Assembly (NCBI GenBank): GCA_021108395.1
Contig: JAIOQZ010000027.1
Coordinates: forward strand, 124,001 to 188,000
Direction of reading: 5' to 3'
From: Candidatus Cloacimonadota bacterium
GTDB taxonomy: Bacteria; Cloacimonadota; Cloacimonadia; Cloacimonadales; JAIOQZ01
DNA length: 64,000 bases
The translations under genes were made by a program, and so were the position numbers. Under the pieces are notes generated by a model. It was not told where the DNA came from. It was given only the letters and a program-made list of their open reading frames with translations, and did not search any database. Each line of letters begins with the position of its first letter. Within the stretch, counting starts at the first letter, position 1. Positions 1 through 64,000 of the stretch are shown here, piece by piece.

Positions 1-159
1 GCGGAACGTGCGGCACAACTCGCTCCGCCATATATTGTTGCCACTCACAAGCACATCCACTACTGCCCCGACTGCGGCCGACTCTACTGGCCTGGCACCC
101 ACGAAAAGGCCATCCGGCGCACGCTGCAAAAAATTTTCTGCCCCGCAAGTTCCGCCTGA
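1..159 (+). CDS. Mut7-C RNase domain protein, C-terminal end (5' truncated)
   Basis: Frame 1 is open from the window edge to TGA at 157-159 and gives the last 52 residues of a protein. The visible part has a zinc-knuckle-like C-P-D-C-G followed by Y-W-P-G-T-H and a basic helix. This pattern ends the Mut7-C family (PIN-like RNase domain with a C-terminal zinc ribbon), where the usual ending is C-x2-C-x2-(V/L)-Y-W-x-G-(S/T)-H. The first Cys pair and the catalytic part lie outside the window. The family call rests on this short motif only. Confidence 0.6.
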   Translation, partial: AERAAQLAPPYIVATHKHIHYCPDCGRLYWPGTHEKAIRRTLQKIFCPASSA

Positions 160-389
160 CAAACGCTTCGCGCCTTTTGGCCCACCGAGGCCACGAGAAA
201 CCCTTTGACAGAATCGGGCATGGCGAGCAGGTTACGGACACATGAAGTGAGCTTCCCAAGTGCGTGTGCTGCTGGCAGATAAGCAGTCACAGCACTGTAT
301 TCGACCAAGTGATTGAGCACACTAATTCATGACAGGACAACAGATTGTGAGTGCCCAACGTTGCGCTCGCAACAACAGAGGGGTAATCA
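160..389. other. Intergenic region upstream of dnaE
   Basis: No convincing gene is present in these 230 bases. A TTGACA hexamer lies at 205-210, but no good -10 box follows at 16-18 bases, so no promoter is claimed. The dnaE ribosome site (AGAGGGG) is at 377-383. Confidence 0.4.
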
Positions 390-3300
390 GTGGCATTCGT
401 CCACCTGCACAACCACACGCAATACAGCCTCCTGGATGGCGCCTGCCGCACCGACAAGATGGTGCAGCTCGCGGCGGAACTGGGCATGCCCGCCGTTGCC
501 ATGACCGACCACGGCAACATGTTCGGCGCCATCGACTTCTGCAACGCCGCCCAGCGCGCCGGCATCAAGCCCATCGTCGGCCTGGAGGCCTATGTCATCG
601 ACGGCGAACTCGACTCGCCAGAGCATAAACGCCAGCCCCGCTATCACCTCGTGCTGCTGGTGCAAAACCTCACCGGCTACCGCAACCTGATGAAGCTGTC
701 GTCCCTCGCCTTCACGCAGGGGTTTTACTATAAACCACGCATAAGCAAGAGCCTTCTGGCGCGCTATTCGGAGGGGATCATCGCGCTGTCGGCCTGCATC
801 CAGGGCGAGATTCCCCGCCTGCTGCTGAACAAGCAGCCCGACGAAGCCCGCGCCGCCCTCGCGGAATATAAGCGCATTTTCCCCGGCCGCTTCTACATCG
901 AGCTGATGAACCACGGCTTTGAAGACGAGAAGGCCGTGCTGCCGCTGCTCATCGAGCTGGCGCGAGAAACCGACACCCCGCTGGTGGTCACCAACGACTG
1001 CCATTACCTGCAAAAAGAGGACTCCGAATCGCACGACGTCTTGCTGTGCATCCAGACGGGCAAGATGTTGGACGACACAGGCCGCTTTCGCTTTGACTCC
1101 GACCAGCTCTACTTCAAGACCGAGGCGGAAATGCGGGCGCTGTTCCCCGACCTCGACGACGCCTTCGACAACACGGCGCTCATCGCCGAGTCGATAGACT
1201 TCGAGCTGCCCTACAAAGATTTTCTCTTCCCCAAGATCGACCTGCCGGACGGCTATAGCGAGCCATATGGCTATCTGCGCGCCCTGTGCGAGGCGGGCCT
1301 CGAACGCAAGTATCCGCAGGAGACCACCGAAATCCGCGAGCGGCTCGAGTTCGAGTTGGACGTCATTCACCAGATGGGCTATGTGAGCTACTTCCTCGTG
1401 GTGCATGACTTCATTGCCTATGCCCGCAACGAGGACATCCCTGTCGGCCCGGGCCGTGGCTCGGCAGCCGGTTCCATCGTCAGCTACCTGCTCGACATCA
1501 CCCAGCTCGACCCGCTGAAGTATGGCCTGCTGTTCGAGCGTTTCCTCGACCTCAAGCGCGTGGGCATGCCCGACATCGACATCGACTTCTGCGCCCAGGG
1601 ACGTGGCCGCGTCATCGACTATGTGGTCGAGAAGTATGGCCGTCAGAACGTGTCGCAGATTATTACCTTTGGTACGCTGGGCGCCAGGAGCGTCATCAAG
1701 GACGTCGCCAGGGTGCTCAATATGCCGCCCATCGAAGCCAACGCGATTACCAAGCTCATTCCCGGCGGGCCGAAAGTGACGCTGGCGAAAGCGCTCAAGG
1801 AAGCCCCTGAGTTTGCCGACCTGATGAACAAAGACCAGCTCTACCGCGACATCCTGCGTCACGGACTGGTGCTCGAGGGCCTGGTGCGACAGATTGGCGT
1901 ACACGCGGCCGGCGTGGTGATTGGCCCCGGCGGCGAAGGCAGCGAGCTCAGCGACTACGTTCCGCTGGCGACAAATTCGCAGAAAGACGGCGCTCAGGTG
2001 ATGTTGGTGCAGTATGAAGGCAAGTGGCTCGAAGACCTCAAACTGCTCAAGATGGACTTCCTGGGCCTCAAAACGCTCACGGTCATCGACAAGGCGGTGA
2101 AGCTGGTCGAGACCTACCGCGGCGTAAAGCTGGACATCGAGAACGTTGACCTGACCGACAGTAAGGCGTTCGAGCTGCTGGCGAACGGGCACACCGACGG
2201 CATCTTTCAATTCGAGAGCTCCGGTATGCGCCGACACCTGATGGAGCTGAAACCCACGAAGTTCGAAGACATCATCGCCATGGTGGCGCTGTATCGTCCC
2301 GGCCCCATGCAGTTCATCGAGTCATTCATCGCCCGCAAACATGGCCGCGAGCAAGTGCATTACGACCACCCGATAATGAAGGAAATCCTGCGGGAAACGT
2401 ATGGCATCACGGTTTATCAGGAGCAGGTGATGCAGATTGCCAAAGCGATGGCCGGGTTCAGCAGCGCCGACGCCGGCATCTTGCGCAAGGCAATCAGCAA
2501 GAAGAAGGAAGACCTGCTGAACAAGCTGCGCGTCACCTTCGTCGAGGGTTGCGAGAAGAACGGCGTGGCGGCCCGCGTCGCCGAGAAAGTATGGAACGAC
2601 TGGCAGGATTTCGCCAATTACGCGTTCAACAAGAGCCACTCGGCCTGCTATGCGCATGTGGCCTTCCAGACGGCATGGCTCAAGGCAAACTACCCGGTCG
2701 AGTTCATGGCCGCCGTGCTCTCTGTCGAGGACGACCCGGCCAAGATTCCGCAGTTTCTCGAAGAATGCCGCCGCCTCGACATCCACATCGAGCCGCCCAA
2801 CATCAACAACAGCGAGAAGGAGTTCGCCGTCAACGGCAACCGCATCCTTTTCGGCTTGCGCGGCATCAAGAACGTGGGCGGCGCCGCCATCGACTCAATC
2901 CTCGAAGAGCGCGCCAAGAGCGGCCCCTACACCGACCTGTTCGACTTCAGCGAGCGCAACGACACTGTGCTCATCAATAAAACCTGCCTCGAAAGCCTGA
3001 TCTGCGCCGGCGCGCTGGACGAGCTGCCCGGTTCCCGCGCCCAGAAGATGGCCGTTTTCGAGGAGGCGCTCAACCATGCCGGCGTCATCCAGAGCGAGCG
3101 CAACAGCCAGCAGATAAACCTGTTCGATTCCTGGAGCGCCGAAGAGGAGCAGGGTTCATACAAGCCCAAACTGCCCGAGGTGGAAGACTGGTCGTTCAAA
3201 GAGAAGCTCGACAAAGAAAAGCAGTTCCTGGGCTACTATATTTCGGGGCATCCGCTGTTCCCATACAAAGAACTGCTGGAACTCTATGCAAACGCCGACT

Positions 3301-3842
3301 CGAAGCAGCGGCAGCCCAACAGCGGCGGCTGGGTGAAGCTGGCCGGAATCGTCTCTGAGGTGAACAGCCGCACAACGCGTCGCGGCGCCCCATACGCCTT
3401 CGTCACCCTCGAAGACCTGCACGGCAAGTTCGAGCTGCGGCTGTTCGATAACGACTATATCGAAATGATTGGCATGATGAAAGAAGGGCATACACTGTTC
3501 GTGGTGGGGCGCAAAGCCGGAGGAAACGGCGATGACAGCCTGTTGCGCGTCAGCCCCAAAAAAATAATACCGCTTGACAAACTACTGGAAGAACCAGGAG
3601 AGTTAGAGGTTGAGTTGGGGGGCGAACACGCTGACGCCAAAATGGCGCAACGGTTGCTCGACTGCCAGACGTCTGCTCCGGGAAAGGTCAAGATTGTGTT
3701 TGTTGTGCACACACAGAAATACAACAAGCTGAAACTGACATCGCGCAAGCTGAGCCTTTTCCCTGGCGAACGCCTTATCGAGACGCTTCGTCCCGCCATT
3801 CTCAATACACCAAAGGTCCGCCTGGCGATTGAGAAAGATTAG
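390..3842 (+). CDS. dnaE: DNA polymerase III alpha subunit (DnaE1 type)
   Basis: This is the replicative DNA polymerase catalytic subunit, 1150 residues, the usual DnaE1 length. An N-terminal PHP domain (about 1-200) keeps H-L-H-N-H, M-T-D-H-G-N, G-L-E-A-Y and T-N-D-C-H-Y. The polymerase core includes G-P-G-R-G-S-A-A-G-S and the catalytic P-D-I-D-I-D-F near residue 395. A C-terminal OB fold (V-K-L-A-G-I-V near 985) is followed by a tail domain. The start is GTG at 390, preceded by AGAGGGG. The PHP metal ligands look intact, unlike the degenerate E. coli PHP domain, so this domain may still have nuclease activity; that is inferred from family knowledge. The next gene starts 20 bases downstream. 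Confidence 0.97.
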   Translation: MAFVHLHNHTQYSLLDGACRTDKMVQLAAELGMPAVAMTDHGNMFGAIDFCNAAQRAGIKPIVGLEAYVIDGELDSPEHKRQPRYHLVLLVQNLTGYRNLMKLSSLAFTQGFYYKPRISKSLLARYSEGIIALSACIQGEIPRLLLNKQPDEARAALAEYKRIFPGRFYIELMNHGFEDEKAVLPLLIELARETDTPLVVTNDCHYLQKEDSESHDVLLCIQTGKMLDDTGRFRFDSDQLYFKTEAEMRALFPDLDDAFDNTALIAESIDFELPYKDFLFPKIDLPDGYSEPYGYLRALCEAGLERKYPQETTEIRERLEFELDVIHQMGYVSYFLVVHDFIAYARNEDIPVGPGRGSAAGSIVSYLLDITQLDPLKYGLLFERFLDLKRVGMPDIDIDFCAQGRGRVIDYVVEKYGRQNVSQIITFGTLGARSVIKDVARVLNMPPIEANAITKLIPGGPKVTLAKALKEAPEFADLMNKDQLYRDILRHGLVLEGLVRQIGVHAAGVVIGPGGEGSELSDYVPLATNSQKDGAQVMLVQYEGKWLEDLKLLKMDFLGLKTLTVIDKAVKLVETYRGVKLDIENVDLTDSKAFELLANGHTDGIFQFESSGMRRHLMELKPTKFEDIIAMVALYRPGPMQFIESFIARKHGREQVHYDHPIMKEILRETYGITVYQEQVMQIAKAMAGFSSADAGILRKAISKKKEDLLNKLRVTFVEGCEKNGVAARVAEKVWNDWQDFANYAFNKSHSACYAHVAFQTAWLKANYPVEFMAAVLSVEDDPAKIPQFLEECRRLDIHIEPPNINNSEKEFAVNGNRILFGLRGIKNVGGAAIDSILEERAKSGPYTDLFDFSERNDTVLINKTCLESLICAGALDELPGSRAQKMAVFEEALNHAGVIQSERNSQQINLFDSWSAEEEQGSYKPKLPEVEDWSFKEKLDKEKQFLGYYISGHPLFPYKELLELYANADSKQRQPNSGGWVKLAGIVSEVNSRTTRRGAPYAFVTLEDLHGKFELRLFDNDYIEMIGMMKEGHTLFVVGRKAGGNGDDSLLRVSPKKIIPLDKLLEEPGELEVELGGEHADAKMAQRLLDCQTSAPGKVKIVFVVHTQKYNKLKLTSRKLSLFPGERLIETLRPAILNTPKVRLAIEKD

Positions 3843-3862
3843 GCGGTCCGCCTGGAGGACTG

Positions 3863-5014
3863 ATGCCCACGGCTCATTTTCGGTCGTTTGTCGGTTTTTG
3901 CCTGTTGTGGCTGGTCGTTGCGCCGCTCATCGCCATCGACATCATGCCCGAGCCTGTGGGCGACAACCTGCGCCTGCTCATCCTGGTGCCATTCGATGAG
4001 CTGCACTTTGAAGCGGCCACCGACAGCTTCGGCAACCACATTCAAATCTGCCACAGCGAACTGAGCGTCGATGTCCTGGATGGCCGCGGACGCGAGACGT
4101 TCCATACACTGCACACAATCCGTTTCACCATGCCCCCGCAGATGATGCCCGGCAGCGCCGCCTATCCATTTGAAGCCTCTGTTCAATTGGACAAGGGCTA
4201 CTATACAATATACACGAGCTTATTCAACAAGTTGAGCGGCGCCAAGACGACCCGCACTCTCGAAGTGCGCGTGCCCCGCCACGGCGCCAACGCCGGCACT
4301 CTGTGGGCCATCTGCCAGCGAAACGGAGCACTGTTCATGTCCCGAACCCAGTGGCCATGGAGCGCCATCGACTCAGTGCGCTTCACCCAGGCCTTCGCCC
4401 CCCCCCCCGACAGCGTCATGCTTTACATCGAAGGCCTCGCCGCCTGGCCGCTACAGCCCGACGGCGACACCTGGTCAACAACGCTGCACCCCAGTGGCTG
4501 GCAGGGGCAGCTCGATCAGGCGCATTCCGTCGCCGTTTATGCCGACAAACGCCTGCAAACAGAGTTTCGCATGCCCTCGACGCTGTATCTGTTCCAGCGC
4601 GAATACACTCCGAACGAGCAGGTGTCGCAGTTACGCTACATTCTCAACAGCAACGACATGCGGACATTCCACCAGTTGGACGACGATGAGTTGCAACCGG
4701 CCATCGACCGCTTCTGGGATATGATCGATCCCTCGCCGGGAACCCAGCAAAACGAATATCGCCAGGCCTTCTACGACCGCATAATAACCGCCGATGAACG
4801 CTACTCCATCAAGGGTGGCAGACAAGGCTGGCGGACCGACATGGGGCGCATCTTCATCATCTATGGCGATCCAGATGAGATTGTCGAAGAGGTTCATCCA
4901 TTCGATTCGCCCGCATACATCATCTGGCGATATTACGAGGAAATGAAGGAATTCATCTTTTACGACTTCAAGGGGTTCGGAAGTTATGAACTCCGCAACA
5001 AATGGCAGGATTGA
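3863..5014 (+). CDS. GWxTD domain-containing secreted protein 1
   Basis: A 383-residue protein with a signal peptide (hydrophobic stretch at about 10-26) and a C-terminal GWxTD domain. The signature G-W-R-T-D is at residues 322-326, followed by M-G-R-I-F-I-I-Y-G-D-P-D. The family has no established biochemical role and is seen mainly in FCB-group and related candidate phyla. The start follows GGAGG at 3854-3858. A second GWxTD gene follows 36 bases later on the same strand, so the two probably form a pair. A periplasmic or outer-membrane location is inferred from the signal peptide. Confidence 0.8.
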   Translation: MPTAHFRSFVGFCLLWLVVAPLIAIDIMPEPVGDNLRLLILVPFDELHFEAATDSFGNHIQICHSELSVDVLDGRGRETFHTLHTIRFTMPPQMMPGSAAYPFEASVQLDKGYYTIYTSLFNKLSGAKTTRTLEVRVPRHGANAGTLWAICQRNGALFMSRTQWPWSAIDSVRFTQAFAPPPDSVMLYIEGLAAWPLQPDGDTWSTTLHPSGWQGQLDQAHSVAVYADKRLQTEFRMPSTLYLFQREYTPNEQVSQLRYILNSNDMRTFHQLDDDELQPAIDRFWDMIDPSPGTQQNEYRQAFYDRIITADERYSIKGGRQGWRTDMGRIFIIYGDPDEIVEEVHPFDSPAYIIWRYYEEMKEFIFYDFKGFGSYELRNKWQD

Positions 5015-5050
5015 AAATATGACCTCGCAACAAATGACAGGGTTATGGTT

Positions 5051-6418
5051 ATGAAACTGATTCTCGCGCTTCTTCTTCTGGGACTGATGATGCCGCTTGT
5101 GGCTGCCGAGGACACGCTCAACCTGTATGTGGAGGCTCTGCGCTTTCCACAGCTTGGCAACACGCGAGTCGAAATCAACTACAAGATTCCCTATGCGTCG
5201 CTGGCGTTCGTTGCGGGCGAGTATGGATACGAGGCCTCGGTTGAAGTGGCCATAGATGTGTTGCGCAGCGATGGCTACCGCACCATCAAAACTTTCACCA
5301 ACAAGATTCTCACCGCCGACCCATACGCCCCGTCGTCCGCATCGCGATACTATCTTGACAAAATCTCGCTGGATCTCAACGACGAACTGAACTTGCGCCT
5401 GCGTTTCACCGACACCGTTTCCGGCGCTACTCACCAGTGGACACAGCAGCTCACTCTGTTGCCGCCCGACGGCGCACTTTCCGACCTCGAGCTGGTTTCG
5501 AGCGTCTCTGCCGACACAACGCGCTATCTCGAAAAATTCCATCGACTGGGGCGTTTGTTCGTGGTGCATCCCGACCACATCTTCACCGCTTTGCAGAACG
5601 ATACACTGTGGGTTTACGCCGAGATGATGGCCACGCCGGATGAAATCGGCCTCGAAGTCCTGCCGGTTCTCACTGTTACCGGCGGGGAAATCGATTCGAC
5701 CCTGGCGATAGCGGGATTCACCGTGCAGGCGGGGTTCAACGAAATTCTGCTGCCACTGCGACTGGTGGGTATCTCGGAGGGTTACTACTCACTGCGCTTC
5801 GACCTACAGATTCCGGGACGTTCGCCTCTTACCCGCGAGAGCTACTTTCTGCGCCGCGAGCCGCGAGCCGGCGTGTGGCGGTTGTTCGAAAAGATCGAGG
5901 ATGAGAAGCAATTGCTCGGTTATTTCCTGCCACGTTCGCAGTTGCGCCCCTGGGACAACCTTACCGATACCGGCCGTATGCATTTCCTCGACCGCTTCTG
6001 GACCTCCCACGACCCCACGCCGGGCACTCCCGAGAACGAGTTCTTCACGCTGGTGCAGGAACGCATTCGTTTTACCAACGAGCAATACGGGGTTTATCAG
6101 CCAGGCTGGAAAACAGACCGCGGCCGTATATACATCCGCCTGGGAGCGCCTGACTCGGTGGACAAGAAAACCTCTTCCGGTTCGGCGCCGGTGGGCGGCG
6201 ATATCCAGTCGCCCAGCGCCGGACTGATGGGCGCGCGCGATTATCATGTCTGGAAGTACTATCAGGAAGGTTCGCACAGGACGTATCTGTTTTTCGACAA
6301 GCAGACCAGCGGTGACTTGAAATTAATCTATGTCGATGGCGACGAAAAGGAGGTGGGCGACCCAAGCTGGCGTTTCTTCATGGGCAGCGACTTCGACGAG
6401 ACCGACCTACAGCGTTAA
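5051..6418 (+). CDS. GWxTD domain-containing secreted protein 2
   Basis: A 455-residue protein with signal peptide MKLILALLLLGLMMPLVAA, a beta-rich middle section, and a GWxTD domain near residue 352 (G-W-K-T-D-R-G-R-I-Y-I-R-L-G-A-P-D). I chose ATG 5051 over ATG 5045 because CAGGG at 5038-5042 then sits 8 bases upstream. It shares its layout with the preceding GWxTD protein, so the two look like an old tandem duplication. Its last 4 bases overlap the convergent YraN-family gene. The exact function is unknown. Confidence 0.8.
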   Translation: MKLILALLLLGLMMPLVAAEDTLNLYVEALRFPQLGNTRVEINYKIPYASLAFVAGEYGYEASVEVAIDVLRSDGYRTIKTFTNKILTADPYAPSSASRYYLDKISLDLNDELNLRLRFTDTVSGATHQWTQQLTLLPPDGALSDLELVSSVSADTTRYLEKFHRLGRLFVVHPDHIFTALQNDTLWVYAEMMATPDEIGLEVLPVLTVTGGEIDSTLAIAGFTVQAGFNEILLPLRLVGISEGYYSLRFDLQIPGRSPLTRESYFLRREPRAGVWRLFEKIEDEKQLLGYFLPRSQLRPWDNLTDTGRMHFLDRFWTSHDPTPGTPENEFFTLVQERIRFTNEQYGVYQPGWKTDRGRIYIRLGAPDSVDKKTSSGSAPVGGDIQSPSAGLMGARDYHVWKYYQEGSHRTYLFFDKQTSGDLKLIYVDGDEKEVGDPSWRFFMGSDFDETDLQR

Positions 6419-6774
6419 TTTTCTGGCCGAAAGGCATCGAGAACGTGATTCACCTTCCAGTGAGAGCCGGATGGAGTCACGGTGATGACATCGAAGCGCG
6501 TTTGCAGCCCATCAAGTTCTGGATGCCTGGCCAGATAATGCAGGGCTGCGGCGACCAGTTTTCGTTGCTTGCGGGCAGAAACGCTGAGCAACGCGGTTTC
6601 GTGGCCACCTGATCGTTGTTTCACTTCGCAGAAAACAAGACATTCGCCATCAAGAAATACGATATCGATTTCACCTTCCCGACAATGATGGTTACGAGTC
6701 AGGATACGATAATCGTTGCGCGCAAGATGATGCGCGGCGAACGACTCGGCAGTAATCCCGTCTGAAATGCTCAT
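6415..6774 (-). CDS. YraN/UPF0102 family endonuclease-like protein
   Basis: 119 residues, the normal size for the UPF0102 (YraN) family, which has a restriction-endonuclease-like fold. The core motif is visible: A-E-S-F-A-A-H-H-L near the start, then R-E-G-E-I-D-I-V and E-V-K-Q-R, giving the family's E...D...ExK pattern. The true role is not settled; nucleic-acid processing is usually assumed. It lies convergent to the GWxTD gene and overlaps its end by 4 bases. It is the only minus-strand gene in the first 20 kb. Confidence 0.85.
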   Translation of the reverse strand: MSISDGITAESFAAHHLARNDYRILTRNHHCREGEIDIVFLDGECLVFCEVKQRSGGHETALLSVSARKQRKLVAAALHYLARHPELDGLQTRFDVITVTPSGSHWKVNHVLDAFRPEN

Positions 6775-6790
6775 AATGAAAAAAAATAAC

Positions 6791-6817
6791 TTGACTATGT
6801 GTTGTCAATTCTAAAAT
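6791..6817 (+). promoter_or_regulatory. Candidate promoter of the TPR/ExbB/AgmX operon
   Basis: TTGACT at 6791-6796 and TAAAAT at 6812-6817 are separated by 15 bases, shorter than the ideal 17. They sit in the only AT-rich gap (6775-6877) before the plus-strand operon that runs to 18053. A strong ribosome site AGGAGG (6867-6872) precedes the first gene. Confidence 0.35.
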
Positions 6818-6877
6818 GTATAGATGAAAGAAATGTCTTTGGGATGATTTCATCAAAATAGTATACAGGAGGCATCC

Positions 6878-7903
6878 ATGAAGGGGAGAATTTTCAGTGT
6901 TATTGTCTTGGTTCTTGCAGCAGGAGTGTTGCAAGCCGTACCGTTCACCTGCCTGGGCGGCATCAAGGTTCCCACCGCCTATGTACTTCCGCATCTGATG
7001 GCGGAGTTCTCGGCAGTTTCCTATTTTGGCCCTGGTGTTGACGAACTTACCTACGTAACGGTCTACGACAACGACTTTGTCATTACCGATGAGCAGGACT
7101 TGCAGTTCACCTATGCCGGAGTGTTCAATTTCGGTCTGTTCAACCGTGTTGAGCTGGGCGCCGTATATACCGGCAACGAAATGTTCATGCTCAACGCCAA
7201 AGCCCAGATTCTGTATGAATCTGAAACATTGCCGGCGCTTTCTGTCGGTATGGACAACCTGTTCTCCGACATCACGCAGAAAGACCAGGACGATGGCGAA
7301 GTCGATTTGGAGAAGCACAACTTCACCGACCTCGATGACTACACCGCCAACTCGATTTACGTTGTCTTGTCCAAGTCAACCGTTTTGCGTGGCCTGCCGT
7401 TCAGCAACTACCTCGAAACCGTTCTTCATATCGGCTTCGGCCAGAATCGGTTCGAGGGCAATGCCGAGCTTTCCAAACAGCTTGGCGGCTTGTTTGGCGC
7501 AGTCGAAATCAAACCGGTACCCTACATGTCTGTAATCGCCGAGATGGACGGTTACAACGTGAACTTCGGCGCGAACTTCATGTATAAGAACTTCGAATTC
7601 CGCGGCGGTATCTACCGCATCGAGGAAATCGGTCGCAGTGAAGCTGGCCGCGACAAAGTCAAGTTCGCCCTGAATGTGCGCTATACGTTGGACTATTTCT
7701 CAGAGATCAAGGCTGCCGGCAAGTATGCACAGTTCAATCCGACCGCCGAGATCCGCCCCGATCAACGCCGTCGCGCCGAAGTCCGCCGCGAAACGGGCGC
7801 TGCCGGCGAAAACCCGCTGTTGGAAGAGCTCGAGGCGATTCGCGCCAGGCGTCGCCAGGCGGAGGAAGAGCTTGACGAAATCCGGCGTGTGCTCGAGGAT
7901 TAA
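6878..7903 (+). CDS. Outer-membrane beta-barrel-like protein with C-terminal coiled coil
   Basis: 341 residues. A signal peptide (about 1-20) is followed by about 250 residues of alternating hydrophobic/polar, Phe/Tyr/Asn-rich sequence typical of a small beta barrel. A charged C-terminal tail from about 285, rich in Arg and Glu (L-E-E-L-E-A-I-R-A-R-R-R), probably forms a coiled coil. No named family was recognised. It opens the envelope operon and is followed by a TPR gene 74 bases downstream. An outer-membrane role is inferred from the signal peptide and strand pattern. The coiled-coil tail could contact the TPR proteins encoded next. Confidence 0.55.
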   Translation: MKGRIFSVIVLVLAAGVLQAVPFTCLGGIKVPTAYVLPHLMAEFSAVSYFGPGVDELTYVTVYDNDFVITDEQDLQFTYAGVFNFGLFNRVELGAVYTGNEMFMLNAKAQILYESETLPALSVGMDNLFSDITQKDQDDGEVDLEKHNFTDLDDYTANSIYVVLSKSTVLRGLPFSNYLETVLHIGFGQNRFEGNAELSKQLGGLFGAVEIKPVPYMSVIAEMDGYNVNFGANFMYKNFEFRGGIYRIEEIGRSEAGRDKVKFALNVRYTLDYFSEIKAAGKYAQFNPTAEIRPDQRRRAEVRRETGAAGENPLLEELEAIRARRRQAEEELDEIRRVLED

Positions 7904-7977
7904 TATCTCCGCGCACAATGCCTATTTTCCCGGTTCATGATGCGTCTGATACACAACAACCAAAGAGAAGAGACAGC

Positions 7978-10110
7978 ATGAAACTAGCTATCGCACTGTT
8001 GCTTTCTGTTCTGTTTGCCCTGACCTGCCTGCCTTTGGCGGGACAGAATTCGGATGGGGCGTTGGAAGCGGTCTTAGAGGAAGAATACTACGCCTTCGAT
8101 CGGATCAATGCCGAGATCGAGCGTCTCGGATTGTTGGCTGTTCGCAGGACAGAAGTGAAACAAGCATACGAAAGCGGCAACCTTGCCAGCGTCCAACGCA
8201 TGTTCCTGGTTGACTCGGAGCCGTTGCTTGATTTCCTCGACAACATGGAATACAGCCCTGCGCTGGGCGAATTAATCGACCTGATACTGGTCTATCAGAA
8301 CGTGCCGCAGCTTGGTGATCAACTTCTCTTGTACGAGGGTGTCATCTATAAAGGCTATGGCCGTCTGGCTACCGCGCAGAGCCGATTTGAGGAACTTCTG
8401 GCCGAGTATCCCGGCTCGCAGTACTCAAACGATGCTGTAATCATGTTGGAGGAGATATACTTCCTTCTGGATGAAAACGAGGCGCTCGTGTCTCTGGCTG
8501 CACAGTATCCCGACAACATGCGGCCCAAACAGGTGTTCTGGCTGGCCAACGCTCACTTCAACCTCGACAACATGGAAGAAGCCGAAGCGCTGTTCAATTC
8601 TCTTCTCTCCGATCCGAATTACGGATTCAAGGCCGAGGCTCTGCTGGCCCTGACCAGCTATTACAACTTCGGTCTTGAATATGCCATCGAGAAGTTTCTC
8701 ATACTCGTGCTCGACTACCCCGAAGAATCGCTGAATTTCGACTTCGTCTATCTGTCGCTGGGGCGCCTTTATCAGGAGCGCGGCGATTTCGAGAAAGCCC
8801 TGTATTGCTACAACTACTTCATGGATATAACTCAACAGCAGTTTACCGACGAATTCTATTACGAGCTCGTTTTGTTGAATCTTCAGATGGAAGATTACGA
8901 GACAGCCTTGTCTTTTCTCGGCGAACTGCTGAACGATCCTTACGAAACGTCCTACTATAACTCGCCCAACTATCTTTCCGCAATTATCAACTATGGGCAG
9001 GGCAACATAACCGACGCCAAGGGAGACATCAATCTGGCGCTGGACGACACGTCTTTGATGGTGAATGTGCTGGACGCAAAGCGCGAGCTCATCCGACGAC
9101 ACAAAGACCTGATGAATCAGTACAACCAAAGTTCGACCCGCAATGCCCGCGAAGAAGTTCGCACCCGTCTCCTCGATCTCAATGAGCAGATATATGTCTC
9201 TACCGGAACGTTGGAGAATGTGGCTGTTGGCCTCTCGCCCGACGATGTTATTCGTCTCCAGATATATGAAGAGGAATTCGCGCTCGTCAACGACACCATC
9301 GAACAAGTTCGCCTGCTCATCGACCTTGCGAACAGCCGGCCCAACACCAAGGTTCCAGAGCAAATCGACCAGCGTGTGGAAGAGCTCGACGGCTATATTG
9401 TCGAGATAGGCACACTGCAATATCTCAGCAGCCTCGATCAGTTGAAGATGGGCGACTATGAACTCGCCTATGCTCTGGCGAATGAGATTGGCAAGACACG
9501 CCTGCTCGTCGACAAGTGGCAACGATTCAGCGACAGCCCGGGAACCAGCCCCGATGTGCGCAGCCGTGCTCAGAGAGCCATCGGCTTGATGCAGGGCAAT
9601 CTTCAGTCGCTCGAGACAGTGGCCCTGTATGCTTTTGGCGAACAGCGCACCGAAACCGAGTTTCAGCAGAAGCTTGCCCAGGAACTGCAAATCCTTCAGG
9701 ATTTCCGTACCCGGATGTTGATGGTTCGCGAGCAGGCCGTTCGCGATTACAACAGACAGATCGCCAAGCGTCTTGGCAGCGTGAACCTGCTGTTGCTTGA
9801 CGAAAATCAAGGACTTCGCGAGCAGTATGTCGAGGTGCTTGCTTCTCTCGAACAAAATGTTCAGGATGTTTCCGCCAGATTTGAATACACCCTTCTGGAT
9901 ATCCTCTACGACGAAACGTTGCAGATGGACGAACAATTTCAGCAACTTCAGGCCGAATATCGCGATCAATCGTCCCCGCAGGTTCAGCCGGAGATAACCG
10001 AGCCAGAGCCTGACGATCAGCCTGATACGACAGAGCCGGAGCCCAACGACCAGCCTGAGGAAATCGAGCGGTCTGAGGGTGAGATACCGGCGGACAACGC
10101 GGGGGAATAG
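7978..10110 (+). CDS. Periplasmic TPR-repeat protein
   Basis: 710 residues. The signal peptide MKLAIALLLSVLFALTCLPL precedes a long array of TPR-like helical pairs (A-x2-x-F-x2-L-L-x2-Y-P and similar, about residues 110-330), coiled coil, and an acidic Pro-rich tail with repeated E-P-E-P-x-D-Q-P. I moved the start from the longest frame (7918) to ATG 7978 because the signal peptide begins there, behind AAAGAGAAGAG. The architecture recalls BamD/YbgF-type periplasmic scaffolds, but no ortholog is claimed. The next gene starts 4 bases after this stop, so the two are probably translationally linked. Confidence 0.65.
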   Translation: MKLAIALLLSVLFALTCLPLAGQNSDGALEAVLEEEYYAFDRINAEIERLGLLAVRRTEVKQAYESGNLASVQRMFLVDSEPLLDFLDNMEYSPALGELIDLILVYQNVPQLGDQLLLYEGVIYKGYGRLATAQSRFEELLAEYPGSQYSNDAVIMLEEIYFLLDENEALVSLAAQYPDNMRPKQVFWLANAHFNLDNMEEAEALFNSLLSDPNYGFKAEALLALTSYYNFGLEYAIEKFLILVLDYPEESLNFDFVYLSLGRLYQERGDFEKALYCYNYFMDITQQQFTDEFYYELVLLNLQMEDYETALSFLGELLNDPYETSYYNSPNYLSAIINYGQGNITDAKGDINLALDDTSLMVNVLDAKRELIRRHKDLMNQYNQSSTRNAREEVRTRLLDLNEQIYVSTGTLENVAVGLSPDDVIRLQIYEEEFALVNDTIEQVRLLIDLANSRPNTKVPEQIDQRVEELDGYIVEIGTLQYLSSLDQLKMGDYELAYALANEIGKTRLLVDKWQRFSDSPGTSPDVRSRAQRAIGLMQGNLQSLETVALYAFGEQRTETEFQQKLAQELQILQDFRTRMLMVREQAVRDYNRQIAKRLGSVNLLLLDENQGLREQYVEVLASLEQNVQDVSARFEYTLLDILYDETLQMDEQFQQLQAEYRDQSSPQVQPEITEPEPDDQPDTTEPEPNDQPEEIERSEGEIPADNAGE

Positions 10111-10114
10111 CCTG

Positions 10115-13100
10115 ATGAAAAGGATGAGTTACATGCGTCACCGAGTGATTTTCACTATCGTTCTCGCAGCCATTCTGATGCCGTTGCTTGCGGTTGACAT
10201 GATTGATCTGGAGCGCGAGCACCAGCGCATTCTGGAACAGAAGCGTCAGCTCTCTACCAGGATTGAGCAGAGCATCCGGCAATACCCGCAATCACCCGAT
10301 TTGCCCTACCTGTACTATAAGCTTGCGCGTTTGAGCGCCGAGATTGAAGGCATTCAAAATCCGCGGCGCACCGCCCAGCTCTATGAGATGGTGATTGACC
10401 TCGACCCGACGTTCAACGACAGGGATGTTGTGCTGTATAACATGGCGTTCTTCTATTACGACGCAGCCCGACAACAGCGCGCAAGCGCCCGTGAGCGCGC
10501 CTTGCAGAACGACCCAGCCGTTGCCGTTAACTGGCCGGACGAGATGCGGCTCACGCCGGAGACGCCAGAAGTCGCCAAGGCAATCGACGCCTATAACACC
10601 ATATTCGCCGAGATGACCCAATCGATCTATAGCTCCGAAGCTGTGTTCCGCCTGGGCAATCTCTACTATGACCTCGCCTTCGATTCGCGAGATCCCGAGC
10701 GCCTCCTGGATGTGGCCCAACGCTATTTCAATATTCTGGCCAACCGTGAGGATGACCCGCTACAGAAGTATGGACAGTTCAATCGCGGCTGGGTGAATTT
10801 CACCGCAGGCAACTATGACGCCGCCATCGAGGATTTCGCAGCCATACTCAACACGTTCGATCAGGGAGAAGCCGAAGACCTGCGGGTCTATTTCCAGCGC
10901 GACGCCATCGAGAACATCGCGTTCAGCCTCGTGCAAACCGACAGCCTCGACTTCGAGGGCCAGAGCCAGGCCGCTCAGCTTGCCCGCGAGGGGTTCATTC
11001 AACTCAGCAGTGTGGAGATGGTCAAGCAAGTGCTCACCGAGGCCATCAATCTCAAAATCGAGCTGAACGCCCCGATGCAGGCTGTCGATCTCTACCAAGC
11101 CTACATTTTCCTCTATCCAGCCGACATCCTGGGCCCCAGCTATATCGACTCGATCATCACAATCTACAAGCGCTATCCGGCCCGCATCCGTGGTGTCGGT
11201 TCGATAACTGCCGATAACGCCGGGCAGATGGTGCAACCTTATGTCATCGACGCCTATGAACTGATGGTGAACACATATGGCCCCGACTCGCAGTGGTTCA
11301 GCGCCAATTCCGACACAGTCGGCATCGGTGAACAGCTGGACATACTGCGCCACGCATACATCTATCTGGGCCAGGTTTTCTGGAACCGATTCTCCGACAC
11401 CCGCGGCGAAGAGGAATTCGAGAAATTCGTTGAGTTGTACACCAACTTCAGCAAGTATTCGCCGTTTATGGACGAAGATGGCCGCCAGTGGCTTTACGAG
11501 AATGAAGCCCGCGCCATTCAGGGCAGCCTCACGCTGGCCGATGAAATCGGCGACCCCACCCGTTGGCTCATCGCCTGGCGCAACATTGTGCGCAGCAACG
11601 ACAATTTCCCCGACAACGCCAACTTCATGGTGAACGAAACCAACGCCTATTTCGCTGTCGAGAAAATCTTCACGCTGCTGGACTCGACCATCGACCAGCA
11701 GGCGTACGTCGATACACTGCATGACATCAATATTGACCGCGCCTATCTCAACAGCATGTACATCGATGGGTCACTGCGCTATGAGCATGTGTTGCGTAAC
11801 GACTCGTTGAACGTTGTGGAAAACGGCTTCGAGCAACTTGTGCAGATAATTTTCAAGCGCGCCGAACTGCGCTTCGAGACATCCCTGTTTGACGAAGCCT
11901 ATACCGATTTCGAGGACATTCTCGCCCTGGCGCCGGAAGACCCCGATGTCCGCAAGGTTGTTCTCGACCGCCTCGCGTTCCTTAACAACCAGCGTGGAAA
12001 CTTCACGCAGGCCGAAGACTTCTATCGTCGTTCGCTTGAGTACACTCAGGACGACGAAGAGCGCGTCACCATCGAGAACAACATCGCTTCGGCCATCCAG
12101 TCTGGCGGCAACGCCTTTAAAGAATCGGGCAATTACGCCGAGGCCGCACAAGAATTCCTGCGTCTGGCCGACCAGGTGAAACCCACCGACACCGACGCCG
12201 CGCTCGCATTTATGGCGCAGGCCGTCGATATGTATAACCAGATTCCCGACTACCTCGCCTCCATCGGCCTGTTGCGCGATATGGCCGATATGCGGGAGCT
12301 TAAAGAAGAGGTGTTGAGCTACTTCGTGAGCGCCTGGAACACCGCCGACAGCCTCATGGGCGACCAAGATCTGGGCGATGAGTTGCGCTGGGAGTTTGTG
12401 AACGAACGCTTCCCGGGAAGCAACGAAGCCTACAACATCGAGATAGGCATCATCCAGCGGTTCGCCGAAAGTGAAGACACAGCTTTGAAAGAGCAGGCCG
12501 CAACGATGTATGTCTCGGTTCACGACCGCGCCGACGAAATAGACATGGGCGAGGACACTCGTGAGAACCTGTATCTCAACGCCATCAGCCTGCATCAGGA
12601 TATGGGCAACGAAGACACCGTCATCGAGATGATGCTCGCTTTCGAGATTATGTATCCCGAACACGAAATGGCCAACGACTTCCTGGTCACCGTGGCCAGG
12701 ATATACAAAGATCGCGGCAATGAAGCCAGATTCAAGGAAATGGCCTTCTACATCAACGAGAAGGACCCCTCGATTCCGCTGCTCGAATCGATTGCCGCCG
12801 ACGAACTGAAAGAACACTACAACGCTGCCATAGAAAGTTTCAAGAACGAGAATTACGAAGTGATGCGCGAAGCTATCACAGCATACAACGCTACTCAGGT
12901 AGAGTATGCCCGCCTCAACCTCGAAAACGCGGCGGCGGAAGAGCAGTTCATCTACTTCGAGCAATACATAACCTATCACCAGGTGACCTATGTCGCCGGC
13001 ATCGCGGCCGCAGAGGCCTATCTGAGCACCGACCCGAACGAATTGCTGCTCGTTGGTAAGCCCTCTAAGTGGAAAACCCGCATCGCGCCGCGTGTCGAGG

Positions 13101-14455
13101 CGATGCCCGGCAAGGCCGAGGTGGCCGCCACCGCTATCCTCGAAACAATGCGTGGCGGCAATGAATTCGACATCACCATCCCGCAACAGACTCGCTTGCT
13201 GTGGCTGGCAGGGCAAGCCTATGAGTACTCGCATGATGTCGTGGTTCAGCAGGTACAGAAGTATATCGACGTGACTGACGAGTCCGACAAGTATCGCCAG
13301 TCCGGCCCTGTTGTTTTCGAGCAGTTCCAGGCGGGTGTGGCTCAGGCCACTCAGCCACAGCGCACCGAACTGTTACGTTCTGCGTTGTCCTACTATAACA
13401 CGATGCTCGAAAATTTCGCCGACAACACCGACTACACCGATGAATACACCGAGCAGGCGATCGAGAAGCTCATCGAGTTCGGCTTCCGCAAGCCCAAGGA
13501 AACGACAACCATCGCCTTTGACAGCTCATGGCGCGTCAATAGCGCCGCCGTGACCGATTACGACAGCGAACGCACAGTATCGCAAAACTGGACTGGCGTG
13601 AACATCGTTGGCCAAGTGAGCCCCGAAGGCATGGACGAGATGCAGCTGGCGGCCGGCAATATGGGCATGGACAGCTTCTATCGCGTCCGGTTCAATGCCG
13701 AAATCGTGCCGGAGCTGATTCGAGTGAATTATCTGGCTGCACAATCAGCCGGCGTGTATATCAACGGTCAGCTAATCGAGCGCGAGTCGTCGGTGGTCGA
13801 TTCTGTGGAGGTGGATGGTTATATGTATATCCTCTACTCGATGGCCATCTCGGATAACCTGTTCCAGGGCAACAACGACCTGGCCGTCTCACCCGTCGGC
13901 GAGACCCAGGTATTCTCGGCGCAGCTTGTGGTGCAGTATGACCAGGAGCAGATCGACTTCTTCCGCAACACCGAGCTTGCCACGCTGGGTTCCGACCTCG
14001 ACTGGTACACCCTGCGCACCGATTCATTGGACACAGGCACAGTCGAGATTGGCGCCGACTGGCAGACGGCCGCTTCCGGCCACTTCAGCTTCTATAAGGT
14101 GCAAATGCAGAACATGCAAGAGACCAACGCTCTGGAGATTTGGTCGCCGACCTACGACAGCACCGCCATTGACACAGTCTGGTTCATCAAGCAGATTGAC
14201 GTTCCCACCGAAATCGTCAAGGCCGACCTGAAGTTCATCGGCCAGCAATACATATCCGTGTGGATCAACGGCGAGCCGTTGTTCACCGACCTCGAAATCA
14301 TCGTTGACAACATCGCAAGCCAGGTCTTGCCCTATGAAATCTCGTTGGAGGCCGACCGCTTCCAGTCAGGCACAAACACTATCCTTATCAAGGTAGTGGG
14401 CGCCGAGCAGTTCAAGGGAATGATTTTTGACATGCAATACTATCGCAGAAAATAG
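10115..14455 (+). CDS. Giant periplasmic TPR protein with C-terminal carbohydrate-binding-like modules
   Basis: About 1446 residues, starting at ATG 10115 behind GGGGGAA (10101-10107), with a signal peptide (hydrophobic stretch about 10-25). Most of the chain is TPR-like helical repeats (for example A-x-L-Y-E-M-V-I-D-L-D-P and A-E-D-F-Y-R-R-S-L-E). The last 250 residues change to beta structure with two similar modules: V-Y-I-N-G-Q-L-I-E near residue 1215 and V-W-I-N-G-E-P-L-F near 1382, each followed by a G-x-N-x-(L/I) strand. These resemble jelly-roll sugar-binding domains; this is pattern recognition, not a database match. The operon position suggests a scaffold of the motor complex, perhaps touching peptidoglycan or exopolysaccharide. 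Confidence 0.65.
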   Translation: MKRMSYMRHRVIFTIVLAAILMPLLAVDMIDLEREHQRILEQKRQLSTRIEQSIRQYPQSPDLPYLYYKLARLSAEIEGIQNPRRTAQLYEMVIDLDPTFNDRDVVLYNMAFFYYDAARQQRASARERALQNDPAVAVNWPDEMRLTPETPEVAKAIDAYNTIFAEMTQSIYSSEAVFRLGNLYYDLAFDSRDPERLLDVAQRYFNILANREDDPLQKYGQFNRGWVNFTAGNYDAAIEDFAAILNTFDQGEAEDLRVYFQRDAIENIAFSLVQTDSLDFEGQSQAAQLAREGFIQLSSVEMVKQVLTEAINLKIELNAPMQAVDLYQAYIFLYPADILGPSYIDSIITIYKRYPARIRGVGSITADNAGQMVQPYVIDAYELMVNTYGPDSQWFSANSDTVGIGEQLDILRHAYIYLGQVFWNRFSDTRGEEEFEKFVELYTNFSKYSPFMDEDGRQWLYENEARAIQGSLTLADEIGDPTRWLIAWRNIVRSNDNFPDNANFMVNETNAYFAVEKIFTLLDSTIDQQAYVDTLHDINIDRAYLNSMYIDGSLRYEHVLRNDSLNVVENGFEQLVQIIFKRAELRFETSLFDEAYTDFEDILALAPEDPDVRKVVLDRLAFLNNQRGNFTQAEDFYRRSLEYTQDDEERVTIENNIASAIQSGGNAFKESGNYAEAAQEFLRLADQVKPTDTDAALAFMAQAVDMYNQIPDYLASIGLLRDMADMRELKEEVLSYFVSAWNTADSLMGDQDLGDELRWEFVNERFPGSNEAYNIEIGIIQRFAESEDTALKEQAATMYVSVHDRADEIDMGEDTRENLYLNAISLHQDMGNEDTVIEMMLAFEIMYPEHEMANDFLVTVARIYKDRGNEARFKEMAFYINEKDPSIPLLESIAADELKEHYNAAIESFKNENYEVMREAITAYNATQVEYARLNLENAAAEEQFIYFEQYITYHQVTYVAGIAAAEAYLSTDPNELLLVGKPSKWKTRIAPRVEAMPGKAEVAATAILETMRGGNEFDITIPQQTRLLWLAGQAYEYSHDVVVQQVQKYIDVTDESDKYRQSGPVVFEQFQAGVAQATQPQRTELLRSALSYYNTMLENFADNTDYTDEYTEQAIEKLIEFGFRKPKETTTIAFDSSWRVNSAAVTDYDSERTVSQNWTGVNIVGQVSPEGMDEMQLAAGNMGMDSFYRVRFNAEIVPELIRVNYLAAQSAGVYINGQLIERESSVVDSVEVDGYMYILYSMAISDNLFQGNNDLAVSPVGETQVFSAQLVVQYDQEQIDFFRNTELATLGSDLDWYTLRTDSLDTGTVEIGADWQTAASGHFSFYKVQMQNMQETNALEIWSPTYDSTAIDTVWFIKQIDVPTEIVKADLKFIGQQYISVWINGEPLFTDLEIIVDNIASQVLPYEISLEADRFQSGTNTILIKVVGAEQFKGMIFDMQYYRRK

Positions 14456-14468
14456 GAAGGAGTTCACC

Positions 14469-14708
14469 ATGCGCAGAATCTTGTTGTATCTTTTCGCGGC
14501 CTGTGCCGTGAGTCTGGCAGCGCAAACGACTCCGGTTGGATTCGGCAATGCGCAACGCTTCACCGATGAGGAAGTAATCACAATCGAGGTCGAGCAGCTC
14601 AAACCGGAGAGCTCGACGCTCAAGGAACGCAAGGCAGCCAAGGCAGAAGCCGGCCGCAAGCGCTTCTTTATGGAAGCTTACAAGAAATCGAATAAACTGT
14701 TATATTAA
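14469..14708 (+). CDS. Small secreted basic protein of unknown function
   Basis: 79 residues from ATG 14469 (AAGGAG upstream). A signal peptide M-R-R-I-L-L-Y-L-F-A-A-C-A-V-S-L-A-A is followed by about 60 charged residues with many Lys, Arg and Glu. No family was recognised. It sits 13 bases after the giant TPR gene and 17 bases before the ExbB-like gene, inside the operon. The fixed position suggests an accessory part of the same complex. Confidence 0.6.
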   Translation: MRRILLYLFAACAVSLAAQTTPVGFGNAQRFTDEEVITIEVEQLKPESSTLKERKAAKAEAGRKRFFMEAYKKSNKLLY

Positions 14709-14725
14709 CCGCAGGAGGTTTCAAC

Positions 14726-15475
14726 ATGACAACGGGTTTCAAAAAGGGTGTTTTCATCGCTATCATGCTAATGATCGTGGCATTCCTGGCCGCACAGGAG
14801 ACAGTTGAGGAACCGAGTCTTTTCCAGCAGATGTTCTCCGGCCCAGGCGCTTACTTCATGTACGTCATCCTGTTCCTTGGAGTCGTGGTGATGGTTCTGG
14901 CCATCGTCAAACTCGGCAAGCTTGCCGTGAAAGAGAAATTCGACGCCCAGCGTTTCTATCTCAAACTGAAGGGCTACATCAAGAACGAGCAGTTTGACGA
15001 AGCCGTCAAGGTCTGTTCAAACTTCAAGAGCAAGACGCTCGGTTTCATCTTCTGGAACGGCCTCATCGCTTTCAATGACGCCCGCAAAGCCGGCAAAAGC
15101 GGCAGGGAACTGCGCGACACGCTGCAAAACGCCTTTGACGAGGCCGGCCTACAGCAGATACCCAAGATTACCTCCGGCCTCTACTGGTTCGACTTGTTCG
15201 CCCAGATTGCAACGCTGCTTGGCCTGTTGGGTACGATCTTCGGTCTCATCCTCGCGTTCCAGGCTCTGGCCAACGCACCCGAAGCCGAAAAGGCTTCACG
15301 CCTGACCAACGGTATCTCCGTCGCCATGGGCACCACAGGTTTCGGCCTCATCGTGGCCATCCCGACCATGCTCATCAAGGGTTATCTTCAGGGTCGCGCC
15401 GAGCAGATCGTCAATGACATTGATGAATTCAGCGTCAAGACCATCAATCAGATTCACTACACAATCAAGGACTAA
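14726..15475 (+). CDS. MotA/TolQ/ExbB proton channel family protein
   Basis: 249 residues. An N-terminal hydrophobic segment (about 8-24, possibly a signal or extra helix) precedes three membrane helices: about 42-62 (Y-F-M-Y-V-I-L-F-L-G), about 155-180 (A-T-L-L-G-L-L-G-T-I-F-G-L) and about 200-220 (T-T-G-F-G-L-I-V-A-I-P-T-M-L). The last two are the family signature of the proton-driven channel. Partners are the two ExbD-like proteins encoded directly after it. A strong site CAGGAGG precedes the ATG. Likely an inner-membrane stator of a TolQR/AglRQS-type motor. Confidence 0.9.
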   Translation: MTTGFKKGVFIAIMLMIVAFLAAQETVEEPSLFQQMFSGPGAYFMYVILFLGVVVMVLAIVKLGKLAVKEKFDAQRFYLKLKGYIKNEQFDEAVKVCSNFKSKTLGFIFWNGLIAFNDARKAGKSGRELRDTLQNAFDEAGLQQIPKITSGLYWFDLFAQIATLLGLLGTIFGLILAFQALANAPEAEKASRLTNGISVAMGTTGFGLIVAIPTMLIKGYLQGRAEQIVNDIDEFSVKTINQIHYTIKD

Positions 15476-15478
15476 ATC

Positions 15479-16000
15479 ATGGCTGCCGGTCCGTCTAAAG
15501 CCAGAAAGCTCGACTTAGAGGAGATGAAGGATTTGAACCTGATTCCTATCATGAATCTCTTCATCGTGGTCATCCCAATGCTGATGCTCATTACGGTATC
15601 GGTTCACATGGCGATGCTCCAGATTACGTTGCCTTCGGCAGATGGCGGAGGCTCCAGCTCCGAGGATCAGGAAGGCGAGAAGGAGAAGCTGATTGCCCTG
15701 TTCGACACAGGCTTCAAAATCATCACTCCAGGCGGCGATGCGGAAGACATCGACATTCCCATACGGAATGAGATGATTCCCCGCGATGAAGTATTCGACC
15801 GCTATAACTTCTCGCTCCTGAACGAGGAACTGCTCAAGATCAATCCGCCGGACGACAACCAATGGAGATCGGTCGGGGTTATGCCAAATCCCGACACGCG
15901 CTATGACCTGCTTCTTCTTGTCATTGACCTCTGCAAGAAGAATCACCTGGAAGTAACGTACAAGGAGTTCCGCTCCGAGTACTTCCGCATGGCGCAGTAA
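15479..16000 (+). CDS. ExbD/TolR-like protein lacking the membrane Asp
   Basis: 173 residues: a short cytoplasmic N-terminus, one membrane helix (about 20-42) and a periplasmic domain. The helix begins N-L-I-P-I-M-N-L-F. In ExbD/TolR the motif is N-x2-P-x2-D, and that Asp carries protons. Here codon 26 (15554-15556) is AAT, giving Asn at exactly that place. The periplasmic half has an acidic insert and is longer than in typical TolR. It starts 3 bases after the ExbB-like stop and is followed by a second ExbD with a normal Asp. It probably pairs with that protein as a non-protonatable partner (inference). Confidence 0.8.
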   Translation: MAAGPSKARKLDLEEMKDLNLIPIMNLFIVVIPMLMLITVSVHMAMLQITLPSADGGGSSSEDQEGEKEKLIALFDTGFKIITPGGDAEDIDIPIRNEMIPRDEVFDRYNFSLLNEELLKINPPDDNQWRSVGVMPNPDTRYDLLLLVIDLCKKNHLEVTYKEFRSEYFRMAQ

Positions 16001-16021
16001 CCGGATGGCCGAGGAGCAACC

Positions 16022-16597
16022 ATGAAGAAAATATCTTACACCGAATTGAAACGAGGTGGCAGTCAAGGTAAGGGAAGAACCGCAAAGCGTAGGCAGCCGA
16101 AAGCGAAGAACCTGAACATCACTTCGCTCATCGACATCCTTACAATTCTGCTAATTTTCCTGATCCAGAACGTCTCGATGGAAGCACAGAAGTCCAATCC
16201 CCCCGAGGGCATGGAACTTCCCTCAAGCGCCTCCATCGACTCACTTGTAACCAACGGCCAAGTCGTTATCATCAAGGTTTATGGGAAGAACGCGGGGACA
16301 TATCCCGACGGACAGGTTCTGTTCGGTACTTCCTCGACCCCCGTGGGCAACTTGGATTCCTTTGTCAACGACCCCGCGACCCGCAATGCCATGCTGTTTC
16401 TTCTTAAAGAACAGGCGGCAGCCATCATGGCATCGGCCACAGACGCGATACCAGTAATCCTCATCCAGGCGGACAATAATGTAGAGAACCGATACATTAC
16501 CGAAATCGTTAAGGTTAGCGGTAGTGGCGACTTCGGCAATATCTACTTCTCCAGCATCCGTGCAGTGGATCTCTGGACCGATCTGACCGATTCGTAG
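16022..16597 (+). CDS. ExbD/TolR-like protein with conserved Asp
   Basis: 191 residues. A very basic N-terminal tail (about 8-29) precedes the membrane helix N-I-T-S-L-I-D-I-L-T-I-L-L-I-F-L. The proton-carrying Asp is present at residue 38 (GAC 16133-16135), although the usual Pro two residues after the Thr-type position is Ser. The periplasmic domain ends in the family's typical V-I-L-I-Q-A-D and V-K-V-S-G pattern. The start is ATG 16022 behind GAGGAG. It forms the motor with the ExbB-like protein and probably with the Asn-bearing ExbD encoded just upstream. Confidence 0.85.
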   Translation: MKKISYTELKRGGSQGKGRTAKRRQPKAKNLNITSLIDILTILLIFLIQNVSMEAQKSNPPEGMELPSSASIDSLVTNGQVVIIKVYGKNAGTYPDGQVLFGTSSTPVGNLDSFVNDPATRNAMLFLLKEQAAAIMASATDAIPVILIQADNNVENRYITEIVKVSGSGDFGNIYFSSIRAVDLWTDLTDS

Positions 16598-16613
16598 GGT
16601 AATAGGAGTTCTT

Positions 16614-18053
16614 ATGGCAAAACTTTTAGGTTTAAAACTTAAATACCAGGATAAGTTCCTGAGCTATGTGACTGAAAAGAGAGATTTCGGGAAGAAGTTC
16701 CTGATTGGTTCGGATCCGAACCTGTTCTGGCAGATTCTCGATAGTCGCTTTCCGAAGCAACACATTCTGATCAGCAAGCATGGGAACACCTTCAAGCTGC
16801 ACCTTCGGCAGGGCATGAACCTCTCCGTTCAACGCGGAGACGAGACTCTGTCGATGGAGGAGCTGAAGCAACGCAAACTCATACGCGGCAATGACCTTAT
16901 ACTGAGCGAAGACACACGCGGCACCATCACCCTGGGCAAGGACTGGGAGATTGAATACGCCTTCTCCAAGCCCTACGCGCATGTGCCCACTCAGGCAGAG
17001 CGTGCACTCATCGCGCAGTTCTCGCGCCGTCCACCAAGCTCGGCGGAGCAGAAATTCACATCTGTGTTTCTGCTATTGGCCATACTGGTCACCGTTATCG
17101 GCATCATTATCTTCCAGACAATGAAACCGGAACCAACGCAAAAACGCTCTCTCGTCGAGCTCTATCAGGCGCGCGAGATGGCGCAGCTCGTGCAGACAGA
17201 CGCCATGGTTGCAGAAGACGCTACAGGTACGGAAGAGGATTATAGCCAGCGTGACGTTGCGGCAGAGCGTGAAGCTTCGGCCGCAGACGCCGAACAAGTG
17301 GTCGCTGAAGCCGCACAGGTCAGCGCAGGCATGATATCCGAAGACCTCGGTTTCGAATTCGATCCGAACGCAGTGCCTCAAGGTGGCATAGCCGGCACAG
17401 ACATTGGCGCCGACGCTATCCTACAGGTAAATCAGGCTTCATCCATCGTATCAACGGGCGGTTCAGGGCGTTCTCTGGCTTCCAACGAAGCCGCAGCCAT
17501 GTTCGATGCCCGCGCCGCAGGTGGCGCCCAGGCGCTGGAAGGCGCTGGCGACATCGGCGGTATGCTGGCTACTGACGCCATCGGCGTTGGCGGTGGCGGC
17601 ATGGCGCTCGAAGCTGTTGACATCGGCCAGATAGCCGGTTCCGGCGGCAGCTTCCAGGTCGTTCAGCTCACCAGCAATGCTCAGTTCCAGTCCATTCGCG
17701 CATCCCGCTACGGTGGTATCGCACGCGTGAGCCAGGAAGAACTGGACATCCTGCCCCCCACCGACCCGCAACGCACCGAGTTCGCCAACATCAAGACCTA
17801 CATCTCCACCTACCAGACACAGGTCGAGAACGCCTTCCGCATCGAGTCCGCAGTGTCTCCGATGCACGGCACGCTCGAGATCACACTGCTCATCCAGGCA
17901 GGCGGCAAGGTGGATGGCGTCGAACTCAGCACCGTTCCCGGCAGTCAGTTCAGCCAGGGTTTCCTGTCCAAAGTGGAAGACATCTGCATGGCCTGGAAGA
18001 TACCCGTCAGCAAGAACACGATTTACTCGTGGCGCATGCAGTTCATGCAGTAA
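16614..18053 (+). CDS. FHA-like / AgmX-PglI C-terminal domain protein (GltG-like)
   Basis: 479 residues in three parts. The cytoplasmic N-terminus (about 20-120) shows F-L-I-G-S-D-P, then P-K-Q-H-I-L-I and K-L-H-L, which resembles an FHA domain only weakly. One membrane helix lies at about 150-168. The periplasmic region is Ala/Gly-rich and low in complexity, followed by a TonB-like AgmX/PglI domain (about 390-479: Y-x3-V-x2-A-F, G-T-L-E-I-T-L-L-I and G-G-K-V-D-G-V). The layout matches GltG of the myxobacterial gliding complex in general form. It is the last gene of the operon, with a terminator just after it. Confidence 0.75.
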   Translation: MAKLLGLKLKYQDKFLSYVTEKRDFGKKFLIGSDPNLFWQILDSRFPKQHILISKHGNTFKLHLRQGMNLSVQRGDETLSMEELKQRKLIRGNDLILSEDTRGTITLGKDWEIEYAFSKPYAHVPTQAERALIAQFSRRPPSSAEQKFTSVFLLLAILVTVIGIIIFQTMKPEPTQKRSLVELYQAREMAQLVQTDAMVAEDATGTEEDYSQRDVAAEREASAADAEQVVAEAAQVSAGMISEDLGFEFDPNAVPQGGIAGTDIGADAILQVNQASSIVSTGGSGRSLASNEAAAMFDARAAGGAQALEGAGDIGGMLATDAIGVGGGGMALEAVDIGQIAGSGGSFQVVQLTSNAQFQSIRASRYGGIARVSQEELDILPPTDPQRTEFANIKTYISTYQTQVENAFRIESAVSPMHGTLEITLLIQAGGKVDGVELSTVPGSQFSQGFLSKVEDICMAWKIPVSKNTIYSWRMQFMQ

Positions 18054-18083
18054 CGCAACAACATCCATAAAGCCCCTTCGGGC

Positions 18084-18120
18084 CTCAGAGTGTTGACGTT
18101 GTCAGCACTCTGAGTTTTTA
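18084..18120 (+). terminator. Rho-independent terminator of the TPR/ExbB/AgmX operon
   Basis: A 14-base stem with one G-T pair (CTCAGAGTGTTGAC / GTCAGCACTCTGAG, loop GTT) at 18084-18114 is followed by TTTTT at 18115-18119. It lies 30 bases after the AgmX-like stop codon. Confidence 0.85.
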
Positions 18121-18158
18121 TCTGGTTTTGCCAACACAAGGTTTTGTCAACAGCCTGT

Positions 18159-18179
18159 AGCTCCTGTGGAGCTTTTTTT
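18159..18179 (+). promoter_or_regulatory. Hairpin covering the priA ribosome-binding site
   Basis: AGCTCC (18159-18164), loop TGT, GGAGCT (18168-18173), then a T run to 18179 directly before ATG 18180. GGAG at 18168-18171 is the only ribosome site for priA, 8 bases before the start, and is locked in the stem. The T run also gives it a terminator shape. It may limit priA translation or end transcription leaking from upstream. Confidence 0.5.
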
Positions 18180-20558
18180 ATGCCCTTCTACGACATAGCG
18201 CTACCCTCGGCTGTGCGGCAGGTTTTCACCTACCGCTCTCAGCAGCCCATTCAACGCGGCTGCCGAGTTGTCGTGCCGCTTGGCAGCCGACTGGTCACCG
18301 GCGTGGTGTGGAACGAGTGTGCGGAATCCGACATCGACAAGAAGCTCAAGCTCCGCGATATTATCGAGCAGGTCGATGAAGCGCCGCTTGTGGGCGAGGA
18401 TTTGCTGTCGCTGGCGCAATGGATGGCCAGTTACTACCGCGCCCCGCTGGGCATGTGCTTCTTCGCCATGCTGCCCGGCGGACTCGACGTCGTTCACCAA
18501 CGAGATGCGCGCTTGTGCAAAGCTCAGTTGCCCCTGGGATGTGACCAGCACGACACCACGCTCTATCAAGCGCTCAGCAGCCTGCACTGGACGCCGCTTG
18601 CCGACCTGAAATCACTGGGCATCCCCGGCCTGCATCGTCGGCTCGAAGCCTTCGAGAGCGCCGGCATTATCTCCCTCCGGCGCAGCCATGACACCCGCGT
18701 GCGCCAGCGCGTGGCCAACCACGTCATTTTGCAAGCTGACAGCGACATTGCGCAGCTCACGGACAGGCAGTCTGAGGTTGTACGACAACTGCGGGAGCAG
18801 GGTGGCGAGGCGCCGCTGGCCCGTCTGGCGGAAAGCTTCAGCTACAGCGTGATTAAAGCGCTACGCAACAAAGGGATTGTGCTTGTGGAGGCGCGTGAAC
18901 AAATTGACGAGGACAAACTGGACGTGCCTGAGTTCGCGCCACAGGAGATAACGCTGACCGACGAGCAGCAGTCGGCGCTGAACGCCATCTCGAAGGCTAT
19001 CGCGGCGCAACGCGGCGAGCCGTTCCTGCTGCACGGCGTGACAGGCAGCGGCAAGACAGAGCTATACATCCGCGCTATCGAGCAGGTGCTGGCGCTCGAA
19101 CGAACCGCGCTCATCCTGGTGCCGGAGATTTCGCTCACGCCGCAGCTCATGGGCCGTTTCTTCGCCGCGTTCGGTGACCGGGTAGCCGTGCTGCACAGTC
19201 ATCTTTCGCTGCGGCAACGCCTGCAACAGTGGCGCAAGCTGGCCGACGGGCGCTGCACTATAGCGCTGGGCGCTCGTAGCGCCATCTTCGCGCCCCTGCG
19301 CCGGCTTGGCGTCATCATCGTGGACGAAGAACACGAGAACAGCTATAAGCAGGACTCGACTCCGCGCTACAACGCCCGCGACATCGCCCTGGTGCGCGCC
19401 CGCAAGCACAGTTGCCCGGTCATTCTGGGCAGCGCCACGCCCTCGCTCGAAAGCTGGCACAACGCCGCCGGCAAACGCTATAGCCTGCTGCAACTGCATC
19501 ACCGGCCATTCGATGTCGCCCTGCCGGAGGTGGCCATCCACGACCTGCGAGGTCAAGAAGATGTCCTCTCGGAGACCCTGCTGGAGCGCATCGAGCACAC
19601 ACTGAAACGGGGTGAGCAGGCACTGCTGTTCCTCAATCGCCGCGGCCACGCCTCGCATGTGCAGTGCATCGGTTGCGGCAATCTCTATCGCTGCCCTCAC
19701 TGCGACATCTCGCTCAGTTACCATAGTCACGGTGACTCGCTGGTGTGTCACTATTGCGGCCACCGGCAATCGCTGCCGCGACGCTGCCCCAAATGCGGCA
19801 ACCCGCGTTACAGCTTTGGGGTGCCGGGCACACAGCAGGTGGAGCAGCGACTGAAAGTGATATTTCCGCAGGCGAGCATACTGCGGATGGACTCGGACAC
19901 AACGTCAGGACGCGACAGCTATACCTCGATGTTCGAGCGGATGCGCAGCGGCGCGATTGACATCCTGCTGGGCACCCAGATGATCGCCAAGGGGCTGGAC
20001 TTCGAGAATGTAAGTCTGGTGGGGGTCGTCAGCGCCGATGTGAGCCTCAACCTGCCCGACTTCCGAGCCGCCGAGCGCACCTTTCAACTGCTGACGCAAG
20101 TGGCCGGACGCGCCGGACGCCGCCACAAAACAGGCCAGGTCATCGTGCAGACGTGGAATCCAGACCACTATGCCATTACATGCGCCCGTGCGCAAAATTT
20201 CGAGGAATTCGCTACGATAGAAAGCGAGCTGCGCAAGCAGTTTTTCTATCCGCCCTACAGCCGACTGGGACGTGTCGTGTTCGCCCACCCCAACGATGCC
20301 CTTCTGCAACGCCTGATGGCAGACACGCAGCAATCTGTCACTTCACTGCGTGGCAGTTTCGCCTCAAACGAGCTACAGGCGCTGGGACCTGTGCCGGCGC
20401 CTTTCACCAAGCTCTTTGACCGCTATCGGCAGCATATCCTGCTCAAAGCGGCCAGTCCATCGGCGCTGTCGCGGGCGATGAAACAACTGCTGGCCGGCCT
20501 CAAGCTGCCCTCGACCGTCAAACTCACCGTCGATATCGATCCATCATCATTGCTATAA
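18180..20558 (+). CDS. priA: Primosomal protein N' (replication restart helicase PriA)
   Basis: 792 residues from ATG 18180. The N-terminal 3'-DNA-binding domain is followed by a superfamily 2 helicase with Walker A G-V-T-G-S-G-K-T-E near residue 286 and Walker B D-E-E-H near 380. A zinc cluster (C-x2-C, C-P-H-C, C-H-Y-C, C-P-K-C, about 498-545) splits the helicase, as in all PriA proteins. Motifs D-S-D-T-T, G-T-Q-M-I-A-K-G and Q-V-A-G-R-A-G-R follow. It reloads the replisome at stalled forks. The longest frame begins at 18144, but family comparison and spacing favour 18180. Confidence 0.96.
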   Translation: MPFYDIALPSAVRQVFTYRSQQPIQRGCRVVVPLGSRLVTGVVWNECAESDIDKKLKLRDIIEQVDEAPLVGEDLLSLAQWMASYYRAPLGMCFFAMLPGGLDVVHQRDARLCKAQLPLGCDQHDTTLYQALSSLHWTPLADLKSLGIPGLHRRLEAFESAGIISLRRSHDTRVRQRVANHVILQADSDIAQLTDRQSEVVRQLREQGGEAPLARLAESFSYSVIKALRNKGIVLVEAREQIDEDKLDVPEFAPQEITLTDEQQSALNAISKAIAAQRGEPFLLHGVTGSGKTELYIRAIEQVLALERTALILVPEISLTPQLMGRFFAAFGDRVAVLHSHLSLRQRLQQWRKLADGRCTIALGARSAIFAPLRRLGVIIVDEEHENSYKQDSTPRYNARDIALVRARKHSCPVILGSATPSLESWHNAAGKRYSLLQLHHRPFDVALPEVAIHDLRGQEDVLSETLLERIEHTLKRGEQALLFLNRRGHASHVQCIGCGNLYRCPHCDISLSYHSHGDSLVCHYCGHRQSLPRRCPKCGNPRYSFGVPGTQQVEQRLKVIFPQASILRMDSDTTSGRDSYTSMFERMRSGAIDILLGTQMIAKGLDFENVSLVGVVSADVSLNLPDFRAAERTFQLLTQVAGRAGRRHKTGQVIVQTWNPDHYAITCARAQNFEEFATIESELRKQFFYPPYSRLGRVVFAHPNDALLQRLMADTQQSVTSLRGSFASNELQALGPVPAPFTKLFDRYRQHILLKAASPSALSRAMKQLLAGLKLPSTVKLTVDIDPSSLL

Positions 20559-20560
20559 GA

Positions 20561-20750
20561 CAGGGGCGCTGCCCCTGACACCCCGTTCGCCTTTTGAAAA
20601 AGGCGAAACCGAAAACTTTTGCGCAAACTGCGTTTGCTATGTACAATACTAATTCTAACGACACAAGGATGCGTTAGCATCCACAAAAAGTTTGGCTTGT
20701 CGCGTAGCGAAGCGGAGTGAGCTTTTAAAGGTTCAGGGGTGGAACCCCTG
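20561..20750. repeat. Nested-palindrome intergenic repeat, copy 1
   Basis: Lies between the convergent ends of priA and the phosphofructokinase gene. Hairpins in order: CAGGGGC/GCCCCTG (20561-20577), TTCGCCTTTT/AAAAGGCGAA (20586-20607), GCAAAC/GTTTGC (20623-20637), GGATGC/GCATCC (20667-20682), CAGGGGT/ACCCCTG (20734-20750). Its core matches the copies at 51738 and 57164, read here on the minus strand. Compared with copy 2 it lacks about 26 bases next to the ACTTTTTGT arm. Probably a mobile or structural intergenic element; it may also serve as a two-way terminator. Confidence 0.8.
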
Positions 20751-20753
20751 TTC

Positions 20754-21965
20754 TTAAAGCAGTTTGGCTACTCGTGGCGCACGGATACGATGACCCACCG
20801 GATAGCTCGATCCAAGCAGCGGCCGCACATAGAACCGGAAAGCGTCGGTCACATGGTTGCCTTCGGCGTTGATGAATTCATCGGGCATGATGCGCGTTTT
20901 GCCGGCCACCTCTTCGAGATTCACCAGCTTGTAATCGACCGAGTAGTAGCCGGTGCGGCGGATGGTGATGGAGCCGTCGCGGTCTTCCCAGATGGCGAAC
21001 TGCGCCGCCTTCTCGCCCACCTCACGCGCCTCCTGCTGGTCAACGTCGCTAACGCAGCCCAGAAACGAGCGTTGCAGATAGCCAAACGTGTCCGCCCGCA
21101 CCCGTTTGATGTCGGTGTGCTTCTTTATGTAATTCGCCAGGAGGTCGCCCAGCATGCCGGTGCCGGAAAGCTGCACATTGCCATGCGCGTCTCGCTCTAC
21201 GTTGTCCACCATCTTGAGCATGATGGATTTGTGATCCTTGTCAACGACACCCTCCGACACCGCCACCACGCAACGGCCATATTTCTTGTAGGCGTTCTTC
21301 ACGTCCGCGACGAACTTGTCGAGGCTGAACGGGCGCTCCGGCAGGTAGATGAGATGCGGGCCGTCGTCGGGATACTTCTGTCCCCAGCAGGCTGCGGCGG
21401 TGAGGAACCCGGCATGCCTACCCATGACCACGCCGATATAGACGCCGGGGATCGAGCGGTTGTCGAGGTTGACGCCGGCAAAAGCCTGGCCCACGAAACG
21501 CGCCGCCGAACCGTAGCCGGGAGTGTGGTCGTTCAGCACCAGATCGTTGTCGATGGTCTTGGGGATGTGAATAGCGCGAAACTCGTAGCCGGCCTTATCC
21601 GCTTCCTGGTTGACGATGCGCACCGTGTCGGATGAGTCGTTGCCGCCGATATAGAAAAAATAGCGTGCGTTGTGCGCCCGCAGCACCTTGAACACCTCGC
21701 GGCAATACGCCTCGTCTGGCTTGTCGCGGGTACTGAGCATTGCGGCGCCGGGCGTGTTGGCCACCTTCTCGAGGTTGTTGGTCGTCTCCTGCGTGAGGTC
21801 GAGAAATTCTTCATCGACAATGCCGCGAACTCCGTGCAAAGCGCCGTAAACGCGAGTCACCTGCTGAAACTTGCGCGATTCGAGCACCACGCCCACCAGT
21901 GACTGGTTGATGACGGCGGTAGGCCCGCCACCCTGCGCCACCACTACCTTTCCTTGTAAAGCCAT
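20754..21965 (-). CDS. Phosphofructokinase, pyrophosphate-dependent type
   Basis: 403 residues, starting at ATG 21965 behind GGGAGG. It phosphorylates fructose 6-phosphate in glycolysis. The phosphate-donor motif is G-G-N-D-S (107-111) and the catalytic motif is P-K-T-I-D-N-D (135-141). In ATP-using enzymes these read GGDGS and PGTIDND. Asp at the first place and Lys at the second are the marks of PPi-dependent enzymes, so the donor is probably pyrophosphate. G-R-H-A-G-F-L is also present. The M20-family gene lies 45 bases upstream on the same strand. Confidence 0.9.
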   Translation of the reverse strand: MALQGKVVVAQGGGPTAVINQSLVGVVLESRKFQQVTRVYGALHGVRGIVDEEFLDLTQETTNNLEKVANTPGAAMLSTRDKPDEAYCREVFKVLRAHNARYFFYIGGNDSSDTVRIVNQEADKAGYEFRAIHIPKTIDNDLVLNDHTPGYGSAARFVGQAFAGVNLDNRSIPGVYIGVVMGRHAGFLTAAACWGQKYPDDGPHLIYLPERPFSLDKFVADVKNAYKKYGRCVVAVSEGVVDKDHKSIMLKMVDNVERDAHGNVQLSGTGMLGDLLANYIKKHTDIKRVRADTFGYLQRSFLGCVSDVDQQEAREVGEKAAQFAIWEDRDGSITIRRTGYYSVDYKLVNLEEVAGKTRIMPDEFINAEGNHVTDAFRFYVRPLLGSSYPVGHRIRAPRVAKLL

Positions 21966-22010
21966 GTCGTCCTCCCGTTGAAAACCTTTGCAATTATGCA
22001 AAGATTTCCC

Positions 22011-23198
22011 TTATATGTGTTTTCGCAAAATCGAGGGGAAAAGCGCGTAGAACCGCGCCGCCAACTCGAGGTCGGCTATCTCGACATACTCGTCCGTTCC
22101 GTGCGAAAGCTCCTCGCGCCCGGGCGCAAAGCCGATGGACGGGATGCCCAGGCGACCCATCGTGGCCACGCCGTTGGTCGAGAAATGCCAGCGCCCCACT
22201 ACCGCCGGTCGGCCAAGCGCCTCGGTGGCGGCCTCGACCCCGGCCTGCACCAGTGGATGGCTCGCGGGCAACACCCATGTGGGGAAAGTTTTCTCCTGTC
22301 GCGCCTCGAGGCCGGCCCAGCTCGTCGCCTCATACATCGGCACCTCGATCTCCGGGCCTTCGCCCACAGCCTGACGCAGCTCCGCCAGAGCGCTCCGGGG
22401 TGTCTCACCGGCAGTGAGGCGGCGGTCGAGATATATCTCGCAGCTATCGGCCACCGAGCACAACGAGGGGCTGGTGGAGCATATCTGTGCGATGGTAACT
22501 GAGCCTTTGCCGAGAAAATCGTCCTCGTGCAGACAGTCGTTCAGCCGCTCGACAGCCTGGATGACCGGCGCCATACGATATATCGCGTTGTCGCCCAGGT
22601 GGGCGTGCGCTCCGTGAGCGCTGCGGCCCCGTGTGCGCACCACAATCTCCATGCGTCCGCGATGCCCGCGATAGACATTCAGGTCGGTGGGTTCGCCCAG
22701 CACGACGAAATCGGGGTGAACGCCTTCCTGCTCGATGAGATGCATCAGCGGGTAGCCGTCGCAGTCCTCCTCCATCACCGAGCCGACCACCCAGAGGGTG
22801 ACGCCATCGAGCAGGCCAAGCTCACGGGCTGCTGCGGCGGCGTGAACCATGCAGGCCACGGCGGGTTTCTCGTCCACCGAGCCGCGCCCCATGATGCGTC
22901 CGTCTCGCTCCGTTGCGGGAAACGGCGGGTGAGTCCAGGCGCTCTCGTCGCCAATGCCGACCACATCAATGTGGCCGTCGTAGAGGATGGTAAGCGGTCC
23001 GTTGCCGATGCGGCCTACGGCGTTGCCCAGGGCATCGGCGCGAACTTCGTCGAAGCCGACGCGGCGCATTTCGTCGAGGATGCGCTGAACCACTTCGCTC
23101 TCCTGGCAACTGTATGACGGGATTGAGACGATGTCTTTGAGAAAGTTTACGATGTGTTGTTTGCGGTCGGCGATGGCGGATATTACCTGCTGAAGCAT
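22011..23198 (-). CDS. M20 family metallohydrolase, YgeY-like
   Basis: 395 residues from ATG 23198 (AAGGAA upstream). Metal-site motifs of M20 peptidases are present: Y-D-G-H-I-D-V-V, M-G-R-G-S-V-D-E-K, then E-E-D and G-E-P-T-D, with H-G-T-D-E near the end. The closest remembered relatives are YgeY-type hydrolases linked to purine/selenium metabolism, which share the phrases F-L-K-D-I-V-S-I-P-S and G-N-A-V-G-R-I-G. The substrate cannot be read from sequence. No other selenium or purine genes are near, so the YgeY link is family-level only. Confidence 0.8.
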   Translation of the reverse strand: MLQQVISAIADRKQHIVNFLKDIVSIPSYSCQESEVVQRILDEMRRVGFDEVRADALGNAVGRIGNGPLTILYDGHIDVVGIGDESAWTHPPFPATERDGRIMGRGSVDEKPAVACMVHAAAAARELGLLDGVTLWVVGSVMEEDCDGYPLMHLIEQEGVHPDFVVLGEPTDLNVYRGHRGRMEIVVRTRGRSAHGAHAHLGDNAIYRMAPVIQAVERLNDCLHEDDFLGKGSVTIAQICSTSPSLCSVADSCEIYLDRRLTAGETPRSALAELRQAVGEGPEIEVPMYEATSWAGLEARQEKTFPTWVLPASHPLVQAGVEAATEALGRPAVVGRWHFSTNGVATMGRLGIPSIGFAPGREELSHGTDEYVEIADLELAARFYALFPSILRKHI

Positions 23199-23224
23199 GT
23201 GTCGTTCCTTGTGATGATTTCCAC

Positions 23225-23276
23225 AGAATATTGAGTTGCAGGAAAACCTTGTCAAGACTTTCCGAAGCTGTATGTT
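23225..23276. promoter_or_regulatory. Candidate divergent promoters sharing a -35 region
   Basis: On the minus strand TTGACA (23250-23255) is followed after 19 bases by TATTCT (23225-23230), pointing at the M20 gene. On the plus strand TTGTCA (23249-23254) is followed after 16 bases by TATGTT (23271-23276), pointing at the nitroreductase gene. The two -35 boxes overlap almost completely. Confidence 0.35.
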
Positions 23277-23305
23277 GTCAGTATATGGATGACTTCGGAG
23301 GAACC

Positions 23306-23830
23306 ATGCAATTTCTCAAACTCGCAAAGAAGCGTTATTCGGCCCGCGCTTTCACAGACAAGCCGGTGAGCCGCAAAGATTTGGAGCAGGTGCTCGAAGC
23401 CGCACGCATTGCGCCATCCGCCAAGAACCTACAACCGCTGCACTTAATCGTGTTCACCGAGCCGGAGATGCGGAAGAAGGTGTTCAGCGCCTACCCTCGC
23501 CGCTGGATCGACCAGGCACAGGCGGTCGTTGTCTGCTGCGTAGATCGTAGCATCTGCTGGCGACGGCCAGACGGCAAGAGCTACGGCGACATCGACGCGG
23601 CAATCGCCATCGACCACATGACGCTGGCCGCTGCGGAACTGGGGCTTGGCACCTGCTGGGTGGGACTGTTCAACGCCTATGAGCTTTCGCTCATCCTCGA
23701 ACTGCCGTCCCACATCGATGTCGTTGCGCTGCTGCCCATCGGCTGGCCGGCAAAGCACGCGGCTTCCTCGCGCCACAACGAACGCAAATCCCTCGACCAG
23801 ATGGTGCACTGGGGAGGTTTCAGCTCATAG
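23306..23830 (+). CDS. Nitroreductase family protein
   Basis: 174 residues from ATG 23306, behind CGGAGG. An FMN-binding nitroreductase fold is indicated by R-Y-S-A-R-A-F near the start (phosphate contact), A-P-S-A-K-N-L-Q-P-L, and G-L-G-T-C-W-V-G in the middle. The short form acts as an NAD(P)H-dependent FMN oxidoreductase with a wide substrate range. It is transcribed alone, away from the M20 gene, and its end overlaps the convergent glycosyltransferase gene by 6 bases. Confidence 0.9.
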   Translation: MQFLKLAKKRYSARAFTDKPVSRKDLEQVLEAARIAPSAKNLQPLHLIVFTEPEMRKKVFSAYPRRWIDQAQAVVVCCVDRSICWRRPDGKSYGDIDAAIAIDHMTLAAAELGLGTCWVGLFNAYELSLILELPSHIDVVALLPIGWPAKHAASSRHNERKSLDQMVHWGGFSS

Positions 23831-25156
23831 CCCTGCCGCTGTGCGCAGCCAATCGCCCAGTAAATCGGGCGCGTCAGTCTGCAAGTGACGGCACAGGTGC
23901 GTGAAGTACACCAGGGGCAGCAGCAGCTCGAAGCTGGGGGCGAGGTGTTCCGGTGACATCTGCCTGGGCTGTAGGCGCTCCCACAGCCGCAGTTCGCGCC
24001 GCAGTCTTTCCACCAGCAATTCGGGCAGGGGCGATGCCTCGCAGGGCGCATCCAGGAAATATTCGCAGGCCCAAGCACGATAGGCCATCCCCATTTTCTC
24101 ATCGTCCACCAGTCCGCCGTTGGGTGTCAGCACCTGCCCCAGAGCATCCCTGGCTGTAGTGGCAAAACGCGCTGCATTGCCCGCCCGCCGCGACCATATA
24201 TCTTCCGCATTAACACTGCCGTGGCAGGCGAACCCGTTATCGCAGGCGGCCGTCTCCAGGCAGGGATAGCAGTCCACCGCGCTTCTCTCCGGCCAGAACC
24301 CCTCGGCGTGTTCGCTCCAGGCCAGCGTTTCCCACGGCGATGCAGGCCCCAGAAACACCGCTGTCACCGGCACATCCAGCGCCGCCGCCACGTGCATCGT
24401 GCCGGTATCGCCGGTCACCAGCAGGTCGCACTCCTTCACGGCGGTGAACAGGCCGGGCACGTCCGTGCGGCCAACGAGATTCTCGACGCGCTCAGGGTTG
24501 CCAACCTGCTTCAGAAAGCTCGTGGCATGGGCAGCCTCGGCCTCCGAACCCAGCAGGCGAATTCGTGTGCCCGACTCGACCAAGCGGTCGGCGAGAGCGG
24601 CAAACTGCGCCAGCGGCCACTGTCGCTTGCGATTGCGCGAGGCAAGCTGAAAGCCGATCAGGCTGCACTGCCCCCACGAGGTGCGCTGGCGAACCGGCGC
24701 TGACGGGCCTGCCTGCGGCAGAAGCTGGCGATAGATGTCGGTGAGGTTGAGGGTGGCCAGCCTGCGGCTGCGAATGAACGACAGCGCGAAGTAGAGCCAG
24801 GCGAGGGCCCCAGGGTCTTGCCCGGCGTAGCCCAGTACGGGCGCGCCAACTGCGCCGGCTATCTGGCCGGCCAGGCGGCCACTGCTGGGGTTCACCACCA
24901 AGCCGTAGCCTGCCTGCTGCAACTGAACGAGAAAAGCGTGTGTGCCCTGACGCAAATTGCTATCGGCGCCGATTGTGGAGTCGAGATCGACAGGCAGGCA
25001 GCGGTCTGCGCCGAGTCGCGCCGCCACCGACGCGAACATAGCGCTGTGCAGCAGGTGCACCTCGGCGCCGAGGTGGGCATCCTGCAACCGTCGCAACAGC
25101 GGCGCGGTTTGCAGCAGGTCTCCCATTTTGGCCAGTTGCAGCAACAGAATCTTCAT
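23825..25156 (-). CDS. Glycosyltransferase family 9 (heptosyltransferase-like)
   Basis: 443 residues from ATG 25156 behind GGAGG. The N-terminus M-K-I-L-L-L-Q-L-A-K-M-G-D-L-L-Q-T matches the GT9 acceptor domain, and V-T-G-D-T-G-T-M-H-V-A-A is the GT9 nucleotide-sugar motif (near 265). Members build lipopolysaccharide core, in keeping with a Gram-negative envelope. A Cys-bearing insert (C-Y-P-C-L-E) follows, then an extra C-terminal helical region of about 100 residues of unknown role. It closes the minus-strand gene train, 45 bases after comEC. Confidence 0.85.
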   Translation of the reverse strand: MKILLLQLAKMGDLLQTAPLLRRLQDAHLGAEVHLLHSAMFASVAARLGADRCLPVDLDSTIGADSNLRQGTHAFLVQLQQAGYGLVVNPSSGRLAGQIAGAVGAPVLGYAGQDPGALAWLYFALSFIRSRRLATLNLTDIYRQLLPQAGPSAPVRQRTSWGQCSLIGFQLASRNRKRQWPLAQFAALADRLVESGTRIRLLGSEAEAAHATSFLKQVGNPERVENLVGRTDVPGLFTAVKECDLLVTGDTGTMHVAAALDVPVTAVFLGPASPWETLAWSEHAEGFWPERSAVDCYPCLETAACDNGFACHGSVNAEDIWSRRAGNAARFATTARDALGQVLTPNGGLVDDEKMGMAYRAWACEYFLDAPCEASPLPELLVERLRRELRLWERLQPRQMSPEHLAPSFELLLPLVYFTHLCRHLQTDAPDLLGDWLRTAAGL

Positions 25157-25201
25157 GCAGCCTCCTCCCCTATCGAACGCCTCGCGGCGCAATTGTCAAG
25201 C

Positions 25202-27556
25202 TCATCTCAGGTCGGCGTCCACAATTTCGCTCTCGCGGCGAACGCTTCGCAACACGGCGCGACGGCCGTCTGTGTCAATTTGCAGAGCGCCGTCACGTCC
25301 GGCGATGAAAAGGTTGTCGCCCAGCCAGGCCAGTCGATCGAGGGTGAGGGTGTGCGGCAGGCGATGGATATTGCGCTTGGGCGCGGGTATGAAGGCATAC
25401 TCAGGGTTGACGGCGCGCAAGAACTCGCGGGTGCTCGACGTGGCGCTGCCATGATGCGGTACCTTCAGCACGTCCGCTTCGAGCCACTCCCGTTCGTTAG
25501 CCAGCAGCCATTCTTCCACTTCAATCTCCGCGTCACCGGTAAACAATGCGCTGAATTCGCCGTACTCGAGCCGCATCACCTGGCTTTCGTCGTTCACACT
25601 CATAGCGTGGAAATGGCTGTCGGGGTGCAACACGCGCAGACTGACGTCGCCCCAGGCAAAGGTTGTTGTGTCGCGCAATACCAGCAATTCGCAGTCCTCG
25701 GCCACGGACAGTGAGTCGAGCCAGGGCAGGCGCGCGAGGGTTTCGTCGCCAACCACGATGCGGCGCACCCGCGTCGCTTCACAGAGAGCAACCAGCCCGC
25801 CATAGTGGTCGTCGTGAGCGTGAGAGATGAACACCGCGTCGAGTTCGCGCACCCCGCCCCGCGCCATATAGGGCAACGCCGAGCGCTCTACATGGCCTGC
25901 CATCTCCTCGCCCGGGCCGGTATCGATGACCACGGCGCTGCCGTCCGGCATTTCAATGAGCGCCATATCGCCCATGCCAACGTGAAAGAAAGTGAGCCTC
26001 AGCAAGCCCTGCCCGCCAGCGAGAGGCAAACAGGCCAGCGACAGCAGCACGGCTGTGGCGGCTGCCGACACGATTCGCTGTCTCGCCGTACGACTTAGAA
26101 GCAGCACAACCACACCCGTCAGCGCCACCAGCAGCAACAGCACCCTCCAGCCCGGCAGGCCGAGGTGTTCCCACGAGAACGGCAGCCGTGCGGTCAGGGT
26201 CGTCCAGGTGTGTAAGGTGTCGGCCAGCAATAAGAAGCTGCTCTGAAAGGCCGGCAACACCAGTGGCAATGGCGGCACGAGCGCTACCACCAACGCCATC
26301 GGCAACAGCAGCGAGAACAGCGGCAGCGCCACCACGTTGGCGATAACGCCGTTGAACGACAGCGAGTGAAAATGGTATAGCGTCACCGGCGCCAGCGCCA
26401 GCGCAATGCCGGCAGAGGATACTGCCAGCAACAACGCGGCGCGCCCCAGCTTGACTGCCGCAGATGGTTTGTCATCAACAGCATAGCGCATGTGGCGGGT
26501 CACTTGCGGTACCAGCAGCACCAACGCCAGAACGGCGAGGTAGGAAAGCTGAAAACCCGGCATAAATAGCTGGCGAGGCTGCCACAAGGTCACGGCGAAC
26601 GCCGCCAGCGCCAGCGTGTGCAGCGACGACGGCCTGCGCTGTAACATGCTGCCCACTGTGTAAATGGCCACCATCAGCACAGCGCGAGTGACGGACGGCC
26701 TCCAGGCGCACAGGGCGGCGTAGAGCACCAGCACGGCAAGCATCGCGATGCGGGCAGCGGTGAGCCAGGGCAGCAGCAGCCTTGCCAGCAGCCACACGGC
26801 CAGTCCCAGAATGAACACATGCAGCCCGCTCACGGCCAGCAGGTGAGCCAATCCGGCGCGGCGCATGCTGTCGCGGGTATCGTCGTCGATGACGCTGTCG
26901 CCCAGCAGAAACGAGCGCACCAGCGCGGCATGGTCGCCACAGCGCTGCTCGATACGGTTGCCCAGCCAGCCGCGCAAAGCCGCCAGCCAGGTGCGAGGCG
27001 CACTACCGCTGCTCACCTGCTCGACGCCACATGCAAACGCCAGGCCGTGGATACCGCGTGCCGCCAGGGCTTCTTCGGAATCGAACGTTGAGAAGTTGGC
27101 GCGCCGCCACACCCGCTGCACACGGGCGAGATTGTATATGTAGTCACCTGGCTGCAAGTCGCCGCGGGACGAGTAATAGAGCGCCCGCCCGTGCAGTTCA
27201 CGCCCAGCCACGCGGCGCAGGGCCAGTTCATAGCGAAAGGAATACTCGCGTGGCTCCGGCCCGGCGACAATGACGCCTTCGACCGGCTGCTGAAACGATG
27301 GAGCTTGCGTCAGGAGGTGTTGCAAAGAGTGTCTGGGAGCGGGAAGCCCCAGCCGCACCATGCCCAGTGCAAAGAACAACAGAAACAAAACGGGAACGGC
27401 CCGATTGCGCAAGATAATGGCCACCAACAGCAACGCCCCGGTCAGTCCGAGCGACACTGCAAGCGGTGGCGCCAGCCAGCCGGCAACCGCGATGCCCAGC
27501 AGCCAGAATGCCACCGCCCACGTCACGCCGGTGATGCCTCGACTGGCTGGTTTCAT
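25202..27556 (-). CDS. comEC: ComEC/Rec2 family DNA-uptake channel
   Basis: 784 residues with the full three-part layout: N-terminal membrane helices and an OB-like domain, a central competence domain with many helices (about 230-520), and a C-terminal metallo-beta-lactamase domain with S-H-A-H-D-D-H-Y-G near residue 585. It carries single-stranded DNA across the inner membrane in natural transformation. The start is ATG 27556, 4 bases after the epimerase stop. A ComEA-like protein at 51074-51676 could deliver DNA to it. Confidence 0.93.
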   Translation of the reverse strand: MKPASRGITGVTWAVAFWLLGIAVAGWLAPPLAVSLGLTGALLLVAIILRNRAVPVLFLLFFALGMVRLGLPAPRHSLQHLLTQAPSFQQPVEGVIVAGPEPREYSFRYELALRRVAGRELHGRALYYSSRGDLQPGDYIYNLARVQRVWRRANFSTFDSEEALAARGIHGLAFACGVEQVSSGSAPRTWLAALRGWLGNRIEQRCGDHAALVRSFLLGDSVIDDDTRDSMRRAGLAHLLAVSGLHVFILGLAVWLLARLLLPWLTAARIAMLAVLVLYAALCAWRPSVTRAVLMVAIYTVGSMLQRRPSSLHTLALAAFAVTLWQPRQLFMPGFQLSYLAVLALVLLVPQVTRHMRYAVDDKPSAAVKLGRAALLLAVSSAGIALALAPVTLYHFHSLSFNGVIANVVALPLFSLLLPMALVVALVPPLPLVLPAFQSSFLLLADTLHTWTTLTARLPFSWEHLGLPGWRVLLLLVALTGVVVLLLSRTARQRIVSAAATAVLLSLACLPLAGGQGLLRLTFFHVGMGDMALIEMPDGSAVVIDTGPGEEMAGHVERSALPYMARGGVRELDAVFISHAHDDHYGGLVALCEATRVRRIVVGDETLARLPWLDSLSVAEDCELLVLRDTTTFAWGDVSLRVLHPDSHFHAMSVNDESQVMRLEYGEFSALFTGDAEIEVEEWLLANEREWLEADVLKVPHHGSATSSTREFLRAVNPEYAFIPAPKRNIHRLPHTLTLDRLAWLGDNLFIAGRDGALQIDTDGRRAVLRSVRRESEIVDADLR

Positions 27557-27560
27557 AAGC

Positions 27561-28520
27561 TCAGACGTGTCGGTTCCGCAGCCAGTTCACGAACTTGCCG
27601 ACGCCCTCGTCAAACCGAGTTTGCGGGTTGTAGTCCAGCGCCCGCCTGCTCTTGGAGATGTCGGCGAAGGTCTGCTCAACATCGCCGGGCTGTGTGGGCA
27701 ACCGACGAAGCTTTGCCTCGACTCCCAGGGTCTTTTCGAGCGTGGCGATCATCTGCGACAGGCTGATGGTCTGCGACTCGCCGAGATTGAAGATTTCGTA
27801 GCGGTGTCCCTCGCGCACATAGTCGATGGCAGCCGTTATGCCTTGCAGAATATCGTCGACGTAGGTATAGTCGCGCCGGGTGCTGCCGTCGCCATAGACG
27901 GGAATCTCCTCGCCGTTCAGCATCAGTCGTGCGAACTTGTGGATGGCCAGATCTGGCCTCTGGCGCGGGCCGTACACCGTGAAAAACCGCAGCACTGCCA
28001 TTGAGATGCCGTGCAAGTGATGCCAGGCGTTGCACATCAGCTCGCAGGCTTTTTTGGTGGCGGCATAGGGCGAGATAGGGAAATCGACGTTGTCATCCTC
28101 GGCGAATGGAACCTTGCGGTTGTTGCCATACACCGACGACGACGAAGCGAACACGAAACGCTCCGTCTCGTGTGTGCGGCAGGCCTCGAGCAGGTTCATC
28201 GTGCCCGTTACGTTGACCGCGTAGTACAGCGCCGGGTCTTCGATGCTGGGGCGCACACCCGCCATCGCCGCCAGGTGCACCACCACGTCGAAACAATGCC
28301 CCGCAAAAAGCGCCGCCAGGTCTTCGGACCGACGCAGGTCTCCGCGCACGAGCGTAAAGCGTTCGTTGGCCAGGGCGTGTTCGAGGTTGGCCTCTTTTAT
28401 GGCCGGATCGTAGTAGTCGCAAAAGTTATCGAAGCAGACAACCTCGTGGCCGTCGGCCAGCAGCCGTTCGCAAAGGTGCGAGCCGATGAAGCCCGCGCCG
28501 CCTGTCACCAGCAATTTCAT
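27561..28520 (-). CDS. NAD-dependent sugar epimerase (UDP-glucuronate 4-epimerase-like)
   Basis: 319 residues, an extended short-chain dehydrogenase. T-G-G-A-G-F-I-G-S-H binds NAD; the S-Y-K catalytic set is seen as S-S-S-V-Y-G and P-Y-A-A-T-K-K-A. The combination Y-G-P-R-Q-R-P-D-L-A and R-R-D-Y-T-Y-V-D-D-I is typical of UDP-glucuronate 4-epimerases. It probably supplies a sugar for surface polysaccharide. The ribosome site is AGGAGT. The exact substrate is uncertain. Confidence 0.85.
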   Translation of the reverse strand: MKLLVTGGAGFIGSHLCERLLADGHEVVCFDNFCDYYDPAIKEANLEHALANERFTLVRGDLRRSEDLAALFAGHCFDVVVHLAAMAGVRPSIEDPALYYAVNVTGTMNLLEACRTHETERFVFASSSSVYGNNRKVPFAEDDNVDFPISPYAATKKACELMCNAWHHLHGISMAVLRFFTVYGPRQRPDLAIHKFARLMLNGEEIPVYGDGSTRRDYTYVDDILQGITAAIDYVREGHRYEIFNLGESQTISLSQMIATLEKTLGVEAKLRRLPTQPGDVEQTFADISKSRRALDYNPQTRFDEGVGKFVNWLRNRHV

Positions 28521-28562
28521 TGATATACTCCTATCGTTACCAAGTATCGATCAAGTTCAGGT

Positions 28563-29609
28563 TCAGCTTTGAATAACGCCGCCGCCCAGTAACTCGTTGT
28601 CACGGAAGAACACCGCCGACTGCCCGGGGGTAACGGCCTGCTCGGGACGTAGCAGCTCCACCTCGAAGCCATCCTCAGTCTCGGCGAGAGCGGCCACCGG
28701 GACGGGCGGGCTGTTGTAGCGCACCTGCACCGCAAGGCCGCCGCCATCTGGCATGTTGCCACATATCCAGTTAGTGCGCCGCAGCCGGAAACGATTGCGC
28801 GCCAGGTCGGCGAGGTCGTCGGTGACGGTGAGCGTGTGCGCAACGGGGTCGATGCTCATCACGAAAAGCGGGCGATTCCAGGGAATGCCAAGCCCGCGCC
28901 GCTGCCCCAGCGTGTAGAATTGAATGCCGTTGTGTCGCCCGATGCGGCGACCGTCCTTGAAGCGAATATCGCCTGGCAATGGCTCGGTGTGCTTCAGCAG
29001 AAAGCGCTTATAGTTGTCTCGCACGAAGCAAATGTCCTGGCTGCCGCTCTTGTGGGCGATGGTGAGATTGTGCCTGCGAGCAATGGCGCGCACTGCGGAT
29101 TTGTCGCCGGATATGGGGAACAGCGTGTGACGCAAAATTGCTTGAGTGAGGCCCCACAGCATATAGCTCTGGTCACGTTGCACCACGTCGCCCCGGAACA
29201 GCCGCACCAGATCGCCATGCTGCTCGAGGCGGGAATAGTGGCCTGTGGCCATTGCCGCCATGCCGTGCGCGAGTATCGCGTCGAGGAAGACGCCAAACTT
29301 GATGGTGGAATTGCACAGGCAGCATGGGTTGGGCGTGTGCCCTCGCTCATATTCGGCGATAAAATCGGCGATGACGATGCGCTCAAAGTCCTGGCGCACA
29401 TCGATGACGTGGTGCTCAATGCCGAGCTGCCGGCAAACGTCGCCTGCGTCGCGGATGGCGGCCTCGACGCCATCATCCGGGGCAAATCCGCCAGCTTCAT
29501 TGTCAAAGTGGCGCATGGTGAAACCGGTGACATCGTGTTTCTGTTCGAGCAGCAGGCAGGCGGCGACCGAGCTGTCCACTCCACCGCTCATGGCCACGCC
29601 GATTTTCAT
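28563..29609 (-). CDS. mnmA: tRNA-specific 2-thiouridylase
   Basis: 348 residues. It places the sulfur at U34 of Lys, Glu and Gln tRNAs. The ATP-pyrophosphatase loop S-G-G-V-D-S-S-V is at the N-terminus, and the two catalytic Cys lie in C-C-L-C-N and D-I-C-F-V. Two ATG codons in tandem (29612 and 29609) are possible starts; the second has better spacing from AAGGA. The longer reading frame into murA is not used. It follows murA by 10 bases. Confidence 0.94.
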   Translation of the reverse strand: MKIGVAMSGGVDSSVAACLLLEQKHDVTGFTMRHFDNEAGGFAPDDGVEAAIRDAGDVCRQLGIEHHVIDVRQDFERIVIADFIAEYERGHTPNPCCLCNSTIKFGVFLDAILAHGMAAMATGHYSRLEQHGDLVRLFRGDVVQRDQSYMLWGLTQAILRHTLFPISGDKSAVRAIARRHNLTIAHKSGSQDICFVRDNYKRFLLKHTEPLPGDIRFKDGRRIGRHNGIQFYTLGQRRGLGIPWNRPLFVMSIDPVAHTLTVTDDLADLARNRFRLRRTNWICGNMPDGGGLAVQVRYNSPPVPVAALAETEDGFEVELLRPEQAVTPGQSAVFFRDNELLGGGVIQS

Positions 29610-29619
29610 CATGTTTCCT

Positions 29620-30873
29620 TTATGCGATGACGCGCCGGATGTCGGCGCCCAGGGCCTGTAGTTTGATTTCCAGAGCTTCGTAGCCGCGATCCATGTGATA
29701 GATGCGCGACACCACCGTCTCGCCGGGTGTGGCAAGCCCGGCCAGCACCAGCGCCGCGCTGGCGCGCAGATCTGTGGCCATCACCTCGGCGCCGCTCAGA
29801 CAGTCCACGCCGCGCACATGGGCAATGTTGCGGTCGAGCCGGATGTCGGCGTCGAGCCGGTTAAGCTCCGCCACGTGCATGAAACGGTCGGGGAAGACGG
29901 TGTCTTCGATGTTGCAGGAGCCATCGGCGAGGCACATCATGGCCATGTACTGGGCCTGTAGGTCTGTGGGGAAGCCAGGATGCGGCTGGGTGACAAGGTT
30001 CACCGCCTGCGGCCTGCCCTCGCCCTGCACCCGCATCGTCGCTCCATCGACATCGACCTTAACGCCGCACTCGGCCAGCTTGGCCAGCAACGCGGAAAGA
30101 TGCTCTGGGCGACAACCCTCGAGCGTCACGTCGCCACCGGTCATCACGCCGGCGATGAGCAACGTGCCCGCCTCGATGCGGTCGGGTATTATCTGTATTT
30201 CAAAAGGCGAAAGCTCGGCCACTCCGTGCACCACGAGACGCCCCGTGCCGCGCCCTTCGATGCTTGCGCCCATTGTCACGAGACAGTCCACCAGGCAATC
30301 GATTTCCGGTTCGAGCGCAGCGCCATCGAGTGTCGTTTCGCCCTGAGCCAGCACAGAGGCCATGAGCGCGTTGGCTGTGGCGCCCACACTTGTCTTCTCG
30401 AAGCGGATATGCCCGCCCACGAGGCCGTCCGTTGTCGCGTCGATGTAGCCGCGACTCAGCTCGATATTCGCGCCCAGCGTTTCCATCGCTTTCAGGTGCA
30501 GGTCAACCGGCCGAGCGCCGATGGCGCAACCGCCGGGGAACGACACCCGCGCCTGCTTGTATCGCGCCAGCAGCGGGCCCAGCACATATATCGAGGCGCG
30601 CATCTTGCTCACCAGTTCATAGGGCGCCTCGAAAAAGCTCACATGGCTGGTATCGAGCGTCATTGTGTTGCCGACAAAGTCCACCCGCACCCCGATAACA
30701 CGCAACAGGTGCGCCATCATCTTGACGTCGTTGATGCGCGGAACATTGTGCACCACACTCACGCCCCTGGCGAGCAGGGCGGCTGTCATGACGGGCAGGG
30801 CGGCGTTTTTCGCGCCACTGACGCGAACCGTGCCCTTCAAGGGGATACCGCCGTGGATGACGAATTTGTTCAT
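29620..30873 (-). CDS. murA: UDP-N-acetylglucosamine 1-carboxyvinyltransferase
   Basis: 417 residues from ATG 30873 (GAGGT upstream). It catalyses the first committed step of peptidoglycan synthesis, transferring enolpyruvate to UDP-GlcNAc in the cytoplasm. K-N-A-A-L-P (22-27) and the loop G-G-C-A-I-G with Cys116 are present, so the usual fosfomycin target residue is retained. Lying between prmC and mnmA, it is part of the gene train that follows fusA. Confidence 0.96.
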   Translation of the reverse strand: MNKFVIHGGIPLKGTVRVSGAKNAALPVMTAALLARGVSVVHNVPRINDVKMMAHLLRVIGVRVDFVGNTMTLDTSHVSFFEAPYELVSKMRASIYVLGPLLARYKQARVSFPGGCAIGARPVDLHLKAMETLGANIELSRGYIDATTDGLVGGHIRFEKTSVGATANALMASVLAQGETTLDGAALEPEIDCLVDCLVTMGASIEGRGTGRLVVHGVAELSPFEIQIIPDRIEAGTLLIAGVMTGGDVTLEGCRPEHLSALLAKLAECGVKVDVDGATMRVQGEGRPQAVNLVTQPHPGFPTDLQAQYMAMMCLADGSCNIEDTVFPDRFMHVAELNRLDADIRLDRNIAHVRGVDCLSGAEVMATDLRASAALVLAGLATPGETVVSRIYHMDRGYEALEIKLQALGADIRRVIA

Positions 30874-30890
30874 GTTTACCTCATAGGTTG

Positions 30891-31727
30891 TCAATCTCTG
30901 ACAAGAATAATATTGCGATCGAATCCGGCCAGGTCTTTGGCCACTTCCAACACCCTCCAGCCGGCATCAGTGGCCAGGCGCGCCACTGCATCCGATTGCT
31001 CATGCCCAATCTCGAAATACAGCCGCCCACCTGGCGCCAGGCGCTGTGGCGCATCGTTCACAATGCGCCGGTAGAAGGCGAGCCCGTCTTCGGGCGCCAC
31101 CAGTGCCAGCCGCGGCTCGTACATGGTGATTTCGGGCGCAAGTTTGTCAAATTCTTCCTCTGTCACATAGGGCGGATTGGACACTATCACGTCAAACAGT
31201 CCCGACGCCGGGACCAGGAGGTCGCCTTGCAGGAATTCCACCTCGGTGTTGTTGAGTGCGGCATTCTCGCGGGCCAGCGACAGCGCCTCTTCGCTGATGT
31301 CCACTCCCATCACCCGCTCGATTGCCCCCGCCAGGGCAATGGCGATGGCGCCGCCGCCGGTGCATACATCCAGCGCCGACTGCGCAGCAGGGCACTCGTC
31401 GAGGATGCGCTGGGCGAGAAACTCGGTCTCAGGACGCGGGATGAGGGCGCGGCTGTCCACCTTCAGGCGGTTGTCGAGAAACTCGACCTCACCCAGGATG
31501 TATTGCAGGGGTTCGCGGTTGGCGCGACGAACCACCAATCGGCGGATAGCGTCGCGCTCATCTGGAGTAAGCGGCTGGGCAAAGCGGAGGTAGAGTTCGA
31601 GGCGCGGCAGGCGCAGAACGTGCGCCAGAATGTTTTCGGCGTCGAGGCGAGCGTTGGGCACGCCTTTCTCTGTGAAAAAGGAGACGCTCCAGCGCAAGAC
31701 ATCGAGCAATGTCCAGAGCCGGCTCAA
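30891..31727 (-). CDS. prmC: Peptide chain release factor N5-glutamine methyltransferase
   Basis: 278 residues. It methylates the GGQ glutamine of release factors. Helical N-domain (R-L-D-A-E-N-I-L-A-H), R-P-E-T-E, the SAM-binding region D-V-C-T-G-G-G-A-I-A-I-A and the catalytic S-N-P-P-Y are all present. The start is TTG 31727, which overlaps the stop of the tiny upstream ORF as TTGA; no clear ribosome site is seen, so translation is probably coupled. A start at the nearby TTG 31712 cannot be excluded. Confidence 0.92.
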   Translation of the reverse strand: MSRLWTLLDVLRWSVSFFTEKGVPNARLDAENILAHVLRLPRLELYLRFAQPLTPDERDAIRRLVVRRANREPLQYILGEVEFLDNRLKVDSRALIPRPETEFLAQRILDECPAAQSALDVCTGGGAIAIALAGAIERVMGVDISEEALSLARENAALNNTEVEFLQGDLLVPASGLFDVIVSNPPYVTEEEFDKLAPEITMYEPRLALVAPEDGLAFYRRIVNDAPQRLAPGGRLYFEIGHEQSDAVARLATDAGWRVLEVAKDLAGFDRNIILVRD

Positions 31728-31873
31728 GGGTGGATGATACCTGGCATGGCCGTGCGGCCTCTGCTATCGAGGCGCAACTCTATGTGGCAAACCCGCTGAA
31801 AACGAAGGCCACGCTCGGCGCCGTTGAGGTTGTCGCTGTCCTCATCGACGATGAGGATGCTGTGCGCGACCAT
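31724..31873 (-). CDS. 49-residue receiver-domain-like small ORF
   Basis: ATG 31873 to TGA 31724, lying between the STAS gene (its stop is 3 bases upstream) and prmC (overlap TTGA). It begins H-S-I-L-I-V-D-E-D-S-D-N-L and continues with a short helix-like stretch, which matches strand 1, the acidic pair and helix 1 of a response-regulator receiver. The rest of the receiver, including the phosphorylated Asp, is missing. It is either a decayed regulator kept for coupling or a real small protein. The reading is direct; the family link is inferred from about 15 residues. Confidence 0.45.
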   Translation of the reverse strand: MVAHSILIVDEDSDNLNGAERGLRFQRVCHIELRLDSRGRTAMPGIIHP

Positions 31874-31876
31874 CTT

Positions 31877-32182
31877 CTACAGGTTGATCGTAAACAGCTG
31901 GTCGAGTTTTATCGTGGTGAGGAGTTCGTAAACAATCGGAGATGACTTGGTAATCTCGATGCGACCGTCGCGGCTCATGAATTCCTTATAGAATATCAAT
32001 AGTTTGCCGATGCCGGAACTGCTGATATTGTGGCAGGAAGACAGATCGAGCTCGAGAAGCACGGCCTCCGACTCGAGGACTTCACTCAGTTTATCCTTGA
32101 AGGTGTATGCGTTGTCGCTGGTCACTGTCCCTTCGATTTTCATAAGCGCCTTTTGCACGTCAAATGACAGCATTATTTCCAT
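31877..32182 (-). CDS. STAS-domain protein (anti-sigma factor antagonist-like)
   Basis: 101 residues. I chose ATG 32182 because AAGGAG lies 6 bases upstream; the longer frame from 32200 includes this site. The STAS fold is shown by V-L-L-E-L-D-L-S-S-C-H followed by I-S-S-S-G-I-G-K-L-L, where the usual I-D-S-S-G has Ser in place of Asp but keeps a candidate phosphorylated Ser. Such proteins work in partner-switching with a kinase and anti-sigma factor; neither is encoded here. It lies 27 bases after fusA. Confidence 0.75.
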   Translation of the reverse strand: MEIMLSFDVQKALMKIEGTVTSDNAYTFKDKLSEVLESEAVLLELDLSSCHNISSSGIGKLLIFYKEFMSRDGRIEITKSSPIVYELLTTIKLDQLFTINL

Positions 32183-32209
32183 TACCTGCTCCTTTGTCAT
32201 CGGCGCGTA

Positions 32210-34303
<2,094 letters not shown>

Positions 34304-34320
34304 GTCGCCCCGAGCGCTCA

Positions 34321-34791
34321 CTACCAGCGGAGATGCGCGAAGGCCTTGTTGGACTCGGCCATCTTGTGCGTGTCTTCACGCTTCTTGATGGCGGCGCCTT
34401 CCTTCTTGTAGGCCGCGACGAGCTCTCCGGCGAGGCGATCGACCATTGTCTTCTCGCTACGCTTGTTGGAGAAACTGATGATCCAGCGGAAGGCAAGCGC
34501 TTGAGCGTTCTTGCCAGACACCTCGATGGGCACCTGGTAGTTGGAGCCACCAACGCGCTTGGATACCACTTTCACCTGGGGGCGCACATTAACCAGTGCC
34601 TCGTTGAATACCTCGATCGGGTCTTTCTTTGTGCGCTGGGCCACTTTGTCGAGAGCCTCATAGACAATCGTCTCGGCGGTGCTTTTCTTGCCACGGCGCA
34701 TTACGCAGTTGATAAACTTTGACAGCACAACGCTGTTATACTTGGGATCGGGCAGAATCTCGCGCTCCATTGCTTTGCGTCTTCTTGGCAC
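34321..34791 (-). CDS. rpsG: 30S ribosomal protein S7
   Basis: 156 residues, the standard length. [17 protein letters not shown] is the family's N-terminus and [13 protein letters not shown] follows. It starts assembly of the 30S head by binding 16S rRNA. The start is GTG 34791 with GAGGA 5 bases upstream. Member of the str operon between rpsL and fusA. Confidence 0.97.
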
Positions 34792-34800
34792 GATATCCTC

Positions 34801-35175
34801 CTATTTCTTCGGGCGCTTGGCGCCGTACTTGGAACGACTGTTGGTGCGACTTTCGACACCGGCGGTATCGAGAGCGCCACGGATGATGTGATAGCGCACA
34901 CCGGGGAGGTCGCGAACACGACCGCCACGAATGAGTACCAGAGAGTGTTCCTGTAGGTTGTGGCCTTCACCCGGGATGTAGGCTGTCACCTCGAAACCAT
35001 TGACGAGGCGAACTCTGGCCACCTTACGCAAAGCCGAGTTCGGCTTCTTGGGGGTTGTTGTGTACACACGGGTGCAGACGCCGCGACGCTGAGGACATGC
35101 CATCAGAGCACGATTCTTCACCTTTTTGTGTATTCTCTTTCTGCCTTTGCGAACCAGTTGATTTATGGTTGGCAC
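34801..35175 (-). CDS. rpsL: 30S ribosomal protein S12
   Basis: 124 residues. [12 protein letters not shown] and [12 protein letters not shown] are diagnostic. It helps control decoding accuracy; the K-P-N-S loop is where streptomycin-resistance changes usually occur, and Lys is unchanged here. The start is GTG 35175 behind GGAGG. It follows rpoC by 18 bases. Confidence 0.97.
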
Positions 35176-35193
35176 TTCGTTCCTCCAAATGGG

Positions 35194-39348
<4,155 letters not shown>

Positions 39349-39360
39349 GCAGTGCCTCCC

Positions 39361-43155
<3,795 letters not shown>

Positions 43156-43303
43156 CAGTCCTACTCCTTTTCAGCCGGTTGAAACGGACGAATGGACTCG
43201 CGGAACGGGCGGAAATTCGACATTCCTGATGTTGGCATCCTCGTAAGCACTCCCTGCGAACTCTACCGCGTCAAGTGACCAGCGAAGGCCGGCCTGCAAA
43301 CGG

Positions 43304-43328
43304 AAAAAGCGTTCTGAGCTTTCAGAAC
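43304..43328 (-). terminator. Attenuator-like terminator before rpoB
   Basis: In the minus-strand transcript GTTCTGA, loop AAGC, TCAGAAC (43328-43311) is followed by GC and then TTTTT (43308-43304). A 7-base stem is weak, which fits partial read-through into rpoB. Confidence 0.5.
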
Positions 43329-43436
43329 CCTCGCGTGCAGGCGCCTGGCGCGTGTGGTCATCGAATTTTTCGAGCTTGAATGCGGCAATACTGACTCCCA
43401 TCGGAAGATGCTTGGCTCGAGGCCAAAAGATGCGCA

Positions 43437-43464
43437 GAAGTGGACCGGGCAACCGGCCCACTTC
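43437..43464 (-). promoter_or_regulatory. Strong hairpin just after rplL
   Basis: A 12-base stem with one G-U pair (GAAGTGGGCCGG / CCGGTCCACTTC, loop TTGC) begins about 17 bases after the rplL stop. No T run follows directly, so it looks more like an RNA processing or stabilising structure than a terminator. Confidence 0.5.
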
Positions 43465-43480
43465 CCGCAATTACATGTGT

Positions 43481-43855
43481 TTACTTGATTTCGGCGGCGG
43501 CGCCGGCTTCTTCCAGCTTTGCCTTGACAGCCTCGGCCTCTTCTTTCGAGACCGCTTCGACAACCGGCTTCGGGCAGGTGTCAACCAGATCCTTGGCTTC
43601 TTTCAGGCCAAGCTTGGTGATGGCGCGCACGACCTTGATGGTCTGAATCTTCTTGTCGCCCGTGCTGGTAAGGATCACATCGAACTCGGTCTTTTCTTCC
43701 TCTTCCGCGGCGGCGGCGGGAGCCGCGCCAGCGACGGCCACCGGAGCGGCGGCGGTCACGCCGAAGATGTCTTCGAGTTCAGTAACGAGTTCGGAAAGCT
43801 CCAGAACCGTCATCTCTTTTACAATATCGATAACCTGTTGCTTCTTGTCAGCCAT
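43481..43855 (-). CDS. rplL: 50S ribosomal protein L7/L12
   Basis: 124 residues. N-terminal dimer helices, an Ala-rich hinge ([11 protein letters not shown]) and the C-terminal factor-binding domain [10 protein letters not shown] are clear. Several copies form the ribosome stalk bound to L10, which is encoded directly upstream. Confidence 0.97.
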
Positions 43856-43870
43856 GATTCCTCCGTATGA

Positions 43871-44407
43871 TTATTTATTTTGTTCTTGTTGTTTGGCAAT
43901 GGCGTCCACGGCATAAACGAACTTGCGAATGATGCCCGAGAGTGCGCCGACAAAACCGGTGATAGGTGAATTGAACCCGGCCAGCATTCTGGCCAGAAGC
44001 TCCTCGCGACTCGGCAGCTTGGCCAGCTCGATAAGCTCTTTGTCGCTCATCGGGGTGCTGTCCACAAGGCCGCATTTGAACCGGGGGAACTCTTTTTTAT
44101 CCATGACGTCGTCGATGAACTTGGCAATCACGCGGGCCGGAGCCACTTCGTCTTCCTTGCTCACCGCCACTGCCGTAGGGCCGACCAGGTGGCTGTCGAA
44201 AGTCTCGATGCCGAGGTCGTGCAGGGCGATTTTGATGAAGGTGTTCTTCGAGATGAAGTAGTCCACATGGGCTTCGCGCAAACGATTGCGAAGCTCATCC
44301 ACTTCCGCGATGTTGATTCCCTTGTAATCGACAAGGACAATCGACTTGGCGCCATCGAGCCGCTCTTTCAGATTGGCTACGCTGTCTTTCTTGTACTGTT
44401 GGGCCAT
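43871..44407 (-). CDS. rplJ: 50S ribosomal protein L10
   Basis: 178 residues. V-D-Y-K-G-I-N and K-N-T-F-I-K-I-A lie in the rRNA-binding half, and a C-terminal helix binds L7/L12 dimers. Only 9 bases separate it from rplA, so there is no room for a separate L10 autoregulatory leader of the E. coli type. Confidence 0.95.
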   Translation of the reverse strand: MAQQYKKDSVANLKERLDGAKSIVLVDYKGINIAEVDELRNRLREAHVDYFISKNTFIKIALHDLGIETFDSHLVGPTAVAVSKEDEVAPARVIAKFIDDVMDKKEFPRFKCGLVDSTPMSDKELIELAKLPSREELLARMLAGFNSPITGFVGALSGIIRKFVYAVDAIAKQQEQNK

Positions 44408-44416
44408 ATCGATCTC

Positions 44417-45121
44417 CTACTTCTTGGCCAGCAGCTGCGTCGCGGGGATGTTCAGCTTGATGCCGGGGTTCATGGTTGACGTGATGATGAGACTGCGCAT
44501 GAAAGAACCTTTGACCGTCGCCGGCCTGTCGCGCAGCACGGCTGCGATGATCGCCAGGACGTTCTCTTTGAGCTTGTCCGGCTCAAAGCTGAGCTTGCCC
44601 GCGGGGACATGAAGGTTGGCGAATTTATCGACACGGTATGTAACCTTGCCGAACTTTGCATCGCGAACAACCTGCCCCACATTCATGGTAACAGTACCCA
44701 CCTTCGGGTTCGGCATCAGACCGCGAGGGCCGAGGACTCGTCCCAGGCGACCGATCTTGCTCATGAGGTTGGGCGTGGCAATCACAACATCGAAATCAGT
44801 CCATCCACCTTGAATCTTCTCGACCAGTTCGTCGAGTCCGACATAATCGGCGCCGGCTTCCTTCGCTTCGTCGGCTTTGTCGCCTTCGGCGAATACCAGC
44901 ACCCTCACCTTCTTGCCCGTACCGTTGGGCAACACAATGGAATTGCGGATTTGCTGATCGGCTTTGCGCGGGTCAACCCCGAGGTTGCAATGCACCTCGA
45001 CGGTCTCGTCGAACTTCGAGCGAGGCAACCCCTGTAACAGGGCCAACGCCTCGTCAAGCTCATAGTGCTTCAGCCGGTCAATCCGCTCGGTAGCGTTCTT
45101 GTACCGTTTGCTTTTCTTCAT
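44417..45121 (-). CDS. rplA: 50S ribosomal protein L1
   Basis: 234 residues. Family motifs include K-F-D-E-T-V-E-V-H, P-N-G-T-G-K-K-V-R-V and L-G-P-R-G-L-M-P-N-P-K. It forms the L1 stalk and in many bacteria represses its own operon. It lies 46 bases after rplK; no L1 operator was recognised in that gap. Confidence 0.97.
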   Translation of the reverse strand: MKKSKRYKNATERIDRLKHYELDEALALLQGLPRSKFDETVEVHCNLGVDPRKADQQIRNSIVLPNGTGKKVRVLVFAEGDKADEAKEAGADYVGLDELVEKIQGGWTDFDVVIATPNLMSKIGRLGRVLGPRGLMPNPKVGTVTMNVGQVVRDAKFGKVTYRVDKFANLHVPAGKLSFEPDKLKENVLAIIAAVLRDRPATVKGSFMRSLIITSTMNPGIKLNIPATQLLAKK

Positions 45122-45167
45122 TCACACTCCTTTGAACAGCGGGTCTCCTGCCTGGCTATGGGAGGAC

Positions 45168-45608
45168 TTAATCCTCTTCGACTACCACTCCCATGCTGCG
45201 GGCAGTACCTTCGACCATATTCATGGCCCCTTTCATATCATATGAGTTCAGATCCTGCGTCTTGATCTCGGCGATCTTGCGGACCTGGGATTTCTTGATC
45301 GTGCCCACCTTGTTGCGGTTAGGCTCGCCAGACCCCTTGGCGAGACCGGCTTCCTTGCGGATGAGCACCGCTGCCGGCGGAGTCTTGATCTCGAAGCTGA
45401 AACTCTTGTTCTTGTAAACAGAGATGACCACCGGGAAGATCATGCCGGGCGAGTCTTTCGTCTTGTCGTTGAACTGACGACAGAATTCGCCAATATTGAT
45501 TCCGGCCTGGCCCAGAGCAGGGCCAACGGGCGGCGCTGGAGTGGCCTGTCCGGCCGGTAGCTGCAACTTGATATAGCTCATTGCTTCTTTTTTCTTGGGG
45601 GCTGCCAT
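45168..45608 (-). CDS. rplK: 50S ribosomal protein L11
   Basis: 146 residues. [19 protein letters not shown] is the diagnostic N-terminal stretch. It binds the GTPase-associated region of 23S rRNA. It carries a short basic N-terminal extension before the usual start. nusG lies 12 bases upstream. Confidence 0.97.
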
Positions 45609-45620
45609 TTCATTTACCTC

Positions 45621-46145
45621 TTACTTGTTGATTTCTACCTGATCGGCGGCGACTTCGACGGGAGTCACGCGACCGAAAACCGTAACCTCGACAGAAAGCT
45701 TTTTGGCTTCCTGATCCACGCTCTTCACGACACCCGAGAAGTCGGTGAAGGGACCGGCCGTAATCTTGACGATATCGCCGGGCAGATACTCATAGCCGGC
45801 CACATCGGTCTTGTCACGGTCGGAGATACCCAGCAGGCGATTCACTTCATGCTCGTCGAGAGCGTGAGCCTTTGTGCCCGACCCCAGGAAGTTCGTGACC
45901 CCCTGGATATTGCGGATGAACGTGTAAACCTCGGACGTAAGATCGGCCTGAAGGATGATGTAGCTGTTAAATATCTTCTTCTCTCGCTCCACCTTCTTGC
46001 CGTCACGTATCTGATAGGTGGTCTGCGTGGGAATCAGAATCTGGCCAATCTTGTCTTCCATCTCAGTGTCCTGAACGCTCTTCTCGATCAATTCCTTGAT
46101 CTTGAACTCCTGAGAGGCGAATGTGTGTATGACGTACCACTTCAT
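45621..46145 (-). CDS. nusG: Transcription termination/antitermination protein NusG
   Basis: 174 residues. The NGN domain W-Y-V-I-H-T-F-A-S-Q-E and the KOW motif G-D-I-V-K-I-T-A-G-P-F-T-D-F-S-G-V-V are both present. It couples RNA polymerase with Rho or the ribosome. It follows secE by 13 bases, the usual order. Confidence 0.96.
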   Translation of the reverse strand: MKWYVIHTFASQEFKIKELIEKSVQDTEMEDKIGQILIPTQTTYQIRDGKKVEREKKIFNSYIILQADLTSEVYTFIRNIQGVTNFLGSGTKAHALDEHEVNRLLGISDRDKTDVAGYEYLPGDIVKITAGPFTDFSGVVKSVDQEAKKLSVEVTVFGRVTPVEVAADQVEINK

Positions 46146-46158
46146 GATGACAGTACGA

Positions 46159-46347
46159 TCACCGGAACACGAGGAAACGCATCAGCATTGAAAAAGTCCA
46201 ATCGACCACCGACAAAAACACAGCCGTGATCGAAGACATTATGATGACGACGGTTGTGCCTTCCTTCAGGTCGTCTTTCGACGGCCAGTTCACATAACGC
46301 ATTTCCTGGCGCACATCTTTGAAAAACTGAAACATCTTCTTGAACAT
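46159..46347 (-). CDS. secE: Preprotein translocase subunit SecE
   Basis: 62 residues, the short one-helix form. The amphipathic helix with E-M-R-Y-V-N-W-P-S is followed by one membrane helix (about 32-55). It holds SecY together. Its gene lies 27 bases after tRNA-Trp and directly before nusG. Confidence 0.93.
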   Translation of the reverse strand: MFKKMFQFFKDVRQEMRYVNWPSKDDLKEGTTVVIIMSSITAVFLSVVDWTFSMLMRFLVFR

Positions 46348-46374
46348 ATCCGTTTCCTCAATTTATTGGAAAAA

Positions 46375-46450
46375 TGGCAGGACAGGCAGGAATTGAACCC
46401 GCAACCCCCGGTTTTGGAGACCGGTGCTCTGCCAATTGAGCTACTGTCCT
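46375..46450 (-). tRNA. tRNA-Trp (anticodon CCA)
   Basis: A cloverleaf can be folded: acceptor AGGACAG / CTGTCCT, discriminator G and an encoded 3' CCA (46375-46377). The anticodon loop CTCCAAA reads CCA. It sits between rpmG and secE, a common bacterial position. Confidence 0.95.
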
Positions 46451-46466
46451 GTTCTGCATTTACCGG

Positions 46467-46616
46467 TTATTTTGTCTGCTTGTGAGGCACATGCTTGTTG
46501 CACTTTGGGCAGAATTTCTTCAGCTCCAGGCGGCCCGGATGGTTACGACGATTCTTGGTCGTCGAGTAGTTGCGGGACTTGCATTCCGTGCACTCAAGTA
46601 TGATGATTTCACGCAT
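46467..46616 (-). CDS. rpmG: 50S ribosomal protein L33, zinc-binding form
   Basis: 49 residues, ATG 46616 to TAA 46467. [13 protein letters not shown] and F-C-P-K-C-N-K-H give two Cys pairs, so this is the zinc-binding (C+) type. It lies between tuf and tRNA-Trp, as in many genomes. Confidence 0.95.
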
Positions 46617-46625
46617 GATATTATC

Positions 46626-47810
46626 CTATTCTAAGACTTCGCCGACCACGCCGGCGCCGATGGTGCGGCCACCTTCGCGGATAGCGAAGCGAAGCCCGCG
46701 CTCCATGGCGATCGGGGTGATGAGCTCGGCGGTGATGGTGACGTTGTCGCCGGGCATCACCATCTCGACGCCCTCGGGAAGCGTGAGACTGCCGGTCACG
46801 TCGGTGGTGCGGAAGTAAAACTGCGGACGATAGCCGCTGAAGAAAGGCTTGTGACGCCCGCCCTCGTCCTTCGTCAGAACGTAGGTCTCGGCGGTGAACT
46901 TCGTGTGAGGAGTAATCGACTTCGGCTTCGCCAGCACCATGCCACGTTCCATGTCGGTCTTGGCCATGCCGCGAAGCAAAATGCCCACGTTGTCGCCAGC
47001 CTGGCCGTCGTCGAGAATCTTGCGGAACATCTCGACGCCCGTGCAGGTCGTCGTGACGGTCTCGCGGATGCCGACGCGCTCGATCTTGTCGCCAACCTTG
47101 ATGTAGCCACGCTCGATACGGCCGGTGGCGACGGTGCCGCGGCCTGGAATCGAGAACACGTCTTCGACAGGCATAAGGAAGGGCTTGTCGGTGTCGCGCT
47201 CGGGGAGCGGGATATAGCTGTCAACAGCGTCCATAAGCTCCTGAACCTGGGCCTCGCCCTCGGGGTCGCCGTTCAACGCCTTGAGAGCGGAACCGCGAAT
47301 GACGGGGATGTCGTCGCCGGGGAAATCGTACTCGCTGAGAAGCTCCTGCACCTCGAGCTCGACAAGCTCGAGAAGCTCTTCGTCGTCAACGAGGTCGCAC
47401 TTGTTGAGGAACACGCACATGGCCGGAACGCCAACCTGCCGCGCAAGCAGGATATGCTCGCGAGTCTGCGGCATGGGGCCGTCGGCGGCGCTCACAACCA
47501 GAATCGCGCCGTCCATCTGAGCCGCGCCAGTGATCATGTTCTTCACATAGTCGGCGTGGCCGGGGCAGTCAACGTGCGCGTAGTGACGGTTGTCGGTCTC
47601 ATATTCCACGTGAGCGGTGGCGATGGTGATGCCGCGCTCGCGCTCTTCGGGGGCGTTGTCAATCGAGTCGAATGAACGGAACGCTGCGCCCGTCTTCTTG
47701 CTGAGGTAAAGCGTGATTGCCGCTGTAAGGGTCGTCTTGCCGTGGTCAACGTGACCGATGGTGCCGATATTCACATGAGGCTTCGTTCGCTGAAATTTCG
47801 CCTTAGCCAT
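46626..47810 (-). CDS. tuf: Elongation factor Tu
   Basis: 394 residues from ATG 47810 behind [22 protein letters not shown] and N-K-C-D are the GTP-binding motifs. It delivers aminoacyl-tRNA to the ribosome. Position directly after four tRNA genes and before rpmG matches the tufB arrangement of other bacteria; there is no second copy after fusA in this window. Confidence 0.97.
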
Positions 47811-47854
47811 CTCTTCCTCCAATGTTATTGCATTTATTACTTGTTAAACAAAAA

Positions 47855-47930
47855 TGGAGCTCATGACCGGACTCGAACCGGTGACCTCATCCTTACCAAG
47901 GAGGTGCTCTACCAACTGAGCTACATGAGC
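47855..47930 (-). tRNA. tRNA-Thr (anticodon GGU)
   Basis: Acceptor GCTCATG / CATGAGC, T-arm GGTTCGAGTCC and encoded CCA at 47855-47857. The loop TTGGTAA gives anticodon GGU. It is the last tRNA of the cluster before tuf. Confidence 0.95.
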
Positions 47931-48002
47931 CTTATACCATCATTCCGCCCCTCGGGCAGCCTGTGTCCGGCACAGCGGTCTTCACTGCCACGCCAGACAA
48001 AA

Positions 48003-48079
48003 TGGAGCGGGAAACGGGGTTCGAACCCGCGACCCTCAGCTTGGAAGGCTGATGCTCTAGCCAGCTGAGCTATTCCCGC
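48003..48079 (-). tRNA. tRNA-Gly (anticodon UCC)
   Basis: Acceptor GCGGGAA / TTCCCGC with encoded CCA at 48003-48005. The loop CTTCCAA gives anticodon UCC. Confidence 0.95.
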
Positions 48080-48092
48080 AACGTCAGAAAAC

Positions 48093-48177
48093 TGGTGGAG
48101 AGGGGAGGATTTGAACCTCCGAAGGCTTCGCCGACAGATTTACAGTCTGTTCCCTTTGACCACTCGGGAACCTCTCC
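48093..48177 (-). tRNA. tRNA-Tyr (anticodon GUA)
   Basis: 85 bases with the long variable arm of bacterial tRNA-Tyr. Acceptor GGAGAGG / CCTCTCC, discriminator A and encoded CCA at 48093-48095. The loop CTGTAAA gives anticodon GUA. Confidence 0.95.
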
Positions 48178-48191
48178 ACACGCTATATTAA

Positions 48192-48266
48192 TGGAGCCGA
48201 TGAAGGGAATCGAACCCCCAACCGATGGTTTACAAAACCATTGCTCTACCATTGAGCTACATCGGC
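48192..48266 (-). tRNA. tRNA-Thr (anticodon UGU)
   Basis: Acceptor GCCGATG / CATCGGC with encoded CCA at 48192-48194. The loop TTTGTAA gives anticodon UGU. It is the first gene of the tRNA-tuf transcription unit. Confidence 0.95.
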
Positions 48267-48268
48267 CT

Positions 48269-48412
48269 TGTCAATGCATCAGTTTACCAAGAAAGTGGTG
48301 ACCCCTTTTCCTGTCAATTACTTTTCGCGCGCACACTCACTATCGTGTCAAAGCTCTATAATCCAGAATTCAAAAAACTGAATCAATGGCAAAAAGTGTC
48401 AACGACTTTTTG
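48269..48412 (-). promoter_or_regulatory. Upstream region of the tRNA-tuf unit
   Basis: Minus-strand TTGACA hexamers occur at 48397-48402, 48312-48317 and 48269-48274, and TTTGACA at 48346-48352, but none has a clean -10 box at 17 bases. A T/A-rich hairpin CAAAAAGT / ACTTTTTG (48390-48412) lies about 27 bases after the cysS stop and could end the cysS unit. A promoter is expected here; its exact place cannot be fixed by eye. Confidence 0.35.
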
Positions 48413-48438
48413 TGCAGAATCCGATGTTTTTGCGCCGG

Positions 48439-49842
48439 TTACTCCACCTCGTCGTGCCGAACGCTCCACACCGTGCCGTCACGAGTGTCTTTCAGCTCCA
48501 CGCCCAGCGCTGCCAGGTCGTCGCGAACACGGTCGGCCATATCGTACATCTTGCGGCTGCGGAACTCGATACGATAGCCTACCAGCAGGTCAAGAAGCTT
48601 GCCGGTAAGAGCGCCACCCACCTCGAGGCGCGAGGCGGCATCGGTAAAGAATCCCAGCGCTCCGCCCAGATCCACGAGCAGCCGCGCAAACTCCCGCCGC
48701 AACTCGATGGCGTAGTCCTTCTCGTTCTTGATTGCACGGGCAAGCTCGAACAGCACAGACACGGCGCGTGCAGTGTTGAAGTCGTTGTCCATCGCGGCAA
48801 TGAACTCGTCGCGCCGCGCTTTCGCCTCGTCAGACCACGAAGCCTGCGCATCATTGCCTGGTTTCCAACCCACGAATTGCAGCGCATCGTAGAAGTTGGC
48901 CATGGCCGTGCGGGCTTCGTCCAGCAGCTCCGGCGAATACTCGATGGGGCTGCGATAATGCTTCGAGAGAAAGAACAGGCGCACAGTCTCGGCGTCATAC
49001 TTCTGCAACACATCGCGGGCAGTGAAGAAGTTGCCCTCGCTTTTGGACATCTTATCGCCGCGCATGTTGAGAAATCCACCGTGCATCCATACGTTTGCCA
49101 GTGGCTTGCCGGTGCGGGCGCGGGCTTGCGCAAGCTCGTTCTCGTGATGCGGAAAGATGAGGTCAATCGCGCCGGCGTGAATGTCGAAGGTGTCGCCAAG
49201 CAAATCCTGGCTCATAACCACGCACTCGGTGTGCCAGCCCGGCCGCCCCTCACCCCAGGGGCTGTCCCACTTGGGCTCGCCTGGCTTGGCCGCCTTCCAC
49301 AGAACGAAGTCGGACGGGTGGCGCTTGCGGGTGTTGGCGGCCACACGGGCGCCGACTTTCAGGTCATCGAGGTTCTTGCGGGCGAGGCTGCCGTAGCCGG
49401 GCAGCGACTCGACCGCGAAATAGACATCGCCGTCCAGCTCATAGGCGTGGCCTTTTTTCACCAGTTCGTCAATCAACGCAATCATCTGGGGGATATACTG
49501 CGTTGCTCGCGGCTGGTAGTCGGGTTGCTCGATGCCCAGCGCGTTTGTGTCCTCGATGAACGCTGTGGCGTACTTCTCTGCCACCTGCGCCGCCGGCACG
49601 ACGTCCAGAGTCGCCTGAGCGATAATCTTGTCGTCAATGTCGGTGATGTTCTGCACATAGCGCACATCGAAACCGATGTACTGGAACCAGCGACGCACGA
49701 CGTCAAAAAAGAGGAAGGTGCGTGCGTTGCCAATGTGAAAGTAGTTATAGACCGTAGGGCCGCAGGCGTACATGCTCACGCGCCCCGCAACGAGCGGCTC
49801 GAACGTCTCTTTTCGCCCTGTGGCTGTATTGTATATCTTCAT
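48439..49842 (-). CDS. cysS: Cysteinyl-tRNA synthetase
   Basis: 467 residues. The class I signatures are clear: H-I-G-N-A-R near residue 37 and K-M-S-K-S-E-G-N near 270. Zinc ligands include C-G-P near the start and E-C-V before D-L-L-G-D. It charges tRNA-Cys. Its ATG overlaps the rsmD stop as ATGA. Confidence 0.97.
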   Translation of the reverse strand: MKIYNTATGRKETFEPLVAGRVSMYACGPTVYNYFHIGNARTFLFFDVVRRWFQYIGFDVRYVQNITDIDDKIIAQATLDVVPAAQVAEKYATAFIEDTNALGIEQPDYQPRATQYIPQMIALIDELVKKGHAYELDGDVYFAVESLPGYGSLARKNLDDLKVGARVAANTRKRHPSDFVLWKAAKPGEPKWDSPWGEGRPGWHTECVVMSQDLLGDTFDIHAGAIDLIFPHHENELAQARARTGKPLANVWMHGGFLNMRGDKMSKSEGNFFTARDVLQKYDAETVRLFFLSKHYRSPIEYSPELLDEARTAMANFYDALQFVGWKPGNDAQASWSDEAKARRDEFIAAMDNDFNTARAVSVLFELARAIKNEKDYAIELRREFARLLVDLGGALGFFTDAASRLEVGGALTGKLLDLLVGYRIEFRSRKMYDMADRVRDDLAALGVELKDTRDGTVWSVRHDEVE

Positions 49843-50375
49843 TTCTCCTCCAGCTTGATAATCGAAATGACACTGTCGCCAAAGCGTTTTTGATAGACCG
49901 GCGCCCAGCGTTCATCCAGCAGCTCGGCGGCGGCGTGCTCGACAAGCAGCCTGCCGCCAGGTGCCAGCCTGCCGTGCTCGAACACCTGACGCAACGTTTT
50001 ATTCACCAGTCGCCTGTCGTAGGGCGGATCCATCAGGATGAGGTCGTATGTATGCTCGTTGGCCGCGAGAAACGCCGAGGCCTTCTTGCGGAACAGGCTG
50101 CACTGCTCGCTGCATCGTATCTTGTCGATGCTGCGATGAATCGAGGTGAGCGCCTTTTCGTCGATGTCAACGAAGGTGACATGCCGTGCGCCCCGACTGA
50201 GCGCTTCGAGTCCCAGCCCGCCACTGCCGGCGAATAGGTCGAGCACCTGCGCTTCGGCGACGTCATACAACACCGAGAAGATGACCTCTTTGAGATAATC
50301 GGTGGTGGGCCTGGTGCGCTTGTTCTGCACCGAGAACAGTTTGGCGCCCTTCCACTCCCCTGCGATGATGCGCAT
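49839..50375 (-). CDS. rsmD: 16S rRNA guanine-N2 methyltransferase RsmD
   Basis: 178 residues from ATG 50375 behind GGGAG; the longer frame upstream is not used. M-R-I-I-A-G-E-W-K-G, D-L-F-A-G-S-G-G-L-G-L-E-A (SAM site) and L-M-D-P-P-Y-D (catalytic) define the family, which makes m2G966. It lies 10 bases after the Cys-rich small gene and overlaps cysS. Confidence 0.95.
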   Translation of the reverse strand: MRIIAGEWKGAKLFSVQNKRTRPTTDYLKEVIFSVLYDVAEAQVLDLFAGSGGLGLEALSRGARHVTFVDIDEKALTSIHRSIDKIRCSEQCSLFRKKASAFLAANEHTYDLILMDPPYDRRLVNKTLRQVFEHGRLAPGGRLLVEHAAAELLDERWAPVYQKRFGDSVISIIKLEEK

Positions 50376-50385
50376 GATACTCCCT

Positions 50386-50538
50386 TTATTTCCGCTTTCC
50401 CACACGGCCAAACTTGATGGTGAGCTGCTGCGGTATCGGATCGAAGTTGGGACATGTCACCAGAGTGACGTCCGCCGATTGCTTGCACTTGCGCAGACAG
50501 CGGTCGCAGAGTTTGTTGACGGGCTGCGCTTTCTTCAA
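50386..50538 (-). CDS. 50-residue Cys-rich (probable zinc-binding) small protein
   Basis: TTG 50538 to TAA 50386. The start overlaps the upstream stop as TTGA, with GGGGTGG just before. The chain has C-D-R-C-L-R-K-C-K-Q (Cys 11, 14, 18) and V-T-C-P-N-F-D (Cys 29), four ligands that could hold one zinc, and a basic tail F-G-R-V-G-K-R-K. Basic residues plus a zinc knuckle and the neighbour rsmD suggest RNA binding. I know no named family for it. Confidence 0.6.
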   Translation of the reverse strand: MKKAQPVNKLCDRCLRKCKQSADVTLVTCPNFDPIPQQLTIKFGRVGKRK

Positions 50539-51077
50539 CGCCCACCCCGACAAAGCAAAGCCAGCAGTTCCCCCAGCGCAATGTCGCCCAGACGAGTATC
50601 GTCGTCCCCCAGGCTACGCAGCTTTTCGATGAGCTGCCCGAGGGTGATCTCGATGACGGCAGGCTGCTCCATCGGAACCTGCTCATCCACTTCTACCTCA
50701 GCGGCACTCTGAGGCGTGGCGAGCGGCTGTGGCTCCGGCTCTACAGTCTGGGCCGCCACGTCCGCTTCCGGCTGCTTCTCCTCGTCCTCAGACTCCACCA
50801 TCGACTTGCGCCAGGCCGTGTAACGGTCGTGAGGCAGCACCTTGAAGCGCTTCAGCTCCTCGCGGGTGAATATGGTGGTGATAATAGTGTCGTAGGCCAG
50901 TGATTTCTCGCTGAGGATACGCTCTTCGAGCTCGGCTATCTTCTCGGCAGCCTCCTCGGAACCGCGCTCCTGGTGCAGGCGGCGATAGATGGCCAGTGCG
51001 TCGAGGAACTGCTGCTGCGACTCATAGAGCCGGGCCAGCGTCAGGGTCGGGCCGAGTTTGCGGGTATCTTGAGTCAT
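50535..51077 (-). CDS. Unknown protein with TPR-like start and acidic linker
   Basis: 180 residues. A single TPR-like pair (about 10-45: T-L-A-R-L-Y-E-S-Q-Q-Q-F-L-D-A-L) is followed by helices. An acidic Glu/Pro/Gln-rich linker (about 95-140) and a short C-terminal helix pair (L-G-Q-L-I-E-K-L-R-S-L) complete it. There is no signal peptide, so it is probably cytoplasmic. It overlaps the ComEA-like gene (ATGA) and the Cys-rich small gene (TTGA). Confidence 0.55.
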   Translation of the reverse strand: MTQDTRKLGPTLTLARLYESQQQFLDALAIYRRLHQERGSEEAAEKIAELEERILSEKSLAYDTIITTIFTREELKRFKVLPHDRYTAWRKSMVESEDEEKQPEADVAAQTVEPEPQPLATPQSAAEVEVDEQVPMEQPAVIEITLGQLIEKLRSLGDDDTRLGDIALGELLALLCRGGR

Positions 51078-51676
51078 GGAGTCACTCCTGTGGTTATATA
51101 CGGACGCAGCTTGTCAACGGTCTGCTCGCCGATTCCCGGTACGCGGGCAAGGTCTTCGGGCGAAGAAAACGGGCCGACACTGTCACGCCAGGCCACAATG
51201 CCTGCGGCCAGCACAGGGCCGATGCCGCGCAACGTGGCCAGCAGGTGTTCATCGGCGCGATTGATATCCAGCGGCTGGTCGATTTCGTGGGACAAAGGCG
51301 CACGCAACGTATCATCGTCGGCAAGCGGATGGAAATAGGGCGCCAGCCTCTGGAACGTCTGTGGGCCGATGCCATGCACTTCGAGCAGGTCGCTGCGTCT
51401 TTCGGGTGTGCGCCGCTCTCTCCAGGCGAGGATGCGGTCTGCCGTCACCGGCCCGATGCCGGGGACCGTGAGCAGTTCCTCTCGTGTGGCAGTGCGCAGG
51501 TCGTAAACCAGCAACACGTCATCACTCAAGTCGCTCGCAACATCCAGTTCGTCGTCGCCCACCTGTGATGCATAGACACCGCTCAGGTGCAACAGCGAAC
51601 CGAGCAACAGGGCTGCCGCCAGAAACAGCAGCACCTTGCGCTCGTCGGGCGTGAGCATTTTTCGCATCCATTTCAT
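51074..51676 (-). CDS. ComEA-like helix-hairpin-helix protein
   Basis: 200 residues. One N-terminal membrane helix (about 14-34) anchors two helix-hairpin-helix units: L-L-T-V-P-G-I-G-P-V-T-A near residue 67 and L-A-R-V-P-G-I-G-E-Q-T-V near 180, with a third G-I-G between them. It probably holds incoming DNA in the periplasm for transformation, partnering ComEC encoded at 25202-27556. Typical ComEA has a single such domain, so this one is longer. The repeat at 51738 lies directly upstream. Confidence 0.8.
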   Translation of the reverse strand: MKWMRKMLTPDERKVLLFLAAALLLGSLLHLSGVYASQVGDDELDVASDLSDDVLLVYDLRTATREELLTVPGIGPVTADRILAWRERRTPERRSDLLEVHGIGPQTFQRLAPYFHPLADDDTLRAPLSHEIDQPLDINRADEHLLATLRGIGPVLAAGIVAWRDSVGPFSSPEDLARVPGIGEQTVDKLRPYITTGVTP

Positions 51677-51737
51677 CGCGTATCTCCAAAACGTTCAGGA
51701 AATCATGATGCGAAATGCTGTCAATGGGAAAGTTAGA

Positions 51738-51943
51738 GCTACGCGACAAGCCAAACTTTTTGTAAAAAGTTTGGATCAAAAACTTTTAGCGGATGCTAAC
51801 GCATCCTTGTGTCACAAGAATGTATTATGTACATAGGATACGCAGTATCCGCAAAAGTTTTTGGTCTCGCTTTTTTCAAAAAGCGAGTGGGGTTAGTCGC
51901 GTAGCGTAGCGAAGTGAGCCTTCACAGGGGGCAAAGTCCCTGT
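51738..51943. repeat. Nested-palindrome intergenic repeat, copy 2 (most complete)
   Basis: Inverted 10-base arms GCTACGCGAC (51738-51747) and GTCGCGTAGC (51896-51905) enclose hairpins CCAAACTTTTT/AAAAAGTTTGG (51751-51774), GGATGC/GCATCC (51791-51806), GGATAC/GTATCC (51836-51850) and CTCGCTTTTT/AAAAAGCGAG (51866-51887). CAAAAACTTTTAGCGGAT (51777-51794) also pairs with ATCCGCAAAAGTTTTTGG (51847-51864), leaving one bulged base. A last small hairpin ACAGGG/CCCTGT ends at 51943, within the thioesterase coding end. Confidence 0.85.
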
Positions 51944-52329
51944 CTTGCGCGCACATAGGTGGATGTCCCTGCGGCGCACACCTCGCCCTGCGCGTCGATC
52001 ACTTCGGCGCTGCAACGGTGAATCCGCCCGCGCGAACTGTCGATGCGACCGCGCAGCGTCAGCGGCGTCTCGACCATGATCGGCTTGCGGTAGCTCACCT
52101 CGAGGCGACCGGTCATTGCCGTAAAGCCGGCGTGCAGCACGGCCTTGGCCATCGCCTCGTCCAGCAGCGTGGCGATGATGCCGCCATGCACGATGCCGTT
52201 ATAGCCTTGGAACTCTGGTGCTATGACGCAGTCGCAGATGGCGTCGCCGTCTTCGTAGCGAAAGACGAGGTGCAACCCGATGGGAGAATCCTCGCCGCAG
52301 GCAAAGCAATGGGGATAGCTGTCACTCAC
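51922..52329 (-). CDS. Hotdog-fold thioesterase (PaaI-like)
   Basis: 135 residues from GTG 52329, behind GGGGAGG; the start overlaps the HD gene end by 8 bases. C-F-A-C-G-x6-G-L-H-L near the start and V-H-G-G-I-I-A-T-L-L-D-E-A match the PaaI/4HBT thioesterase group, which cleaves acyl-CoA. The last 7 codons and the stop come from the edge of the repeat element, so the original C-terminus may have been altered. The substrate is unknown. Confidence 0.8.
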   Translation of the reverse strand: MSDSYPHCFACGEDSPIGLHLVFRYEDGDAICDCVIAPEFQGYNGIVHGGIIATLLDEAMAKAVLHAGFTAMTGRLEVSYRKPIMVETPLTLRGRIDSSRGRIHRCSAEVIDAQGEVCAAGTSTYVRARQGLCPL

Positions 52330-52888
52330 CGTGCGCCTCCCCGAGGCCCAGTTCGCGCTCCACCTCGCCCATCGCCTCGATTGACAGCATGAGGAAGTCT
52401 GCGAGCGGCACCCCCAGATCCTCGCACGAGGCAATCTGCTCGCGGTTGGCGCCGGCGGCGAACGCCTTGCTCTTGAACTTCTTCCTGATCGACTTGAGCA
52501 CTATGGCGCTAACGCTGTGGTCGGGACGCATCAGCGCCGATGCCGTGATGAGTCCGGTCAGGGGGTCGACAGCCCACAGGGCGCGATCCAGCAGGCTTTC
52601 GCGGGATTCGTGGTCGTTGTGGGCGCGGATGGCGTGCAGCGCTTCCTCCGGCAGATCGGCGCCGGCCAGCAGTTCCATAGCGTGCAGGGCGTGGCGACTC
52701 GGGTCATCGACAGTGTAGGCATAGTCGATGTCGTGCAGCAGCCCGGTGAGATACCACAGATCTGCGTCCTGCTCCAGTCGCAGGGCAAGCTTTTGCATCA
52801 CCACCGCCACAGCCAGGCTGTGAGCGCGCAGGTTCTCTTGCGGCATGTGGCTGTGCAGCAGCTCGGTTGCCTGTTCTCGTGTCAGCAT
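52322..52888 (-). CDS. HD-domain hydrolase
   Basis: 188 residues. H-S-L-A-V-A-V followed by L-L-H-D-I-D-Y gives the HD metal site (His 22, H51-D52), with A-H-N-D-H near 90 and D-P-L-T-G downstream. The family includes nucleotide phosphohydrolases. Start ATG 52888 uses GGAGT inside the end of the TrmH-like gene and overlaps it by 7 bases. Confidence 0.85.
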   Translation of the reverse strand: MLTREQATELLHSHMPQENLRAHSLAVAVVMQKLALRLEQDADLWYLTGLLHDIDYAYTVDDPSRHALHAMELLAGADLPEEALHAIRAHNDHESRESLLDRALWAVDPLTGLITASALMRPDHSVSAIVLKSIRKKFKSKAFAAGANREQIASCEDLGVPLADFLMLSIEAMGEVERELGLGEAHGE

Positions 52889-53691
52889 ATCAATACTCCT
52901 GTGCCTTGCGTTGATATTTCATATGTCCATTTACGGTAAATCTCGTAGGCGCAAATTCCGAAGGCCACCCCCACATTCAGCGAGTTCTTCATGCCCATCA
53001 CGGGAATCTGCACCCGCCTGTCGCACAGGGCGAGGCATTCGTCGTCGAGGCCGTGGGCTTCGTTGCCCAGCACGATTGCGCAGGGACGCGGTATGCGGCT
53101 GTGGTGGATGTCGCTGTCCTCCCAGCCGGTCTCGAGCGCCACCAGCGGAACACCGGCGGTCTTCACCTGCTCCAGCGCATTGACAGGATCGCTGATGTGC
53201 AGGCATTCGATGACTTCCTGCGTGCCTCTGGCCGTGTGCGCCACCCTGGGGTGAGCAGCAGGCGGTGTGCAGCCGCAGGTGACGACCCGTTCCGCACCCA
53301 CACACTCGGCGGTGCGAATGATGCTGCCCACGTTGAACGCCGAGCGCAGGTTCACCAGCACGACTTTAAGCGGGATAATTTGCCGCTCGATCCCTGCGAA
53401 GTCGACGGGGATGTCGAGCGCGCTGTCGTCGGGCGCGTAGCCAAAGCTGTCGTACAACGGGCTCACTGCCGCGATGAACGCAAGCGGCGTGTCGGCGTCT
53501 GCGGGGACGTGAAAGCCCTCGGGCAACGTGGCGGTGGTCCATTCGCACAGGCGGCGCAGCTCGGCCAGCTCGTTTGCGGGGGGCGCTCCATGCCGCAGCC
53601 AGTCAGCCTCGACCAGTCGGCAGAGCTGGAATATCTTGCGCAACTGTCGCAGCGGCGGCAGGGATGTGAACTTGTGGCGGCTGAACTTCAT
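52882..53691 (-). CDS. TrmH/SpoU-family RNA 2'-O-methyltransferase
   Basis: 269 residues. The three SPOUT motifs are present: N-L-R-S-A-F-N-V-G-S-I-I-R-T, V-L-G-N-E-A-H-G-L and I-P-V-M-G-M-K-N-S-L-N-V-G-V-A. They form the knotted SAM site. The N-terminal 110 residues are an extra region not seen in minimal TrmH; it probably recognises the RNA. The target (tRNA or rRNA) cannot be decided here. Confidence 0.9.
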   Translation of the reverse strand: MKFSRHKFTSLPPLRQLRKIFQLCRLVEADWLRHGAPPANELAELRRLCEWTTATLPEGFHVPADADTPLAFIAAVSPLYDSFGYAPDDSALDIPVDFAGIERQIIPLKVVLVNLRSAFNVGSIIRTAECVGAERVVTCGCTPPAAHPRVAHTARGTQEVIECLHISDPVNALEQVKTAGVPLVALETGWEDSDIHHSRIPRPCAIVLGNEAHGLDDECLALCDRRVQIPVMGMKNSLNVGVAFGICAYEIYRKWTYEISTQGTGVLIC

Positions 53692-53779
53692 GGCTCGACT
53701 TCACCCCGCCGTGCGTAAAGCGTCAACGGAATTTCTTTACAAGCTCGCGCGCCCGTTTCCTACTGACGCTGGAGGCAGC

Positions 53780-54196
53780 ATGGAACTGGTCTATAAACGC
53801 CGCATCTGGGGATTCGAGTGCGACATCTACGGGCATCTCAACAACGCCCAGTACCTGCACCTGTATGAGGAAGCCCGCTCGGAGGCTCTGCGCGAGATCG
53901 GCATCACCATCGAGGACTTCCGGCGCATGGGCGTGCAGATCGTCATCACGCGGGTCGAGCTCGAGTACAAGCGCACCGTGCCCTTCGACGAGGTGGTCGA
54001 AATCCGCACACGCATCAGCTTCGCCAACCGCCTGCGCTCGACGTGGGAGCAGCGCATCTTCTCCGCCGACGGCACGCTCTGCAACCACGCGCTCATCGAG
54101 GGAGTCTATCTGCGCGAGGGCAGACCGCACCGCATCTCGCACGAGATGGTGAAGGTGTTTGGGGCGTTTTTGGGGGAGGGACAAAGAGACGCGTAG
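53780..54196 (+). CDS. Acyl-CoA thioesterase, YbgC/4HBT family
   Basis: 138 residues from ATG 53780, behind GGAGG. The fold signature is C-D-I-Y-G-H-L-N-N-A-Q-Y-L-H-L-Y-E-E-A, with the catalytic Asp in the usual D-x2-G-H-x-N position. It hydrolyses acyl-CoA thioesters. It is the only plus-strand gene after 24 kb, read away from the TrmH-like gene and towards the restriction enzyme gene. Confidence 0.88.
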   Translation: MELVYKRRIWGFECDIYGHLNNAQYLHLYEEARSEALREIGITIEDFRRMGVQIVITRVELEYKRTVPFDEVVEIRTRISFANRLRSTWEQRIFSADGTLCNHALIEGVYLREGRPHRISHEMVKVFGAFLGEGQRDA

Positions 54197-54205
54197 TGTG
54201 TTTTG

Positions 54206-55264
54206 TTAGATTAGCTTACTAAGCTCAATGTATCTGTCATTGTTATATTTCGCTTTTGCATCAAAAGCGTGCTTGTTGTATATCCGCGTTAAACGTTTGT
54301 TTCCACTGATTTCACGGCAAATCCTATCATCGTTCACTATCAATTCAATTTCAGATACTAAATACCATTTTCTCAATAATTCTACATATCTGTCTGTACC
54401 CCGATTCTCATTACTGTTGATATACTGATACTTTTCCATAAATTCGGGGGATGCTATGGAATTTATTATTTTAAGAATCTGCTCCATTGTATTGCTTTGC
54501 TGAGACAATAAATCCCATAACTCTGATGCAACCAGAGTTTCATCTGCTGCGAAATACTTCGTCATGTTAATAATTGACTTCAAAAATCTTGCTTTGTTAT
54601 GCGCGGTTCTTGCTTCCTTTTCAGGATTAACGGTTGGATCGAAAGGAAATCCAATGAAGAATTCAATCCGTTTACTTGGAAATGCTAAGGATAATGCAGC
54701 TTTGCCTTCTAATATTTTAGACTTCTCCCCTTTCATCTCACCTGAATTTGGCTTCACTGATTTAAGCTCAATTGCAGTTATCACATTTTCATCTTCAATA
54801 AACACATCAACAGAAAAATCACCAGCCTTTATAAAAGGTTCAACAGTGCTGTAATAAATAGCTCTATTTTCATATTCAAGATTAGGTTCTTTTGTAGAAT
54901 TACTTAAGTCTGTAATAATTTGAGTAATCTTGTCTTTCTGAGATTTTGTTATTCTAAGGTTTCCTAATGGTTTTTTTGACGTATATTCTCTCTTTTCACC
55001 CTGACTCAAGTGGTGAGCAATGTTTTCAAAAAATGTTTGGCCAAGAGTCGTATTCAACCCCTGTAACCAACTACTTAAGCTAATGAAATATGGTATGTCT
55101 GAGACTCTTCCTTCAATCTTGTCAGAAAAAGCTTTCAGAAATGCCTCGTGAAACGGCGCATTACGATTACTTGAAGCGTCAGTTGGAAAACTCTCAAATC
55201 GAGATACAAGTGTTCGAATTACTTCCTGCGAGATTTTTTCCTTAATTTTATCCGATAATGCCAT
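54206..55264 (-). CDS. Type II restriction endonuclease, TdeIII/MjaII-like
   Basis: 352 residues, AT-rich codons quite unlike the flanks. The resemblance is to the TdeIII/MjaII family, whose members cut GGNCC. A PD-(D/E)xK-type core is visible as S-V-D-V-F-I-E-D-E-N followed by A-I-E-L-K-S-V-K (about 150-172). The start ATG 55264 comes one base after the methyltransferase stop, with AAGGAG in the end of that gene. The GGNCC specificity is a family-level inference. Confidence 0.7.
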   Translation of the reverse strand: MALSDKIKEKISQEVIRTLVSRFESFPTDASSNRNAPFHEAFLKAFSDKIEGRVSDIPYFISLSSWLQGLNTTLGQTFFENIAHHLSQGEKREYTSKKPLGNLRITKSQKDKITQIITDLSNSTKEPNLEYENRAIYYSTVEPFIKAGDFSVDVFIEDENVITAIELKSVKPNSGEMKGEKSKILEGKAALSLAFPSKRIEFFIGFPFDPTVNPEKEARTAHNKARFLKSIINMTKYFAADETLVASELWDLLSQQSNTMEQILKIINSIASPEFMEKYQYINSNENRGTDRYVELLRKWYLVSEIELIVNDDRICREISGNKRLTRIYNKHAFDAKAKYNNDRYIELSKLI

Positions 55265-55265
55265 T

Positions 55266-56846
55266 TCATTTCTCCTTCATATGAAATATTATTTCAGCGT
55301 AGGCTGCTCTACTCTTTTCCACTCGGTTTAAAACAGGCCTTTTGTATTCATTGACAATTACCATATTTGATAAAGCAGCAATTTGTGGGTACAAACCATA
55401 TTTATCATTTGCTACTAAGAACACATTGTAATCCTGTTTCATGAAACGTTTACAATTATTCAATACGTCAGAAATGCCTTTAACGTACGACTTCCTGGCA
55501 TCAATTCCTTGTCCTTTAAACAATGGACCTATTTCTAATTCATCCCTTCTTTCAAAACCGAATAGATCGTAGGCATAGGCGTGTTGTTCATGGTAGTTAA
55601 TGAGACCTACATAAGGCGGACTTGAAAAGATCCCATCAATCTTTCTGTTAGTGAGCAACATGCCAAACTCAGGATTTCTTTTCGTCAATCTCTCAATTAA
55701 ATCAATATCTCTACTATCACCAGTCAGGCATAATTGGAAAGTCTCAGTCCTCAATTGACTGTATTGAAGAAGTCGCTTTATCGTGTCTTGTACATATCTC
55801 TGCCACCAGCTTGATATAGAAAACAATGGTTTGCATATCTTGCCATGCTTCTTGCAGTAATATGTAGTAATTATTGGTTCTTTAAGCGTTCCTAAATCAG
55901 CATGAGTAGTAGCGCGACATGATCGAACGGTTCGACTTAGCACTAAAGCAAGAATATTTTTTGTCTCTGAGTCGGCGATGTTTATAATCTGATCAAAAAC
56001 GAAGTCGATTTCATCTCTTACAACTTGCAAAAACCACTTATCCAGAAATGTATCACTTCCTGGCTGAGTCAATTTGATCTTATACTCACTTATTAACTCA
56101 TTGTAAATTGGTAGAAACTCATCTGATTTCTGATTGCCATACTCCTTTTCATTTATTACCTTCTTGATAACTTTGTACTTATACTCAGGTGATGGAAAAT
56201 ATTGATTATTATACAATCTCAGTTCATCTAACAGGCGATTCTCAAAATCCACATTTCTTTTTTCTCTTTGAAACTGCTTCAGTTTTCTGGTAATGGCGTC
56301 GGCTGTATGTTTGATGTCATATATGTTATATTTTCCAAGTTTGATATTGCTGATGAAAGCATTAAATGCAGAAACATCAATTCCAATTGAATGAATGCCC
56401 AATTCACTTGCCTGAACGAGAGTAGTGCCGCTACCACAAAAAGGATCCAATACAATATCTCCAGCATTGAAAAAGTAGTCCCTCTTGAATCTATCAGTAT
56501 GCTGATCCAAAAAGTACTCGACCAATTGTGGAATGAATTTTCCTTTATACGAGTGAAGTCGATGAACATGTTTTGTTGTTTCAGATTCTTTATATTCAGA
56601 GAAGGATAAATCCCAGTTTAAATCTCTCCCTAATTGCTTTTTCCATCGGTCTTTCTTTGTCTCGTGATGCGTTTTGTAGTATTCTTCCAAGTCATGTCTG
56701 TTGACAATAACACTTCCATTTTTATCACTTTTCTTGGGGATTCTGCCATACTGTATCAAGTAAGAGATATTCGACGCAGTAACGTTTCTACCCAATAAAT
56801 TGGATGCCCATATGCCTGCTTCCTTTACTGTCATCAACTCATGCAT
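55266..56846 (-). CDS. DNA methyltransferase of the type II system
   Basis: 526 residues, AT-rich. The N-terminal 60 residues look like an excisionase/MerR-type helix-turn-helix (M-T-V-K-E-A-G-I-W-A-S ... Y-G-R-I-P-K). The SAM motif D-P-F-C-G-S-G-T-T is at 134-142 and the catalytic S-S-P-P-Y at about 407-411. Ser before Pro-Pro-Tyr suggests N4-methylcytosine. The order (SAM motif first, about 265 residues between) is not the common beta order of such enzymes. It protects host DNA against the nuclease encoded next and, with its helix-turn-helix, may also control the operon. Confidence 0.85.
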   Translation of the reverse strand: MHELMTVKEAGIWASNLLGRNVTASNISYLIQYGRIPKKSDKNGSVIVNRHDLEEYYKTHHETKKDRWKKQLGRDLNWDLSFSEYKESETTKHVHRLHSYKGKFIPQLVEYFLDQHTDRFKRDYFFNAGDIVLDPFCGSGTTLVQASELGIHSIGIDVSAFNAFISNIKLGKYNIYDIKHTADAITRKLKQFQREKRNVDFENRLLDELRLYNNQYFPSPEYKYKVIKKVINEKEYGNQKSDEFLPIYNELISEYKIKLTQPGSDTFLDKWFLQVVRDEIDFVFDQIINIADSETKNILALVLSRTVRSCRATTHADLGTLKEPIITTYYCKKHGKICKPLFSISSWWQRYVQDTIKRLLQYSQLRTETFQLCLTGDSRDIDLIERLTKRNPEFGMLLTNRKIDGIFSSPPYVGLINYHEQHAYAYDLFGFERRDELEIGPLFKGQGIDARKSYVKGISDVLNNCKRFMKQDYNVFLVANDKYGLYPQIAALSNMVIVNEYKRPVLNRVEKSRAAYAEIIFHMKEK

Positions 56847-56904
56847 CTTTGTGCGTCCTCAGTTACGTAATCAATATTTCTCATCTCTAATTGTAAGCAA
56901 CCAT

Positions 56905-56935
56905 ATTCATAGTTTCCATACAGTGATTTGTGTCA
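56905..56935 (-). promoter_or_regulatory. Candidate promoter of the restriction-modification operon
   Basis: Minus strand TTGACA (56930-56935) and TATGAA (56905-56910) are 19 bases apart, 59 bases upstream of the methyltransferase ATG. Confidence 0.4.
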
Positions 56936-56960
56936 ATCATAAATAAAATCTATCCCCCCC

Positions 56961-57191
56961 TCACCCCAGATACGGCAACAACAACGTCGCCAGGCCGAAG
57001 AACGAGGCGAAGCCACCCTCGTCGGTGTCCAGCTCACTGACGATGCGCGCCAGACGCTCCTGGCCGAGGTTGTTCACCAGCTCCTCGCGCAGTTCGTCGT
57101 GCAGCTCCCACAACACGTCGGCAGCGAACTCGTCATCGAACAGGCCGAACAGATAGAGCCGCTGCCCCTGAACCCCATCCACTTTTTGCAA
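56961..57191 (-). pseudogene. Fragment of an MgtE-like magnesium transporter N-domain
   Basis: 76 codons. The middle (L-F-D-D-E-F-A-A-D-V-L, then L-R-E-E-L and L-A-R-I-V-S-E-L-D) matches the helical repeat of the cytoplasmic MgtE N-domain. Both sides are lost: upstream the frame runs into repeat copy 3 (the nominal TTG start is inside its first hairpin), and downstream it changes to unrelated residues and stops. The CBS and membrane domains are absent. It lies between the restriction-modification island and rplQ, a likely site of rearrangement. Confidence 0.5.
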
Positions 57192-57314
57192 AAAGTGGAA
57201 TCAAAAACCCTTAGCGGATGCTACGCATCCTTTGTGTCACAAGAATATGTTTTGTGATAAGATACGAAGTACCCGCTAAAGCTTATGGTTCTACCTTTTT
57301 CTCGAAAAAGGCAG
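57164..57314. repeat. Nested-palindrome intergenic repeat, copy 3
   Basis: Starts with GCCCCTGAACCCC and has hairpins TCCACTTTTT/AAAAAGTGGA (57178-57199), GGATGC/GCATCC (57216-57230) and CCTTTTT/AAAAAGG (57294-57311). The stretch from CTTAGCGGATG to TGTGTCACAAGAAT is almost the same as in copy 2. The second small hairpin and the outer pairing are more decayed. It lies between the MgtE fragment and the rplQ terminator. Confidence 0.8.
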
Positions 57315-57326
57315 ATCGTTTTGCAT

Positions 57327-57360
57327 AAAAAAAGAGAGCGCCGACATTGTCAACACTCTC
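57327..57360 (-). terminator. Terminator of the spc/alpha ribosomal operon
   Basis: Minus-strand transcript: GAGAGTGTTGACA pairs with TGTCGGCGCTCTC (several G-U pairs) at 57360-57334, followed by seven T (57333-57327). It lies 36 bases after the rplQ stop. Confidence 0.8.
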
Positions 57361-57395
57361 TGGCTGCGCTCGGCAGCTATAATGATTGAGGCAGG

Positions 57396-57806
57396 TTACT
57401 TCTTTGTATCCTTGCCCTTGCCCTTGTCCTTGTCCTTAGTATCGAGCACGGGACGGTCAACCAGCTCGATGATGGCCATGGGTGCACAGTCCCCCCGGCG
57501 CGGACTGGTCTTGTAGATGCGCGTGTATCCACCCTGGCGATCCTCGAAGCGCGGCGCTATCTCGTCAAACAGCTTCTTGACGAGGCTGCGATCTTCGAGC
57601 ACTTTGAAAGCCAGTCGGCGGTGATGCACAGCGCCTTTCTTGCCATAGGTGATTACCCGTTCGACCAGGCGGCGGGCTTCTTTGGCTTTTGCCTGGGTGG
57701 TGGTGATGCGTTCGTGCTTCACCAAGTCCTTCACCAGGTTGCGCAACATCGCTTTGCGATGGTCAGCCTCGCGGCCAAACTTGCGTCCTTCCATTCTATG
57801 TCGCAT
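57396..57806 (-). CDS. rplQ: 50S ribosomal protein L17
   Basis: 136 residues. [12 protein letters not shown] and R-K-A-M-L-R-N-L are diagnostic. The C-terminus ends in a Lys/Asp/Gly tail coded by imperfect hexamer repeats (CCTTGC/CCTTGT on the plus strand, about 57410-57437). The body of L17 is usually about 120 residues, so this tail is an extension. Last gene of the operon. Confidence 0.96.
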
Positions 57807-57810
57807 GTTT

Positions 57811-58830
57811 CTATCCTTTTCTGCGAGTCGTTACTCGTTTCTTGGCCTCTTCTATAAGGCTCATCTTCTCGTCCACAGGGAAACCGAGGTGCAGGTCGTA
57901 CTTGGCCAGCAGGCTCGTAATCTCATCCAGCGATTTCTTGCCGAAATTGCGATACTTGAGCATCTCCTGGTCAGTCTTGGCCACGAGTTCGCCAATCGTT
58001 TCTATCTTGGCGGCGGCCAGGCAATTGCTGGAACGTACGGTGAGTTCGAGCTCCTTCACACTCATGGTCAGCTGCTTGTTCAGTTGCTCGAGCTCCGGGT
58101 CCATCTCGACTTCTTCGAGATACTCCGGCTCTTCGTCAAACAACGAGATTTTGCCGTAGAAATCCTTGAGAATCTTGGCGCTGAGAAAGAGCGCGTCCTT
58201 CGGCTCGATGCTGCCGTCGGTCCATACGTCCATTGAGAGCTTGTCGAAGTCGGTCTTTTCGCCAACGCGCTGGTGACCGGCCTTGAAATTCACGCGGGTA
58301 ACCGGCGAGTAGATGGAATCTACCGGGATAACGCCAACAGCCTGATCTTCCATATCATGGTCATCTGCCGAGACATAGCCGCGGCCCACGCCAACCCAAA
58401 GCTCCATCAGGAACTCGACGTCCTCGGTCATCTCGAGCAGTTCGAGGTCTGTGTTGACCACGTTCACGTCTGCGCTGCCAGTGATGTCGCCGGCGGTAAT
58501 CATGCCTTTGCCACTGTGTTCGAGCGTGAGCTTCACCTCGTTGATGGTGTCCATCTTGAACACCACCTTCTTGAGGCGGAGAATAAGGTCGATGTAATCG
58601 GCGCTCGAACCTGGAATGGGCACGAACTCGTGGTGCAGGCCTTCGATCTTCACATAGCGAATGGCCGCACCCTGTATCGAGGAAAGCAGCACGCGACGCA
58701 GTGTATTGCCGATTGTGGTGGCAAACCCTGGCTCCAGCGGGCCGATTTCAAATTTACCATAGGTTTCGGTATAAGACTTCTCATCTATGTCCACAGTTTC
58801 GGGCATCTGCAGCGGTTCAAGAAGCATCAT
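57811..58830 (-). CDS. rpoA: RNA polymerase alpha subunit
   Basis: 339 residues from ATG 58830, behind AGGAG. The N-terminal assembly domain has [11 protein letters not shown]; the C-terminal domain (about 265-325) has L-T-V-R-S-S-N-C-L and F-G-K-K-S-L-D-E-I, which contact DNA UP elements and activators. It lies 4 bases before rplQ. Confidence 0.97.
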
Positions 58831-58874
58831 ATGGACTCCTGTGTTAACCGGGGCATCAAGCACCCCGCAGCTTG

Positions 58875-59486
58875 TTATTGCGAGTAGAACTCGACGATGA
58901 GGCGTTCGTCCACATTGACCGGAATCTGCTCGCGCAGAGGGATGCGGGTGAAGGTGCCTTCGAGCTTCTCTTTATCTACTTCGATCCAGTCACAGGCCGG
59001 ACTGGTGATGTCAACGGCTTCCTGAATCTGCTTCATGGTGCGGCTTTTGGCGCGCACTTTAATTACATCGCCTTCCTTGACAAGGAACGAGGGGATGTCC
59101 ACCTTGCGACCATTGACGGTGATGTGTCCGTGATTCACGAACTGGCGAGCCTGGGGACGCGTTACGGCGAATCCCATGCGGAACACCACGTTGTCGAGGC
59201 GACGTTCGAGCAGTTGCAGCAGGTTTTCACCCGTGACGCCCTTCATTTTGTCGGCTTTCGAGAAATAAAGGCGGAACTGCTTCTCCATCAGGCCGTACAT
59301 GAAGCGTAATTTTTGCTTCTCACGCAGGTGAATGCCATAGTCGCTGATTTTGCGGCGAAACTTCTGGCCGTGATCACCTGGCGGGTACTTGCGCTTTTCG
59401 AGAATCTTGTCGTACTTGGGAGTCTCGAAGATGTTCTCGCCAAAACGTCGGCACAGCTTCGCTTTCGATCCTGTATATCTTGCCAT
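58875..59486 (-). CDS. rpsD: 30S ribosomal protein S4
   Basis: 203 residues. [17 protein letters not shown] at the start and an S4 domain [11 protein letters not shown]. Only one Cys lies in the N-domain, so this is the zinc-free type. In many bacteria S4 also represses the alpha operon. It lies 44 bases before rpoA. Confidence 0.97.
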
Positions 59487-59496
59487 GCTTCCTCCG

Positions 59497-59895
59497 TTAT
59501 ATCCTACGCTGCTTGGGCGGACGGCAACCGTTGTGCGGGATGGGCGTCTCGTCCTTTATCATGACGACACGCAGGCCGGTCGCGTTGAGTGAGCGGATGG
59601 CCGCTTCTCGTCCGCCGCCGGGGCCCTTCACGATCACTGCAACCTTGCTGATGCCCATGTCCATGGCCGTGCGAGCCACTTCCTGAGCAGCCATCTGCGC
59701 GGCGAACGGTGTGCTCTTCTTCGAGCCTTTGTAACCGATCTTGCCGCCGCTGGACCAGGTGAGCGTGTTGCCGGCTTTGTCCGACAGCGTTACTATTGTA
59801 TTGTTGAAGCTCGAGTGCACATGCGCCACGGCTTCGTCGAAGGCCACGCGCGTACGCTTCTTCTTGACCTTCTTTGCTACTTTCTTCTTGGCCAC
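59497..59895 (-). CDS. rpsK: 30S ribosomal protein S11
   Basis: 132 residues. [11 protein letters not shown] and [11 protein letters not shown] are diagnostic, and the basic C-terminus ends [12 protein letters not shown]. Start GTG 59895, 12 bases after rpsM. It forms part of the 30S platform. Confidence 0.97.
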
Positions 59896-59907
59896 TGGCT
59901 CCCCCTG

Positions 59908-60276
59908 TTATTTCTTCTTGCGGATGCCGCCGGGCTTGGGGCCCTTGCGGGTGCGTGCGTTGGTGTGGGTACGCTGTCCACGCACGGGCAGACCACGTTT
60001 GTGACGCTGGCCACGATAGCAGCCAATCTCCATCAGCCGCTTGATGTCCATCGTCCGCTGGGTACGAAGACTGCCTTCCACAACATAATCGTTCGTGATA
60101 ATATCGCGGATACTTTTCTCTTCTTCGGTGCTCAGATCCTTGACCCTTTTGCTCTCATCGATGCCAGCCTTTGTAAGAATCGCTTCCGACAGGCTGCGGC
60201 CGATGCCATAGATGTAGGTCAGACCTATTACAACTCGCTTGTCACGCGGTAATTCAATGCCTGCAATGTGTGCCAA
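59908..60276 (-). CDS. rpsM: 30S ribosomal protein S13
   Basis: 122 residues. [11 protein letters not shown] and [13 protein letters not shown] are diagnostic. The start is TTG 60276 behind AGGAGG. It contacts the 50S subunit and the P-site tRNA from the 30S head. Confidence 0.97.
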
Positions 60277-60291
60277 ACCGCTTCCTCCTGT

Positions 60292-60408
60292 TTATCCCTG
60301 ACGCTGTTTATGTCGCGGGTTGCTGGAACAGATAACCCGGATGACGCCGTGGCGCTTGATGATCCGGCAGTCTCTGCATATCTTTTTGACGGATGCTTGT
60401 ACTTTCAT
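60292..60408 (-). CDS. rpmJ: 50S ribosomal protein L36, zinc-binding form
   Basis: 38 residues, ATG 60408 to TAA 60292. [15 protein letters not shown] and V-I-C-S-S-N-P-R-H give the Cys3-His zinc site of the C+ form. It lies between infA and rpsM, as usual. Confidence 0.95.
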
Positions 60409-60417
60409 TGTAGTCCC

Positions 60418-60636
60418 CTATTTGTAACGATAAACGATCCTGCCGCGCGTCAGATCGTAGGGAGAGAGCTCGAGTTTGACCTTGTCTCCCGGCAGTATTC
60501 TAATGTAATGCATACGCATCTTGCCGGAAGTGTGGGCCAGAATCTCGTGGCCGTTCTCCAGTTCTACGCGGAACGTAGTATTGGGCAACGCTTCTTTGAC
60601 AATGCCTTCAACTTCGATGACGCCAGCTTTCGCCAT
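60418..60636 (-). CDS. infA: Translation initiation factor IF-1
   Basis: 72 residues, the standard length. It is a single OB fold: [13 protein letters not shown], then F-R-V-E-L-E-N-G-H and R-I-L-P-G-D-K-V. It blocks the A site during initiation. It lies 6 bases after map. Confidence 0.96.
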
Positions 60637-60642
60637 GTTGTC

Positions 60643-61404
60643 CTATCCTGTTTTTGTGAGTATCTCGGGCTCGCCATCCCGTATCAGGATGCTGTGCTCG
60701 AAATGCGCGGACAAACTGCCGTCCGCGGTTTTGAATTCCCAGCCGACTTCCTTCACGCGGGATGTTCCCACGTTCACCATCGGCTCGATAGCCAGCGTCA
60801 TGCCTGCACGCAAACGAGCGCCCAGACCCTTGCGGCCAACATTGGGCACCATTGGTTCTTCGTGCAACGCGAAGCCGACACCATGCCCTGTGAGACTGTC
60901 GGCGGCGTGGTAGCCGTTCTTGCGGATGTGTGCGCCAATGGCCGCCGAGATGTCCCCGACGCGGTTGCCGGCGACAGCTTGCGCAATACCGCATAGCAGC
61001 GACGCGAGTGTCACTTCGAGCAGGCGTATGGTCTCATCGGGCACACCGCCCACGACGTAAGTCCACGCGCCGTCTCCATAGCAGCCGTTCTTAACGGTAC
61101 CCACGTCCACGCCGATGATGTCACCGTCGCGCAGCACGTCGCCTTTACGCGGAATGCCATGCACGATGGTGTCGTTCATCGAAGCGCAGATTGCTGCCGG
61201 GAATGGCGGCAGCCCGGGTATCTGGTAGCCAAGAAACGCGGGTTTGGCGCCCTCGCCGCGAATGATTTCCGCGGCGATGCGGTCCAGCTCCCATGTGCTG
61301 ACTCCAGCTTTCACTTCATCTTTCAATGTATGAAGGACCATAGCCACGATCCGGTTTGCTTCCCGGATGCGGCCCACTTCCTCGTCATTCTTTATCGGAA
61401 TCAT
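60643..61404 (-). CDS. map: Methionine aminopeptidase, type I
   Basis: 253 residues. It removes the first Met from new proteins. Metal ligands sit in G-V-D-V-G-T, T-G-H-G-V-G and E-P-M-V; the usual catalytic His is in N-D-T-I-V-H-G-I-P. No N-terminal SH3 extension, so it is the short type I form. There is no adk gene between it and secY, unlike in many operons. It lies 1 base after secY. Confidence 0.96.
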   Translation of the reverse strand: MIPIKNDEEVGRIREANRIVAMVLHTLKDEVKAGVSTWELDRIAAEIIRGEGAKPAFLGYQIPGLPPFPAAICASMNDTIVHGIPRKGDVLRDGDIIGVDVGTVKNGCYGDGAWTYVVGGVPDETIRLLEVTLASLLCGIAQAVAGNRVGDISAAIGAHIRKNGYHAADSLTGHGVGFALHEEPMVPNVGRKGLGARLRAGMTLAIEPMVNVGTSRVKEVGWEFKTADGSLSAHFEHSILIRDGEPEILTKTG

Positions 61405-61405
61405 G

Positions 61406-62716
61406 CTATCTTTGGCGTCCGCGTAATTTGCCTTTCTTCATGAAGCCTTCGTAGTGACGCATCACCAGGTGGCTCTCGATCTGCTGAAGCGTATCCAGGG
61501 CCACGCCCACGATAATGATGAGGCCGGTGCCGCCAAAATAGAACGGCATGTGGGTAAACTTCTGCATGAACTCCGGCAACACCGCCACGAACGCGAAGAA
61601 TACCGCGCCGGGTAAAGTGATGCGGGTGAGTACGCTGTTGATGTATTCGGCTGTTTTCTTGCCGGGCTTGCGACCAGGAATGAAACCGCCGTAACGCTTC
61701 ATGTTTTCCGCCATTTCCACCGGGTTCAACACAATGGCCGTGTAGAAGTAGGCGAAGAAGATGATGAGCGAGACATACACCACGGTGTACAAAAACGCGC
61801 CGGGACTGAGCCACATCACGAGTGTGTTCATGAAGTCGCTGCCGCGGAAGAACGTGGCGATTGTACGCGGGAACATGATAATCGACTGTGCAAAGATGAT
61901 GGGAATGACGCCGGCTGTGTTCACACGCAACGGAATGTGCGTGGTGGCGCCGCCATATACCTTGCGGCCAACGACTCGTTTCGCGTATTGCACCGGAATC
62001 TTGCGCTGCGCCTCCGTCACGAGGATTACCGCCGCCGTCACGCCAACCATGATAAGCAGGTTCAGCACCGCCATGAAGATGGACAGCGAACCAACCTGCA
62101 CCAGGCGGAACATGTCGATGAACCCTTGCGGGTAACGGGCGATGATGCCGGCGAAGATGATGAGCGAGATGCCGTTGCCGATGCCGCGCTCCGTTATCTG
62201 TTCGCCCAGCCACATGATGAAGATTGTGCCGGTAATCATCGTCAGCGCCGTTGTAAACATGAACATCCCACCCGGGTGCAGAACAGCCATTTGGCCGTCG
62301 GCCTGTAGGCTCTGCAGCCAGATAGCGATGCCCAGTGAGTTGAACGTGGCGATGAGAACCGTGCCGTAACGGGTGTACTGATTTATCTTCTTCTGCCCCT
62401 CGGCGCCCTCTTTCTTCAATTTCTCGAGAAAAGGTAATATGCTGCCCAAGAGCTGAATCACGATCGACGCCGTAATGTAGGGCATAATGCCCAGGGCGAA
62501 GATCGAGGCGCGGCCAAAGTTACCGCCCGAGAAGAGATCAATCAGGCCGAAGATCGTGTTAGACTGCTTGGCAAACGCGCTTTGCAGCACATCAGGATTG
62601 ATGCCCGGGGTGGGTATGAAGCTACCCAGTCGGTAGATGATGAGCATCAGCGACGTGAACAGGATCTTCTTTTTCAGATCCGGGATTTTAAAAATATTAC
62701 TTATACTTTCGAGCAA
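61406..62716 (-). CDS. secY: Preprotein translocase subunit SecY
   Basis: 436 residues with about ten membrane helices. S-F-I-P-T-P-G-I-N near the start and L-M-I-I-Y-R-L-G fit the family. It is the protein-conducting channel, working with SecE (46159-46347). The start is TTG 62716, one base after the rplO stop, with GGAGG about 9 bases upstream inside rplO. Confidence 0.96.
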   Translation of the reverse strand: MLESISNIFKIPDLKKKILFTSLMLIIYRLGSFIPTPGINPDVLQSAFAKQSNTIFGLIDLFSGGNFGRASIFALGIMPYITASIVIQLLGSILPFLEKLKKEGAEGQKKINQYTRYGTVLIATFNSLGIAIWLQSLQADGQMAVLHPGGMFMFTTALTMITGTIFIMWLGEQITERGIGNGISLIIFAGIIARYPQGFIDMFRLVQVGSLSIFMAVLNLLIMVGVTAAVILVTEAQRKIPVQYAKRVVGRKVYGGATTHIPLRVNTAGVIPIIFAQSIIMFPRTIATFFRGSDFMNTLVMWLSPGAFLYTVVYVSLIIFFAYFYTAIVLNPVEMAENMKRYGGFIPGRKPGKKTAEYINSVLTRITLPGAVFFAFVAVLPEFMQKFTHMPFYFGGTGLIIIVGVALDTLQQIESHLVMRHYEGFMKKGKLRGRQR

Positions 62717-62717
62717 T

Positions 62718-63170
62718 TTAAACTACCTCCGCTTTACCGCCGCACTTTTCGATAATCTCGCGTGCGGCCTTGGAGAAGGCGTTTGCCTTGATGTGCACTT
62801 TCTTGTCGAAGTTATCGGCGCCATTGGCAAGAATCTTGACCGGCGCCTTGCGATTGCGGCCCACCTTATTGATGAGTCCAAGCTCAACCATCATCGGAAT
62901 ATCGAGCGTGTCGGTATCGAGCTCATTGAGACGCCCGAGGTTGACGACGCGATATTCGACGCGGAAGATGTTCTTGAAACCGCGCTTGGGCAAGCGGCGC
63001 TGAATGGGCATCTGCCCGCCCTCGAACCACAGCGGAATGTTTCCGCCGGAGCGCGATTTCTGCCCTTTATTGCCGCGACCGGCGGTGCAACCCTGTCCGG
63101 TGCCCTCGCCCTTGCCAAGGCGTTTCTTATTCTTCTTGTTGGCGGCAGGACGTTTCAGTTCATGCAACAT
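62718..63170 (-). CDS. rplO: 50S ribosomal protein L15
   Basis: 150 residues. A basic Gly-rich N-terminus (G-K-G-E-G-T-G-Q-G-C-T-A-G-R-G) and F-E-G-G-Q-M-P-I-Q-R-R-L-P-K are diagnostic. A late 50S assembly protein. Gene order rpmD-rplO-secY is standard. Confidence 0.97.
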   Translation of the reverse strand: MLHELKRPAANKKNKKRLGKGEGTGQGCTAGRGNKGQKSRSGGNIPLWFEGGQMPIQRRLPKRGFKNIFRVEYRVVNLGRLNELDTDTLDIPMMVELGLINKVGRNRKAPVKILANGADNFDKKVHIKANAFSKAAREIIEKCGGKAEVV

Positions 63171-63189
63171 GTCGTCTCCTTCAGACTGC

Positions 63190-63372
63190 TTACTCGGTGA
63201 TCTCTTCCACCTTGACCAGGTGTTTCACCTTGTTTATCATGCCGCGAATGACGGGATTATCGTCGTGCATGCGGCTGCGATTGATGCGTCCGAGACCCAG
63301 CGCCTCAATTGTGCGCTTCTGGTCTCCCTTACGACGGATGGTGCTTCCGGTCTGAGTGACTTTAAGCTTCAT
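63190..63372 (-). CDS. rpmD: 50S ribosomal protein L30
   Basis: 60 residues. [10 protein letters not shown] and the pattern L-G-L-x-R-I-N-R-S are typical. The first 11 bases overlap the end of rpsE, so translation of the two is probably linked. Confidence 0.95.
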
Positions 63373-63886
63373 CCTTCGCCTCCTGCCCAGTCAACTCGGC
63401 AATGGTCTTGCCGCGAAGTCGGGCAGCGTCGCGTAGGGTACGCAAATCTTTCAGCCCACGCACCGTGGCCTTGACCACGTTGGTCGGCGTGTTGGACCCC
63501 ATCGACTTTGTGAGGATGTTCTCGATGCCTACCGCTTCCATGATGGCGCGAATCGGGCCGCCGGCGATAACGCCGGTACCGGGCGAAGCGGGCTTCAGCA
63601 TGATGCGGCTGGCGCCATACTTGGACACGATCTCGTGCGGTATGGTGCCATGAATGATGGGCACGCGAAACATGGTTTTTCCGGCGCGCTGCTTGGCCTT
63701 GCGGATTGCGTCAACGATTTCGTTGGCTTTGCCGTGACCCACGCCCACTTTGCCTTTGCGATCACCCACCACTACGATGGCGCTGAAGCTAAAGTTGCGG
63801 CCACCCTTGACGACCTTTGATACACGATTGGTATCGATAATCTTCTCGACTTCGTGTTCCTGTGTTTGATGTCTGCGTTGAAACAA
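63362..63886 (-). CDS. rpsE: 30S ribosomal protein S5
   Basis: 174 residues. The N-domain [17 protein letters not shown] and C-domain [12 protein letters not shown] are diagnostic. The start is TTG 63886 with GGGGGAG upstream. It takes part in decoding accuracy and mRNA unwinding. Confidence 0.97.
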
Positions 63887-63899
63887 CGTCTCCCCCTTG

Positions 63900-64000
63900 T
63901 CAGAAACTCAGGCCCGCTTTGCGGGTACCTTCGGCGAGGGCCTTCACCCGGCCGTGAAACTTGTATCCGGCGCGATCGAAACAGACTGTCTCGATGCCGG
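63900..64000 (-). CDS. rplR: 50S ribosomal protein L18, C-terminal end (5' truncated)
   Basis: The last 32 residues of a protein that enters from the right edge; the stop is TGA at 63902-63900. [17 protein letters not shown] matches the C-terminus of L18, which binds 5S rRNA. Its place directly before rpsE agrees with the standard order. Confidence 0.93.

Follow-up and report, generated by a model that had tools for sequence, protein, structure and literature searches.

Within the window, the 64,000-nucleotide stretch of Cloacimonadota DNA analyzed here, we identified a conserved set of eight genes whose products appear to form a machine that draws on the proton gradient and transmits force through the cell envelope. 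The operon is a relative of the Agl/Glt "core complex", defined as aglR, aglQ, aglS, gltC, gltD, gltE, and gltG (Luciano et al. 2011, PMC3169522), because its ExbB groups with Agl-type motors and its last product has a predicted GltG-like layout, with an FHA domain, a transmembrane helix, a linker, and a TonB-type end. Overall, we consider it somewhat more likely than not that the operon encodes an Agl/Glt-core-type, proton-driven force transducer spanning both membranes, built around an ExbD1–ExbD2 axle with a single proton-carrying Asp, and, most speculatively, performing work on a surface polymer.

Organization of the operon

Eight plus-strand genes separated by small gaps span positions 6878–18053 and are followed by an intrinsic terminator, in agreement with the original prediction made from the sequence letters:

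6775–6877, +: intergenic region from yraN to the operon, presumably including the promoter (sequence)
6878–7903, +: BB, predicted outer-membrane beta-barrel protein with a signal peptide (AlphaFold and Foldseek)
7978–10110, +: TPR1, signal-peptide TPR protein, 710 aa (Pfam TPR)
10115–14455, +: TPR2, signal-peptide TPR protein, 1446 aa (weak Pfam TPR matches)
14469–14708, +: sml, small secreted protein, 79 aa (conserved family A4)
14726–15475, +: ExbB/AglR-type proton-channel subunit (PF01618, E 2e-24; Thr170, Thr203, and Thr204 invariant)
15479–16000, +: ExbD1, Asp-less TolR/ExbD-type protein (PF02472, E 2e-7)
16022–16597, +: ExbD2, TolR/ExbD-type protein retaining the proton-carrying Asp38 (PF02472, E 3e-10)
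16614–18053, +: GltG-like transducer (AlphaFold and Foldseek; hhalign)
18084–18114, +: intrinsic terminator, a 14-pair stem followed by TTTTT (sequence)

The operon is divergent from yraN (6415–6774, −; assigned by Pfam UPF0102), and an AGGAGG ribosome-binding site lies upstream of 6878, while no match to a sigma-70-like promoter was found in the intergenic region. An alternative ATG at 7918 would yield a TPR1 of 730 aa. The Pfam matches bear out the two TPR proteins, the ExbB/TolQ channel, and the two ExbD/TolR proteins proposed earlier, and no TolB, Pal, or TonB genes adjoin the operon, again as first noted.

Predicted structures of the envelope proteins

Since neither BB nor the GltG-like protein has a convincing Pfam match of its own, both were modeled. 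The AlphaFold model of BB (mean pLDDT 70.8) forms a barrel of about 12 strands, with Foldseek matches to FapF, a designed 12-strand barrel, and KdgM-type porins, consistent with the barrel-like first protein initially suggested. A C-terminal coiled coil at about residues 313–340 is conserved, and genomes retaining the operon have a strong-scoring BB match. An assignment of BB to the TIGR04565-type barrels was not accepted (hhalign 0.2%).

In the GltG-like model, residues 1–120 match FHA structures by Foldseek, residues 144–170 form a helix where a transmembrane segment is predicted, with a disordered linker after it, and residues 385–479 adopt a TonB C-terminal fold; the two end domains have a pLDDT of about 92–96, and the low pTM (0.34) is due to the linker. 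A direct sequence search with this protein in the named genomes gave no match, and profile comparison aligned it to the Calditrichota GltG at 97.6% (hhalign, 421 columns). The AgmX/PglI model scores 13.1 bits on the protein of the window, below the cut-off of 40, and reaches 23 of the 28 aligned GltG-like relatives at E<=0.01. The FHA-like, membrane, and AgmX/PglI parts that had been read from the letters are thus all recovered, the last of these through the relatives.

By the same profile comparison, in which unrelated controls stayed under 1%, TPR1 and TPR2 correspond to the first (hhalign 95.9%) and second (99%, 642 columns) TPR proteins of the Calditrichota cluster. TPR2 ends in a galactose-binding-like beta-sandwich matching a carbohydrate esterase (9h4u, E 4e-6). 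In some families, a single ORF of about 1950–2140 aa takes the position of TPR1–TPR2; it always matches TPR2, and matches TPR1 significantly only in two loci (L053 and L065). The TPR proteins occupy the right place for GltC, GltD, and GltE; these names were not accepted, as hhalign similarity to the Bdellovibrionota GltC/D/E is no better than expected from shared TPRs. Similarly, the position of sml resembles that of GltF/CglF-like genes in related clusters, and its homology to CglF-like proteins is weak.

Two further arrangements of GltG-type domains were observed. On another contig of the same genome (C7), a second full-length GltG-like protein (L153:9902–11410, −), with no ExbB nearby, is encoded 12 bp upstream of the gene for a von Willebrand A/YfbK lipoprotein (L153:8051–9889, −). 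The myxobacterial gliding adhesin CglB is also a VWA protein, and YfbK-type VWA proteins are common. Separately, an AgmX/TonB-type end alone is found on short lipoprotein-like proteins, both in the host genome (L154:9698–10189, −, contig C17) and in genome G010 (L161:9676–10077, −).

Relationship to Agl/Glt motors

The nearest ExbB relatives are all found in Cloacimonadota genomes, which fits the earlier impression of a probably non-myxobacterial host. In the ExbB tree, the sequence from the window joins the other Cloacimonadota sequences (100/99), next to which a Calditrichota sequence branches (84/89), all within a group including Bdellovibrionota, Fibrobacterota, and deltaproteobacterial motors. 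This group is placed apart from E. coli TolQ/ExbB and from the ExbBs on contigs C15 and C20 of the same genome. Support for the branch between Agl-type and TolQ/ExbB sequences is moderate (80/64; recovered in 84% of bootstrap trees), and the reference sequences include some long branches. The corresponding kind of gene cluster occurs at several loci from Calditrichota, Fibrobacterota, and deltaproteobacteria. In a Bacteriovoracia cluster (L142), the TIGR04565 barrel model scored above its cut-off, and the GltC, CglF, and GltG models matched below theirs. Judged from sequence and fold comparisons, the motor and the GltG-like protein are homologous to the Agl/Glt core. The AglRQS/Glt parallel drawn in the original prediction holds for these components; the TPR proteins show no specific match to GltC/D/E and the barrel none to TIGR04565.

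A 2011 study had already reported Agl/Glt core clusters outside myxobacteria, with examples from Fibrobacter and Gammaproteobacteria, and Cloacimonadota are not among the phyla discussed in the available portion of that report (PMC3169522). Like the core complex as presented there, the operon combines one TolQ-like and two TolR-like proteins, an FHA–TonB transducer, and TPR proteins in a single non-myxobacterial locus, with all identified core-type genes together and outside Deltaproteobacteria. It differs in that clear homology is limited to the motor and transducer, Asn replaces Asp in the first TolR-like subunit, and the barrel and small protein are unmatched to known ones. With M. xanthus AglRQS–Glt, it shares the motor type, the GltG layout (FHA, one transmembrane segment, TonB-type end), TPR proteins, and a similarly placed small secreted protein. 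However, the M. xanthus genes are distributed over three clusters rather than one operon, no MglA was found here, and none of GltA/B/H/I/J/K was identified in a comparison that covered the TIGR04565-type barrel. The Tol–Pal and TonB–ExbBD systems share the 5:2-type motor family and TonB-like tip, but the operon lacks TolB, Pal, and a receptor, and instead encodes two unlike ExbDs, an FHA domain, and large TPR partners. Here the Agl/Glt core is conserved within one operon, in lineages for which we found no function assigned to this core.

Two further motor gene clusters were also noted. A small second cluster in the host genome (contig C4, L059:8336–13187, +) encodes an ExbB and two ExbDs, one with Gly in place of the Asp and one with Asp, along with proteins of 312 and 775 aa without Pfam matches. 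In Fibrobacterota, e.g. G279:C551:1339–2710 (L226), tandem ExbBs, the second within an ORF of ~440 aa, sit beside an Asn-type ExbD, possibly forming another motor variant.

Conservation and loss across Cloacimonadota

Across 25 loci, and as far as each stretch reaches, the order dnaE, GWxTD protein(s), BB, TPR1, TPR2, sml, ExbB, ExbD1, ExbD2, GltG, priA is largely constant, and the eight operon genes themselves keep their order in most of these loci across the taxonomic order. This conservation indicates that the arrangement is not due to chance, and it removes the objection to the original prediction that a lack of conserved order would have raised. The GWxTD-domain proteins (3863–6418 in the window, +) adjoin dnaE in most of the order, often as a single copy where the operon has been lost.

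In four sampled genomes (G008, G034, G042, and G053; L155, L156, L157, and L163), the block was removed cleanly as one unit, leaving GWxTD or yraN directly beside priA. The block is also absent from two f9 loci and a G045 locus (L158–L160), with no GltG found in those genomes, whereas G006, G012, and G057 carry GltG and lack other pieces, probably due to contig ends or incomplete genomes. All these absences are called on draft genomes; the window's own assembly totals 2.89 Mb and is 98% complete.

Three genomes (G019, G032, and G044) retain the envelope part. In two loci (L149 and L151), BB–TPR1–TPR2–sml is followed by a 255–258 aa protein, which has only a signal-like N-terminus and a TonB-type end, and priA comes next; ExbB, ExbD, and the FHA/transmembrane part are all missing from this run. 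A third locus (L150) ends inside TPR1, so that for G032 only a short GltG match beside priA was seen. Relocation of the motor found no support in the single ExbB neighborhood read in each of G019 and G044, which is an ordinary ExbB–ExbD(Asp) system in both. The envelope part can thus persist without an adjacent motor, which counts against our preferred explanation; at the same time, these relatives offer natural controls.

A single proton-carrying Asp in the ExbD pair

Asn26 of ExbD1 aligns with Asp23 of E. coli TolR (and Asp25 of ExbD). Across the window's order as sampled, alignments show Asn at this position in all 73 distinct Cloacimonadota ExbD1 sequences, and the proton Asp kept in all 69 distinct ExbD2 sequences. 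Outside of Cloacimonadota, where loci were chosen non-randomly as nearest ExbB matches, the Asn/Asp pair was found in 30/30 sampled Calditrichota loci and in 27 of 30 Fibrobacterota loci, the remaining three having an Asn-type first ExbD and no second ExbD in the 1.5 kb flank. A mixed deltaproteobacterial group drawn from G059, which does not clearly reach Myxococcota proper, paired an Asp-type ExbD with one carrying Asn, Ser, or Cys in 12 loci, the rest being mostly single ordinary ExbDs. Sampled Bdellovibrionota loci were Asp/Asp in 29 cases and Asn/Asp in 1. The original prediction mentioned neither the Asp-to-Asn change nor its broad distribution, nor the operons that lack adjacent motor genes. 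On the tree, three changes between Asp and other residues suffice, so the trait looks old and stable. The Asn is also part of an invariant ExbD1 motif (PxMNLFxxxxP), conservation is higher in the membrane segment of ExbD1 than in its periplasmic part, and, apart from a few exceptions, the ExbD1 and ExbD2 genes adjoin wherever the contigs and flanks extend far enough.

From these patterns, we infer that ExbD1 and ExbD2 form an obligate axle with one proton carrier. This would run contrary to ExbBD and MotAB models, all of which have two Asps alternating and each proton driving a rotation of 36 degrees (PMC12215075). We see roughly an even chance that these loci belong to an ion-driven type of envelope motor that is widespread, is built on an obligate heterodimeric axle with one protonatable Asp, and breaks the two-Asp alternation assumed for MotAB, ExbBD, and TolQR; the Asp/Asp pairs of Bdellovibrionota would then be in the minority within the Agl-type group. 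Alternatively, and affecting the axle only, ExbD2 homodimers could form the proton-driven axle, with ExbD1 as a non-conducting partner such as a peptidoglycan anchor or a brake. ExbD2 has all that a normal ExbD needs, and the Asn of ExbD1 would block proton transfer; yet the conserved membrane segment and invariant motif of ExbD1 are as expected for packing inside ExbB, and the two genes are kept together, which makes this homodimeric arrangement somewhat unlikely.

No paper describing an Asn/Asp ExbD pair was found in the openly accessible literature searched. In M. xanthus, for which the state is taken from the literature, AglQ and AglS are both described with Asp, and whether they form hetero- or homodimers is unsettled (PMC9389320), a question on which the Asn/Asp pair bears. 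If the heterodimeric axle is real, a natural motor with unlike axle subunits, only one of them proton-carrying, would directly test the assumption of two identical Asps for MotAB, ExbBD, and TolQR.

Proposed mechanism and possible functions

In the mechanism we propose, an ExbB pentamer would hold one ExbD1–ExbD2 heterodimer as its axle. Protons would pass through ExbD2 alone, and the axle would therefore step differently from a two-Asp motor, either by turning about 72 degrees per proton, compared with 36 for two Asps, or through a non-alternating stroke. This motion would pull the GltG-like protein, whose tip may engage sml or the TPR proteins beneath the outer-membrane barrel. Most speculatively, the work would be spent moving or organizing a surface polymer, probably polysaccharide, rather than on gliding. 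Surface polysaccharide handling is our best guess for the task of the machine, a guess based on one distant domain match (the galactose-binding-like end of TPR2), one neighboring locus (polysaccharide-export genes adjoining a Fibrobacterota cluster, L145), and the analogy to Agl–Nfs, which transports spore-coat polymer (PMC3858216). Both systems would have the same motor class pulling an envelope complex, the handling of a polymer being a conjectured likeness, although unlike for Agl–Nfs no sporulation or Exo genes are known in the host.

The homology of the motor and GltG to the Agl/Glt core would also be expected from a true gliding machine that pulls on adhesion sites to move the cell across surfaces, and the nearest motors outside the phylum include those of Bdellovibrionota, a group with a known glider (PMC3169522). 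However, a PF00025 search revealed no stand-alone MglA-like GTPase in the host genome; its two matches fall in ORFs of 819 and 441 codons, which from their length are presumably FeoB and Der. Along with the presence of flagellar genes, including flagellar MotAB with FliM on contig C8 (L057), and the lack of specific matches to GltC/D/E and TIGR04565, this leaves the gliding role raised in the original prediction unsupported. The Asn of ExbD1, set against the Asp of both AglQ and AglS (PMC9389320), points in the same direction, and we regard gliding as distinctly improbable.

A substitute for Tol–Pal, which would keep the outer membrane attached and constrict it at division, would fit the result that TolB was detected above the curated cut-off in none of the 59 genomes of the order, the vertical conservation of the block, and the finding that TolQ is closest to ExbB among solved structures and equivalog models. 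Such a role is nonetheless unlikely, given the clean loss of the whole block in several nearly complete genomes, the placement of ExbB apart from TolQ in the tree, and the absence of Pal and TolB from the cluster. Finally, the TonB fold at the tip of the GltG-like protein is reminiscent of an ordinary TonB–ExbB–ExbD energizer of nutrient uptake, but the operon neither contains nor adjoins a receptor gene, a distinct ExbB–ExbD–TonB locus elsewhere in the genome lies beside a TonB-dependent receptor (contig C20, L058), and the ExbB of the operon is set apart from the ExbB of that locus. This separate system largely refutes nutrient uptake as the function, leaving it very little chance of being correct, and the Agl/Glt parallel is not undermined by any grouping with TonB-energizing ExbBs. 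Additional ExbB–ExbD–TonB-like genes are located on contig C15 (L056).

Elsewhere in the window, an AT-rich segment near rpoA (54206–56846, −; GC 0.385 vs 0.55–0.63 around it) encodes a TdeIII-type restriction endonuclease and a DNA methylase, and is probably an acquired restriction-modification system.
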